Source: a virus. Taken from it: a DNA stretch of 37,224 bases. The notes under the pieces were generated by a model. The model worked only from the letters and a program-made list of their open reading frames with translations. It was not told the origin of the DNA and did not search any database. Positions within the stretch are counted from its first letter, which is position 1; every line of letters starts with the position of its first letter. The stretch spans positions 1-37,224 of IMG/VR virus record IMGVR_UViG_3300030117_003687. The stretch is one strand, 5' to 3'. The translations under genes and the position numbers were made by a program. Below, piece after piece: positions 1 through 37,224 of the stretch.

Positions 1-260
1 TTAGCTATGACCCAAGTGCTTCCTATGGGTTGTAAGACCTCAACACGTTCTATAGTTACCCAAGGAGTTAACATAAGCCCAACAAATGCAGTAACACTAA
101 ATAAACTAAATAAAATCATAAATCGGCTTTGATCCTCTTTACGATTCTGATTATCAATCTTAATGAACCGTTCATGTTTATCAAGTTCTTCCGTTGTTAC
201 GATCCCATCACCATCTAGGTCAGCTTGGTTCAGTGGGTTATCTCTTGAAAGTTTTTTCAT
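1..260 (-). CDS. EF-hand plus transmembrane protein, C-terminus cut by window edge
   Basis: The frame starts at the ATG at 260 and is open to the left edge, giving 86 complete codons without a stop. Residues 14-25 form a canonical EF-hand calcium loop (D14, D16, D18, G19, E25 in DLDGDGIVTTEE). A charged linker follows, then a hydrophobic segment at about 47-66 (MILFSLFSVTAFVGLMLTPW) that should span the membrane. Its ATG overlaps the stop of the upstream 33-aa membrane gene, so the two are translationally coupled at the end of the portal operon. Small EF-hand/TM proteins occur in marine phages, but I know no proven function. A holin-like or virion-membrane role is inference. The ORF and motif are clear; the missing end prevents topology prediction. 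Confidence 0.75.
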   Translation of the reverse strand, partial: MKKLSRDNPLNQADLDGDGIVTTEELDKHERFIKIDNQNRKEDQSRFMILFSLFSVTAFVGLMLTPWVTIERVEVLQPIGSTWVIA

Positions 261-358
261 TTTATTAACATCCAATATGGTTCATTCGTAACAGAATCAA
301 GATATGCTAAAAGAAGCAATGCAAGGGTAAAACATATTATCACTTTGCTGGGTATCAT
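257..358 (-). CDS. 33-aa single-pass membrane protein
   Basis: A 34-codon frame starting at the ATG at 358 encodes MIPSKVIICFTLALLLLAYL followed by a short polar tail ending MLIK. Residues 5-20 form one strongly hydrophobic helix. The stop TGA overlaps the ATG of the EF-hand gene (ATGA junction). The start lies 6 bases after the stop of the 143-aa gene, so reinitiation rather than a strong Shine-Dalgarno probably drives it. The arrangement of three consecutive small TM proteins behind the portal suggests a lysis or membrane cassette. No family recognised. Existence is supported by tight packing and membrane character only. Confidence 0.5.
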   Translation of the reverse strand: MIPSKVIICFTLALLLLAYLDSVTNEPYWMLIK

Positions 359-363
359 TCATC

Positions 364-795
364 TTATTGATACCTCATTGCAAACATAATCATAAAATAA
401 GCACCAACTCCAGTAATAAGCATTGCACAGATAATTCCTATGGCATTTATAAGTTGGTTTCTTCTTCGAGTTGCTTGATAACGACCCTCAACCTCACGCT
501 GTTTCTCTTTCCTTCTCAACTCCTGAAGTTGTCTCCAACCAGCTTCTCCTCTGGTACTCAGCACTATGTTTCTTAAATTATGCTCTAAATCCTCTGCCTG
601 TTTTAACGCTATAAACTGTTGCATAGCATTACCGCCACCAGACTTTTTAGCATCTTTTGCATTAGCTTTTACGTCATCTATGGCTTGCCATAAAGTTCCT
701 AAATCCTTGCCAAGTTCTGCCATTGACTTCGCACCAGCCACCCCTGCTTTTACGGCTGCAAATGCTGTCATTGCGATAGTAATTGGTTCGGGCAT
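364..795 (-). CDS. conserved marine-phage protein with C-terminal TM segment
   Basis: 143 aa beginning MPEPITIAMTAFAAVKAG. The N-terminal 25 residues are hydrophobic and Ala/Gly-rich. Residues about 60-110 are a long charged helix with a basic stretch (RRKEKQREVEGRYQATRRR), and about 115-138 is a transmembrane helix (IGIICAMLITGVGAYFMIMF). The pattern MPEP(I/V)T, Ala-rich start, then a basic coiled-coil-like helix matches a small protein I recall next to virion genes in cyanophages and pelagiphages. Its function there is not established. It follows the portal stop by only a few bases in the same operon. A virion-associated or holin-like protein is the best guess. Confidence 0.75.
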   Translation of the reverse strand: MPEPITIAMTAFAAVKAGVAGAKSMAELGKDLGTLWQAIDDVKANAKDAKKSGGGNAMQQFIALKQAEDLEHNLRNIVLSTRGEAGWRQLQELRRKEKQREVEGRYQATRRRNQLINAIGIICAMLITGVGAYFMIMFAMRYQ

Positions 796-799
796 GTTC

Positions 800-3286
800 T
801 TAGGTCCTTCTTAGTGAACTTTTTCGTTGAACGTCAATGCGTTCTCGATTTACTTCGTTTCGATTTTGTGCAATCTCTTCCGTGCTTTCTATCTTTGCAG
901 CGGCACTTGCAGCTTGTTGTTCTAACCTATCTCGCTCTATATCTCTATCGGCCTTGTCGTCTGCTGCTTTTCTCATTTCGGTCTGCTGCTTGAGCTCAAG
1001 TTCTTTCATTCTAATCTGAACCAACGGATCGTCCATTGCACTCTGACCTTGTGGAATTAATTGTGTCATCAGATCTTCAAGAAGTTTTACTTCCTGCATA
1101 GATATTAACTTCTCTAGCTGTGCTGGATCTTGCATCTCCTGCTGTACTTGCATGATCTGCATCTGTGCTGCTTGAGGATCTAATCGGCCTTGTTGCACTG
1201 CTTCTTGGGCTCTTTGTATGATTGCTTGTATCTCTTCATTAACCATAAGTCTTGCTTTTTGAGAAACGTGTTCTTGCAAGTGAGCGTAAAACGTACCCAT
1301 AACTTGAGGCGATGTTGTCACAATAGGTGTCTTCATAAACATTATATGTATCTTCATGTGAGCATCGTGGTCCTGTTCAGGAAAAGTTCTCAACAACTCA
1401 CCCATCAAAGCCCTTGCATTTTCGATAGCCGGGTCTAAGGGTTGAGGCTCTGGTGGAGGAGGTAAAAGTTCATCAATGTTTTGAACCTCCAATGCCTGGT
1501 ACATACGCTTATATGCAGCATTTAAATTATGTATCTGAGGGTTTGATTGAGCCATCTGTAACTGTGTTTGTGCCAAACTTATACGTTGTGCCATAGAAAA
1601 TATATTAGGATCACTAACAGGGATAACATCCACACGGTCATCAAAGTCCGTTGCAAAGATAGTATTGTCACCACCGGCTATAGAATACGGGTACTCCTGT
1701 GGTAAATTCTTAGAAAATATCCTGGCAAGAATACGAAACTCTGTCTTTTGAGCATAATGCAATCTTTTATGAATGGCAGACATAACTTTCATACCACGTT
1801 CCAGCAGAGCCACTGTGGTGCCCACTGGAGCCTCGCTGTTCATATCGCCTGTCTTCTGGTCAGCCAAGGTCACAAAGCGTCTCCCTGCCTCTATTAGAGA
1901 CCCTAGAAGCTGTGACAATGTTCCTGATGGTTCTTTATACGGCAGGGGAATAATAGAATCTCTAATATTACCACCTGGTGCATCAATGTCCCTCCATTCA
2001 CCCGGTTGCAAAGGTTCATCATCATTACGAACCCGTACACCCCTAGCCTTGAACCCGGCGGGAAGATTTGCCAGTGTTCCTGCATCGATCAACTGACGCA
2101 AGATACTGGTCGCAGCACGTCCAAGACCCCCGATCATGTGGATTAAACCAAAACCATAAAAGCCTAATCCAGGCATGAATTTGTAATGAACAAAGTATTG
2201 ACGCTTTCTGGCAAGACCTGCACCTTCATCAAAATTCCTGCGTATAGAAAGAACCTTTCCTGAACCTTCGTCTATTGTAACAATGTAAGGAAGCTGTATT
2301 CCTGTTGGCTCCCCTTCTGGGGACATGTCCTCAAATCCTTCAATATCTAAATCTATATGCATTTCAAGCAAAGTAAAAACATCATCACTATACGCCTTTG
2401 ATGTTCCTTGTATCTCGTCAATCTTCTGTTGGACCTCGTCAGAGGAAGTTTCTGAAGCTGTTAGTTCAATATCCCGATAAAACCCAGCAACCTGCATCTT
2501 TCTTATTTCATTTGCATCCATCCGTAAAACATGTGTTACACGAGAAGAGGTGTTTAAATCCGTAGCTGAGTAAGGAACAACCAAGTCTTGAGCTGGAACA
2601 AACTTTGCTACCGCTCGTTGCTTTGCCTCATCATAATAAATTTTCTTAAAAGTAGATCCAGATAGTGGAAGATAAAACAATAACTGATCCATATCAGGAT
2701 CATACTCTTCCATGACATCTAAAACCTGATAGTTCATAAAGTCTTTTACACGTTTAGCTTGCTCCTCCTTCTCAGGATCTCTTGCTCCTAAGATTTGTGT
2801 TCTAACAGGACCACCTGCTGGCAATAACTCCTTATACGCCTGTGCTTGAAACTGTGTTACTGATTCGGCAATCAAAGGATGTGTTACACCGGATGCCCCC
2901 TGAAAAGGCTGTGTCCTTTCCTCTTGGTTAACACCTAACTGGTCTAAGCCCTTGGTGTACGTTTCTTCCCACTCGGACCGTGACTCTAAATCATCTTCAT
3001 AAGATGCTCGTAATTCAGAAGACAACTCACCTAAATATCCATCCTCAAGAAACTCAGCAAGGTTAGCATCATGCTCAATCAAGTCTTCTGCTTGTTGCTC
3101 CAACTGTTCAACTAAAGCCTGGACCGTTGCTCCTCCTTGCCCATCTTCAATGACCTCTGCACCACCCTCAAAGTTCTCAACAGTGGCTACATCAACTTCT
3201 ATCTCCGGCAGTTCCTCAGTTGGACCGCCTTGCATCAATCCCGAATCAACTAAGGATATAGAAGGTCTGATTGGTTGCTCTGCCAT
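800..3286 (-). CDS. portal protein (P22-like, large form)
   Basis: 828 aa. The portal is the dodecameric ring at the capsid vertex through which DNA is packaged and ejected. After an acidic N-terminus (about 1-90), residues about 95-330 include the conserved run TQPFQGASGVTHPLIAES and the head-tail wing region with YDPDMDQLLFYLPLSGSTFK. About 360-560 holds the crown/stem part, including FYGFGLIHMIGGLGRAATS and QKTGDMNSEAPVGTT, typical of P22-type portals of large podovirus-like phages. The C-terminal 200 residues are Gln-rich helices with coiled-coil character, as expected for an extended barrel. The start at 3286 has a good AAAGGA ribosome site. It follows large terminase by 40 bp, the standard order. 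Identification rests on these motifs, length and context. Confidence 0.9.
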   Translation of the reverse strand: MAEQPIRPSISLVDSGLMQGGPTEELPEIEVDVATVENFEGGAEVIEDGQGGATVQALVEQLEQQAEDLIEHDANLAEFLEDGYLGELSSELRASYEDDLESRSEWEETYTKGLDQLGVNQEERTQPFQGASGVTHPLIAESVTQFQAQAYKELLPAGGPVRTQILGARDPEKEEQAKRVKDFMNYQVLDVMEEYDPDMDQLLFYLPLSGSTFKKIYYDEAKQRAVAKFVPAQDLVVPYSATDLNTSSRVTHVLRMDANEIRKMQVAGFYRDIELTASETSSDEVQQKIDEIQGTSKAYSDDVFTLLEMHIDLDIEGFEDMSPEGEPTGIQLPYIVTIDEGSGKVLSIRRNFDEGAGLARKRQYFVHYKFMPGLGFYGFGLIHMIGGLGRAATSILRQLIDAGTLANLPAGFKARGVRVRNDDEPLQPGEWRDIDAPGGNIRDSIIPLPYKEPSGTLSQLLGSLIEAGRRFVTLADQKTGDMNSEAPVGTTVALLERGMKVMSAIHKRLHYAQKTEFRILARIFSKNLPQEYPYSIAGGDNTIFATDFDDRVDVIPVSDPNIFSMAQRISLAQTQLQMAQSNPQIHNLNAAYKRMYQALEVQNIDELLPPPPEPQPLDPAIENARALMGELLRTFPEQDHDAHMKIHIMFMKTPIVTTSPQVMGTFYAHLQEHVSQKARLMVNEEIQAIIQRAQEAVQQGRLDPQAAQMQIMQVQQEMQDPAQLEKLISMQEVKLLEDLMTQLIPQGQSAMDDPLVQIRMKELELKQQTEMRKAADDKADRDIERDRLEQQAASAAAKIESTEEIAQNRNEVNRERIDVQRKSSLRRT

Positions 3287-3326
3287 TGTTTCAATCCTTT
3301 CCTAGTCTCGTTAAACGTCTTCGCCA

Positions 3327-4793
3327 TTAATAGTATTCCCTTTTTCTAAGGTATCTATCACCGTTCATGTCGTCTTCCCCCTCAAGGGATATAAATCCAC
3401 CCTGACGAAATCTCATCAAGGCTAATGTCATACTATCACAAAAGTCATCATTGTCACCATTGGGAAACGATGTAACTTCCTCAATTACTTCATCAGAGAA
3501 CTTCTTGTCCTCTGGTGCCCACACCACACCAGCCTCAAACAGCGGTGCAACCATGTGCATTCGGGTTACCTTATCACGTCCTTTGCCTGGAGAAAAGCCT
3601 AATGCTGGTACACCTCGCAGTCTTAACTCGTCAATCAAGGGTGTACCCGTCGCTTTCGCCTCTACAAGCACCATGTCAGGCTCCCAATACTCGTGTTCAT
3701 CAAAGGCAACCTCCTTGAGTTCAGGAAAACTCCACCGACCACGCCGTGCATCCATCAATATAATGTTATCCGGACCCCCTTCATCTGGATTAAACACGCC
3801 CCACGTTGTAATTGCTGAATAATCTGCTGATTCTTTCTTGGAAAACGCCGTATCATACGCCTGAAGAATGTATTTGCACTTAGGTATGTCCTCTTTCTCC
3901 CACATTTGCCACCATTCTTTCTTTACAATCGCCCCTTGTGTGGATGTTGGGTCCTGTTGCCACTGAGCTGACCATTTTGCTACAGGAAGAGAGGCTTTTA
4001 TCGACAACAATGCGTCTTTTTCCCAAAACTCAGGCCACAAAGCCTTGCCTGACGGCAAGATTGCAGGAAATTCTACCACTTCCCACTTGTCTGCAAACGA
4101 ATCACCGCCCTGCTGTGCCAATAATCTACCTGTCAAGTCTTTTTTACCCCATCTTGTCATAACAATTATGATAGAACCACCCGGTTGAAGACGCTGACGT
4201 GGACCAGAAGTGTACCACTCATACGCATGATCGAATGCACTCTCTGATAATGCGTCTTGTTCCGAGTGTGGGTCATCAATTACAAACAAATCAGCACCAC
4301 GACCCGTTACAGCCGCCCCAACACCAGCCGCAAAGTACTCTCCACCCTTATCTGTTTGCCATCTTCCGGCACCTTTGTTGTCTTCTTTTAAATTAGTTGT
4401 GGGAAATATGTCTTTATATTGCGGATCGTCTATAAGATCTCTTACTTTTCTACCAAATCGAACAGCAAGCTCCGTATTATGAGTGGCCTGAATAATTTTT
4501 AACTTTGGATTACGTCCCAAAAACCACGCTGGCATTAAATATGACGCAAACTCTGACTTAGAATGACGAGGAGGCATGTTAATAATAAGACGTTTAATCT
4601 TACCACTTGCTACGTCTTCTAGTTTCTTTGCAATAACACGGTGATGAGAGCCCTCAATAAAGTTTTCATACACATGATGAGCAAAAGGCATAAACTTATT
4701 CTGTGCCTGTTCCCGTAAATCCAGTTTCTTTTTAGCTTGTGTTAACGCTAAAATCTCTTTTAACGCATCTTCGGGCAGTGCTTGTAAGTTCAT
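3327..4793 (-). CDS. terL: terminase large subunit (packaging ATPase/nuclease)
   Basis: 488 aa, the usual size. The ATPase domain shows an adenine/Walker A-like motif MPPRHSKS (about 73-80), Walker B with catalytic acid LFVIDDP (about 169-174) and a coupling motif at VMTRWGKKDL (about 211-220). The RNase H-like nuclease carries acidic residues in AYDTAFSK (D314), VEAKATG (E378) and NDDFCDSMTLAL (D449/D450, D453). It drives DNA translocation into the prohead and cuts the concatemer. Its ATG directly abuts the stop of the 1715-aa gene, and portal follows. Its small-subunit partner is encoded far away at 12469-13008, an unusual separation. Confidence 0.96.
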   Translation of the reverse strand: MNLQALPEDALKEILALTQAKKKLDLREQAQNKFMPFAHHVYENFIEGSHHRVIAKKLEDVASGKIKRLIINMPPRHSKSEFASYLMPAWFLGRNPKLKIIQATHNTELAVRFGRKVRDLIDDPQYKDIFPTTNLKEDNKGAGRWQTDKGGEYFAAGVGAAVTGRGADLFVIDDPHSEQDALSESAFDHAYEWYTSGPRQRLQPGGSIIIVMTRWGKKDLTGRLLAQQGGDSFADKWEVVEFPAILPSGKALWPEFWEKDALLSIKASLPVAKWSAQWQQDPTSTQGAIVKKEWWQMWEKEDIPKCKYILQAYDTAFSKKESADYSAITTWGVFNPDEGGPDNIILMDARRGRWSFPELKEVAFDEHEYWEPDMVLVEAKATGTPLIDELRLRGVPALGFSPGKGRDKVTRMHMVAPLFEAGVVWAPEDKKFSDEVIEEVTSFPNGDNDDFCDSMTLALMRFRQGGFISLEGEDDMNGDRYLRKREYY

Positions 4794-7700
4794 TTACCTT
4801 GGCCTATAAGGAGTATATCCACTTAATGCTGCAACACTTTTCGGTTGATAGTAAGGACCAATACGAGGACGAACTCTTTGTATCACGGTTCCTGCACCAT
4901 CGTCCTCTTTTTCATCAGGCATACAAACAAATTGCCCGTCTACTTTAACAGCGGTAAATCCATCTGGGCACTCGAAAGGAGGCTTATCGTCATCACCCTC
5001 TGGTAAAGTAACACCCGTATCATCTTCTCCTGCATCGTCATCAACAACGACTTCTACCTCTTCTTCTGGCACAACGACAGTGGTTGCCGTTCCTGGTGGT
5101 CCTACCACAGTGGTAGTGGTGTCTGTTCCAGTATCCCCTGTAACAGTAGTGGTTGCTGCTGGATCTATTACTGGATTTACTACAGCTGTAGATGTTGGGT
5201 CTATTGTTGCTATCCCCGTCGCAGTAGTATCAACAGGTACAACATTGTACGGAGTAATATCTATGGCATCGTCCCCTGGTCTAGAGGTTGTTGTTTCTGA
5301 TTGTCCTGAAATTACGGGAGCAGTGCCGTCTCCCGGATCTCTTGGTACTGATATTTCTGTGCCCCCAACATTTGGAAGTGCAGGAGAAACAGCACTTGGT
5401 TGTGCCAAGCTAGTAATCTCAGGTATAGATAATCCAGTAGACTCAGAAATTTGAGATACTGTATTTGGAGAAAGACTACCTGTCGATGCTATCTCACTTT
5501 GTATAATATCTTGTATCGCCATAATCTCCATGCTCGTCGGGCCTTGATAGCTAGGAAGAGCAGGAGGAACATTTGATGGCAATGTCAACCCAGAAGGAAG
5601 ACCCTCTATATTAGGTTGAGTAAACATAGAAGGATCATATGGTGGCAATGAAGGTATTGAAGATGGTTGAGCAGTGCCCGATAAATCCATCTCAAGTTGA
5701 ATGTTTGGATCAATAGAAGTTTCAATATTAGGTAACGCAGAAAATCCCCCCGGTGCGGTTAATGCATCAGGTGGACCCGGAAATTGAAAACGAGGATCAA
5801 CAGCAACAGAAGAAATACCTCCACCCGTTGTCACATCAGGTGTTAGAGAACTCGGAGGTGTATACGACCCCATAAACTGACCCGGTTCCATGTTTAGTTG
5901 AAAATTAGGATCAAGCGTTTGTATCCCCTCTAATCCCGCAGGGGTCTCTATACTTGGACCAAGAGCCTCGGGGCTAACTCCTCCAAGAACAGCTGCTTGA
6001 ACTCCTGCATCAGCACTAATTGACGGAATACTTGTAGAAATTTGAGGAGCAGTGCCTGTTGTGCCTGTTTGAGTTTGAACTCCAGAACGAGTTCCTATTA
6101 ACGGAACACCTGTACCCGTTGCTATAATGCCCTCTCCAACAGCCTGTTTAGGATCAACTTGTCCAGTTCCTGCTAATTGTTGAACAACAGATTGTGCTGT
6201 CTCTGTCGCCCCTTCAAGAGCAGGTGCTATAATTTTTCCACCTTTTAAAACAGGAATAGCATTAAGAGCACCGTTAGCTAAACTCGCCGTTGTAGCATAA
6301 GTCCAATCCGAAGCATTTGGACTTGTACGCCCACTTAACGCAGCTCTTTCAAAAGCAATAGGACCTAATATTTGAGCAACTTCGGGAATAGCAGCACCAA
6401 CACCACTCGCAATCATTTGAGTTGTTGCTCCTGCTCCTAAAGCAAGAGCACCTTTACCAGCGGCATAAGCTGTTCCAATCGCAGCTACTAAATTAGGTAA
6501 TTGTTCTAAAACAGCACCAGGTAACTTTTCATAGTTAAAATTAAGAAGTCCTTCTTGTCCCTCCTTTGTAGCAGCAGCTAATGATGGATCAACCTCACCT
6601 GGAGCAAAACCGATTGGAGCATTAAACTGATTTAAAAACTGAGAGGTTGCACTAGGACCATAATCATACCCTTCGGCAAAACTATTAAGAGCTCTTGCGG
6701 CGTTATCAAAACCAAGGGCCTCCATTGTGGTTCCCACGGCAGAAGCACCTTGTTGCAGCCCTCCGTACATTGTATTTAAAGGATCTACTGTATATTGATC
6801 AGCACCAACTACTGGAGATATAACAGATCCTAAAATCGCACTTCCACCACCTATAAGATTTTTCTCATCTATGCCAGCAACAGCCCTCCGCTCTTCTTCA
6901 GCTTGCTCTGGCGTATAAGCTACTCCCCTAGAAGGATCATAAATTAAGCCCTGTTCAATTTCACTTAATCTTTGACCTATGTCTGCTCTACCAGCACCAT
7001 ATTGTGCTAATTGTTCCGCATACCCTGGAGCAAGTTGGTCAGACGGAACAGGGGCTGCCTCCGCAGAACCAAAAAAGTTTAATGGATTTAAATCGCTTAA
7101 CGAAAAGTTTAAACCAGCTGTTTCCACTGGTTCAGGCTCAACCCTCTTTAAATCTTCTGCATATTGAGCCAAAGATTTTTTGTTCCTATCTGAAGGATTA
7201 TATTGACCTCCCGAGTTAACAAAGTCCGTCGCCCCTTGCACACCGCCAAGATGTGCCGCTGCACGAAAACCATCTCGGTCTATTCCTGTTTCAGCCAAGG
7301 CAATAGGATCAAGAGCATCGTATGCTTTATCAATGTCGCCTATATGCCATAAATTAACCTTATCCTGAAGATCATTGTCCTGTACAAATTCAGAAAGCTG
7401 TATATCTGTGTTGTTCTCTCTGTTGTAATCATCTAATCGTGGTTGACCAAACTGAAGAAGACCCGAGTACCCTAACTCATTCACACTTTGATAATCTCCC
7501 GTGCCTATCTGCCCCGGAGTGCCGCTCTCAAAAGAAGCAAGTTTCTGAATAAACTCTTCTGGAGGTGACCCCTCATCTTTAAAAGCACCAGAGGCCAATG
7601 CGTTTTGTGTAAAAGCTAACTCTTCCCCAGGACCTACACCTTGGGCAACGGCCTGTGGAATAAGATCCCCGAACCTATCACCCTCGGGAGTAACCATGTC

Positions 7701-9941
7701 AGGAGACAGTGTAAGACTGCCGTCTTGAACAGGAGCCGCAGGTAAAGCACCAGGGGCAAAGGTTCCAGGACCACCTATAGGAAGTGTAGGGTCAGGAGTG
7801 GGGTCAGGAGCAGATGGTAATTGATAATCACCTAAAACACCAAGGTTCCTTGCATTCTCAGGGTCTATTTGAGGAACAACCTGACCAAAAGTCGGAGAAG
7901 CAGGATCATCATCACGAGCATAAGGAACAGTTAAAGGTCCAAGAGACGGGTCAAATACTTCCGCAATATCCTGACCAGCCATTTTAAATCGTTCAATATT
8001 ACCTAAATCATAATACTTATCTACAGCATTAGGATCTCCAGGAAACAATCTTTCTGCTTCCGTCTTAACCTGATCCCTAAGTCTTTGGTTCCTTGCAGCC
8101 TCACGCTCGTCTTTTCTCTCCTCTTTCCTTTCTTGAGCTCTTCTAGCCGCAGCCTGATCTTTAAGATACTGAGACACAAGCTCACTGTCCTCACCACCAA
8201 ATTGATCGTAAACCTTCTGTACTTCCTGATTCCTTAATTGATTCTTTAAAGCTCTTATTTTGTCGTTACCGCTCTCTCCACTCAAATTAAGAGAATCAAG
8301 ACCAAGAGCGTCAGCAGTTTCATCTCTATCTAAACGTTCTCCGTCTTTATAAAACTTAACGCTGTTGCCTGATCGAACCGCAACAACATTGTCATATTTT
8401 TCACCAAGATCATACTCAAATGCTTTTTTATCTCCATAGGTAACACCTGTAAGATCACTTTCTTTGTTCTTGTATCGAGTTCCAGTGCCAATATCTAAAT
8501 CTTTCACAGCATCAAGGGCCGAGGTCAAATCATCCATTGTCTGGGCAGGGGCAGCGTCAGCAGGAGGAGCCACTGGAGCCGTGCCCTCTAAACTTGCAAG
8601 ATATTGTTCATACGCTCTTCCTGTAGTACCGCTCGAAAATTCTGTACCGTCAGAAGCCGTGTACATATCCATCGTGCCAAAAGAAGGTAAGTTTTTATAA
8701 AAGTCTGATTCAAGAAAACCAGGATCACCTTGAAAACCCGGGACTGCTGGAGGGGCCGCCGGGGGTGCCGCCGGAGCATCCGTCGCTATTACACCACCAG
8801 GACCAGGGGCCGGGGGTGGAGCTGCTGGAGCCACAGGTGGAGGAGTGGGTGCTTGGGGAGGAGGAGCAGAAACAGGATCGCCAGAAAAAGTAGCAGGAGC
8901 AACATTCATCGTCTGCATCTGCGGAGGAGGAGAAGGAACTTCTTGAGCAGCCTGATTAGCTAAATATCCAGCTTGAGCAGACTTAAAATCAGCACTCGGT
9001 CCTATTCCTACATCACTAGGAGCAGGAGGCGTATATAAACCAGTAAAAGCACCCTTCTCATCTACCGTGTATTGTTGACCACCATAACCAGAAGCCTCAT
9101 CCAAGGTTCTGATCTCTTGACCACCAGCTCCATGAGTATGAACAACACCACCCTCGTGCATCGCAACCGGGATTAATGTGCCAGAAGGGCCTAAGAGCTT
9201 ATTCTCTTGCATCTTGAACCCATGTTTCTTTACCAGTAAATCTGCTATCTTTGGTGAAATAGTAGGTGACACATTGCCTCCCTCTGCAAAGTCATACTCT
9301 GTTCCTGAAGCAACCTCTCCTTCTTTCAGTCTGCTAACAGAAGGATAGACCTCGTCTCTAAGTCCTGGTTTACCTCTTAAATTTACCTGAAGTCCTCTTT
9401 TCTTCATTAACTTTTGTGCTTCTTGAGAAGTTATATTTCCTTTTCCATACTGTCCTAATATTGCCTCGGTTGTAGCATCATATGGAGCAGACACCTCAAC
9501 TTCATCTCCTACTTTTTTCTTTTCTAAAGGAGGCGGTTGAAACCTTCCTTTCTCTAAATAATCATCTATTCTTTTTCTTTCAGCCCTATTCATTTGACTT
9601 AAAAATTCACCCGGACCCAAGTCATTCATGTCTTCTGAAAAGTAACCCTGTGGGTCATCTTTTAAACCAGTAGGTACTTCCATCCTATTTCTTGCTCCGG
9701 CTCTTATCGCCCTTGCCGCTGCATCACCAACAAAAGGAATTAATCCTAGTATTGCAGCTCCACCCAAAGCTCCAATTAAAAAATAATTTGGATTAGGTTT
9801 TTTAATTTCCTCATATATTTCTTCAGCAGCCATTGCATCCCCTACAAGGGGAGTAGCTTCAGCTAAGAAAGTTCCAAGGCTCCCTAATCTTTCTCTGGTT
9901 TTTTCGCCTTCAAAAGGATTAGTACTAAACGAACCATCCAT
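4794..9941 (-). CDS. giant internal virion protein with lysozyme-like domain
   Basis: 1715 aa, first gene of the left late operon, start supported by AGAGGA upstream of the ATG at 9941. In order: a hydrophobic helix at about 50-75 (FLIGALGGAAILGLIPFVGDAA); a mixed region; a Pro/Ala-rich linker at about 335-410; a charged helical stretch at about 590-640; a muralytic-type segment at about 790-935 with FESG, NELGYSGLLQFGQPRLDDYNR-like core and WHIGDIDKAYDAL; Gly/Ala-rich hydrophobic segments at about 1175-1300; then a Ser/Pro/Thr-rich tail and a Thr/Val-rich acidic stretch before the C-terminus. The FESG...YSGLLQFG pattern resembles transglycosylase domains of phage virion proteins. By analogy with T7 gp16, it may be packaged and ejected to breach the wall. 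The catalytic residue assignment is inference. Confidence 0.75.
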   Translation of the reverse strand: MDGSFSTNPFEGEKTRERLGSLGTFLAEATPLVGDAMAAEEIYEEIKKPNPNYFLIGALGGAAILGLIPFVGDAAARAIRAGARNRMEVPTGLKDDPQGYFSEDMNDLGPGEFLSQMNRAERKRIDDYLEKGRFQPPPLEKKKVGDEVEVSAPYDATTEAILGQYGKGNITSQEAQKLMKKRGLQVNLRGKPGLRDEVYPSVSRLKEGEVASGTEYDFAEGGNVSPTISPKIADLLVKKHGFKMQENKLLGPSGTLIPVAMHEGGVVHTHGAGGQEIRTLDEASGYGGQQYTVDEKGAFTGLYTPPAPSDVGIGPSADFKSAQAGYLANQAAQEVPSPPPQMQTMNVAPATFSGDPVSAPPPQAPTPPPVAPAAPPPAPGPGGVIATDAPAAPPAAPPAVPGFQGDPGFLESDFYKNLPSFGTMDMYTASDGTEFSSGTTGRAYEQYLASLEGTAPVAPPADAAPAQTMDDLTSALDAVKDLDIGTGTRYKNKESDLTGVTYGDKKAFEYDLGEKYDNVVAVRSGNSVKFYKDGERLDRDETADALGLDSLNLSGESGNDKIRALKNQLRNQEVQKVYDQFGGEDSELVSQYLKDQAAARRAQERKEERKDEREAARNQRLRDQVKTEAERLFPGDPNAVDKYYDLGNIERFKMAGQDIAEVFDPSLGPLTVPYARDDDPASPTFGQVVPQIDPENARNLGVLGDYQLPSAPDPTPDPTLPIGGPGTFAPGALPAAPVQDGSLTLSPDMVTPEGDRFGDLIPQAVAQGVGPGEELAFTQNALASGAFKDEGSPPEEFIQKLASFESGTPGQIGTGDYQSVNELGYSGLLQFGQPRLDDYNRENNTDIQLSEFVQDNDLQDKVNLWHIGDIDKAYDALDPIALAETGIDRDGFRAAAHLGGVQGATDFVNSGGQYNPSDRNKKSLAQYAEDLKRVEPEPVETAGLNFSLSDLNPLNFFGSAEAAPVPSDQLAPGYAEQLAQYGAGRADIGQRLSEIEQGLIYDPSRGVAYTPEQAEEERRAVAGIDEKNLIGGGSAILGSVISPVVGADQYTVDPLNTMYGGLQQGASAVGTTMEALGFDNAARALNSFAEGYDYGPSATSQFLNQFNAPIGFAPGEVDPSLAAATKEGQEGLLNFNYEKLPGAVLEQLPNLVAAIGTAYAAGKGALALGAGATTQMIASGVGAAIPEVAQILGPIAFERAALSGRTSPNASDWTYATTASLANGALNAIPVLKGGKIIAPALEGATETAQSVVQQLAGTGQVDPKQAVGEGIIATGTGVPLIGTRSGVQTQTGTTGTAPQISTSIPSISADAGVQAAVLGGVSPEALGPSIETPAGLEGIQTLDPNFQLNMEPGQFMGSYTPPSSLTPDVTTGGGISSVAVDPRFQFPGPPDALTAPGGFSALPNIETSIDPNIQLEMDLSGTAQPSSIPSLPPYDPSMFTQPNIEGLPSGLTLPSNVPPALPSYQGPTSMEIMAIQDIIQSEIASTGSLSPNTVSQISESTGLSIPEITSLAQPSAVSPALPNVGGTEISVPRDPGDGTAPVISGQSETTTSRPGDDAIDITPYNVVPVDTTATGIATIDPTSTAVVNPVIDPAATTTVTGDTGTDTTTTVVGPPGTATTVVVPEEEVEVVVDDDAGEDDTGVTLPEGDDDKPPFECPDGFTAVKVDGQFVCMPDEKEDDGAGTVIQRVRPRIGPYYQPKSVAALSGYTPYRPR

Positions 9942-9974
9942 GCTTATTCCTCTCTTAAAGCCTGTACTAAAAAC

Positions 9975-9983
9975 TATATAGCA
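9975..9983 (-). promoter_or_regulatory. extended -10 promoter for the left late operon
   Basis: Read on the minus strand, this is TGCTATATA, a TGn extended -10 box, about 34 bp upstream of the 1715-aa start codon. The hexamer 17 bp further upstream (TATGTA) is a poor -35, consistent with an extended -10 promoter or an activator-dependent late promoter. Confidence 0.4.
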
Positions 9984-10151
9984 TTTCCAAATGAAAATAC
10001 ATAGCTAATTTTTTTGGGGGCACAAAAGGGGACCCAATGAAAATATACACAAATGAATTTATATTACCAGCATTATAGACCAAAACCTGTCGGCACGCAC
10101 GCACGATTCGGGGGGACGGGGTTGCGTCGATTGCATCTCGTTAAAAGTAAA

Positions 10152-10180
10152 CTGCACCAGTAACACCTAGTTAGGTGCAG
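10152..10180. repeat. nested inverted repeats, candidate operator
   Basis: CTGCACC (10152-10158) is the reverse complement of GGTGCAG (10174-10180). Inside it, CACCTA (10164-10169) pairs with TAGGTG (10172-10177) across a 2-bp centre. Both use the same right-hand GGTG, so two alternative structures or two overlapping binding sites are possible. It lies 41 bp upstream of the plus-strand -35 candidate. Confidence 0.5.
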
Positions 10181-10220
10181 CGTATACTTGTTTAAATTAT
10201 ATGTATTACTTGTGTTTTTA

Positions 10221-10250
10221 TTGTTGCAATTACATAATTTTTTCTATAGA
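10221..10250 (+). promoter_or_regulatory. candidate sigma70 promoter for 10292-11986 operon
   Basis: TTGTTG at 10221-10226 and TATAGA at 10245-10250, spaced 18 bp, in AT-rich DNA, with the first start codon 42 bp downstream of the -10. The -35 matches consensus only moderately. Confidence 0.4.
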
Positions 10251-10291
10251 ATTTTTATATCGAAAGATTTTTATTAGAAAAGGAATCATTA

Positions 10292-11008
10292 ATGAAAAAT
10301 GGAATCATATATAAAGGTCGGAGTCTTCTTAATGGTGAGGACGACGTTGTCGTTATTGCGACGCTAACTAAAAGCAATTCTAAAACGACCAACCCCAACG
10401 GCGACGGCGTTTTACAAACTTATATTTTAGTTGATGGAATCGACCCGAGACTTGCCAGTAAAACGGGGCAAGACTTTGCAATATGTGGCAATTGTAAACA
10501 TAGAGGAATCCCTAACAATGACCCGAATCGTAAAATTGCAAAAAAGAGAACGTGCTACGTTAACCTTGGCCAGGGAGTCCTAATTACTTATAATGCATAT
10601 ATTCGGGGCGTTTATCCTATGGCCAACAACGCAGCATCTAGAAAAGAATTAGGACGTGATCGAGTTGTTCGAGTCGGTACCTATGGAGATCCTGGAGCCG
10701 TTCCAAGTTTTGTTTGGGATCAGTTATTGAGTGAATGCGACTCTCACCTGGCATACACTCACCAGATTGGATATATGCCGGGAATCGCTATGCAATCGGC
10801 CGACTCTCATGAACAGGCCCTGGACCTATGGTCCAAAAACTTGCGTACATTTAGAACGCTGGATAGCGTCAACGATCTAGACAAAAACAACGAAGTACTT
10901 TGTCCAGCATCAAAAGAAGCGGGGCGGCGTGCGACGTGTGACAAGTGTAAGTTATGCGGCGGCCTATCCACAAAAACCAAAAAATCAATAGCAATTGTAT
11001 TACATTAA
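10292..11008 (+). CDS. conserved phage/plasmid protein with GTYGDPGAVP motif
   Basis: 238 aa, first gene of its operon, AAAGGA ribosome site upstream of the ATG at 10292. Recognisable blocks are AICGNCKHRG plus a later Cys in CYVNLGQG (possible metal site), RVGTYGDPGAVPSFVW, AYTHQIGYM and a C-terminal CPASKEAGRRATCDKCKLCGG with five cysteines. I recall this combination from hypothetical proteins of proteobacterial phages and plasmids, sometimes grouped with Gp88/DUF7227-like families. The two cysteine clusters suggest zinc or an Fe-S cluster. No activity is established to my knowledge, and none is assigned here. Position immediately after the divergent control region suggests early expression. 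Confidence 0.8.
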   Translation: MKNGIIYKGRSLLNGEDDVVVIATLTKSNSKTTNPNGDGVLQTYILVDGIDPRLASKTGQDFAICGNCKHRGIPNNDPNRKIAKKRTCYVNLGQGVLITYNAYIRGVYPMANNAASRKELGRDRVVRVGTYGDPGAVPSFVWDQLLSECDSHLAYTHQIGYMPGIAMQSADSHEQALDLWSKNLRTFRTLDSVNDLDKNNEVLCPASKEAGRRATCDKCKLCGGLSTKTKKSIAIVLH

Positions 11009-11021
11009 AGGAGTCGAAATA

Positions 11022-11285
11022 ATGAAAGAATTTAATTTTTTAGATAGAATCTTGGGGCCGTTAATTCAACCGCCAAAAGATAGAAAATTAATTAACCAAA
11101 ATGCAAGGGAAAGGTATCAAGCAAAAAAACTAGCTGAAAAACTTAACGTAAAACTAGACGTTGAGCGAGACGCGGTTGGTTGGACTTGCTGGGTCCTTGC
11201 CGATGAGATCGAAGGTGATCAATTCTGTACCAGTTGGAACGAAGTTCTATATAAACTCGAAATGGTTAACGAAAGAAGGAGTTGA
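11022..11285 (+). CDS. small hypothetical protein, 87 aa
   Basis: The start at 11022 is chosen because AAAGGAGTC lies 7-8 bases upstream. An in-frame ATG at 10995 inside the previous gene lacks a ribosome site. The N-terminal half is basic and helical (DRKLINQNARERYQAKKLAEKL). The C-terminal half, with DAVGWTCWVLADEIEGDQFCTSWNEVLYKLE, looks like a small alpha/beta fold. No family recognised. Second gene in the operon, 13 bp after the first. Confidence 0.7.
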   Translation: MKEFNFLDRILGPLIQPPKDRKLINQNARERYQAKKLAEKLNVKLDVERDAVGWTCWVLADEIEGDQFCTSWNEVLYKLEMVNERRS

Positions 11286-11289
11286 GATA

Positions 11290-11412
11290 ATGAATAGTAA
11301 ACTTATAAAATTTATATACATTTTATGGTGGACCGGGGCAATAGCCTCGGCCTTCCTAATTGGTGCTTTTATTGTTTGGCTATGGCACGTTTACCCGAAT
11401 ATAATAATATAG
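11290..11412 (+). CDS. 40-aa small membrane protein
   Basis: Starts at the ATG at 11290, preceded by GAAGGAGTTGAGATA. The sequence is MNSKLIKFIYILWWTGAIAS followed by AFLIGAFIVWLWHVYPNIII, nearly all hydrophobic with a Lys-positive N-terminus. It reads as one long or two short membrane helices with a bend at TGAIAS. A size and topology like this fits phage holin/antiholin or inner-membrane superinfection factors, but no family is recognised. The stop is followed after 10 bases by the next gene. Confidence 0.6.
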   Translation: MNSKLIKFIYILWWTGAIASAFLIGAFIVWLWHVYPNIII

Positions 11413-11422
11413 GAGTCTTGAA

Positions 11423-11581
11423 ATGAAAAAATATTATTTGAGAGTCCTTGTGACCGATGAAGCATTTATTGAAGTCGAAGCGGAAGATCTCAATCAGGCT
11501 TGTTTGATTGCCGAAAAAAAAGTTTACGAAGTGGACAACGATATTCACGTAGAGAATTGGACATCTGTAGAGGAGTATTAA
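11423..11581 (+). CDS. 52-aa acidic protein, DpnD-like pattern
   Basis: MKKYYLRVLVTDEAFIEVEA opens a predicted beta-strand pair, then LNQACLIAEKKVYEV forms a helix. The alternation of YxxRVxVxxxxxxEVEAxxxxxA resembles DpnD/PcfM-like small proteins. TAGGAGTCTTGAA upstream supports the start. Its C-terminal EEY is encoded by the GAGGAGTAT that also forms the Shine-Dalgarno of the next gene. Function unknown. Confidence 0.6.
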   Translation: MKKYYLRVLVTDEAFIEVEAEDLNQACLIAEKKVYEVDNDIHVENWTSVEEY

Positions 11582-11582
11582 A

Positions 11583-11801
11583 ATGAAAATTTATAAAGTA
11601 AAATGTTATGTAGATTTTCTGGATACTAAACCAGAAATATTTTCTTTTGAAAGTTTTGATCTAGCCCATGATTTTGTTGGTGATGAAATTACTAGAAGGA
11701 TGGAATATATTAGCTCACATTCCCAACACAGAATTGATGAAGAAGAATATAAAAATATAGAAGAGGAAGAACGTCTATTAGTTAAGATTGAGGAGTATTG
11801 A
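11583..11801 (+). CDS. 72-aa acidic hypothetical protein
   Basis: MKIYKVKCYVDFLDTKPEIF begins with the same YKVKxYV strand pattern as the neighbouring 52- and 60-aa proteins. A helix with LAHDFVGDEITRRMEYI follows, then a Glu-rich end (IDEEEYKNIEEEERLLVKIEEY). It starts 1 base after the previous stop, using GAGGAGTAT as ribosome site. Possibly a diverged paralogue of its neighbours. No function assigned. Confidence 0.65.
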   Translation: MKIYKVKCYVDFLDTKPEIFSFESFDLAHDFVGDEITRRMEYISSHSQHRIDEEEYKNIEEEERLLVKIEEY

Positions 11802-11803
11802 AA

Positions 11804-11986
11804 ATGTTTTATATTAAAGTTAACTACCGAGGAAATGCATGTAGTGCCATTGAGGAAAAAGAATCTGCTGCTCGATCTCGAGCCAAGGATTTAGCGAAAC
11901 AATTTAGTATTGTTTATATAGAAGATAGTCTCGGTGGTTTGGTTTGTGAATATCAAAAAAAAGATTTGAGAGATTTTAATAAATAG
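11804..11986 (+). CDS. 60-aa hypothetical protein, last gene of operon
   Basis: The ATG at 11804 is preferred over a TTG at 11798, because GAGGAGTATTGAAA gives it proper spacing. The protein MFYIKVNYRGNACSAIEEKE plus a helix with AARSRAKDLAKQF shows the same strand-strand-helix outline as the two preceding genes. The stop is about 20 bp before a strong terminator. Function unknown. Confidence 0.6.
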   Translation: MFYIKVNYRGNACSAIEEKESAARSRAKDLAKQFSIVYIEDSLGGLVCEYQKKDLRDFNK

Positions 11987-12006
11987 TAAGAGTTGATTCC
12001 AAACTA

Positions 12007-12034
12007 GCCCGGCCTCGAGCCGGGCATTTTTTTT
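12007..12034 (+). terminator. rho-independent terminator
   Basis: GCCCGGC (12007-12013), loop CTCGA, GCCGGGC (12019-12025), then A and eight T. A perfect 7-bp GC stem with a long U tract ends the 10292-11986 operon. Confidence 0.92.
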
Positions 12035-12044
12035 GCCTTAATCA

Positions 12045-12222
12045 TAAACCCCCCAGCGAAGACGCAAGAGTTTTTTCTAAACCCCCCAGCCGAGACGCAA
12101 GTCACTCGAACAAAGACGCAAAGTAAAGACGCAAGTCAGCTCGCAAGGCATCGAACAAAGACGCAAGATCCTCGAACCTTGAACCTATGCCATCGTTATA
12201 AACCCCCCAGCCGAGACGCAAG
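12045..12222. repeat. GACGCAA repeat array at the nuclease 3' end
   Basis: Three 24-bp copies of a C6-containing unit lie at 12045-12068, 12078-12101 and 12199-12222. Copies 2 and 3 are identical; copy 1 has two differences. Between them are shorter units, including the exact 16-mer TCGAACAAAGACGCAA at 12106-12121 and 12151-12166. The core GACGCAA occurs six times, all in the same orientation (12061, 12094, 12115, 12128, 12160, 12215). The array covers the end of the VRR-NUC gene and continues past its stop toward the terminator. It may be a packaging or protein-binding site, given the adjacent small terminase gene. Confidence 0.9.
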
Positions 12223-12518
12223 AGTCTAGAGCCGTGATGCCCCTCAAATAAAAATAGGTGCTTGGTCGTGAGGTGCTTGACCAAGTAAAAACTTTTGCCC
12301 TTTTTCGCAAAATATGCCATGTGCCACGCTATTTGATGAGGAGTAATATTTACCTTATTGGTTTTCGTTGTCTTTAATTCTATCCAAAAAGGTAAACCAT
12401 CCAAAACTAAATGAACGTCTGGAACACCCCCTCCGACTTTCGATTCAATTCTATTTGCTAGGCAATCTCTAGGCAGATTGTTTTTTATCTGTTTCCAAAA
12501 GTTCGACTCGCTGGGCAT
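12102..12518 (-). CDS. VRR-NUC domain nuclease
   Basis: 138 aa. The PD-(D/E)xK core is visible as GGGVPDVHLVLDGLPFWIELK, with D34, E47 and K49 as the expected metal-binding/catalytic residues, an upstream Glu in NRIESKVGGG (E25) and a conserved Gln in TPHQIAWH (Q62). VRR-NUC proteins cut branched or Holliday-type DNA. In phages they may resolve replication intermediates before packaging. The start has GAGGTAAAGG just upstream and overlaps the end of the small terminase gene by 50 bp. The last 40 or so residues (LRLGWGVYND... LASLFDALRADLRLYFASLFE) are encoded by the GACGCAA repeat array, so the C-terminus appears repeat-derived. Confidence 0.88.
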   Translation of the reverse strand: MPSESNFWKQIKNNLPRDCLANRIESKVGGGVPDVHLVLDGLPFWIELKTTKTNKVNITPHQIAWHMAYFAKKGKSFYLVKHLTTKHLFLFEGHHGSRLLRLGWGVYNDGIGSRFEDLASLFDALRADLRLYFASLFE

Positions 12519-13008
12519 CCTTTACCTCCTCAAACTCTGCGTCAACAACAAATGCTTGGGGGTACTGCTTTTGCAATGCAAGCAGTCGAGCCGTGATCTC
12601 ATCTCTAGAAAGTTGATCCAAAGTATTGATTGTTTCACGTCTATCAATAGTCAAACCCCCAAGAGCTGATCTTATCTTCTCAGCGTTAATACTTGCTGAA
12701 AATTGTCCAGCCTCTTCAGCCCCAAGGCTAAGTTTATGAAGTCGTTCAAGTTGACCAATAGTTGTCACTCCATAGCGTCTCTCTCGCTCTTGTCTCAGCT
12801 CGGTAATGTACTCAACGACATGAGGATAATCTCTACCATTTAAAAGTCTGGAGGCATACTCATTGGCGAGGTCTTGAGAATAGCCAGCCTTTCTCGCACA
12901 TTCTGTGTTCGAGTAGATGCCCTCAACAATGTGCCGAGAGAAAGTCATCTGTCTGTTAGTAAGTTTTCTGTCATTTTTCTTTTCTACTTTCTTCCTGATA
13001 GAAGGCAT
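12469..13008 (-). CDS. terS: terminase small subunit
   Basis: 179 aa. The ATG at 13008 is chosen because GGAG lies at proper spacing; a TTG two codons upstream is less likely. Residues about 18-60 form the DNA-binding helix-turn-helix with LTNRQMTFSRHIVEGIYSNTECARKAGYSQ, typical of the Terminase_2/XtmA family. An oligomerisation part follows with ITELRQERERRYGVTTIGQLERL and a Glu/Asp-rich C-terminus likely to contact TerL. It should recognise the packaging site and start packaging. Unlike most phages it is not next to TerL but 7.7 kb away, paired with a VRR-NUC nuclease under its own promoter region. Confidence 0.88.
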   Translation of the reverse strand: MPSIRKKVEKKNDRKLTNRQMTFSRHIVEGIYSNTECARKAGYSQDLANEYASRLLNGRDYPHVVEYITELRQERERRYGVTTIGQLERLHKLSLGAEEAGQFSASINAEKIRSALGGLTIDRRETINTLDQLSRDEITARLLALQKQYPQAFVVDAEFEEVKDAQRVELLETDKKQSA

Positions 13009-13037
13009 TTGCAAATCTCCAAATGTTTAAAAATTAT

Positions 13038-13309
13038 GAGACAAAGCATAGTCAAAAGGTCTGTCTCTATCAACCCTCGGGGACAGTAAAGTGTCCCCAA
13101 ACGGCAAAAACGTGTTTTTACAAAACATCAATTATAGGGGTTTTAGCCAGAGAAGTGTCCCCGTGTCTCAGGTTTGTCTCCAGATTTTTGTCTATAAGCA
13201 CCTTATTTTATTGAGTTGGGGACAGTGATGACAGTGGGGACACTAGATTCGAATTCATTTTTCAAAAAAAAAAAATCTGTGGCTAGGGGTTATATGTCAC
13301 TTTGTCTCC
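13038..13309. repeat. array of ten GRGACA / TGTCYC sites
   Basis: Forward GRGACA at 13038-13043, 13080-13085, 13219-13224 and 13237-13242. Reverse TGTCYC at 13062-13067, 13092-13097, 13156-13161, 13164-13169, 13175-13180 and 13303-13308. Two form a perfect palindrome, GGGGACA-6 bp-TGTCCCC (13079-13098). The pair at 13218/13236 is a direct repeat with an 18-bp period. About 0.3 such sites would be expected by chance in this length, so this is a genuine cluster, probably operators or iterons. Confidence 0.85.
13045..13073 (-). promoter_or_regulatory. sigma70-like promoter for terS-nuclease operon
   Basis: On the minus strand: TTGATA (13068-13073), 17-bp spacer, TATGCT (13045-13050), with the terS ATG at 13008. 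A TGTCTC site lies at 13062-13067, in the spacer directly beside the -35, and a GAGACA site sits just downstream of the -10, so binding there should repress it. Confidence 0.55.
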
Positions 13310-13390
13310 AAAGTACTTGCATATATGTTCTAGTTGTGGTTTAGTTGTGTATATAGAAAAAGTGATTCTATTTTTATTAGGAGAAAATCA

Positions 13391-13840
13391 ATGAACAGAA
13401 TTAAAATCAATCGTAGATTAGCCGAAGCTAAAACTTTTTTATGTTTTTTCCCTGACGTTGTTGAACGTAAGGGTTTAAGTAAGGCGAAGAAATGGGCGAA
13501 GAAATTTTTCAAGGATGAGATGCGCTGGATGGAGGACGATTTGGCTAGTAAGGACGATTTGAGGAAGTATATTGATTCTCGAACCGAGGACAATCAGGTC
13601 GCTATCATGATGAGTGGGATCGATTGTGATGGCGTTGAGTGGTCAAATGCTCCTTCCATTATGGACAACCCCAGCGTTCAGAAAATCATGAAATTTGAGA
13701 GGGAGTATTATGAGTATGCTGACGGGTCAAAAAATTGGGGTCTTTGTAAGCCTTCGACCGTTGTGGGAGTGCGATCTACGTCTAGGGATTTAGCGACTGA
13801 GGCTTACGAGAATGGGCATCCTCACGTTTTATACACATAG
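13391..13840 (+). CDS. hypothetical protein, 149 aa
   Basis: The start at 13391 is chosen for TAGGAGAAAATCA upstream; the frame is open further 5' but without a ribosome site. The N-terminal 60 residues are very basic and helical (KINRRLAEAK, GLSKAKKWAKKFFKDEMRW). The remainder contains DDLRKYIDSRTEDNQ, EREYYEYADGSKNWGLCK and RSTSRDLATEAYENGHPH. The basic start suggests nucleic-acid binding, but no family is recognised. First gene of the 13.4-14.7 kb group, directly behind the GRGACA array. Confidence 0.65.
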   Translation: MNRIKINRRLAEAKTFLCFFPDVVERKGLSKAKKWAKKFFKDEMRWMEDDLASKDDLRKYIDSRTEDNQVAIMMSGIDCDGVEWSNAPSIMDNPSVQKIMKFEREYYEYADGSKNWGLCKPSTVVGVRSTSRDLATEAYENGHPHVLYT

Positions 13841-13852
13841 GAGGGGGGTGAT

Positions 13853-14137
13853 ATGTTTAAGGACGCTAGAAAACTAGCCGAGCAAGACCCAGAGGTTCAA
13901 GTGCCAAGCACCGAGGAGCTGGACACATTGAACGTCTGGGATTGTGTGAAGGTTGACGGTGATTGTCGTGGGTACATTTGGGCCAGGATTATTGATCTTG
14001 ATGATAATCGAAGATTTTTTCGTTGTGATGTCATAAGCGAGCCAGTTGGGCATCAATACAAGTTTGGAGATGAGGTTGTGGTTTATCCTTATCAGATTTT
14101 TGATTTTAAATATGCTGAAGCATTGGAGGAGGAGTAA
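13853..14137 (+). CDS. hypothetical protein, 94 aa, probable small beta-barrel
   Basis: AGGAGGGGGGTGAT precedes the start. After a 25-residue lead, VWDCVKVDGDCRGYIWARII, FFRCDVISEP and YKFGDEVVVYPYQIFDF read as alternating beta strands, as in an SH3/Tudor-like barrel. The stop overlaps the next start (TAATG). No family is recognised. Confidence 0.65.
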   Translation: MFKDARKLAEQDPEVQVPSTEELDTLNVWDCVKVDGDCRGYIWARIIDLDDNRRFFRCDVISEPVGHQYKFGDEVVVYPYQIFDFKYAEALEEE

Positions 14138-14340
14138 TGTCAAAATATAATTCAGTTTGTTTTCTTGAGCATGGGTTTTCAGTTAATCACCCAGAAGAAG
14201 ATCCATTCTATGAAGATGGTTTTTGGGTTGTGAAAGAGGCACGAGAGAAGATTGAAGAATTGTTTCAAGAGTATCGATCAATGAGTGATGAAGAGTTGGT
14301 GGGTGCTTTAAGTTTTACCGATACAGTAGAGAGGGGGTAA
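14137..14340 (+). CDS. hypothetical protein, 67 aa
   Basis: MSKYNSVCFLEHGFSVNHPE, then an acidic EEDPFYEDGFWVV segment and a helical C-terminus with AREKIEELFQEYRSMSDEELVGALSF. Translation is coupled to the preceding gene through a TAATG junction and GGAGGAG. Four bases separate it from the next ATG. Unknown function. Confidence 0.6.
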   Translation: MSKYNSVCFLEHGFSVNHPEEDPFYEDGFWVVKEAREKIEELFQEYRSMSDEELVGALSFTDTVERG

Positions 14341-14343
14341 ACA

Positions 14344-14652
14344 ATGTCAGATAAAGAAGTAAATGGCTGGAGTAACCGAGAGACGTGGCTCGTGGGTCTT
14401 TGGATGAATGACGCAATGTTTGAATATTTCAAGGAGCAGTACGCAGATGGTGACATAGCGTTGAACGAGGTCAAAGATTTTGTTCTTGATGAGATAGATC
14501 ATGAGACCCGAATAAAATCAGGCTTGGCACAAAATCTTTTAAATCATGCATTAGCTGACGTTAATTGGAGAGAGCTGGAAATGTCTTTGAATGAAAATTT
14601 GAGGGAGCATTATGCATTTTCAAACGAGTTTTATGGAGGAAAGGAGGCATAG
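14344..14652 (+). CDS. SNRETW-motif phage protein (DUF7249-like)
   Basis: 102 aa with NGWSNRETWLVGLWMND near the N-terminus (about 7-23). This signature is seen in many small proteins of tailed phages and plasmids (DUF7249-like), and the rest is acidic helices. The family has no established function. GAGGGGGTAAACA supports the start. A terminator-like hairpin follows 10 bp after the stop, making it the last gene of the 13391-14652 group. Confidence 0.75.
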   Translation: MSDKEVNGWSNRETWLVGLWMNDAMFEYFKEQYADGDIALNEVKDFVLDEIDHETRIKSGLAQNLLNHALADVNWRELEMSLNENLREHYAFSNEFYGGKEA

Positions 14653-14661
14653 CATTGAATA

Positions 14662-14691
14662 GGAGACCTTGGAAACAGGGTCTCCCTTTTT
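14662..14691 (+). terminator. rho-independent terminator
   Basis: GGAGACC (14662-14668), 10-base loop, GGTCTCC (14679-14685), then C and five T. It separates the first four genes of the cluster from the rest. Because transcription must reach the following genes, it is probably partial, or a new promoter lies nearby. Confidence 0.7.
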
Positions 14692-14725
14692 GTGCAATGT
14701 CGCACGACAACCCAAGGAGGAAAAA

Positions 14726-14911
14726 ATGGGTAAAGTAAAATCATGGTTAACGACAATGGAGGAGGATGCTACTTGGATGAGCCGAGACGGCTGGGCTGGG
14801 AAGCATGGGTCTTCTAATCTTAGAATTTATGACGAAGTACAGGATCAAATTGCTATTGAATTGGCGATTCATCAAGTACGATCATTAAATGATTTCATTG
14901 AGGGGAGATAA
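14726..14911 (+). CDS. hypothetical protein, 61 aa
   Basis: The start at 14726 is set by AAGGAGGAAAAA. An upstream in-frame ATG at 14669 sits in the terminator loop and is rejected. MGKVKSWLTTMEEDATWMSR resembles openings of small phage proteins of the form MxxVKxWLxxMEEDA. It also contains HGSSNLRIYDEVQDQIAIEL. Function unknown. Confidence 0.65.
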   Translation: MGKVKSWLTTMEEDATWMSRDGWAGKHGSSNLRIYDEVQDQIAIELAIHQVRSLNDFIEGR

Positions 14912-14914
14912 GAG

Positions 14915-15397
14915 ATGGGAGTTCGAGTTTATTTTGAGAGTGATCACTTATCTTGGGCGTGTGAAGTTGCCTATTTTAACAACGAGGACATCTATGATGC
15001 GTGTATAGATGTTCTTGAAGAAAAGGCAAAATCCGAAGGTTACTTTTTAACTGAGAGTGTAGAAGATGATGAAGATGATGAGGAAGAGAAAAAATTTATT
15101 TGGGTTTACCAATACAGGGAGAGTGGAGGAGAAGATATGATAGAATTATTTTCTCAACTCCCGACAAGAGATCAATTAAACAAAATTATATCGGAGAATC
15201 TTGGTATTGATGCCGAGGGTTTAAGAGCCAAGGGCGAGACCCTTGGTTTGAATGATATGCACAATTTTCATCAGGGTCAGGAAAAAGAGTACGTTAAAGG
15301 TGAGCGAGAGAGTTATGTCCCAGCCCCCGAGGATTTTTGTGATCCTGAATTTTACGAGAATTTATATCAACAAAACCTTATAGGAGGAGAAGAGTAA
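14915..15397 (+). CDS. acidic hypothetical protein, 160 aa
   Basis: Starts MGVRVYFESDHLSWACEVAY and has an Asp/Glu run at about 49-60 (EDDEDDEEE). It continues with VYQYRESGGEDMIELFSQLP and a C-terminal EDFCDPEFYENLYQQ. Overall strongly negative, as DNA-mimic or anti-host phage proteins can be, though that is speculation. The GGAGATAAGAG lead supports the start. The stop overlaps the following ATG (TAATG). Confidence 0.65.
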   Translation: MGVRVYFESDHLSWACEVAYFNNEDIYDACIDVLEEKAKSEGYFLTESVEDDEDDEEEKKFIWVYQYRESGGEDMIELFSQLPTRDQLNKIISENLGIDAEGLRAKGETLGLNDMHNFHQGQEKEYVKGERESYVPAPEDFCDPEFYENLYQQNLIGGEE

Positions 15398-16032
15398 TGC
15401 CAAATATATGCAGAAATTGGGCTAGATTTAGCCACAAAGACCCGAAGAAGTTTCAAGAACTATGCAACGCTATTACAAAAAGCGAATTGTGTTCTTATAT
15501 AATGCCCGAGCCTGACTACAAAAAAACTGTAGTCATGCCGACATACCCACACATATCAGGAAACGAGCCAGTTGATCCGAGTTCTGCTTGGTGGGATTGG
15601 CGAGTACAAAATTGGGGAACAAAATTGGAGTTAAATTTACGAGATGGTTTTTCTGACATTTGTCCTAATACAAATACTGCTTCCATAAATTTTGAGAGTG
15701 CATGGTCTCCACCCATTGGAATCTATAACAAGGCCGTCGAGCTTGGTTTTGAAGTTGAGGCCGAGTATGACGAGCCTGGGATGGATTTTTGTGGACGATA
15801 CATTAATGGGAAAGACGAGTGTATAAGAACGTCCGATAGTTTTAGAGAGGGTACGATGCCCAAATGGGCGTTGGACGATTATGGCGATAGAACTTGGGAA
15901 GGCATGGTTGATTGTGGGGAGATCGACAACGAAGGCAATCTTTTTGATTACGAGACCAAGTTAATGCTCAAAAAGCATGGTGAGTGGGGTCACGTTGAGT
16001 TTAACAAAAGAATGTTGGAGCTGGGGTCATGA
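15397..16032 (+). CDS. API92-like ferredoxin-fold protein
   Basis: 211 aa. MPNICRNWARFS at the N-terminus, NWGTKLELNLRDGF at about 70-83 and INFESAWSPPIGIYNKAVEL at about 97-116 are the signatures of the API92-like/DUF1281 family: MPNxCxN, NWGTKxD and F-x-T/S-AWSPP. The family is widespread in phages and integrative elements. It has a ferredoxin-like fold and no proven role. The C-terminal portion with GRYINGKDECIR and DRTWEGMVDCGEID extends beyond the core. Coupled to both neighbours by TAATG and ATGA overlaps. Confidence 0.82.
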   Translation: MPNICRNWARFSHKDPKKFQELCNAITKSELCSYIMPEPDYKKTVVMPTYPHISGNEPVDPSSAWWDWRVQNWGTKLELNLRDGFSDICPNTNTASINFESAWSPPIGIYNKAVELGFEVEAEYDEPGMDFCGRYINGKDECIRTSDSFREGTMPKWALDDYGDRTWEGMVDCGEIDNEGNLFDYETKLMLKKHGEWGHVEFNKRMLELGS

Positions 16033-16628
16033 CCTTAATTATCCGAGAAACCACGATGCAGAGTGCCAATGCTTTTATTAAAAAGTATCACAGGCACTCT
16101 GACATAGTACCAGCCCAACTGATGCACATATCTTTTGAGCTAATTGAATATCTCCATGTAGTCGATGGAAGCGTTCTCAAATACGCTAACAGAATTGGCG
16201 TTGCAATATTTGGTTATCCAAGTGGTCGATTTCATAACCAAGATATAATCGAATTAAGGCGAGTATGTTTTTCACCTGACGAACAGTTTTCTCAATTTAA
16301 AAACTGGTATCCTTCCGAGCGAGTGAAAAAATCTAAAAACAGCCCTAGTTTGAAAAATATTGCGATGATCGAACAGCTTTATGATACTCCACTTTCATTA
16401 TTGCCTGGAATAATGTGCAAAGCCTGGACCGTACCATCAAATTTTTTATTGTTTATCGAGCATATTGTAAGGCGTAGGTTTCCAGAATTTACTAGGATTG
16501 TGACTTACATTAGGCAGCATGAAAACGGCTCCTATTTAAAGAATGCTGGGTATTACATTGACAAACATTTTGAGAGAGGTGGTTCAAAAAAGTACAGATT
16601 AATGAAAGAGATAGGAGATTTATCATGA
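16029..16628 (+). CDS. Mom/XF1762-like GNAT-fold protein, possible DNA modifier
   Basis: 199 aa. The N-terminus has ANAFIKKYHRHSDIVPAQ (about 13-30), matching the A-x-x-F/W-I/V-x-x-x-HRH opening of XF1762/Mu Mom-like proteins. The core continues with IGVAIFGYPSGR (about 56-67), IIELRRVCF (about 73-81) and FTRIVTYIRQHENGSYLKNAGY (about 154-175), the GNAT-type strand and acyl-CoA loop region. Mu Mom converts adenine to a carbamoylmethyl derivative in DNA. Whether this homologue does the same is inference. An insertion at about 125-150 distinguishes it from short family members. A putative orphan methyltransferase lies 2.9 kb downstream. Confidence 0.7.
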   Translation: MTLIIRETTMQSANAFIKKYHRHSDIVPAQLMHISFELIEYLHVVDGSVLKYANRIGVAIFGYPSGRFHNQDIIELRRVCFSPDEQFSQFKNWYPSERVKKSKNSPSLKNIAMIEQLYDTPLSLLPGIMCKAWTVPSNFLLFIEHIVRRRFPEFTRIVTYIRQHENGSYLKNAGYYIDKHFERGGSKKYRLMKEIGDLS

Positions 16629-16831
16629 AAAAAGAATGGGTAATTGTTCGATATACAGATCACCGAGACAACGTAGGTCGTGAAGGTCGTGTAAATGCAT
16701 GGCGAGATTATGGTGATGACCACGTCTGGGGAAGTGTTCTTTATGAGGTCATAGGCTATCATAGTGGTTCTTATCGTGAAGCATTGGATCTCGGCAAGCA
16801 GTACTCTTGTGCTTTAGGTAAACGATCATGA
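16625..16831 (+). CDS. hypothetical protein, 68 aa
   Basis: MKKEWVIVRYTDHRDNVGRE continues with WRDYGDDHVWGSVLYEVIGY and SYREALDLGKQ. The pattern strand-loop-strand-helix is compact and soluble. The start overlaps the stop of the Mom-like gene (ATGA) with TAGGAG upstream. Unknown function. Confidence 0.6.
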   Translation: MKKEWVIVRYTDHRDNVGREGRVNAWRDYGDDHVWGSVLYEVIGYHSGSYREALDLGKQYSCALGKRS

Positions 16832-17004
16832 CCTACACACTAGAGCCAAATGAAATGGAATGTCCGAGGTGCGAGGGTCTCGGGCAGACCTACTATGAAC
16901 ATCCTGTTATTGATTATGAGAACGGTGGGTATCTGGAGGAGAGGTTGGATTGTTGTGATGATTGCAATGGATCTGGTGCAATAGAAATAGAGGAGGACAA
17001 GTAA
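16828..17004 (+). CDS. 58-aa zinc-finger mini-protein (DnaJ-like CxxCxGxG)
   Basis: A 59-codon frame begins at an ATGA overlap with the previous gene. It contains CPRCEGLGQ (about 12-20) and CDDCNGSG (about 44-51), two CxxCxGxG-type knuckles as in the zinc-binding part of DnaJ, joined by an acidic linker. The four cysteines should bind one zinc. Such mini-proteins are common in phages and plasmids and may bind protein or RNA. The stop overlaps the next start (TAATG), and GAGGAGG just before it serves the next gene. Confidence 0.7.
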   Translation: MTYTLEPNEMECPRCEGLGQTYYEHPVIDYENGGYLEERLDCCDDCNGSGAIEIEEDK

Positions 17005-17243
17005 TGACTGATAAAACGTTAGAGAAGGCAAGTATAGTTTACAATAGGCTATTGGATCTCGGGGAAGAGCTGGATCAAGAGGGGATAACGACTCCTGAAA
17101 TGGCGAGAGGAACGGCATATTTTCTGGTTGAGTTGTGTTTTGATACTGCTCCATCGAGTGACTATGCCATGCATTTACTTTTGAGTGCGATAACGGCAAG
17201 GCTGGAAAGAAACATTGATGACAATAAAAAGGAGGTCGCATGA
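17004..17243 (+). CDS. hypothetical helical protein, 79 aa
   Basis: The start at 17004 (GAGGAGGACAAGTA before it) is preferred to an in-frame ATG at 16962 inside the zinc-finger gene. The protein is all-helical: LEKASIVYNRLLDLGEELDQ, MARGTAYFLVELCFD, DYAMHLLLSAITARLERNID. No family is recognised. The stop overlaps the next ATG. Confidence 0.65.
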   Translation: MTDKTLEKASIVYNRLLDLGEELDQEGITTPEMARGTAYFLVELCFDTAPSSDYAMHLLLSAITARLERNIDDNKKEVA

Positions 17244-17464
17244 TGTTTTTTAAAGGAGAGTTAGCAATCAACCATGAGCCTAGTTTAGATTACATGGCTA
17301 AATTATGGGCAACTGAAAATGTTGAGGAAGCAAAAGCAGAGGAGGCCAGAGGTTTTGAAAGTAAATTCTCAACATGTTTTGATTATGAGTACGAAATGTC
17401 ATGGTCTGCGATTGAAGGTGATCTAGAACAGGACGGATTAGAATGGGAGGAGACAGATGAGTGA
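17240..17464 (+). CDS. acidic hypothetical protein, 74 aa
   Basis: MMFFKGELAINHEPSLDYMA then a Glu/Ala helix (VEEAKAEEARGFE) and an acidic tail (LEQDGLEWEETDE). AAAGGAGGTCGC precedes the start, an almost ideal ribosome site. The end overlaps the next gene by 8 bp. Function unknown. Confidence 0.6.
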   Translation: MMFFKGELAINHEPSLDYMAKLWATENVEEAKAEEARGFESKFSTCFDYEYEMSWSAIEGDLEQDGLEWEETDE

Positions 17465-17813
17465 ACCAATTTATCCAACAAAGGAAAGTCTAAAAGCCGA
17501 TGGTCAATTAACTGACTACGGTAAAGAAATTTATGAAATATTAGACAAAGTAATAGCTCAGTCAAAAGAGTGGTTCGAGGAAAGCAGAACCGACAGAGAT
17601 AACGAAGTCGATGAGAATTATATTCATGGATTTGAAATTGATGGTTACAGTTTCGATATTGATATTTGGGATGGTCGAAAAATCAACGATGACAATAAAT
17701 GGCATTGCGAAGTTATCGAATGTCACGACGACGGAGTATATCATTGTCGTGGCTATCGTGAGCAATTTCTTTGGGAAATTGAGATAGAAGAACAGGAGAA
17801 ACAAGATGGCTAA
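17457..17813 (+). CDS. acidic hypothetical protein, 118 aa
   Basis: Contains a YPTKESLKADGQLTDYGKEI lead, a helix about 30-45, and a beta-rich half: YIHGFEIDGYSFDIDIWDGR, WHCEVIECHDDGVYHCRGYR. It ends in a highly charged helix. GGGAGGAGACAG supports the start. No family is recognised. Its 3' end overlaps the next small ORF by 8 bp. Confidence 0.62.
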   Translation: MSEPIYPTKESLKADGQLTDYGKEIYEILDKVIAQSKEWFEESRTDRDNEVDENYIHGFEIDGYSFDIDIWDGRKINDDNKWHCEVIECHDDGVYHCRGYREQFLWEIEIEEQEKQDG

Positions 17814-17979
17814 ATACTACACACCAAAACTGACTAAATCGCAATTCTTCCATGTGTTACGAGCAATGGATTCTTATGGTTATGATGTTTTAGATAATGC
17901 TGAATTTGGTAACGATAAGAGTGAGTTAAGATTACATGAGCAAACCAATGAAGCCTTGATGAAAGCAGAGGAGAAATAA
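17806..17979 (+). CDS. 57-aa hypothetical protein
   Basis: Frame from the ATG at 17806 with CAGGAGAAACAAG upstream: MAKYYTPKLTKSQFFHVLRA, then MDSYGYDVLDNAEFGND and an EKxx-type helical tail. Supported by the tight overlap with the upstream gene and a good ribosome site. Unknown function. Confidence 0.55.
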   Translation: MAKYYTPKLTKSQFFHVLRAMDSYGYDVLDNAEFGNDKSELRLHEQTNEALMKAEEK

Positions 17980-17980
17980 C

Positions 17981-18034
17981 ATGGCAAAGCGTAAAGAATT
18001 ACCACGCTATGTTGAGATAGGAGAGGTCGCATGA
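17981..18034 (+). CDS. 17-aa micro-ORF coupled to endolysin
   Basis: ATG at 17981, one base after the previous stop, encodes MAKRKELPRYVEIGEVA and ends in an ATGA overlap with the endolysin start. GCAGAGGAGAAATAAC precedes it. It could be a real basic micro-protein, or simply a leader that couples endolysin translation to upstream flow. Confidence 0.35.
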   Translation: MAKRKELPRYVEIGEVA

Positions 18035-18534
18035 TTATGTCAACGGCCCTTCTTTGCTTGGCAAGCAATATTTATTTTGAAGCAAGATCCGAGCCCATTG
18101 CCGGTCAGATTGCAGTAGCCGAGGTAACCCTTAATAGGGTTAACTCGCAAGACTATCCTAATAATATCTGTGAGGTTGTTCTTCAAGAGAACGAGGACGG
18201 CTGTCAGTTTAGCTGGTGGTGCGATGGTAAGTCGGATCAGCCCAAGGATATGTTTTCATTCTTAAAGGCGAAGGCAATAGCCAAGATGATGATTCAAGAT
18301 GGAGATTATATTAGCGTGGTTGGAGATGAGGTAACGCATTATCATTCTACATCTGTCGAGCCGTATTGGTCAGAGGTTTTTCAAAAGACGCAAGTCATAG
18401 GTGACCATGTGTTTTATCGTAAGGTTATTTCTGATCCAGTACCGAGGCCCGAGAACTTTGCACAGTTGATTTGTGAGAACGAGGTTAGTCACGTTTATAC
18501 TATGGATCAATGCATGAAGGTGGACGATGAATAA
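18031..18534 (+). CDS. SleB/CwlJ-type cell wall hydrolase, probable endolysin
   Basis: 167 aa. LLCLASNIYFEARSEPIAGQ and IAVAEVTLNRVNS match the Hydrolase_2 (SleB) signature, in which a Glu of the FEARxE block is catalytic. CQFSWWCDGKSD and GDEVTHYHSTSVEPYWS follow at the expected spacing, so the domain is complete. SleB-type enzymes are lytic transglycosylases of peptidoglycan. The N-terminus is hydrophobic for only about 10 residues, so I see no clear signal peptide and export probably needs a holin. GGAGAGGTCGC supports the ATG at 18031 (18037 is possible). It sits in the plus-strand small-gene cluster, opposite in orientation to the virion genes. Confidence 0.85.
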   Translation: MIMSTALLCLASNIYFEARSEPIAGQIAVAEVTLNRVNSQDYPNNICEVVLQENEDGCQFSWWCDGKSDQPKDMFSFLKAKAIAKMMIQDGDYISVVGDEVTHYHSTSVEPYWSEVFQKTQVIGDHVFYRKVISDPVPRPENFAQLICENEVSHVYTMDQCMKVDDE

Positions 18535-18682
18535 TTTATGTCCAAGATGCCAGAGCCGCAACCCCCCTGTCTATGTTCATGGGCATTATCAATGCCCGGT
18601 ATGCAAGTCGGTGATTGATGATTGCTGTCAGGGGGAAGTGTGCCAACCAAAAGAGCAGATAAAAAAGGATAATAAAAAATGA
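18527..18682 (+). CDS. 51-aa zinc-ribbon mini-protein
   Basis: From an ATG overlapping the endolysin end: MNNLCPRCQSRNPPVYVHGH, CPVCKSVIDDCCQGEVC and a Lys-rich tail. CPRC and CPVC are the two knuckles of a zinc ribbon about 20 residues apart; three further cysteines could bind a second metal. The end overlaps the next gene (ATGA). Probably a nucleic-acid- or protein-binding adaptor. Confidence 0.65.
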   Translation: MNNLCPRCQSRNPPVYVHGHYQCPVCKSVIDDCCQGEVCQPKEQIKKDNKK

Positions 18683-18900
18683 AATGTATTAGGTGTAATG
18701 AACCAGAAACAAGAAAGATATCTTCATCCCGTAAAGACGGGCATACGGGAGTATTTTTACGCAGACGTTGTTTTTCTTGTGGGTTTAGATTTATAACATG
18801 GCAACCAAATAAGGATGACGAATTTAAAGAAGAGTTTTATTCTGAAATGAGACATTATAATTTTCGCAAAGAAGATAAGAATAGAACGCGGTATTTTTAA
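18679..18900 (+). CDS. NrdR-like zinc-ribbon protein without ATP-cone
   Basis: 73 aa. MKCIRCNEPETRKISSSRKD, then LRRRCFSCGFRFITWQ, parallels the zinc-ribbon DNA-binding domain of NrdR (CxxC, ...RRRxCxxCxxRFxT). The ATP-cone that follows in NrdR is absent, replaced by an acidic/basic helix. A DNA-binding regulator is likely, but its target is unknown and no ribonucleotide reductase gene is visible in the window. Confidence 0.65.
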   Translation: MKCIRCNEPETRKISSSRKDGHTGVFLRRRCFSCGFRFITWQPNKDDEFKEEFYSEMRHYNFRKEDKNRTRYF

Positions 18901-18903
18901 AGC

Positions 18904-19314
18904 ATGATTATGGATGAGAAAAAGACGCAATACGCAACAGTTGAACTTATTAACTATGCAGATAGTGCGATTGCAGTAACCGAGGATCAAGAAAAAGTTT
19001 TCATTAATGCCAGGATTGTGGATAAGATGGATCTCCGGGAGGGAGAAACTCTTATGGTTACTATGGTTACAAACTTTTACGACAAGAGAGATGACATACC
19101 TTGGAGAGCTACGAGGGCCGAGAGAGTGAGCTCTCCTACTCTTATGTATTCTATACTAGAAACTATGTCCAAGGACACAAGTTATCTTTGGACGGCTGAA
19201 GAATTATCGCAGCTATTGAAAACGGACACAGACGAAATACGCAAGACCCTCGAATCGATGGATCAAATTAATACAGTTGTGAGTTATTGTCTTTCTCACA
19301 CATCTAATATATAA
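18904..19314 (+). CDS. hypothetical protein, 136 aa, possible two-domain regulator
   Basis: Residues about 10-75 are beta-rich (YATVELINYADSAIAVTEDQ, EKVFINARIVDKMDLREGETLMVTMV) like a small OB-type barrel. Residues about 80-130 are helical (YLWTAEELSQLLKTDTDEIRKTLESM), resembling a winged-helix with a recognition helix. No family is identified, and the domain reading is my inference from pattern. Starts 3 bases after the NrdR-like gene. The weak upstream sequence leaves 18904 or the ATG at 18910 as possible starts. Confidence 0.6.
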   Translation: MIMDEKKTQYATVELINYADSAIAVTEDQEKVFINARIVDKMDLREGETLMVTMVTNFYDKRDDIPWRATRAERVSSPTLMYSILETMSKDTSYLWTAEELSQLLKTDTDEIRKTLESMDQINTVVSYCLSHTSNI

Positions 19315-19315
19315 A
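19287..19315 (+). promoter_or_regulatory. sigma70-like promoter for RHH-methyltransferase pair
   Basis: TTGTCT (19287-19292), 17-bp spacer, TATAAA (19310-19315), 30 bp before the ATG at 19346. The -35 lies in the end of the previous gene. A TGTCTT sequence close to the GRGACA-array motif overlaps it. Confidence 0.5.
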
Positions 19316-19345
19316 TAGTTATCTATTAACAATAAAGGATACACA

Positions 19346-19540
19346 ATGAAGAAAAAAAACAATGTCGATAATGCCACACTTTCTGAAAATCCTCGACACA
19401 AATATAGAACTGTGGCTTTACTTTTAAAAGATTATGCTTTTTTAAAAGAGATAGCTGACGATGAGCAACGTTCTATGGCTCGTCAGTTGTCGGTGATTAT
19501 AAGAAAGGAATACGAATCCCTTCATGGGAAAGCGATCTAA
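19346..19540 (+). CDS. ribbon-helix-helix (Arc/CopG-like) DNA-binding protein
   Basis: 64 aa. After a basic, disordered start, KYRTVALLLKDYAFLKEIAD gives a beta strand followed by helix 1, and EQRSMARQLSVIIRKEYESL gives helix 2, the RHH spacing. AAAGGATACACA supports the start. RHH dimers repress promoters by binding short inverted repeats. Its own promoter and the phage control regions are plausible targets. Its 3' end overlaps the methyltransferase by 17 bp. Confidence 0.72.
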   Translation: MKKKNNVDNATLSENPRHKYRTVALLLKDYAFLKEIADDEQRSMARQLSVIIRKEYESLHGKAI

Positions 19541-20072
19541 TTTTGAGCGGGTAGAAAGAGACTTTTATCCCACACCTTTTCAAGCAGTCAAACCTCTCCT
19601 ACCACATTTATCAGAGAAAGAGTTCTTTGTTGAACCATGTGCCGGGGACGGTACTCTTGTGGATCATCTAGAAAAGAACAATATGAAATGCATATTTCAA
19701 TCGGACATTGAGCCAAGACGCAAGAACATACTAGAGCTTGATGTATTTAAACTTGATGCTATGCAGTTTTTAAATGCTGATTTAATTATTACTAATCCAC
19801 CTTGGGATCGAAAGATATTGCACCCTTTAATTCTGCATTGCATTCAGTTGTTACCAACATGGTTGCTGTTTGATGCTGATTGGATGCACACCAAACAGGC
19901 CGCTGACTATCTGCCTTATTTAAAAAAGATTGTTAGTGTTGGTCGGGTTAAATGGATACCTGATTCTGAAAGCACTGGAAAAGATAATTGTTGTTGGTAC
20001 TATTTTGATAAATATAGTAAAGCAACGTGTGCTTCTTTTTATGGTAGACTTTCAAATGGTCGGTTGTTATAG
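19524..20072 (+). CDS. orphan SAM-dependent DNA methyltransferase-like protein
   Basis: 182 aa. DFYPTPFQAVKPLL at about 13-26 is the usual opening of phage DNA-methylase-like proteins. FVEPCAGDGTLVDHL (about 35-49) is the SAM-binding motif I, and LIITNPPW (about 87-94) is motif IV with NPPW, typical of N6-adenine or related amino-methyltransferases. No target-recognition domain or paired restriction enzyme is seen. DNA, RNA or protein could be the substrate, but self-protection of phage DNA is the usual reading. The start is not preceded by a strong ribosome site and probably relies on overlap with the RHH gene. A terminator follows. Confidence 0.78.
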   Translation: MGKRSNFERVERDFYPTPFQAVKPLLPHLSEKEFFVEPCAGDGTLVDHLEKNNMKCIFQSDIEPRRKNILELDVFKLDAMQFLNADLIITNPPWDRKILHPLILHCIQLLPTWLLFDADWMHTKQAADYLPYLKKIVSVGRVKWIPDSESTGKDNCCWYYFDKYSKATCASFYGRLSNGRLL

Positions 20073-20113
20073 TGAGGAAACATCGCCTCATGTTTAGCCT
20101 CCCAGGCAAACTT

Positions 20114-20141
20114 AAATAGGGACAACGGTCCCTATTTTTTT
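20114..20141. terminator. bidirectional terminator between convergent genes
   Basis: AAATAGGGAC (20114-20123), loop AACG, GTCCCTATTT (20128-20137), then four more T: a 10-bp perfect stem. Because it is flanked by A and T runs it can act from both sides. The stop codon of the minus-strand 85-aa gene (20132-20134) lies within the right arm. Confidence 0.88.
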
Positions 20142-20389
20142 GGCTCATAAGGCGTACCGATCTTTCCCTTTCTTAATCTCTCGGGTTCTTTGCTATAGCC
20201 TCTGATCTGTGTAACGTTGTGACGTTTCATATCTTTTAATAATAAACCAGCGATCTCTTCGTCTAATCCTGTAACATCAGCCAGCTCTTTGCTTGCATTA
20301 CCTAGGTGCCAAAGCCCACGTCTATATTCAGCCATGATCTCTATCGCTGCCGGGGTATCTAGCTTCGGGTTGGTTTTAGATTTAGCCAT
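20132..20389 (-). CDS. hypothetical protein, 85 aa, downstream of SNF2 helicase
   Basis: Basic, helical protein: MAKSKTNPKLDTPAAIEIMA, YRRGLWHLGNASKELADVTG and LDEEIAGLLLKDMKRHNVTQ, ending RKGKIGTPYEPKK. The TGLDEEIAGLLL part could be a small helix-turn-helix. It overlaps the helicase 3' end by 31 bp with GAGG upstream, so it is translationally coupled to it. A helicase accessory or DNA-binding partner is plausible. No family is recognised. Confidence 0.65.
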   Translation of the reverse strand: MAKSKTNPKLDTPAAIEIMAEYRRGLWHLGNASKELADVTGLDEEIAGLLLKDMKRHNVTQIRGYSKEPERLRKGKIGTPYEPKK

Positions 20390-21828
20390 TCTCGTACCTC
20401 TTCTCCTAATACCTTGGCACTGATATCTATCTTAGCTTGCAATGCACTAACTATTTTTTCGTCTATCGTACCCTCACATATGAGATCAACATAAGTAACC
20501 GGGTTGTTCTGACCAATTCTATGAGCTCGGTCTTCACTTTGCATTCGGGTAGCTAGGTTAAAGTCATTAGCATAATATATCACAAGGTTAGCCTCAGTTA
20601 AAGTCAGGCCGTAACCCGCTGTTGATGGATTGCCAATTAGATATCGCAGCTTTGATTTAGGATCTTGAAAATCTCTTACAATTCTATTGCGTTCATCGTC
20701 AGATGTATCTCCGAAATAAGCTGCGGCACTACCTGTCCCATACTTTTTATTGAGCTCACTTGTAATATATACAATGTCGTGCCTAAACCGAGACCATATA
20801 ATAGCTTTGCTACTGCTCTCATCTAGAATATCGGTGACGGCCTCAAGTCTTTTGGTTGGTATGGATACAACGTCACCATCGTCTGTCTTAATGTGACCGG
20901 AAAGTATTTGTTGCAATCGAAGCATCTGTGTAATGACTGCCGGGGCTGTCACAAGATCACCATTGTCAAGTAGGATCATAGCTTCTCGTTTAATTCTTTG
21001 ATACCAATCATGTTGCTTGTCACTTAATGTAACATACCGTGAAGTAAAAGTTTTCTCAGGCAGATCTAAACAATCTTTCTTGAGAACACGGTATGAAAAC
21101 TTATCAAGTCTCCATTGCAAATCGTCCAAGTTTTGATACCCTCTGATCTGGGTAAAAGAATGTGCCCCCATTTTTACACTTTGCGTGACTGCATACCGTG
21201 CCTGGAATGCCCAATACGAGTCAAAACCCAAGAGCCCAGGTCTAAGAAACTCGGTCTGTGCATAAATATCTAAAGGTGAGTTTGTTACTGGAGATCCTGT
21301 TAGTATTCTAGTATAATCAAAACTTTCAGCTATCTTAATAAGGCTCTTGGTTCGTTTAGCCTTGTGGTTTTTAATCGAAGTTGATTCGTCAACAACAATC
21401 ATGCCGTGCGATCCATAATTCCTTGCCATCCATTCCCCGGCATTCTTTCCTTTGAGTGTGGAGAAGGCTTCGACATTCATAACAAAGATAGTAAGGCCGG
21501 AGAACGTATCCTTTACGGACCTCATTTCTTCTGTTTGTTTTTTGTTGGCACTAGATACCCAGCGAATCACCCTGTATGGTACGCTATCGGATAGATGTTG
21601 CGGTATTTCTTTCTCAACCCAATTTCTATATACCCCCTTTGGTGCTATAATTAGAGCAAAGTTTACCTCACCTTTGCAAAATAACATCCCAAGATTATCT
21701 ATTAAAACCTTTGACTTACCAGTACCCATTTCCATAAACAAGCCAAAACATTTATTGTCTCCGCATTTGTCCAATGCAGTCTGTTGATGTTTATATGGTA
21801 TAGTTTTAAATTTGTAGTTGACAGTCAT
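20359..21828 (-). CDS. SNF2-like superfamily 2 helicase/ATPase
   Basis: 489 aa. Motif I MGTGKSK (about 34-40), motif II VVDESTSIKN (DEST variant of DEAH, about 143-152), motif III LTGSPVTN, then the C-terminal RecA domain with KAIIWSRFRHDIVYI, GNPSTAGYGLTLTEANLVIY and motif VI QSEDRAHRIGQ. The order and the RAHRIGQ box define SNF2-type translocases, which are common in phage replication modules. It probably remodels protein-DNA complexes or forks at the expense of ATP. It is transcribed against the surrounding replication genes from its own consensus-like promoter. Confidence 0.93.
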   Translation of the reverse strand: MTVNYKFKTIPYKHQQTALDKCGDNKCFGLFMEMGTGKSKVLIDNLGMLFCKGEVNFALIIAPKGVYRNWVEKEIPQHLSDSVPYRVIRWVSSANKKQTEEMRSVKDTFSGLTIFVMNVEAFSTLKGKNAGEWMARNYGSHGMIVVDESTSIKNHKAKRTKSLIKIAESFDYTRILTGSPVTNSPLDIYAQTEFLRPGLLGFDSYWAFQARYAVTQSVKMGAHSFTQIRGYQNLDDLQWRLDKFSYRVLKKDCLDLPEKTFTSRYVTLSDKQHDWYQRIKREAMILLDNGDLVTAPAVITQMLRLQQILSGHIKTDDGDVVSIPTKRLEAVTDILDESSSKAIIWSRFRHDIVYITSELNKKYGTGSAAAYFGDTSDDERNRIVRDFQDPKSKLRYLIGNPSTAGYGLTLTEANLVIYYANDFNLATRMQSEDRAHRIGQNNPVTYVDLICEGTIDEKIVSALQAKIDISAKVLGEEVREWLNLKPTRS

Positions 21829-21847
21829 CCAGTTCTCCCTTTATAGT
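21818..21847 (+). promoter_or_regulatory. strong sigma70 promoter for the replication operon
   Basis: Perfect TTGACA (21818-21823), 18-bp spacer, TATAGT (21842-21847, 5/6 match). Predicted start of transcription is near 21854, with the first ATG at 21903. The -35 overlaps the first codons of the divergent helicase gene. Confidence 0.75.
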
Positions 21848-21848
21848 C

Positions 21849-21877
21849 TTTTTACGACACGCGAACTTGTGTGTCAA
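21849..21877 (-). promoter_or_regulatory. strong sigma70 promoter for SNF2 helicase
   Basis: Minus strand: perfect TTGACA (21872-21877), 17-bp spacer, TAAAAA (21849-21854). Predicted start is near 21842, giving a leader of only about 14 bases before the ATG at 21828. Its -10 is 1 bp from the -10 of the opposing promoter. Confidence 0.65.
21856..21875. promoter_or_regulatory. GACAC-N10-GTGTC operator candidate
   Basis: Inverted repeat GACAC (21856-21860) and GTGTC (21871-21875) with a 10-bp centre. It fills the spacer of the helicase promoter and lies just downstream of the replication promoter start. The two half-sites are 15 bp apart. A dimeric repressor here could control both directions. 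Confidence 0.5.
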
Positions 21878-21902
21878 TCACAAATCTGAAGAGGATATAC
21901 TT

Positions 21903-22532
21903 ATGAATGATATATTTGACGACATGTTTGATAAGGCAGACGCTTTAAAGAACGTGAGTGTAGAAGGAATGAAGTCTTTAGGCCAGCTGGTTAGCCAGGT
22001 GGATGAAATTGATGACGATATAGCTCAATTAAAAGATAAATTAAGCAAGAAAACAAATGAGAAACAACGTCTTGTGATGGAACTCATACCAGATCTTCTG
22101 GATGAAATGGGTATAACTAAAAATATTGAAGTCAAAGGTCTTAGTGTTGGACGAAGATTTGTTGTAGGTGCGTCGATACCTTCGATAAAAAAAGAAATGA
22201 ATGAGCAAGAAATACAAGAGTGCATTGCAAAACGTGAGCAATGTTTTTCTTGGCTTCGTGAAAAGGGTTATGAACATAAAATAAAAAACGATGTTACTGT
22301 TTCTTTTAAAGTAGGTGAAGATAACCTTGCAGGTGATCTCGTTGGTCTTTTACAAGAGAAAGGTTTTAACCCAACAAGAAAGGTTCATGTGGAATCTCAG
22401 ACTCTTAAAGCAACTTTAAGAGAATACCATCAAGGAACCAAAAACCGAGAACCACAAACAATGAGCACTAAAGAGCTTGATCTTTTTAATGCTTTTATAG
22501 CCAACTCAGCAACAATAAAAAGGACGGTGTAA
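21903..22532 (+). CDS. conserved phage replication-module protein with coiled coil
   Basis: 209 aa. The ATG at 21903 is chosen because AAGAGGATATACTT precedes it; an upstream frame extension lacks a ribosome site. Residues about 20-65 form a coiled coil (VDEIDDDIAQLKDKLSKKTNEKQ), then LIPDLLDEMGITKNIEVKGL, CFSWLREKGYEHKIKNDVTV and VHVESQTLKATLREYHQGT. The layout LxDLxxELGxxxxxxxxG, WLRExG, VHxxTLKAxxRE is a family I have seen upstream of SSB-like and primase genes in phages, without known function. First gene of the operon. Confidence 0.72.
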   Translation: MNDIFDDMFDKADALKNVSVEGMKSLGQLVSQVDEIDDDIAQLKDKLSKKTNEKQRLVMELIPDLLDEMGITKNIEVKGLSVGRRFVVGASIPSIKKEMNEQEIQECIAKREQCFSWLREKGYEHKIKNDVTVSFKVGEDNLAGDLVGLLQEKGFNPTRKVHVESQTLKATLREYHQGTKNREPQTMSTKELDLFNAFIANSATIKRTV

Positions 22533-22533
22533 C

Positions 22534-23358
22534 ATGAGCACTAAAGATTTAGATAAGCCTAAAGGTACAGATATTTCTACCGACATAATGGATGATATAT
22601 TTGAAAACGCAGGAGAAGGAGCGGCATTTGCTGCGGAGGACATGATAATTCCACGCATAAATTTGCTGCAAAAAACTAGCGATCAATGTGAAGAGGAGAA
22701 ACCTCAGTACTTGAAAGAGGCTAGACCAGGTATGTTCTTTAATACTTTAACAGGAGCTCTTGTTTCTGGAGACGAGGGTTTGTCTGTGGTTCCTTGCTAT
22801 TCAGTTACAAGCTACACCGAATGGGTTCCTGAAAGTAAAGGTGGGGGTATAGTGGGAACTCTTGACCCAACTGATTTACGATTGCTTAAAACAACTAGAA
22901 ATGGAAGCACAGAAACATTTGACGACAATGGCAATGAGATGTGGAAAACGGATGAATGGTATTGTTTACAAGTTGAAAAGGATGGAACTTATAACCCTAT
23001 CATAGTTGGCATGAAAAAGTCTGCATTAAAAGTAAGCAAAAGGTGGAAAACACAAATAGCTATGCAAACGATAGAGCATCCAAAGACAGGTCGAAGAGTT
23101 AAACCTCCTTTGTATGGAACCATATGGAAATTAACTTCTGTGGGGGAAAGCAACAAAGAAGGTAAGTCTTGGAAGAATTGGTCTGTGGAAAAAGTAGGTT
23201 TAGTTTCCTCTCGAGAGCTATTACAAGATGCAAAGACTTTGCGGGCTTCTATTGTGGCTGGTGAAGCGAAAGCTGCCCCAGAGGACGAGAATAAGGCAGT
23301 AGGAGATCAGGGTTCCTCCCCCGATACTTCTAAGGACGGCGACAAAATACCGTTTTAA
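22534..23358 (+). CDS. SSB-like protein with acidic IPF tip
   Basis: 274 aa. PRINLLQKTSDQCEEEKPQYL, GMFFNTLTGALVSGDEGLSVVPCYSVTSYTEW and a later YGTIWKLTSVGESNKEGKSW form a beta-rich body seen in phage proteins beside primase and polymerase genes. The C-terminal 40 residues are disordered and acidic, ending DTSKDGDKIPF, close to the DDDIPF tip of bacterial SSB. Inferred role: coats single-stranded DNA and recruits partners through the tip. ssDNA binding is inference from context and tail, not from a clear OB-fold match. One base separates it from the upstream gene. Confidence 0.65.
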   Translation: MSTKDLDKPKGTDISTDIMDDIFENAGEGAAFAAEDMIIPRINLLQKTSDQCEEEKPQYLKEARPGMFFNTLTGALVSGDEGLSVVPCYSVTSYTEWVPESKGGGIVGTLDPTDLRLLKTTRNGSTETFDDNGNEMWKTDEWYCLQVEKDGTYNPIIVGMKKSALKVSKRWKTQIAMQTIEHPKTGRRVKPPLYGTIWKLTSVGESNKEGKSWKNWSVEKVGLVSSRELLQDAKTLRASIVAGEAKAAPEDENKAVGDQGSSPDTSKDGDKIPF

Positions 23359-23371
23359 ACCACGCTGTCTT

Positions 23372-23401
23372 GGGGAGAGGTTCATGATTCCTCCTCTCCC
23401 C
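23372..23401 (+). promoter_or_regulatory. RNA hairpin between SSB-like and primase genes
   Basis: GGGGAGAGG (23372-23380), 12-base loop, CCTCTCCCC (23393-23401): a 9-bp perfect stem without a following U tract, 20 bp upstream of the primase ATG. More likely an RNA stability or RNase III element, or a partial attenuator, than a full terminator. Confidence 0.65.
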
Positions 23402-23421
23402 GAATATATTAGGAGGAGAAT

Positions 23422-24951
23422 ATGTCTGAGGCAGAGCAGTTGCTTGCAGTATTTCAAGGATCAAAAGCCGCTCACGGTCAAACAATACTGGGACGTGTTG
23501 GTCGGAATGGTAAGACCGAGGCCAACAGTACCGTGGTTCGAGAGCCGTTGACCGTGGATAAAGTACAAGCCCACATAGATGGGAAACACGGCGTTGGTTC
23601 AATCCCTATAACGCAGGATAACATGTGTAAGTTTGGAGCATTGGACATTGATACCTATGACCTTGATCACAAAAGCTTAAATAAAAAGATACTTAAATTA
23701 AAACTTCCTTTGTTGTTATGTCGATCCAAGTCAGGTGGTGCCCATTTGTTTTTGTTTTTAAAGGATTGGGAACCTGCGTCTTTGGTTCGAGAATATTTAA
23801 CAGAGATGTCTATAACCCTGGGACATTCGGGCTGCGAGATTTTTCCAAAACAGGACAAGATACTTGCGGATCGTGGTGACGTTGGAAACTTTATTAACAT
23901 GCCATACTTTAAGGCTGACCTGACAACAAGGTATTGTTTGAATAAGGACGGTGAAGCCATGAGCCTTGTCGAGTTTTTTGAAGCTGTTAAGAAGAAGCGT
24001 ATTTCTGTGTCTGAGTTAAACTCGTTTCAGTTTGCCGGAAAGAGAGAACACTTTGTTGATGGTCCATATTGCCTGGAGGTTATATCAAGTCTTGGTCCGG
24101 TCAGTGAAATGAGAAACATTTTTATGTTTGCCGTTGGGGTATACTGCCGATACAAGTGGCCCGACGATTGGAAGAAGCACCATGAAGAATATAACAGGAT
24201 GCTTTGCTCTCCTTCTCTCGACGCAAAAGAAATCGTGCAGATACAGGAGTCTTTACAGAAGAAAGAATACTTTTATCAGTGTGAAGTGTGTCCACTGAAG
24301 GATCACTGCGATAAAGATATATGTAAGACCCGGCCCTTTGGCGTTGGGAGCTCGGCTCCTGATACCCCTGACCTTGGGGGATTGACGATCATGTTATCAG
24401 AACCTCGGTTATACTTCATGGATGTAAATGGCAAGCGGGTGCAGCTATCGACAGAGCAACTACAGAACCAGCTGCTGTGGCAGAGGGCTTGTATGGAACA
24501 GATCCAAACTATGCCGCCTACAGTAAAGCCACAGAAGTGGCAGATGTTGGTTAGTCTTCTGATGGATAAGTCTACACAGCTCGAGGTTCCAGAAGAGTTG
24601 ACCTTGACAGGACAGTTTAAAGAACTGTTGAAGACTTATTGCACGAGCCGGATTAAAGCTATGGCTCCTGAAGAAATGGAGATGGGCAAACCTTGGACAG
24701 ACGAGGGTCTCACAAGGTTTACGATTGCAGGACTTATGCAGTTCCTCAAGAACCGTGGGTTTACTTCTTATTCAAGAGCCCAGGTGCAAGAACAAATAAA
24801 ACATTTGAATAACGGACAAGAATGTTTTGGTAGATACAACGTCCGAAATGCAGACGGTAAAAGAATCCAACTACGAGTGTGGTGGGTTCCATCGTTTGAA
24901 GAGAATGAAGGTGAAACTGAAAAGGAGATACTAGATGACATACCCTTCTAG
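23422..24951 (+). CDS. AEP-superfamily (TOTE-type) DNA primase
   Basis: 509 aa. FGALDIDTYD (D75, D77) provides the first metal-binding DxD motif, CRSKSGGAHLFLFL (about 97-110) the S-x-H nucleotide-binding motif, and GDVGNFINMPYF the third block, as in archaeo-eukaryotic primases of the TOTE-conflict type. A Cys-rich knuckle, CEVCPLKDHCDKDIC, at about 290-304 probably binds zinc. The C-terminal 180 residues are helical (winged-helix-like). The very end, EKEILDDIPF, copies the bacterial SSB tip. It synthesises primers for replication. GGAGGAGAAT supports the start. The HTH gene overlaps its 3' end by 17 bp. Confidence 0.85.
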   Translation: MSEAEQLLAVFQGSKAAHGQTILGRVGRNGKTEANSTVVREPLTVDKVQAHIDGKHGVGSIPITQDNMCKFGALDIDTYDLDHKSLNKKILKLKLPLLLCRSKSGGAHLFLFLKDWEPASLVREYLTEMSITLGHSGCEIFPKQDKILADRGDVGNFINMPYFKADLTTRYCLNKDGEAMSLVEFFEAVKKKRISVSELNSFQFAGKREHFVDGPYCLEVISSLGPVSEMRNIFMFAVGVYCRYKWPDDWKKHHEEYNRMLCSPSLDAKEIVQIQESLQKKEYFYQCEVCPLKDHCDKDICKTRPFGVGSSAPDTPDLGGLTIMLSEPRLYFMDVNGKRVQLSTEQLQNQLLWQRACMEQIQTMPPTVKPQKWQMLVSLLMDKSTQLEVPEELTLTGQFKELLKTYCTSRIKAMAPEEMEMGKPWTDEGLTRFTIAGLMQFLKNRGFTSYSRAQVQEQIKHLNNGQECFGRYNVRNADGKRIQLRVWWVPSFEENEGETEKEILDDIPF

Positions 24952-25156
24952 ACATCTGATGAGAATATCAGAGGTGACAAACTGGCTTGGTGTATCCAGG
25001 TCTTGGGTCTACGAACACGTTAAAGACGGCACGTTTCCAGAGCCTATTATATTAGGCCAGGACGACGGTAAGCGTAGTGCGAGTAGGTGGGACAGGGAAA
25101 AGATACAGAAGTGGCTAGACGAGCGTCCTCGTGGAGTACAGACGGATGCAGAATAG
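24935..25156 (+). CDS. AlpA/excisionase-like HTH protein
   Basis: 73 aa. MRISEVTNWLGVSRSWVYEH (from residue 9) is a MerR/AlpA-type helix-turn-helix, followed by VKDGTFPEPIILG and a wing/second helix with SASRWDREKIQKWLDERP. This is the Phage_AlpA/excisionase signature. The start at 24935 has AAGGAGATACTAG upstream; the ATG at 24959 lacks a ribosome site. It may regulate transcription, or act as an architectural replication factor, since no integrase is seen. Confidence 0.82.
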   Translation: MTYPSRHLMRISEVTNWLGVSRSWVYEHVKDGTFPEPIILGQDDGKRSASRWDREKIQKWLDERPRGVQTDAE

Positions 25157-26669
25157 TACTCTTATCTTTGGTCCTCCGGGTTGCGGCAAGACGTATACTT
25201 TAATAGATCACGTTAGAAAAGCACTAGCGGAGGGGGTACCCCCGGCTAGGATAGGTTTTGTTTCTTTTACTCGTAAAGCTATAGGTGAAGCCGTTGACCG
25301 GGCTTGTGCAGAGTTTAAGTTAGAAAAGAAAGAGATGCCGTATTTTAAGACAATGCACTCCCTTGCATTTCATGGGCTTGGACTACAGGCAACAGACATG
25401 TTGGGTAAGGATGATTGGAAACAACTTGGTAAAAACTTGGGTATGATTTTTGATGGGGTTGATAACATATCTCCTGACGACGGTATTCTTATTCCTACCT
25501 TTGATGGCAACGGCAGTAAGTATGTACGGATGATAACCAAGGCAAGGTATAGGTGTGTTTCCTTAGAGCAAGAGTTTAAAGAGTCAGAGGACTACGATAT
25601 AAACTATAGTATGTTGGTCCGGGTAAACAATGAGATACAAAAGTATAAACAAGAAACAAGCAAGATGGATTTTGCAGATCTTATAGAGAAGTATGAAATA
25701 GTAACGCCTCCTTCTTTGGATCTATTAATTGTTGATGAGGCTCAAGATCTAACACCTATGCAGTGGAACATGATTGATCACATGTCTGAAACGGCAGAGC
25801 GTGTGGTTTTTGCAGGGGATGACGACCAGGCTATTCATAGATGGACCGGGGTTGATGTAAACTTATTTATGGAGTGTTCAGATAATGTAATTGTTTTAGA
25901 TCAATCGTATCGTATGCCCCGGAGTATACACTCCTTATCACAGTCTGTGGTTCGTCGTATTCTTAAACGCAAGCCAAAGATATTTAAACCAACAAAAGAA
26001 GAGGGTGCCGTTCACTTTCATATGAGCATTGATAATGTACCATTAAACCACGGTTCGTGGACCTTGATGGCAAGAACAAATAAAATGGCAAGGGACTTTG
26101 CGTCCATGCTTCGTGACGATGGATATCTCTACAGTTATAAAGGTCACCCTTCTTTAAGCACTGCGATTGCAGAAACAATGGAGACATGGGAGGAGCTACA
26201 AGACGGCAACCGGGTATCGATGGATCAGATAAGAAAGTTTTACAGGAACGTACCAAAGCAAGGGACTGCCGCTGTCGTGAAGCGAGGGGCAACAACACTG
26301 CTAGATGCAGCTGCTGACGACGATCTGTTGGGGTATGATCAGCTGGTTGCAGACTTTGGTTTGATTGCACCAATAGATAGAGAGCCTATGGACATTGTTA
26401 AGATGGGGTTCGATGACAAACTATATATAAGAGCACTTGAGAGAAGAGGAGAGGACATTACAAAACCACCACGAATAAAAGTTTCTACCTTTCATGCTAT
26501 GAAGGGTGGGGAAGATGACAACTGTGTCGTGTATCTTGGGTCTACATACGCTTGCGTTAATACAAAAAATCAAGACGACGAGCATCGAGCATTCTATGTA
26601 GGTATAACCAGAGCAAGGAAGACACTACACATCGTAGATACAGATAAAAAATACAGGTATGAAATATGA
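25146..26669 (+). CDS. UvrD/Rep-like superfamily 1 helicase
   Basis: 507 aa. The ATG at 25146 (GGAG 11 bp upstream) is preferred over a GTG at 25131. Motif I GPPGCGKT (9-16), motif Ia GFVSFTRKA, motif II LLIVDEAQD (about 194-202), motif III FAGDDDQAIHRWTG, motif IV DQSYRMPRSI, motif V STFHAMKGGEDD and motif VI YVGITRARKTLHIVD are all present. It is a 3'-5' DNA translocase by family, probably unwinding ahead of the phage polymerase or acting in recombination. Shorter than host UvrD (about 700 aa), lacking much of the inserted 1B/2B domains. Its end overlaps the next ATG. Confidence 0.94.
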   Translation: MQNSTLIFGPPGCGKTYTLIDHVRKALAEGVPPARIGFVSFTRKAIGEAVDRACAEFKLEKKEMPYFKTMHSLAFHGLGLQATDMLGKDDWKQLGKNLGMIFDGVDNISPDDGILIPTFDGNGSKYVRMITKARYRCVSLEQEFKESEDYDINYSMLVRVNNEIQKYKQETSKMDFADLIEKYEIVTPPSLDLLIVDEAQDLTPMQWNMIDHMSETAERVVFAGDDDQAIHRWTGVDVNLFMECSDNVIVLDQSYRMPRSIHSLSQSVVRRILKRKPKIFKPTKEEGAVHFHMSIDNVPLNHGSWTLMARTNKMARDFASMLRDDGYLYSYKGHPSLSTAIAETMETWEELQDGNRVSMDQIRKFYRNVPKQGTAAVVKRGATTLLDAAADDDLLGYDQLVADFGLIAPIDREPMDIVKMGFDDKLYIRALERRGEDITKPPRIKVSTFHAMKGGEDDNCVVYLGSTYACVNTKNQDDEHRAFYVGITRARKTLHIVDTDKKYRYEI

Positions 26670-26935
26670 AAAGAGATGAAATACTACAAGAGGCAGAGCG
26701 AATGATCAATGGTCCAAGGGCCAAGGATTATGGTGACGCGTATCTTAATCATGAACGCATTGCTAAAATGTGGAAGGTTTTACTAGGACATGATGTGACT
26801 GTTGAGCAAGTTTACATGTGTATGATTGCCGTAAAACTTTCCCGATTAATTGAAACGCCAACCCATGAGGACAGTGCCATAGATATTTGTGGATACGGTG
26901 CCTTATTAGGGGAGGCGTGTGATGGCAAGAAATAG
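26666..26935 (+). CDS. MazG-like/DUF6378 protein
   Basis: 89 aa. EAERMINGPRAKDYGDAYLN and HERIAKMWKVLLGHDVTVEQ, then YMCMIAVKLSRLIETPTHED and IDICGYGAL, match the small phage MazG-like/DUF6378 family (RxxDYGDxxxNFxRIAxxW...KxxRLxxxxxHxDxxxDxxGYAAL). Related MazG proteins hydrolyse NTPs or ppGpp. Here the acidic metal ligands are only partly evident, so enzymatic activity is not certain. ATGA overlap with the helicase and overlap with PolA place it in the replication operon. Confidence 0.8.
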   Translation: MKRDEILQEAERMINGPRAKDYGDAYLNHERIAKMWKVLLGHDVTVEQVYMCMIAVKLSRLIETPTHEDSAIDICGYGALLGEACDGKK

Positions 26936-28838
26936 AAATGATAAAAGCACGGTCAACTTTTTTGAACGTCTGGAAATGGATTACTTGGAGCCTGATTGGA
27001 ACATACCAAGTGAGTACCCAGACTTAACACAATACAAACAGATAGCCGTTGATCTTGAAACAAGAGACCCAAACATTACAACGCTTGGTCCAGGCTGGGT
27101 AAGAAACGATGGCTACATTGTTGGTGTTGCTGTAGCCGCCGGGGATTATCAAGGGTACTTCCCCATACGACATGAGAACGGACACAACTTAGATCCAAAG
27201 ATTACAATGAAATGGCTGAAGGCACAGATGGAAACACCGCATATAAAAAAGATTATGCACAATGCAACCTATGATGCCGGGTGGCTTCGGGCTGAAGGGA
27301 TCGAGGTTCAAGGACAGATAATCGATACCATGATTGCCGCCCCTGTTGTAAACGAGAACCGTTTTTCTTACAGCCTTAATAATGTGTCTCGTGATTACAT
27401 TGATATGCGTAAGGACGAGAAGATGCTTCGGGCAGCTGCAAAGGACTGGGGCATAGATCCAAAGGCCGAGATGTGGAGACTGCCCCCCAAGTATGTTGGT
27501 GCTTATGCCGAGCAAGATGCAGTCATGACTTTACGGTTGTGGGAGCGGATGAAGATTGAGCTCGATACACAGGATCTCTGGTCTATCTTTAATCTTGAGA
27601 CTTCCTTAATTCCTTTGATGCTGGACATGAGAACAAACGGTGTAAGAGTTGATCTCGATAAGGCTGATAGAGTTAAGAAGGGGCTACAAAAAAAGACTAA
27701 GGAGTTGAAAGCATTTATAAAAGATAAATCCAGTGTGGACGTAGACCCCTGGGCAAGTGCTTCCGTTAGAAAAATGTTTGAGGCTTTGAACTTAAAGTAT
27801 CCAAAGACAGAGGCTGGCTCACCATCTTTTACAAAACAATATCTTAATGCTCACCCACATGAAGTGTGCCAAGCGTTGGTTAAGCTAAGAGAGTTTGATA
27901 AGGCAGATGGTACGTTTATAGAAACAATCCTTCGTCACAATCACAAAGGTAGAATACATACAGAATTTCACCAGCTTCGTTCTGATGATGGGGGCACAGT
28001 AACAGGTAGGTTTTCTTCTTCTAATCCTAACTTGCAACAAATCCCGGCTCGTGATCCTGAAATAAAGAAGATGATCCGTGGTTTGTTTATACCAGAGGAG
28101 GGAGAGAAGTGGGGGTCCTTTGATTACTCAAGTCAAGAACCGAGGCTCTTGGTTCACTTTGCTGCCAGCCTACCTAAAAGCGTGGCTGGTCGTCATGATA
28201 TGATCGATGAGATTGTAGAAGAGTACCACAAGGGAGACGTTGACTTGCACCAGATGGTGGCAGACTTTGCAGGTATAAGTAGAAAAGAAGCGAAGACCGT
28301 GAACCTTGGTATTATGTATGGCATGGGTAAAGCTAAACTTGCGAATCAGTTGTCGATTGCACCGGACGATGCAAAAGAATTACTTGATACCCATCGTACA
28401 AAAGTTCCCTTTGTTAAAGGACTGGCAGATGTGGCGAGTTCCCAGGCACAGGAACACGGAGTTATACGCACGTTACTTGGGCGTAAGTGTAGGTTTCATT
28501 TATGGGAACCAAGGACCTACGAATACAACAAACCCTTACCTTTGGAACAAGCACAGAAGGAGCATGGCATGAGTTTAAGAAGGGCGTTTACTTACAAGGC
28601 TTTAAACAAACTTATACAAGGGTCTGCCGCAGATCAAACAAAGAAAGCCATGAAGGATTGTTACGACGAGGGTCTTGTTCCTATGCTCACGGTTCATGAT
28701 GAATTGTGTTTCTCTGTAAAAAATAAAGAACAGGCATCTCGAATAACAGAGTTGATGGAGAATGGACTTAATGATATTCTAAAGGTCCCTTCTAAAGTTG
28801 ATGAGGAGCTCGGAGATAATTGGGGAGAAGTAGGATAG
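26922..28838 (+). CDS. polA: family A DNA polymerase with 3'-5' exonuclease
   Basis: 638 aa from the ATG at 26922 (GGAGG 6 bp upstream). Exonuclease motifs: VDLETRD (D44, E46), HNATYDAGWL, YAEQDAVMT. Polymerase motifs: A FDYSSQEPR (D401), B RKEAKTVNLGIMYG, C TVHDELCF (H592-D593-E594). No 5'-3' exonuclease, as usual for phages. In motif B the residue equivalent to E. coli Phe762 is Leu462, a substitution known from marine virioplankton polymerases and thought to lower speed and raise fidelity. It replicates the phage genome with the primase and helicases encoded upstream. Confidence 0.96.
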   Translation: MARNRNDKSTVNFFERLEMDYLEPDWNIPSEYPDLTQYKQIAVDLETRDPNITTLGPGWVRNDGYIVGVAVAAGDYQGYFPIRHENGHNLDPKITMKWLKAQMETPHIKKIMHNATYDAGWLRAEGIEVQGQIIDTMIAAPVVNENRFSYSLNNVSRDYIDMRKDEKMLRAAAKDWGIDPKAEMWRLPPKYVGAYAEQDAVMTLRLWERMKIELDTQDLWSIFNLETSLIPLMLDMRTNGVRVDLDKADRVKKGLQKKTKELKAFIKDKSSVDVDPWASASVRKMFEALNLKYPKTEAGSPSFTKQYLNAHPHEVCQALVKLREFDKADGTFIETILRHNHKGRIHTEFHQLRSDDGGTVTGRFSSSNPNLQQIPARDPEIKKMIRGLFIPEEGEKWGSFDYSSQEPRLLVHFAASLPKSVAGRHDMIDEIVEEYHKGDVDLHQMVADFAGISRKEAKTVNLGIMYGMGKAKLANQLSIAPDDAKELLDTHRTKVPFVKGLADVASSQAQEHGVIRTLLGRKCRFHLWEPRTYEYNKPLPLEQAQKEHGMSLRRAFTYKALNKLIQGSAADQTKKAMKDCYDEGLVPMLTVHDELCFSVKNKEQASRITELMENGLNDILKVPSKVDEELGDNWGEVG

Positions 28839-29095
28839 TGTTAAAAGCAGATGGATTTGACGATGCTGTTATAGGCATTGGAAGTAGATGTGGCAGTGAA
28901 GATGTTATTGTTTACGATGCAGAGAAGTGCATAGAGATCCTTGTTAGAGATCATGACATGGACCCTGATGAGGCTTTAGATTATTTTTCGTTTAATACTC
29001 TAGGATCTTACGTTGGAAAACTTACTCCTGTTTTCGTATGGCAAAGATCTATGAAAGAGATTGACGACGAGCAATCTCTTGAGTCGCTAAATTAG
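28838..29095 (+). CDS. small conserved phage protein, last of replication operon
   Basis: 85 aa from a GTG at 28838 that overlaps the polymerase stop. The opening VLKADGFDDAVIGIGSRCGS, VYDAEKCIEILVRDHDMDPD and EALDYFSFNTLGSYVGKLTP follow a pattern seen in small phage proteins (DGFDxAxIGI, YDxxKCIExL, EAxExFxFN, G-x-x-TPVF). Function not established. Its 3' end runs 47 bp into the convergent 1377-aa virion gene. Confidence 0.7.
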   Translation: MLKADGFDDAVIGIGSRCGSEDVIVYDAEKCIEILVRDHDMDPDEALDYFSFNTLGSYVGKLTPVFVWQRSMKEIDDEQSLESLN

Positions 29096-32000
29096 ATCCA
29101 GCCAAGGACTGAGGATCAATGTTACTTTGAGGTGTTGTAAACTGTGGCCTAACTCCTGGCGTGGTGGTTGCAGCAGCGGCTGGAGGTACAATGTTTTGTA
29201 TGTTCTCTACCAAGCTACTCAAAGCACCAGCCGCACCAGGTGATTGTGTCCGGGTAGGTGTAGAGCTTACATCTTCGTAACTTAAATTCTTAAACGTGTT
29301 TGACATTTCGTTTATAATTGATGTTGGAAATATATCATAAGTGCCAGCTTGTTTCATCTTTCTTATGTTATCATCTGTAATGCTAAACGGTGTAAACTTT
29401 CCTTTAAATATTTCTTTTACGTCCCCGGTTAACATAGCGTTTTGTTTTAATATTTTTTTTATTTCAAGCTCCGATAAACCTAACGTTTTTAAATCTTGTA
29501 TCGCTTGATAAAACTTTTTATCGTTTGCAAACTTTCTTTCATTTCCATATTGATACCCTTCAACAAAAGTATTTGCGTTTGCATTTTCATCATCAGTGTA
29601 CCTGTTAAACAATCTTCGAGAATCTCTTTGTGCTCGTTGATGTTCTCGTCCTTTAAATTGTGCACCTTTTTTAATATCAAATTCTCTCGAACTAAATCCC
29701 GTAAGTCGAAACAATTCTCCATCTGCAAAAAACTTTTCTTGTGTTCCACCAATAGATCTCTCTCTTCCAAATTTATCTGTGTTACTTACAACTCCAAAAG
29801 AACCAAGACCTGCTCGAGCAAAACGACTAAGTTGAAGTTCACCTCCACTGACTTCAAGAGGTATTAAGTTTGGAAGAATGGTGTCAAGAACATGAAGGTG
29901 AGCTTTCGCCATTTTATTAAATCTTGTGTCCTGTGGATTAAATATCTCTGCTCCTGTTTGAGTTCGACCTTCTCTTGCGGTTACATCTAACAACGCCTCT
30001 GCAACCATAGATTGACTAAGGAAAGGTTCAGCAAGTTCTCTTGTGCTTTGAAACATAATGTTTCCCATTATATCAGGAACAGATTGATTTAATGTAGCAC
30101 CTGTTTCTATAGCATTAAGAGCAGCGTAACCCATTCGAGAAACTGTGTCATAGGGGTTTGACAAACTAAAATTTATGTAACTTAAATTACCGTCCTTGGC
30201 TATGGATAAAGGAATAAGAAGTGAGTTCTTTTCCCACGTTGCACCAAAGGATCTCTGGTATGCTTTCATTTGATCTCGGTCAACTCCACTAACACTATAC
30301 GCAAAGGTAGAGAGAGCTCCTGGAAGAACAGCTGTTGTTCCAATAAAAGAAATAAGTCTTTTACGACCTTCGTCTTGAACCTCTTTGATTGGAGATCTAA
30401 TGTCCTCTAATGCTTGTTTTATAATGTGAGAACTCGTTCTCCATATTTCATAAGGAAAAGTTATAAAGTTACCAACCGGAACTTTTCTAGCTGCTCTGAG
30501 AACATCAGGGGCTTTATTGTAATTAGGCACAGTATCCCTAACAATTTGAGCAGCACGATCTTTAATTAACTCATCTATAATTTCGGGCTTTAAATTTGTA
30601 ACTCTGCCATCGTCTATACGACCTCCATTTTTTGCCCATTTTTGATATGCTTCCAAGGACATATCCGTGCCGTTTTTAGTAAGATGAAAAAACTTTTGTT
30701 CATCTGTTGCAGCCCGTAAAGAATTAGTTAACCTTTGTTTTTCAAATTCATAAGAATGTAGCTTCCAAACATCATCAGACCCTTGATATGCTTTTTCCAT
30801 AAATTTAAAAAGTTTACCACCACCTTGAGCAAGTTTACTTTTTTCAAGTAAAGTTCCAAGTTTCTCTCCGGCAAAAGGTATGTCTTGTACAAGAGCAGCA
30901 CCCCCTGTTTTAGCAGGTTTAAAGTCTGCACCTATTCCTACCCCTTGACTAATAAGATCTTGTATTTCTCTAAGCTCTGCTTGTGTTCCTAACACCCCAC
31001 GACTTTGAGCTTCTTGAAGATAATCTAAAAGTTTTTCATCAGTGAAGTTTCCTCTAATATTTTGACGCACAGCATCTATAGAGTCTGCAAGACTACCCCC
31101 CATACCAGAACCAATGTTACCATTAGCAACAGCAAACAAAGAAGCTGTAGTAAAATTTCTTATTTGTGTTATTGGAGATAGAACTGTTTTAGAATATTGA
31201 GACGCACCCTTTGCTCTTAAAAATGCCCCATATAATCGAGATACTCCAGCCGAAACAACATTGTCTTCGTTTAAAACACTCCTTGTTAGGTTAGAGTAAA
31301 TTGCTTCTGGAACAATATAACCGTGCAATGCTCCCCATCCAGACTGATCTATAGGTTCGTCAGCAGCCACATCGTCCCCTCGATCTATATGACTTTTGCC
31401 ATTCTTTGAACCAAGCTGAACATAGTTTCCAGAATCTACAAGAGATTTTATTTGATCTTCACTAAACCGTTCTGGGTTCATAAAGTACTTTCCGATTGTT
31501 TCTGGATTGGCATCAGCAAGTTCTCTTGTTACACCAAAGTAATCATCAATAGCTTTAAACTCAGATAAGTCTGCAATCGTTCCAAGGTATGCCTCTCTTG
31601 GATCGTCTACCTCTCCAAGTAGTTGTCTAATCGCAGGGGGAATATTTTCACGATCTATAAACATACCCGTGTTAAGCCTGTCCACAGCGACACGACCTCC
31701 TTTGTGTTTTCTATTTTTTAAATTTTTATATTTATTTAAAGTAAGTTTTCTAGCTTCAGCTGCTGCCTCGTCTGAAACATCCCCTGCAAAACGAATTTCA
31801 TTATCTACCTCAACAAGTCCTAAGTCTTTCATCTTTTGATCAGAAAGATAGTTGCCTCCAGGTATGTCTGGATTGCCTCTTGCCTTCGTAAACATTTGAG
31901 CAGCAAATCTTTTACCTTCTTTTGTTTTAAAAAAAGTATCCACTACTTTTTCTGTCGCTTCATCAGGAACATAATTAGCGTTTTCAAGAGCTCTATATCT

Positions 32001-33182
32001 TCTACGAACATAAGTATTGAGGTTAGCTGTTATAGTTTCTTCTAATTGTTTTTTCCCTGTTTTTGTGTTTGTAAAATCATTATACTTTAAAAAATGACTA
32101 TTTAAAATATTATCACTTAATTTATCAATATGATTCCTCATATCATTTGCGTCTTTTCTTAACTTAGGATTTATGTCTTTTAGTTTAGATCTTTTAAAAA
32201 TTTCTTTTGTTATGCCTTTATCGAGCTCGTCTTTCGTAGGAGCTGATGTAAGATAATCCATAATTTTATTTAATTCTTGTACACGACGGTTTTTTAAAGG
32301 CTCCCCAGATAAATTATTAAAAGCAGATGATAAATTTTTATCAAACTTATTGAGTAAGTTTTCAGCTACCATTACATCATTTTGAACAATGCCCGAAGTC
32401 ATAAGTCTTTTATTTGATATGGCTTCAGGTAAAAAAGATCTGTATCTAAAACCAGCCAAAACATCTGCAAAAAGTTTTTGTCCTTTTGTTAATTCTCTGT
32501 CTGTACCTTGTCCAAAAATTCTGTCTTGTTCTAACTGTTTTAATTTTTCTTGTATCTTAGTAGAGCCAACAGCACCTTTTGCCCCAACAACAGCACCCGT
32601 AAGAACACCACCAACAACTCCTGCTTCTGCTCCTATTTTAAGTTTGTTTTTTATTCTTCGTAAGGCTTCTGCACGTCCGTCTAATCCAATGGTTTGATCC
32701 GAAGCTGTGGGTCCACCACCAAAAAAATCACCTATTGTTGTCATGCCATCTGTAGAAACAGCAGCGTCTACCCCGGCGGCAGCACCGAGTTCCTTTGCAT
32801 AATACCCAAACTTTTCAGCTGCTGTAAAATCTTTTAAATCTTCAGATAAACCTTTAGCTTTTCGTGCCGCTTTGGTAGCAGCTCCAACAGTTCTTGCCGC
32901 AGCTACCCCGGGAACTACAAATTGAGTTAAGACTTCTGCACCCTTACCAGCAAAACCCACAGGGTCTATGCCTAAACTTTCTCTTAACTCTTCAGCTGCG
33001 TCTGTTATAGCTGAAGAATAGTTTGATCCAGCAATGAGGTCCACGGCTGAAGCACCAAGTTCCCCGATCCCTTGTCCTATGCCAATAACACCAGAGGCAA
33101 CGCCTTCTGCAAGCTCTATAGGTAACCCTTCGCTCTTTGACTTACCTGTTCTTATAGGTCTTCCAAATTTATCAAAAGCCAT
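29049..33182 (-). CDS. giant internal virion (ejection) protein
   Basis: 1377 aa, last gene of the right-hand late operon; GAGGAGTAAAG supports the start at 33182. The N-terminal 250 residues contain Gly/Ala zipper-like hydrophobic stretches (GVASGVIGIGQGIGELGASA, VVPGVAAARTVGAA, VGGVLTGAVVGAKGAVG). A long mostly helical charged body follows with VRRRYRALENANYVP and VGNFITFPYEIWRTSS, and the tail is Pro/Ala-rich. Size, membrane-insertion-type segments and position resemble the internal core/ejection proteins of short-tailed phages and N4-like relatives. No enzymatic motif was found. Confidence 0.7.
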   Translation of the reverse strand: MAFDKFGRPIRTGKSKSEGLPIELAEGVASGVIGIGQGIGELGASAVDLIAGSNYSSAITDAAEELRESLGIDPVGFAGKGAEVLTQFVVPGVAAARTVGAATKAARKAKGLSEDLKDFTAAEKFGYYAKELGAAAGVDAAVSTDGMTTIGDFFGGGPTASDQTIGLDGRAEALRRIKNKLKIGAEAGVVGGVLTGAVVGAKGAVGSTKIQEKLKQLEQDRIFGQGTDRELTKGQKLFADVLAGFRYRSFLPEAISNKRLMTSGIVQNDVMVAENLLNKFDKNLSSAFNNLSGEPLKNRRVQELNKIMDYLTSAPTKDELDKGITKEIFKRSKLKDINPKLRKDANDMRNHIDKLSDNILNSHFLKYNDFTNTKTGKKQLEETITANLNTYVRRRYRALENANYVPDEATEKVVDTFFKTKEGKRFAAQMFTKARGNPDIPGGNYLSDQKMKDLGLVEVDNEIRFAGDVSDEAAAEARKLTLNKYKNLKNRKHKGGRVAVDRLNTGMFIDRENIPPAIRQLLGEVDDPREAYLGTIADLSEFKAIDDYFGVTRELADANPETIGKYFMNPERFSEDQIKSLVDSGNYVQLGSKNGKSHIDRGDDVAADEPIDQSGWGALHGYIVPEAIYSNLTRSVLNEDNVVSAGVSRLYGAFLRAKGASQYSKTVLSPITQIRNFTTASLFAVANGNIGSGMGGSLADSIDAVRQNIRGNFTDEKLLDYLQEAQSRGVLGTQAELREIQDLISQGVGIGADFKPAKTGGAALVQDIPFAGEKLGTLLEKSKLAQGGGKLFKFMEKAYQGSDDVWKLHSYEFEKQRLTNSLRAATDEQKFFHLTKNGTDMSLEAYQKWAKNGGRIDDGRVTNLKPEIIDELIKDRAAQIVRDTVPNYNKAPDVLRAARKVPVGNFITFPYEIWRTSSHIIKQALEDIRSPIKEVQDEGRKRLISFIGTTAVLPGALSTFAYSVSGVDRDQMKAYQRSFGATWEKNSLLIPLSIAKDGNLSYINFSLSNPYDTVSRMGYAALNAIETGATLNQSVPDIMGNIMFQSTRELAEPFLSQSMVAEALLDVTAREGRTQTGAEIFNPQDTRFNKMAKAHLHVLDTILPNLIPLEVSGGELQLSRFARAGLGSFGVVSNTDKFGRERSIGGTQEKFFADGELFRLTGFSSREFDIKKGAQFKGREHQRAQRDSRRLFNRYTDDENANANTFVEGYQYGNERKFANDKKFYQAIQDLKTLGLSELEIKKILKQNAMLTGDVKEIFKGKFTPFSITDDNIRKMKQAGTYDIFPTSIINEMSNTFKNLSYEDVSSTPTRTQSPGAAGALSSLVENIQNIVPPAAAATTTPGVRPQFTTPQSNIDPQSLAGSNLATQEIARRQSLS

Positions 33183-33194
33183 CTTTACTCCTCA

Positions 33195-34406
33195 CTAAGG
33201 TTTCTTGAGAAGTTTACCTGAATTTTTGTCTCTAAAAACAGTCCCAGAAGTCAACTCATCATATTCTTCTTTAGTGCCTATAATTTTAACAGAACCACCA
33301 AGCCTATCTTCTGTAATGTCTATTGCTCTCCTAGACAAAGGAGCTATTCTAGAAGCTACTTCTTGTGCCGCTTCATCTGCTTGTTCGGGAGACATTCTTT
33401 CTCCAGTATCAGGATCTACCTTACTTATGTTTTCTGCAAAAAGAGCAGCATACGCAGCGTCATACGTTTTATCTGCCTCTTTAGTTACCTCGTCTTGCTT
33501 GTCCATTGCATAAAGAGAACTTTCCGCATACGCCCGAGAAGGAAAAGGACTTTTACTAGCAGCTTCTGCAAACCCTTGCCTCATCTGAAACCTTAAAGCC
33601 TCTTTCTCTTGAGGAGATAAACCCTTATCAACCGTTACCTCCTCTAGTCCTTCAGGTATTCCTTCATCCTCAAACAAACTTCCTATTGCTTTATCGCCAT
33701 AATACAACCCAGCTCCTGTTAAAATAGGGTTTCTTCTCATTGCTCTTAAAGTTTTACCCACAGGTCCTGTGGGTTTGCCACCACCAACTTTTCCTCTTAA
33801 AGCATCAATACCTCTTCCGACAGTAGCCCCTGCAAGACGATCTACTTTACTTATAGCTTTTTCAAAACCTGCTGGACCTTTTCCCCCGATACCTGATCTA
33901 GGTCTTCCTTGTAAAGAACGTGCAATACGAGGGAGATATTGTAATCCTCGTTGAACTAATGCTCCAGCAAAATAGTTACTTGGATAAGCATTCATAATGC
34001 CACCTGTTGCCGCCATTCGCACAGGCATGTTCATTTGAGGGGGCTGTCCCATCTGAGGTCGTTGCCCCATCTGAGGCTGCATTCTCATTTGAGGGGGCTG
34101 TCCCATTTGAGGAGGCTGTCCCATTTGAGGAGGCTGTCCCATCTGGGGTTGCATTCTCATCTGAGGCTGCATTCTCATTTGAGGAGGAGACATTGGTTTA
34201 CCAGGAGGTATAATAGGTTGAAAGGGAACAGGGTTCATCATTCCCTGACCCGTCATCTTTTCAACAGTAGCACTTGGAGCACCACCCATAACAGCGTTCA
34301 TAAGTTCTTCAGAAGATCCCATAATGCCACCCATTTTTTTAAGGGCGTTTCTTGCTTCTTGGTTTTTCTTTCTAAATAAACTTCTGTTATTAACATCTGT
34401 TGCCAT
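33195..34406 (-). CDS. virion-associated protein with Pro-Gln-Met repeats
   Basis: 403 aa. The ATG at 34406 (MATDVNNRSL) follows the upstream stop by 1 base, with GGAG upstream; an earlier frame start at 34418 is less likely. Residues about 70-125 are low-complexity PQMGQP/PQMRMQ hexapeptides from an 18-bp DNA repeat. Then come hydrophobic MAATGGIMNAYPSNYFAGAL, a Gly/Arg-rich part, and an acidic helical C-terminus (EVASRIAPLSRRAIDITEDR). It lies between other virion genes and is probably an internal or tail-associated structural protein. Catalytic motifs are not seen. Confidence 0.65.
   Translation of the reverse strand: MATDVNNRSLFRKKNQEARNALKKMGGIMGSSEELMNAVMGGAPSATVEKMTGQGMMNPVPFQPIIPPGKPMSPPQMRMQPQMRMQPQMGQPPQMGQPPQMGQPPQMRMQPQMGQRPQMGQPPQMNMPVRMAATGGIMNAYPSNYFAGALVQRGLQYLPRIARSLQGRPRSGIGGKGPAGFEKAISKVDRLAGATVGRGIDALRGKVGGGKPTGPVGKTLRAMRRNPILTGAGLYYGDKAIGSLFEDEGIPEGLEEVTVDKGLSPQEKEALRFQMRQGFAEAASKSPFPSRAYAESSLYAMDKQDEVTKEADKTYDAAYAALFAENISKVDPDTGERMSPEQADEAAQEVASRIAPLSRRAIDITEDRLGGSVKIIGTKEEYDELTSGTVFRDKNSGKLLKKP
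34041..34184. repeat. 18-bp coding minisatellite, eight units
   Basis: Eight contiguous 18-bp units on the plus strand, such as AGGCTGTCCCATTTGAGG, with two unit classes (GGCTGTCCCAT... and CTGCATTCTCAT...) interspersed. They encode PQM(G/R)-containing hexapeptides on the minus strand. In-frame unit length means gain or loss of a unit would not disrupt the gene. Confidence 0.88.
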
Positions 34407-34407
34407 G

Positions 34408-35544
34408 TTACACTCCACTCACGTTTCTAAGACCACCCAGTCCACCAAGTTGTTGTTGTGCTGAATATCCTGCAACATTTCCTAAGAAAGAAGATACAGG
34501 ATTAGGTCTTGGTATACTAGACATTGTCATTGTTTGTGCCGTGGAAGGAACGCCCCTAAATATATCAGACATATATGAAAAACGTTGAAAGGGTTCATAT
34601 GCTTCTTCTATGGCCCCAGCCCTCTGCACATCATATTCTGCTTGTCTCTGTGCTTGCTCTAAGGAACCAACATTAAACAAGGCATTAATATCTCGTTGTG
34701 CCGCAGATTGTGCTGCTTCCCCAAGAGCACCTTGCTTCACACCAAGCCCTGCAATACCCTGACCCAAAGAACCAAACAATTGTGATGCTGTTTGTCCTCT
34801 GTTCATTTGGTTTTCAAACGCAGATTGTGCTTGCTGTTGAGCACCTGTGTAAGCCTGTGATCGTAGCTGTGCACCCACTCGTGCTTTTCTATCGTCTATG
34901 TTTCTTTGTAACTCTTGCTCTGTAACCGCTTGTCGAGATCCACCAAAGGCTCCGGAACGAACAGCTTGAGCTCGATCACCAATTCCTGCTATATCCCCGG
35001 CTCTTTGAATGTCTGCTTGTGTTGTATCAATTACTTCCTCTACAAACGGATCATAAAACTCTTTATATGAAGTGGGATCATATGCCCCTGTTGTACTGTC
35101 TAAAGTAGTCCCAGCCTTTCTATAAGATTCAAGACCCTCGCCCAAGGTACTGGCAGCTTGTTCCATCATAGGTTGATATAAACCTATACCACCTCCAACT
35201 CTTTCTCCGGTTTCAGGGTCAACAGTTCCTGTCATTAATTCTATGGCTCTTTGTTGAGCCGGAGTAAACTGCATAATGTCAGGTCGAGGAACACCGCCTT
35301 GAACTTGTTGTATCGGTTCACCATATTGATCGTATCTTACATTACCTTCCTGATCTAACTCATAAACAGGATTACCTTCTTCGTCTGTTACAGGAACACC
35401 GTATAACGGAGACGTGGCAGCAATGCCTGTAGGTTGACCTGTCTCAGGATCAACTTGATAAACATTTGCTAGAAGGTCTTTAAGAAATCGTTCTTGATAG
35501 TCAGGAAGATATTGACCACTTAACTGTACATACTGTTCAGCCAT
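34408..35544 (-). CDS. virion structural protein with GAFGGSRQ motif
   Basis: 378 aa. An N-terminal YLPDYQERFLKDLLANVYQ is followed by TPAQQRAIELMTG, a PFVEEVIDTTQADIQRAGDI helix, VRSGAFGGSRQAVTEQELQR, a Gln/Ala-rich helical stretch with YTGAQQQAQSAFENQ, and a C-terminal PFQRFSYMSDIFRGVPS. I recall the SGAFGGSRQ block from internal virion proteins of environmental podo-like phages. A packaged, mostly helical protein is likely, but the exact location is unproven. TAATG junction with the upstream gene. Confidence 0.7.
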   Translation of the reverse strand: MAEQYVQLSGQYLPDYQERFLKDLLANVYQVDPETGQPTGIAATSPLYGVPVTDEEGNPVYELDQEGNVRYDQYGEPIQQVQGGVPRPDIMQFTPAQQRAIELMTGTVDPETGERVGGGIGLYQPMMEQAASTLGEGLESYRKAGTTLDSTTGAYDPTSYKEFYDPFVEEVIDTTQADIQRAGDIAGIGDRAQAVRSGAFGGSRQAVTEQELQRNIDDRKARVGAQLRSQAYTGAQQQAQSAFENQMNRGQTASQLFGSLGQGIAGLGVKQGALGEAAQSAAQRDINALFNVGSLEQAQRQAEYDVQRAGAIEEAYEPFQRFSYMSDIFRGVPSTAQTMTMSSIPRPNPVSSFLGNVAGYSAQQQLGGLGGLRNVSGV

Positions 35545-36263
35545 TATGCTCTCCCCTCAAATTGATTCATCATCTTATACATTTTAGCAGCACCAGCAGC
35601 ACGGTTACCGTTGCCAGCACCTTTGACAGCATCTGCTGTCATAACAAACTCACCGTCCGAGAGCCGAGCTTCTTGAACCGGTCTACCATTTTGATAAATC
35701 ATAGATTTAATGGAATCACTGGTTCCTGTTCCAGGGCCCTCAATCATACCTCCCATGTTTGCAAATCTCATGTCAGGTGCCGGAGTTCCTCTATAATCAG
35801 GAAGTCTTTCTCCTGTTTCCATCTGTCGTCTTTGTAAAGGTGTTGTAACTTTTGGAGGATTTTTATCTGCAAGAACTCTTAACATAGATAATCCTTCGGG
35901 GGTGTTCAACCCTGCTATATTTAAAAGATTAGTTATACCACCACCACCTTGTAAAACTCCACGAGCCGGAGTTCCTGTTCCAGCTGCACCAGGAATGCCG
36001 CCTGATTGTGGTTGTCCCGAGGACACCATTGGTCCAGGACGTGAAGAAGAAGTAGTGCCACTGTTCAAGAGGTTAGCTGCAAGTAAAGCGTTGCCTCCAA
36101 ACTGAGCCGTTGTAAGAGTGCCTATTCCCGCTTGAAGCATTTTTTCAAAGTCACCACCAGAAGAAATGCCTTCTCCTAAAGCAGCACCTATGGCAGCACC
36201 ACCTGGGCCACCCACAGACATTCCAACCAGAGTGCCTAATGTCTTTAGTAAATCAATGCCCAT
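35544..36263 (-). CDS. virion protein with SDGEFVMTADAVKGAGNG domain
   Basis: 239 aa. An N-terminal Gly/Ala-rich hydrophobic segment (GMSVGGPGGAAIGAALGEGI) could insert in a membrane. Residues about 165-239 carry MIEGPGTGTSDSIKSMI, ARLSDGEFVMTADAVKGAGN and a short basic helix ending NQFEGRA. This C-terminal block recurs in phage internal and tail-associated proteins. A MHEGGVVHTHG-containing stretch in the 1715-aa protein may be a distant relative. AGGAGATCTAAAAGC gives the start. Co-transcribed with other virion genes. Confidence 0.7.
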   Translation of the reverse strand: MGIDLLKTLGTLVGMSVGGPGGAAIGAALGEGISSGGDFEKMLQAGIGTLTTAQFGGNALLAANLLNSGTTSSSRPGPMVSSGQPQSGGIPGAAGTGTPARGVLQGGGGITNLLNIAGLNTPEGLSMLRVLADKNPPKVTTPLQRRQMETGERLPDYRGTPAPDMRFANMGGMIEGPGTGTSDSIKSMIYQNGRPVQEARLSDGEFVMTADAVKGAGNGNRAAGAAKMYKMMNQFEGRA

Positions 36264-36325
36264 TGCTTTTAGATCTCCTGTATTTATCGCATAGTATCAA
36301 AATTATTTTCTCTTTACTAGTACCA

Positions 36326-36637
36326 TTATGTTGTTATCGTCACACTTCCCACCGCACCTGTAGCAGAGTTTCCTCTTGTATGAGATCTATCTGCCGTTAC
36401 AATCTTTAAATTTCCCATCAATCCAGATTGATCTCTATATTCAAACACTGCTCCCACCTCTAGTCCAAGATCATCTGTCTGTAAATTAGTTAATGTTAAC
36501 TCTGTGTTCCTGCCTTCCCCTGGATTTTGCATTTGTGTTAAATAAATAGAAAAAGCTCGTACAACCTCTGCCATATACTCTCGGCTGTATTCCTCCGGTG
36601 GCACAGGAAAGAATGGTAGATTTAAGTTTCTTGACAT
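36326..36637 (-). CDS. small virion/tail protein, 103 aa
   Basis: MSRNLNLPFFPVPPEEYSRE and a helix YMAEVVRAFSIYLTQMQNPG are followed by Thr/Gly-rich beta strands (NTELTLTNLQTDDLGLEVGA, NLKIVTADRSHTRG). Helix-then-beta organisation is common in small tail or head-tail adaptor proteins. Start overlaps the stop of the upstream tail gene (TAATG). A 62-bp gap follows before the next gene. Family not identified. Confidence 0.62.
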   Translation of the reverse strand: MSRNLNLPFFPVPPEEYSREYMAEVVRAFSIYLTQMQNPGEGRNTELTLTNLQTDDLGLEVGAVFEYRDQSGLMGNLKIVTADRSHTRGNSATGAVGSVTITT

Positions 36638-37224
36638 TATCTTCTTCCATCTGACTTAACATCTATTCTCGGAGAACCTAACCTCCAGGCAACTCCCGTG
36701 TTTGTTGACGCTATTTTTAAAGCTATTGATCGTCCTCGAAGACGTAAGTTAACTTTATCTGTATATTGTTCAACAACAGAGGACGTAGCCGCAGCTGACC
36801 GAATAACAGAACTATCTTGTGTTTGTAAATAAGTATCTCCTGGATGATTTCTAGATTTAAGAGTTAAAGTTGCCGTAGGAGAGTCAGCTGTTGAATCTCT
36901 AAAAGTAATATCAGGTATAATCTTATTAACAAAAGAAAAACGATCTCCATCTCCAATATCTATTTGACTTGATTCAATGTGAGCAGATATAGCTGTAACA
37001 GGATCTGTGCTCCCGTCATCAAACCCTGTCTCGTGAAAATACAAATAATGATCTGTGCTTGCCGCAATAGGTAAGTTTTCAATACCTCTGTCCAACCAAA
37101 CCGTTCTAGCTAAGTTACCAAAGTACCATATCTTTTGTTGGTAATTATAAATAACATAACGGTCACATTCATCACTATCGGAACTTGGATAAAACCACCA
37201 CACCTCTGAAAAAGCAGAGTTAGT
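36637..37224 (-). CDS. C-terminal part of P22 gp10-like DNA-stabilisation/tail protein (cut by window edge)
   Basis: The frame is open from the right edge, so 195 C-terminal residues are seen. A GTG at 37203 inside is not taken as the start, because coding continues upstream as TNSAFSEVWWFYP. EVWWFYPSSDSDECDRYVIY, NYQQKIWYFGNLARTVWLDRG and a beta-rich end (PTATLTLKSRNHPGDTYLQ, VNLRLRGRSIALKI) match the C-terminal region of P22-like packaged-DNA-stabilisation or similar tail-hub proteins (VWFFYPS, DRYVxYNYxxxxWxxGxxxRT). It probably plugs the portal exit and anchors tail parts. The missing N-terminus lies to the right of the window. Confidence 0.72.
   Translation of the reverse strand, partial: TNSAFSEVWWFYPSSDSDECDRYVIYNYQQKIWYFGNLARTVWLDRGIENLPIAASTDHYLYFHETGFDDGSTDPVTAISAHIESSQIDIGDGDRFSFVNKIIPDITFRDSTADSPTATLTLKSRNHPGDTYLQTQDSSVIRSAAATSSVVEQYTDKVNLRLRGRSIALKIASTNTGVAWRLGSPRIDVKSDGRR

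Follow-up and report, generated by a model that had tools for sequence, protein, structure and literature searches.

The short-repeat arrays that stand beside the terminal repeat of phage T7 are known as SRL and SRR; intergenic, they flank a 160-bp repeat. Direct repeats are also placed within or around genes: P1 has hexamer repeats inside pacA, the repA gene of P1 and the repE gene of F lie between iterons, and the iterons of lambda sit inside gene O. In SPP1, direct repeats are found at terS (PMC4737164), and pac reads CTATTGCGG/C, accompanied by a TTGCGGCW pseudo-site (PMC5615212).

We describe here a marine array that resembles each of these systems in part. It belongs to a virus record of 37,224 bases (the window, in what follows), whose kin at the protein level are the pelagiphages HTVC027P and HTVC023P, and also 023Pt_psg01 and DSL-LC04. 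As in T7, a word of 7 bp is repeated in one orientation and makes one of the strongest clusters of the genome; two same-word arrays, as T7 has them, are seen in most relatives but not in the window. Unlike those of T7, the marine arrays flank a gene of ~0.7 kb and use a word that varies by lineage, and the first of them, array 1, runs into a gene. Phage S2B and the actinophages RhynO, Anon and Odin likewise have short one-strand arrays close to a physical end, at 1-3 kb from a DUF7227 gene, but their words have no sequence similarity to the marine ones and their genomes are of other types. The pac sites of SPP1/SF6 and P1 share with the marine array direct repeats at the small-terminase locus, and SPP1/SF6 share the TerS family as well; yet the marine array follows a nuclease gene, not TerS, and the TerS helix does not covary with it. 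Iteron origins (lambda ori, P1 oriR/incA, F ori2/incC), finally, also consist of direct repeats inside or flanking a linked gene, whereas the marine word is shorter, its spacing is irregular and it has no known initiator. Open-access papers yielded no description of the marine arrays, and at the DNA level a search among named phages gave no match.

Array 1 and its neighbours in the window

The features discussed below are, by position:

9942..10291, no strand assigned: place of array 2 in relatives; the window has there only one core, TTGCGTC at 10122-10128, in opposite orientation
10292..11008, + strand: GP88/DUF7227-superfamily gene (phrog_2554, E 1.6e-44; weak DUF7227 match, E 0.039)
12007..12033, + strand: terminator-like hairpin (12007-12025) and T run, from a pattern scan, between array 1 and the rightward genes
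12045..12222, - strand: array 1, whose six cores read TTGCGTC on the nuclease strand and GACGCAA on +
12102..12518, - strand: VRR-NUC/Hjc-like nuclease gene (phrog_2165; PHROG 2165, E 3.7e-18)
12469..13014, - strand: small terminase subunit, TerS (PF03592 Terminase_2, E 5.4e-7)

An earlier, sequence-only reading had noticed six same-orientation GACGCAA cores here, and they are indeed all on the + strand (starts at 12061, 12094, 12115, 12128, 12160 and 12215), within 161 bp (12061-12221); on the strand of TerS and the nuclease they read TTGCGTC. Three of the six fall within 24-bp units with C6/G6, and these units (12045-12068, 12078-12101 and 12199-12222), as well as a 16-mer, TCGAACAAAGACGCAA, present twice (12106-12121 and 12151-12166), are confirmed as well, and a terminator-like hairpin is present where that reading placed a terminator. 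Its single reverse copy, TTGCGTC at 10122-10128, is real too, but the window has nine more copies dispersed along its length. In all, GACGCAA occurs 16 times there, against 2.5 +/- 1.6 in dinucleotide shuffles. Ranked by a Poisson score for same-strand words within 250 bp, array 1 is the top cluster of the 37-kb window (AGACGCA x6, score 12.5), and the runner-up, a coding repeat, scores 7.6. A one-orientation short word makes the strongest cluster, rank 1, in HTVC027P as it does in the window. Rfam and tRNA scans gave no match.

The nuclease has sub-threshold Pfam matches to Hjc, RecU and VRR_NUC (E 0.02-0.04), and the TerS ORF overlaps its start. Against PDB, the TerS profile finds the Pam5 TerS chain (E 8e-6) and, more weakly, TerS of SPP1 and SF6 (E 0.006-0.009), which places it by profile in the SPP1/SF6 family (PF03592; SPP1/SF6 chain matches weak). 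Array DNA encodes the last ~40 codons of the nuclease, with four cores inside the ORF and two beyond the stop. It had been proposed that part of the array is translated as the nuclease C-terminus: this holds for those four cores, but the protein ends in ...LYFASLFE, not LASLFE.

A kept place and a changing word

Relatives were gathered by TerS searches of IMG/VR, and the densities given next refer to the 192 loci that have both TerS and the nuclease. On the nuclease strand, TGCGNCY occurs 5.99 times per 330 bp at the nuclease 3' end, across the stop codon; elsewhere in those loci the figure is 0.385, and in reverse orientation 0.10. About one sixth of the loci hold three copies or fewer. Sorted by nuclease frame, the cores of 161 distinct arrays number 302, 239 and 187, and 190 lie beyond the stop. 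Because they use all three frames and run beyond the stop, selection acts on the DNA, and the nuclease tail is therefore a by-product of it. The tail peptide varies by lineage (LRP-, LAP- or LAS-like). A comparison of C-termini does not support the suggestion that repeats had replaced an original gene end: the array-coded tail is general among relatives, so that no older, array-free end is seen in the clade. More than 200 loci from related phages, most of them marine, have an array at this one place, with a copy number that varies among close kin (twelve in locus L020, six in L019) and with mixed core spacings (7, 8, 13, 20 and 28-30) instead of one tandem period.

Two other ideas were tried and rejected. 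A repeat of the protein does not agree with cores in three frames and beyond the stop; a trait of the whole nuclease family does not agree with the distant homologs of Achromobacter phages, Rhodobacter phages and DSL-LC04, in which no array was found.

Lineages without TGCGNCY have another one-strand array at the nuclease 3' end. This is made of TCGGG in L102, L111 and L115, of TTCGGG in L147 and L148, of 10-17 copies of GCTTG in most of ~70 HTVC027P-type loci, and of TCTCGTT/GCCTCG in part of L262-L270. In HTVC023P itself the nuclease 3' end has repeats of ~18 bp, and many other loci of its type have weak, AT-rich repeats only, which makes the HTVC023P type the weakest case for the statement that the word switches while the place is kept. 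TerS, in the clade of the window, adjoins the array. In HTVC027P-type loci it is encoded on the opposite strand, upstream of the nuclease by 260-970 bp in most cases; in HTVC023P-type loci the upstream distance is for the most part 2.5-3.9 kb. When TerS moves or flips strand, the array tracks the nuclease 3' end and its orientation: it goes with the nuclease and GP88/DUF7227 genes, not with TerS.

Some loci deserve mention for themselves. Eight of them, which form a sub-lineage (L027, L047, L101, L106, L108, L140, L142 and L146), have at the nuclease 3' end two CCTGCGGCCCCACGCG units only, followed by CGAGGAACGAGG-like repeats, without a regular array. In HTVC027P (MN698241), the two arrays are at 16506-16631 and 17396-17490; the annotated gp32 (16499-16747, - strand) lies antisense over the GCTTG array (region 16506-16747), and is probably spurious; the nuclease homolog that ends at this array is without annotation. 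In HTVC023P (MN698239), CTAGGAA x5 at 11680-11770, about 100 bp upstream of terS, makes a second kind of one-strand array.

Most relatives have two arrays that share word and orientation. Array 2 is usually ~1 kb from array 1, past the GP88/DUF7227 gene, and has on average 4.7 forward copies versus 0.13 reverse (144 loci). The word distance between arrays 1 and 2 within a genome is 1.55, against 2.72 +/- 0.10 when permuted, a comparison that makes no correction for relatedness. Stronger evidence comes from the wholesale switches TGCGNCY/TCGGG/GCTTG, which are seen at both arrays jointly. In the window array 2 is absent, and its nearest relatives (L001, L002 and L003) hold 0-1 copies. The gene between the arrays is GP88 in HTVC027P, 023Pt_psg01 and HTVC023P (E 2.5e-28 to 1e-39). 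Its counterpart in the window is phrog_2554, with a weak DUF7227 match only, so that shared motifs and position are the grounds for giving the two forms a common ancestor.

What, then, reads the word? A host factor (the reader of Chi, of a DnaA box and similar sites) was rejected: HTVC027P uses GCTTG and HTVC023P a word of the TTGAGAATAACAACGAAA type, and both infect HTCC1062, so that one host with two words argues against a host protein. Among phage proteins, near-identical TerS recognition helices pair with TGCGCC and with GTCGGG, and the partial Mantel correlation between word and TerS recognition helix is nil. Correlations with array distance reach 0.45 for DUF7227, 0.42 for the nuclease and 0.38 for the rest of TerS, which is roughly what linkage would give.

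Genome ends and the role of the arrays

In four phages with known ends, the top same-strand cluster lies less than 500 bp from a terminus. T7, taken for its known arrays, served as a positive control: CCTAAAG comes out at ranks 1 and 2 with 7-mers, the top cluster being at 175-338. The other three were chosen as carriers of DUF7227, and we therefore present four cases and not a survey. Their top clusters are at 45226-45471 of 45682 in S2B, adjoining an annotated terminal repeat of 259 bp, at 46464-46627 of 46739 in RhynO, and at 52173-52392 of 52661 in Anon. Read across its joined ends, RhynO has DUF7227 first, then the array, the end and HNH/TerS. Odin has CGATGC x7 between 60 and 164 bp from its right end. 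Lambda shows no such end array in the same scan, hence the rule of an array near an end is not universal.

A total of 147 named phage records contain DUF7227 homologs. In the listed actinophages, whose records we take to start and finish at cohesive ends, about 0.9-3.6 kb separate the gene from the right end, and CRP-118 and S2B also have it near their ends; in Klebsiella, Microcystis, Bradyrhizobium and Seuss phages and in HTVC033P, the DUF7227/GP88 gene is away from the record ends. Many unrelated phages nevertheless have the gene close to a record end, and among these the mycobacteriophages and Gordonia phages are the most consistent.

Because the architecture matches the end arrays of T7, and because DUF7227 and similar arrays occur at known ends in several phages, we read the marine array as a terminus or packaging array of the SRL/SRR kind, an interpretation in which belief and doubt are for us evenly balanced; on this reading, the DNA of these phages is probably cut and packaged there. 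The array would act in cis, as DNA, within or next to the region of the physical end or of packaging initiation. On concatemers, its word of 5-7 bp would be recognized in one orientation by a phage-encoded factor, the fixed orientation allowing polar recognition, and the genome end would be made at the array by the terminase, possibly together with the linked nuclease. The stretch between the arrays might be a terminal repeat. From this analogy we infer that the ends of these phages lie at the arrays, that a protein binds the word and which proteins might do so. The role of candidate packaging site first given to array 1 thus remains the best supported, by analogy, but its link to TerS is not supported: with TerS elsewhere or on the other strand, the array is still found at the nuclease 3' end, and its word does not follow the recognition helix.

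A wider statement must be made more tentatively, since we would sooner doubt it than trust it: in abundant marine phages, paired arrays of fixed orientation whose words (TGCGNCY, TCGGG, TTCGGG, GCTTG) switch jointly would flank GP88/DUF7227 and delimit a packaging end or a terminal repeat of ~1 kb, which would make GP88/DUF7227 a family associated with termini in many tailed phages. If one-strand arrays beside GP88/DUF7227 do mark ends, termini would be predictable from sequence alone, and this matters, because for most metagenomic phages, among them the widespread pelagiphages of the HTVC023P type, neither genome ends nor packaging signals are known. The joint switch of a word at two sites would amount to a natural experiment in the coupled change of a recognition site with its reader; the candidate readers, TerS, the nuclease and GP88/DUF7227, could be tested directly in cultured phages that share one host strain.

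Contig ends favour neither side. IMG/VR classes 16 long member contigs as linear; of the near-full-length contigs, G001, G003 and G005 have overlapping ends that lie far from the array, and G002 opens within array 1. Contig ends fall inside the array in 9 of 145 cases in a 100-bp bin, where about 3 are expected, a mild excess that is confounded by the fact that repeats break assemblies.

Four other explanations have to be weighed; from more to less probable, they are a replication origin with iterons, a pac site in the strict TerS sense, an element of the nuclease or its transcript, and a neutral minisatellite. An origin whose iterons are bound by a phage initiator, possibly the GP88/DUF7227 protein, appears rather unlikely to us. 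Two arrays of the same word flanking one gene would suit it, and DUF7227 correlates best with array distance, though the nuclease is close behind and linkage alone could suffice. Against it, DUF7227/GP88 has no known replication function, the iterons of lambda ori score just 4.4 in our scan, and the skew does not invert at the array in HTVC027P or HTVC023P; this last point is compatible with an origin, because one-directional replication would give no inversion. A pac site of the SPP1/SF6 type, where the TerS helix-turn-helix reads the word and TerL cuts nearby to start headful packaging, is distinctly unlikely. The family of the window TerS speaks for it, and so does TTGCGGC of SPP1 pac, found in some arrays (L067 and L078), a likeness of seven bases that may be due to chance. 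The array, however, remains with the nuclease even where TerS has another location or strand, and near-identical helices go with different words, with a nil partial Mantel result for the helix. This lack of covariation is not decisive, because the DNA-binding domain of SF6 TerS itself shows little specificity for pac repeats (PMC4737164).

Repeats on which the linked nuclease acts, or through which its messenger is regulated, we would rank as slightly less probable again. Within the clade the array always follows the nuclease 3' end and orientation, as this explanation would have it, but a second array stands in the control region of another gene, the Achromobacter, Rhodobacter and DSL-LC04 homologs do without one, and Rfam finds nothing. 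That the array should be a minisatellite, born of replication slippage in a tolerant 3' region and devoid of function, is most improbable. Copy numbers that differ between near kin such as L020 and L019, and words that are fairly homogeneous inside one array, are what slippage would leave behind; a constant place and orientation in more than 200 loci, words that switch together at two separate arrays, and mixed spacings with no single tandem period are not.

Two more repeated regions of the window stand apart from array 1. At 13079-13310, GGGGACA/TGTCCCC in both orientations fills the divergent region upstream of TerS (rank 3 cluster), and is a possible operator or origin. At 34032-34187, within the ORF 33195-34418 (- strand), coding tandem repeats with periods of 18, 36 and 72 bp specify a QPPQM-like peptide.

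Follow-up and report, generated by a model that had tools for sequence, protein, structure and literature searches.

The alpha protein of satellite phage P4 is a primase that itself binds short ori/crr repeats and carries its own SF3 helicase. Rep primases of the ColE2/ColE3 type act in an origin-specific manner, and the iterons of geminiviruses covary with residues of their initiator, Rep. The ColE2/ColE3-type Rep belongs to the AEP-type primases and has an HTH region at its C-terminus (PMC5304414, PMC5862659). Mobile-element AEP primases (PolpTN2-like, PrimQH) combine an AEP domain with a C-terminal winged helix, and this winged helix has been speculated to recognise the replication origin (Kazlauskas et al. 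2018, PMC5862659). In geminiviruses, the positions and the pattern of the iterons are conserved while their sequences are diverse even between close relatives (PMC12548392), and Rep contains an iteron-related domain (PMC2974675). In the system formed by the PLE satellite with its RepA and iterons, Vibrio phage ICP1 and the nuclease Odn, the initiator and the origin change jointly in a modular manner, and attack directed at particular iteron sequences can favour their diversification (PMC8263062).

Here, we analysed a stretch of 37,224 bp (IMG/VR virus record IMGVR_UViG_3300030117_003687; "the window"). A search of a phage collection gave no match to it at the DNA level. Bacterial-genome matches came for the most part from MAG/SAG contigs of various taxa and point to no particular host. 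Upstream of terS, the window carries an array of short sites which, judged by sequence comparison, very probably serves a marine phage family as an iteron-like replication origin bound by the C-terminal winged helix of the phages' own AEP primase. The preliminary description had offered two readings, an iteron origin and a regulator array. The covariation of the words with the primase and the layout of the sites support the former, and the latter is kept as the lesser rival. Calling the array an origin depends on the identity of its reader, the primase, and on the layout.

The resemblance to P4 alpha lies in a primase that would bind origin repeats; the difference is that the helicase is here a separate UvrD-like gene. 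With the PolpTN2-like and PrimQH proteins, the phage primase shares the AEP domain and the C-terminal winged helix, but it is without a recognisable fused helicase domain. STY4665 (2ipq), the template used for modelling by Kazlauskas et al., is also among the weak fold matches of its C-terminal domain (PMC5862659). Origin recognition was a structural guess in that work (PMC5862659), whereas the phages studied here provide natural words, a residue-base correlation and blind predictions in its support. Geminivirus iterons resemble the array in their fixed layout and variable sequence, but Rep is an HUH endonuclease for rolling-circle replication of small ssDNA genomes, and no protein family is common to both. 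In PLE, a RepA_N initiator is paired with iterons of about 30 bp in few variants; here, an AEP primase is paired with words of 7-8 bp in at least 16 variants. The ColE2/ColE3 origins belong to plasmids, are very small and lack a repeat array, unlike the locus described here.

The site array between terS and the divergent gene

All ten GRGACA/TGTCYC sites reported previously are present in 13038-13308, at 13038+, 13062-, 13080+, 13092-, 13156-, 13164-, 13175-, 13219+, 13237+, and 13303-. The local excess over chance was also confirmed. When the window was simulated 300 times with an order-2 Markov model, any stretch of 272 bp carried five sites at most, compared with ten in 271 bp of non-coding DNA, a cluster of short repeats as in an iteron origin. 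The window-wide GRGACA count proposed as a check gave 40 matches against 34.4 ± 6.1 expected and hence no genome-wide excess; 10 of the 40 lie within 271 bp. Elsewhere, in 34045-34140, three of four further GGGACA matches (minus strand) are 18 bp apart (34099, 34117, and 34135). They belong to a coding gene (33195-34418) and represent a short tandem repeat in a protein that is unrelated to the array.

Two details had to be revised. What had been taken for a perfect palindrome at 13079-13098 is really an inverted repeat with perfectly matching 7-bp arms, GGGGACA-N6-TGTCCCC, whose 6-bp spacer is asymmetric. The 18-bp spacing of the direct repeat at 13218/13236 was found as described, but 18 bp is not the basic period: it consists of two 9-bp steps with a degenerate site between them, as relatives show three intact sites at a 9-bp pitch. 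The true unit of the array in the window, in GT orientation, is YGTC[CT]C(C/A).

The array fills the intergenic control region (13015-13390, no strand assigned), which we propose as the replication origin and which agrees in position and layout with about 80 relatives. On one side lies terS (12469-13014, minus strand; Terminase_2 by Pfam), used as locus marker, and on the other a divergent early gene on the plus strand, beginning at 13391, for which a search for relatives found none. Site list and relatives' layout together place an outer inverted site TGTCTCC (13303-13309, plus strand) at -35 from an A12 tract (13264-13275, plus strand). This tract corresponds to the conserved A/T tract found at the equivalent place in most relatives and is a putative DNA-unwinding element. 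The forward triplet, in terS orientation on the minus strand, comprises TGTCCCC (13236-13242), the degenerate TGTCATCA (13226-13233), and TGTCCCC (13218-13224). Its middle site is intact in many relatives and was assigned from the sequence and their 9-bp pitch; the other two were assigned, like the outer site, from site list and layout. The same holds for the inverted triplet on the plus strand, with TGTCTCC (13175-13181), TGTCTC (13164-13169), and TGTCCCC (13156-13162).

Between the triplets and the extra sites, a candidate -10-like TATAAT facing terS (13131-13136, minus strand) was picked by eye from the sequence, and the array overlaps it. The four extra sites, taken from the site list and given for the plus strand, are TGTCCCC (13092-13098) and GGGGACA (13079-13085), which are the right and left arms of the inverted repeat, TGTCTC (13062-13067), and GAGACA (13038-13043), which adjoins the terS start. 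The GC skew changes sign at 10-13 kb, near the array, but it follows gene direction.

Layout and words in the relatives

We took as relatives the best 80 of at least 428 TerS relatives in IMG/VR. The closest among these 80 (L002, L003, L004, and L006) have ten sites each. The others of the 80 are without the GRGACA motif, yet they carry an array with a different word at the equivalent place, so that a terS-upstream array is present in about 80 related phages. Lack of conservation in relatives had been named as a result that would speak against the array. The letters are indeed not conserved but the layout is, and judging by letters would wrongly dismiss the array, since the word appears to co-diversify with its reader.

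In GT orientation, the words are GTCYC (the window and L003 types), GTAAACA, GTAATCA, GTAAATA, GTAAATC, GTAATAG, GTACTCA, GTCCTCA, and GTCCTAA, and further GTCATCA, GTCATCC, GTCATGA, GTATCCA, GTTCTCA, TGACTCA, and GTACTA, with at least 16 variants in the family. The layout runs from an A/T tract through three forward sites at 9-bp pitch and about 40 bp to three inverted sites. Counted from the tract, most relatives have one inverted site near -35, forward sites near +30/+39/+48, and further inverted sites near +90/+100/+109. The window follows this core, with the middle forward site degenerate and four extra sites added towards terS; the layouts of G029, G034, G078, and G136 differ from it. 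Thus, as in iteron origins, spacing and orientation are conserved between replicons in most relatives, and an AT-rich element, an A or T run of 5-26 bp, lies beside the repeats.

Array alignments show how the words differ within kept surroundings. L069 (GTCCTCA) and L072 (GTACTCA) have near-identical spacers, and C is replaced by A at word position 3 in nearly every site. In the pairs G005/G006 and L024/L029, most of the spacer sequence is kept and the sites are changed. Such concerted rewriting of sites needs one reader with a changed preference. Mixed arrays occur in the window (GTCCC and GTCTC) and in G042 (GTTCTCA and GTACTCA) and may be intermediate states of word change.

Upstream of terS in G155 (L424), G164 (L426), G136 (L427), and further phages, ACTATAG often follows the outer site, and past the inverted triplet there is a CTATATAG-like motif. 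These two are retained where the words differ and are perhaps promoter elements. No obvious array was seen at terS of HTVC027P, DSL-LC04, 023Pt_psg01, and ct3Et533. The cultured Pelagibacter phage HTVC023P has a TAGGAA cluster upstream of terS (L480, 11468-11770) with seven copies in 200 bp, compared with at most six per 200 bp in 30 simulations. Its primase C-terminus was not recognised by the domain profile, being too diverged. HTVC023P, with its cluster at about 11.6-11.8 kb of MN698239, is a candidate cultured model for the array.

The AEP primase and its covariation with the word

The proposed word reader and initiator is an AEP primase(-polymerase) of 509 amino acids (23422-24951, plus strand), encoded about 10 kb from the array and assigned by Pfam (AEP-TOTE), phrog_21866 (primase), and a fold match. 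The N-terminal part matches the folds of CRISPR-associated prim-pol (CAPP) and RepB', and D75, D77, and H108 are invariant in 66 sequences, as expected for an AEP enzyme. The P4 alpha type has an SF3 helicase in the same protein; in the phage primase, Pfam recognises only AEP-TOTE. It gave no match to PriCT (PriCT-1/2, a domain between AEP and winged helix). A separate UvrD-like helicase gene lies downstream, and PolA polymerase is encoded alongside.

AlphaFold, run on the window primase with 65 relatives (mean pLDDT 85), predicts a C-terminal winged-helix domain (residues 430-490; 24709-24891, plus strand), which covaries with the word. The domain is composed of a strand (430-433), two helices (435-444 and 452-462), and a two-strand wing (469-475 and 481-490), and a model of the domain alone agrees in topology with the full-length model. 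When the domain alone was compared with known folds, the winged-helix matches were weak, with a best Z of 4.2 and every Foldseek E at 0.3 or above, and a profile search of solved structures by sequence found no match. Among the loci gathered here, neither stand-alone copies nor nuclease fusions of the domain were found.

Comparing G005 with G006 gene by gene, we noticed that the differences in the AEP primase are nearly all close to the C-terminus, and across nine phages this C-terminal stretch varies with the word. Columns were then scored in 31 distinct phages with array and primase on one contig, using the normalised mutual information between the variable primase columns (380) and each word position. 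The best columns for positions 3, 5, and 6 are all in the C-terminal domain. The correspondences below were counted in 40 phages.

Residue 473 (codon 24838-24840, plus strand) is located in the first wing strand of the models and is the best primase column for word position 5 (0.75; next 0.43). Ala or Ser occurs with A (14/14), Asn with T (18/19), His with C (6/6), and Tyr with T in a single phage. The only miss at this position among the 40 phages is the window itself, which has N473 with C. The primases of L112, L392, L113, L114, L173, L207, and L360 have Arg (for example L112 and L392) or Gly (for example L113, L173, and L207) at this position and are so far without a known array; they would predict words so far unseen. 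For L420, with A473 and N483, the predicted word would be GTC?AC.

Residue 481 (codon 24862-24864, plus strand) is in the second wing strand and scores best for word position 6 (0.74; next 0.52). Arg is found with C in 35 of 35 cases; Lys, Thr, and Pro occur with other bases, and the single Phe and Ser cases are also with C. Residue 483 (codon 24868-24870, plus strand), in the same strand, is the best column for word position 3 (0.62; next 0.45). Thr goes with A in 31 of 32 cases, and Lys, Asn, Gln, Tyr, or Ile with C or T.

At position 4, there is no clear primase column, and helicase and PolA columns score above any primase column, a pattern we attribute to confounding with clade. The variation at position 7 is too small for interpretation. 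Two primase clades whose C-termini are very different show the same correspondence: GTAAACA accompanies A473 in both G004 and G040, and GTAATCA accompanies N473 in both G010 and G089. A partial Mantel test gave p = 0.0002, which is approximate because the 40 phages are related. Nearest-neighbour prediction from the similarity of the whole C-terminal domain was no better than from the N-terminal part at positions 4, 5, and 7; the covariation signal is in single columns.

For blind prediction, the rule was fixed before the arrays of records from later scans were examined. The set comprised 12 new records, some of them near-duplicates, with nine distinct domains. Position 5 was predicted correctly in 12/12, counting the near-identical G159/G160 (TGAC[TG]CA, with T or G at this base); in the first nine records, seven were right outright, in addition to G159/G160 with T or G. 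Position 6 was correct in 12/12 (9/9 in the first nine), including the non-trivial case of K481 with A, and position 3 in 11/12 (8/9), G136 being the miss. For G171, G172, and G175, the residues N473, K481, and T483 predict GT-A-?-T-not C, and the arrays read GTACTA. The automatic word finder presupposes exact repeats that start with GT; as it did not settle on a word for G159/G160 and G171/G172, these were read by eye. Hence, as in an iteron origin, a cognate initiator on the same replicon is suggested by a C-terminal domain that covaries with the word and predicts it.

An unsampled protein encoded among the small genes that occupy roughly 10 kb from the array to the primase could read the words while the primase 3' end merely travels along. 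The signal is residue-specific, is shared by two primase clades that are divergent, and allowed unseen words to be predicted, so we give this explanation hardly any credence.

Among the sampled proteins, no column of TerS, AlpA, helicase, PolA, Pam3-gp34-like, or DUF6378 beats the primase at positions 3, 5, and 6. The helicase is 88.8% identical between G005 and G006, but its columns remain below those of the primase at these positions.

Since the array abuts terS, its sites could form a packaging site of R-type elements (cosB/pac) that the small terminase reads as in lambda, with diverging specificity. The specificity of lambdoid cosB diverges similarly between relatives. A word read by TerS should change only with TerS, but L024 (GTAATCA) and L029 (GTAAACA) have identical TerS, and the TerS proteins within L069/L071/L072 and within L078/L079/L080 are near-identical with three words per set. 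TerS columns also track word positions 3 and 5 poorly. A packaging site is, hence, highly improbable.

A mini-protein had been suggested earlier as the binder, and an AlpA/HTH_17 gene (24935-25156, plus strand; Pfam) is indeed located between primase and UvrD helicase. The array would then be an operator for a small DNA-binding protein (AlpA-like HTH, RHH, or zinc-ribbon mini-protein). The DNA-reading residues of AlpA do not change with the word: a single residue differs between G005 (GTAATCA) and G006 (GTAAATC), and the recognition helix is common to several words. By tblastn, AlpA was found in 28 of the 31 paired records, and HTVC023P, which has an array, has no gene annotated between primase and helicase. 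The AlpA-like candidate was, thus, dropped, and we regard such an operator as very unlikely.

With the primase as reader, its domain might still bind the words for transcription control, as autoregulation or as an early/late switch at divergent terS promoters, and not for replication. The array does lie between divergent genes and overlap the -10-like sequence, and covariation tells who reads the words, not for what purpose. The reader, however, is a replicative primase encoded beside helicase and polymerase about 10 kb away, and what is kept across words is the geometry, with inverted triplets in pairs beside a conserved A/T tract, not promoter sequence. We consider transcription control as the sole purpose unlikely, although the sites could also, or instead, serve it.

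As a replication origin, the array would function as follows. The word (YGT and five variable letters) would be bound by the winged-helix domain of the primase, and the layout would load two primase arrays in opposing orientation next to a tract that melts easily. This would allow assembly of the UvrD-type helicase and the PolA polymerase, whose genes neighbour that of the primase. Physical binding, the residue-base contacts, and the start of replication at the array are what we infer from these patterns. If correct, this would be direct evolutionary evidence that origins are recognised by the C-terminal winged helix of mobile-element AEP primases, as has been guessed in the literature. It would also provide a natural code from residues to bases, with which the words of unseen phages can be predicted, and the origin locus of a widespread uncultured marine phage group.

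Joint change of word and primase domain

Close pairs differ in domain distance according to the word: 0-0.034 for the same word (n = 11) and 0.05-0.28 for different words (n = 22). G029 (GTCATCC) and G136 (GTACTCA) are 96-100% identical through primase and AlpA into the helicase, except for one 100-bp window at 78%, which is the wing. Synonymous divergence jumps at the wing from 0.086 to 0.40 in this pair, from 0.04 to 0.74 in G040/G160, and from 0.20 to 1.09 in G042/G155, which indicates exchange of the primase gene 3' end. The same-word pairs G165/G156 and G092/G096 show no such jump. In the smallest case, G084/G015, the aligned domain has three residue differences including T483N, and A is replaced by C at word position 3. 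Word and domain may, thus, diverge together via point changes, with every site rewritten at one letter, and also via exchange of the primase gene 3' end. G084/G015, G029/G136, and G040/G160 would offer natural near-isogenic alleles for studying how and why an initiator and many sites change together.

Tentatively, the origin words might be private identity tags under diversifying selection, so that the phages form replication-compatibility groups; we see this as possible but rather doubtful. Co-infecting relatives, satellites, and origin-directed nucleases that exploit a common origin would favour rare words, and the phages would keep rewriting all sites together with the matching primase wing.

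Further genes in the window include a Mom-like DNA-modification match (16029-16628; phrog_1384) and a DNA methyltransferase match (19524-20072; phrog_799), for which modification of the phage DNA is a possible role. Directly upstream of terL, 4794-9941 encodes a protein of 1715 amino acids, part of which is endolysin-like (phrog_26675) and which may be an internal virion protein.

Follow-up and report, generated by a model that had tools for sequence, protein, structure and literature searches.

A divergent XF1762/Mom-like GNAT protein with an enlarged beta4-alpha3 loop in a viral small-gene cluster

A gene in the virus record IMGVR_UViG_3300030117_003687 (positions 1 to 37,224, a stretch of 37,224 nucleotides analysed as a whole and referred to here as the window) encodes a protein, P0001, which is homologous to the XF1762/Mom clan, has a predicted GNAT fold and carries a long insertion between beta4 and alpha3. 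On balance, and with somewhat better than even confidence, we favour the view that P0001 is a divergent Mom-like enzyme that acylates a base of phage DNA and thereby counters restriction. Mu Mom and the XF1762 family are thought to decorate phage DNA against bacterial restriction enzymes, and Mom-like modification is among the least understood of phage anti-restriction chemistries. The XF1762 family is widespread and has been named from sequence only; a literature search for experimental work on its proteins found none.

The gene and its relation to the XF1762/Mom clan

The open reading frame that a first-pass annotation of the window had singled out as Mom-like is confirmed exactly where it had been placed, at 16029..16628 on the plus strand, with an ATG start and a product of 199 residues with a pI of about 9.5. 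The sequence does contain all four blocks that had been quoted in its support (ANAFIKKYHRH, IGVAIFGYP, IELRRVCF and TYIRQHENGSYLKNAGY). At both ends, the gene shares a four-base ATGA overlap with its neighbour, namely an upstream gene for an Api92/DUF1281-like protein (15397..16032, plus strand) and a downstream gene for a protein of 68 residues (16625..16831, plus strand). Together with a GGAG a short way before the start codon, these overlaps indicate that P0001 belongs to a tightly packed operon.

Sequence profiles connected P0001 with XF1762/Mom only and with no general GNAT family. The XF1762_fam model (NCBIfam NF045478) matched it in two separate stretches, one in the N-terminal and one in the C-terminal half, with an E-value of 6.7e-12 and 45.5 bits; as this is 4.5 bits short of the curated cut-off of 50 bits, the curators' rule does not admit P0001 as a member of the family, of which it is a divergent relative. 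PHROG 1384 ('Mom-like DNA modification protein') matched at E 7e-10, and the Pfam Mom family (PF25680) at E 0.11 and 12.6 bits, below its curated threshold of 27.1 bits. A PDB search with a profile of P0001 and three Mom/XF1762 relatives retrieved Mu Mom (E 1.1e-24), although much of this signal comes from the other members (the P12002L protein alone matches Mom at 1.2e-13), and a PDB search with the P0001 sequence alone gave no match. Judged by these profile comparisons, the resemblance between P0001 and the XF1762/Mom clan exceeds chance.

In a phylogenetic tree, P0001 fell on the XF1762 side of a well-supported split between Mom and XF1762. Its branch, 5.8 changes per site in length, sets it far from every relative found and is so long that the exact place of the protein is unsure. 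Single-protein scans for close relatives in viral contigs and species genomes (two rounds each) returned only a 29% match (L001) or nothing, a scan of plasmids returned nothing, and phages yielded three weak matches, none of them close. The seven-member alignment was too divergent to derive patterns from it. The DNA pattern GVA[IV][FY]GYPxGR was discarded: it found 33 loci, none of which had a relative at phmmer E <= 10.

Predicted fold, insertion and conserved residues

The AlphaFold2 model of P0001 (21 alignment rows; mean pLDDT 72, pTM 0.67) has most of its core at pLDDT 73-92, with a poorly modelled stretch at residues 93-132. Its elements follow the order beta1-alpha1-beta2-beta3-beta4-alpha3-beta5-alpha4-beta6-beta7, and in this model the fold is firmly that of a GNAT protein. 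A comparison of the predicted structure with Mom had been suggested as a check, and it yielded Mu Mom as the top solved structure: the crystal structure 8bv8 ranked first in Foldseek (E 6.9e-8; there were 109 PDB matches at E <= 0.001, and among the 50 listed all were Mom or acetyltransferases) as well as in VIA-align (Z 14.6, rmsd 2.7, 138 residues; next Z 13.5). The model of a canonical XF1762 protein (L041; pLDDT 86) has the same fold, with Mom among its top three structural matches. The assignment of P0001 to the Mom-like GNAT proteins thus stands by its XF1762_fam and PHROG 1384 matches and by its predicted fold. As to function, the model supports a Mom-like role weakly: general GNATs (RimI-, SpeG- and others) scored Z 12-13.5 in VIA-align, close to Mom, and with so narrow a margin between Mom and ordinary acetyltransferases the substrate cannot be read from the fold.

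The predicted acyl-CoA site of P0001 most likely lies in the groove between beta4 and alpha3, and it is at the mouth of this site that the insertion is found (residues 85-132; 16281..16424, plus strand). Modelled as helical with low confidence and basic in character (RVKKSKNS), it had been put at 25 residues in the first-pass annotation; the spacing in the models of P0001 and L041 gives about 47 instead, with 54 residues separating beta4 (which ends at residue 81) from alpha3 (which starts at residue 136) in P0001 versus 5 in L041, an excess of about 47-49. The beta2-beta3 loop holds a further 9-13 extra residues.

With these additions, P0001 has 199 residues, about 47 of them inserted before alpha3, compared with about 145 in XF1762 NF045478, and shares with that family its GNAT element order and its core motifs, namely HRH after alpha1, GVxIxGxP (in the form GVAIxGxP), ExxRxC in beta4 and TYxxxxExGxxL in beta5-alpha4. 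The last of these belongs to the block T159-Y ... E165-x-G167-S-Y-L-K ... Y176 (16503..16556, plus strand), which is common to XF1762 (TY...E-x-G-x-x-L-K). On the other hand, the NxCSxLY (NACSxLY) start of alpha3 is lost, with VPSN replacing NACS, as are the VGHKF(S) loop and the C-terminal Trp.

The correspondence with Mu Mom follows a similar pattern. H21 of H21-R22-H23 (16089..16097, plus strand) aligns with Mom H58 (KHYS), and E75-x-x-R78 (16251..16262, plus strand) aligns with Mom E108/R111 (ELNR), a pair that is invariant in Mom, XF1762 and P0001. In contrast, Mom Y59 and Y159 are replaced by R22 and L170, both tyrosines being absent from the aligned XF1762 proteins too, and the C-terminal extension of Mom is missing. 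The PDB title of 8bv8 reads 'inactive mutant S124A', and the counterpart of S124, and of the serine of NACS, is most likely S137 in V135-P-S137-N (16431..16442, plus strand). This choice rests on its position at the start of alpha3 in the model, on its distance of 22 residues from T159 of beta5, which equals that from Mom S124 to the matching Ser, and on a BLAST pairing of VPS with IPS of L077, where the XF1762 serine lies. A full-length MAFFT alignment instead pairs KNSPS107, within the insertion, with NSES of Mom, making S107 the alternative.

Lost signature residues on a kept GNAT core, the very long tree branch and the near-equal scores of RimI-, SpeG- and other general GNATs would also fit a Mom-like ancestor that had been diverted when it gained the insertion and lost the XF1762 signature, so that P0001 would now be an active GNAT acting on a host protein, a peptide or a small molecule (e.g., a host factor taken over or inactivated by acetylation). 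We give this a rather low probability, as the sequence profiles lead to XF1762/Mom and to no general GNAT family, and P0001 retains the Mom-clan residues H21 and E75/R78.

Relatives with enlarged loops

The contigs L077-L079 were found with a DNA pattern modelled on the TY...E-x-G-x-Y-L-K block, and they in turn led to L084. These contigs, which are probably marine, carry XF1762 proteins with additions of their own in the two loops that are enlarged in P0001, which implies that the clan tolerates growth at these two places. Their small clade is the nearest partial match to the architecture of P0001: besides the extra residues in the same two loops, it has ExGSY[LY]K and Ile/Ala-Pro-Ser at the start of alpha3 (an [IV]PS motif replacing NACS, comparable to VPS in P0001). 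Unlike P0001, its members have most of their extra length (about 60 residues) in the beta2-beta3 loop and retain GHKFT and W, and their identity to P0001 is 25% over 123 positions. The genes in question (L077:1205-1939 and L084:6001-6702, with their roughly 60 extra residues between beta2 and beta3) adjoin a gene resembling a serine recombinase. In Vibrio phage 10N.286.55.F1_PE001, the annotation divides the XF1762 gene (L008:1992-2487) into two adjacent ORFs, one labelled Mom and the other XF1762, so that it is a split or broken copy.

The tolerance of this second marine clade for insertions at the same two loops is one reason why we consider it unlikely that P0001 is what remains of a GNAT that has decayed or lost catalysis, its acyl-CoA binding disrupted by the insertion. 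The reading frame is moreover open over 199 codons and overlaps both neighbours, and the core clan residues are kept, whereas decay would be in line with an insertion placed directly before alpha3 and modelled with low confidence, with the replaced N of the NxxS motif, and with the lack of close relatives that could reveal purifying selection.

Proposed function

As a base-acylating enzyme, the reading that we prefer, P0001 would belong to the XF1762 side of the Mom clan as an acyltransferase with a GNAT fold. Using acyl-CoA bound at the beta4-alpha3 groove, it would transfer an acyl-derived group to a base of freshly synthesized phage DNA. If Mu Mom is a guide, this base may be adenine, with the group at N6. 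Phage DNA modified in this way would be less readily cut by the host's type II restriction enzymes. The insertion, basic and placed at the active-site mouth, could serve as a DNA-gripping or substrate-selecting element, in place of the C-terminal extension of Mom.

In favour of this proposal are the XF1762_fam and PHROG scores, the GNAT model with Mom at the top rank, the conserved H, E and R together with the alpha3 serine, and two observations taken up below, the ties of the clan to methylation and the avoidance of palindromes. Against it are the scores below the cut-offs, the lost XF1762 signatures, the changes at Y59 and Y159, the nearly equal general GNATs and the lack of a close relative. 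The first-pass suggestion of DNA hypermodification and anti-restriction accordingly holds as far as the Mom-like GNAT family is concerned, and modification and protection are what we infer from that family. There is also a low probability that the new insertion, which is basic, and the changed start of alpha3 give P0001 a donor or a base target unlike that of Mom, which would amount to an undescribed base modification. A divergent natural variant in which H, E and R are retained but the two tyrosines and the alpha3 start differ would reveal which residues the chemistry needs.

Links to DNA methylation

In L085, an XF1762 gene stands directly before a gene that is Dcm-like by eye, and in P12002L and L001 Mom-like genes lie next to or near DNA methyltransferase genes. 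The gene at L027:2411-4441 (plus strand) encodes a 677-residue protein in which a C5 cytosine methylase (PF00145, E 1.7e-26) is fused to an XF1762/Mom-like GNAT domain, which makes it a candidate for coupled base modification. Through these cases, the XF1762/Mom clan is tied to DNA methylation. DNA methyltransferases were likewise the commonest family among the neighbours of XF1762 genes (6/103 C5 methylases, 2 N6/N4 and 1 Dam), a tally of raw counts without a fair background set, and hence not a statistic. The 507-residue product of the gene that follows XF1762 in L025 has no Pfam match and is terminase-like by eye; it was not counted as a partner.

The window contains an orphan methyltransferase of its own (19524..20072, plus strand; 182 residues), which has EPCAGDGTL and NPPW motifs, is of a common phage type and lies 2.9 kb downstream of P0001 with about ten genes between. 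Homologues of it occur in 69 records of phages with other host groups, among them phages of Roseobacter, Microcystis, Caulobacter and others (50-56% identity), and the organisms listed as carrying it showed no overlap with the 26 XF1762 carriers. That this enzyme and P0001 form one combined base-modification system is highly improbable: both sit in the same rightward small-gene cluster and other Mom-like genes do adjoin methyltransferases, but the ten-gene gap, the common type with its similar homologues in varied phages and the separate sets of listed carriers argue against it, so that of the combined defence raised in the first-pass annotation the methyltransferase itself exists and the partnership is unsupported.

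Avoidance of restriction palindromes

Six-base palindromes occur in the window at 0.74 of their Markov expectation, compared with 1.00 +- 0.026 for random 6-mer sets, the lowest of which reached 0.93. GGATCC, CTGCAG and CTTAAG are absent, with 10, 9 and 7 copies expected. GACGTC and CCATGG are also absent, and GCGC occurs once versus 24 times expected. Avoidance resembling that of the window is seen in Mu (0.60), HTVC034P (0.70) and P12002L (0.82), and is weaker in HTVC027P (0.88), 023Pt_psg01 (0.91), DSL-LC04 (0.97) and HTVC023P (0.98), relatives of the window without a P0001-like match; as a contrast of four against four genomes unmatched for host and lifestyle, this is only a hint. The avoidance suggests that this phage lineage is exposed to type II restriction, and that its protection, if it has any, is either incomplete or of recent origin. 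Its use as evidence against protection was dropped, given that Mu itself avoids palindromes more, and because Mu shows avoidance too, it neither proves nor refutes protection. The figures also point to a cheap way of asking by computation whether carrying a Mom-like gene goes with heavier restriction. In 023Pt_psg01 (L088, 1-39468), CATG is wholly absent, with about 103 copies expected, and avoidance of this single site suggests one dominant restriction enzyme in the host of that phage.

Genomic context

The window, a linear virus record of 37 kb, probably comes from a phage of an alphaproteobacterial host. Its terminase shares 52-58% identity with those of 023Pt_psg01, HTVC027P, DSL-LC04 and HTVC023P, and since the genomes of these relatives measure 57-62 kb, the window is probably a fragment. 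In tblastn comparisons with parts of two of them, terminases, portal and replication genes were common to both sides, and the small-gene cluster of the window (13.4-20 kb) had no match, so that P0001 looks like an accessory gene.

Several further features of the window were recorded. The sequence GACGCAAG is present in 8 copies (0.6 expected; maximum 3 in 100 shuffles), all on the plus strand, with five copies in 160 bases at 12061-12222 and others at 2095, 18387 and 19717. A tandem array with periods of 18, 36 and 72 bases (34032-34187) lies inside a minus-strand ORF at 33195-34418. Two long minus-strand ORFs, of 1715 residues (4794-9941) and 1377 residues (29049-33182), have no Pfam match at E 0.01, and their products are possibly internal virion or polyvalent proteins. 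Finally, a plus-strand gene at 23422-24951 encodes a primase with a TOTE-type AEP domain (E 1.2e-15), and another at 18904-19314 a small protein that weakly resembles a TOTE S1/CSD-like domain (E 0.0027).
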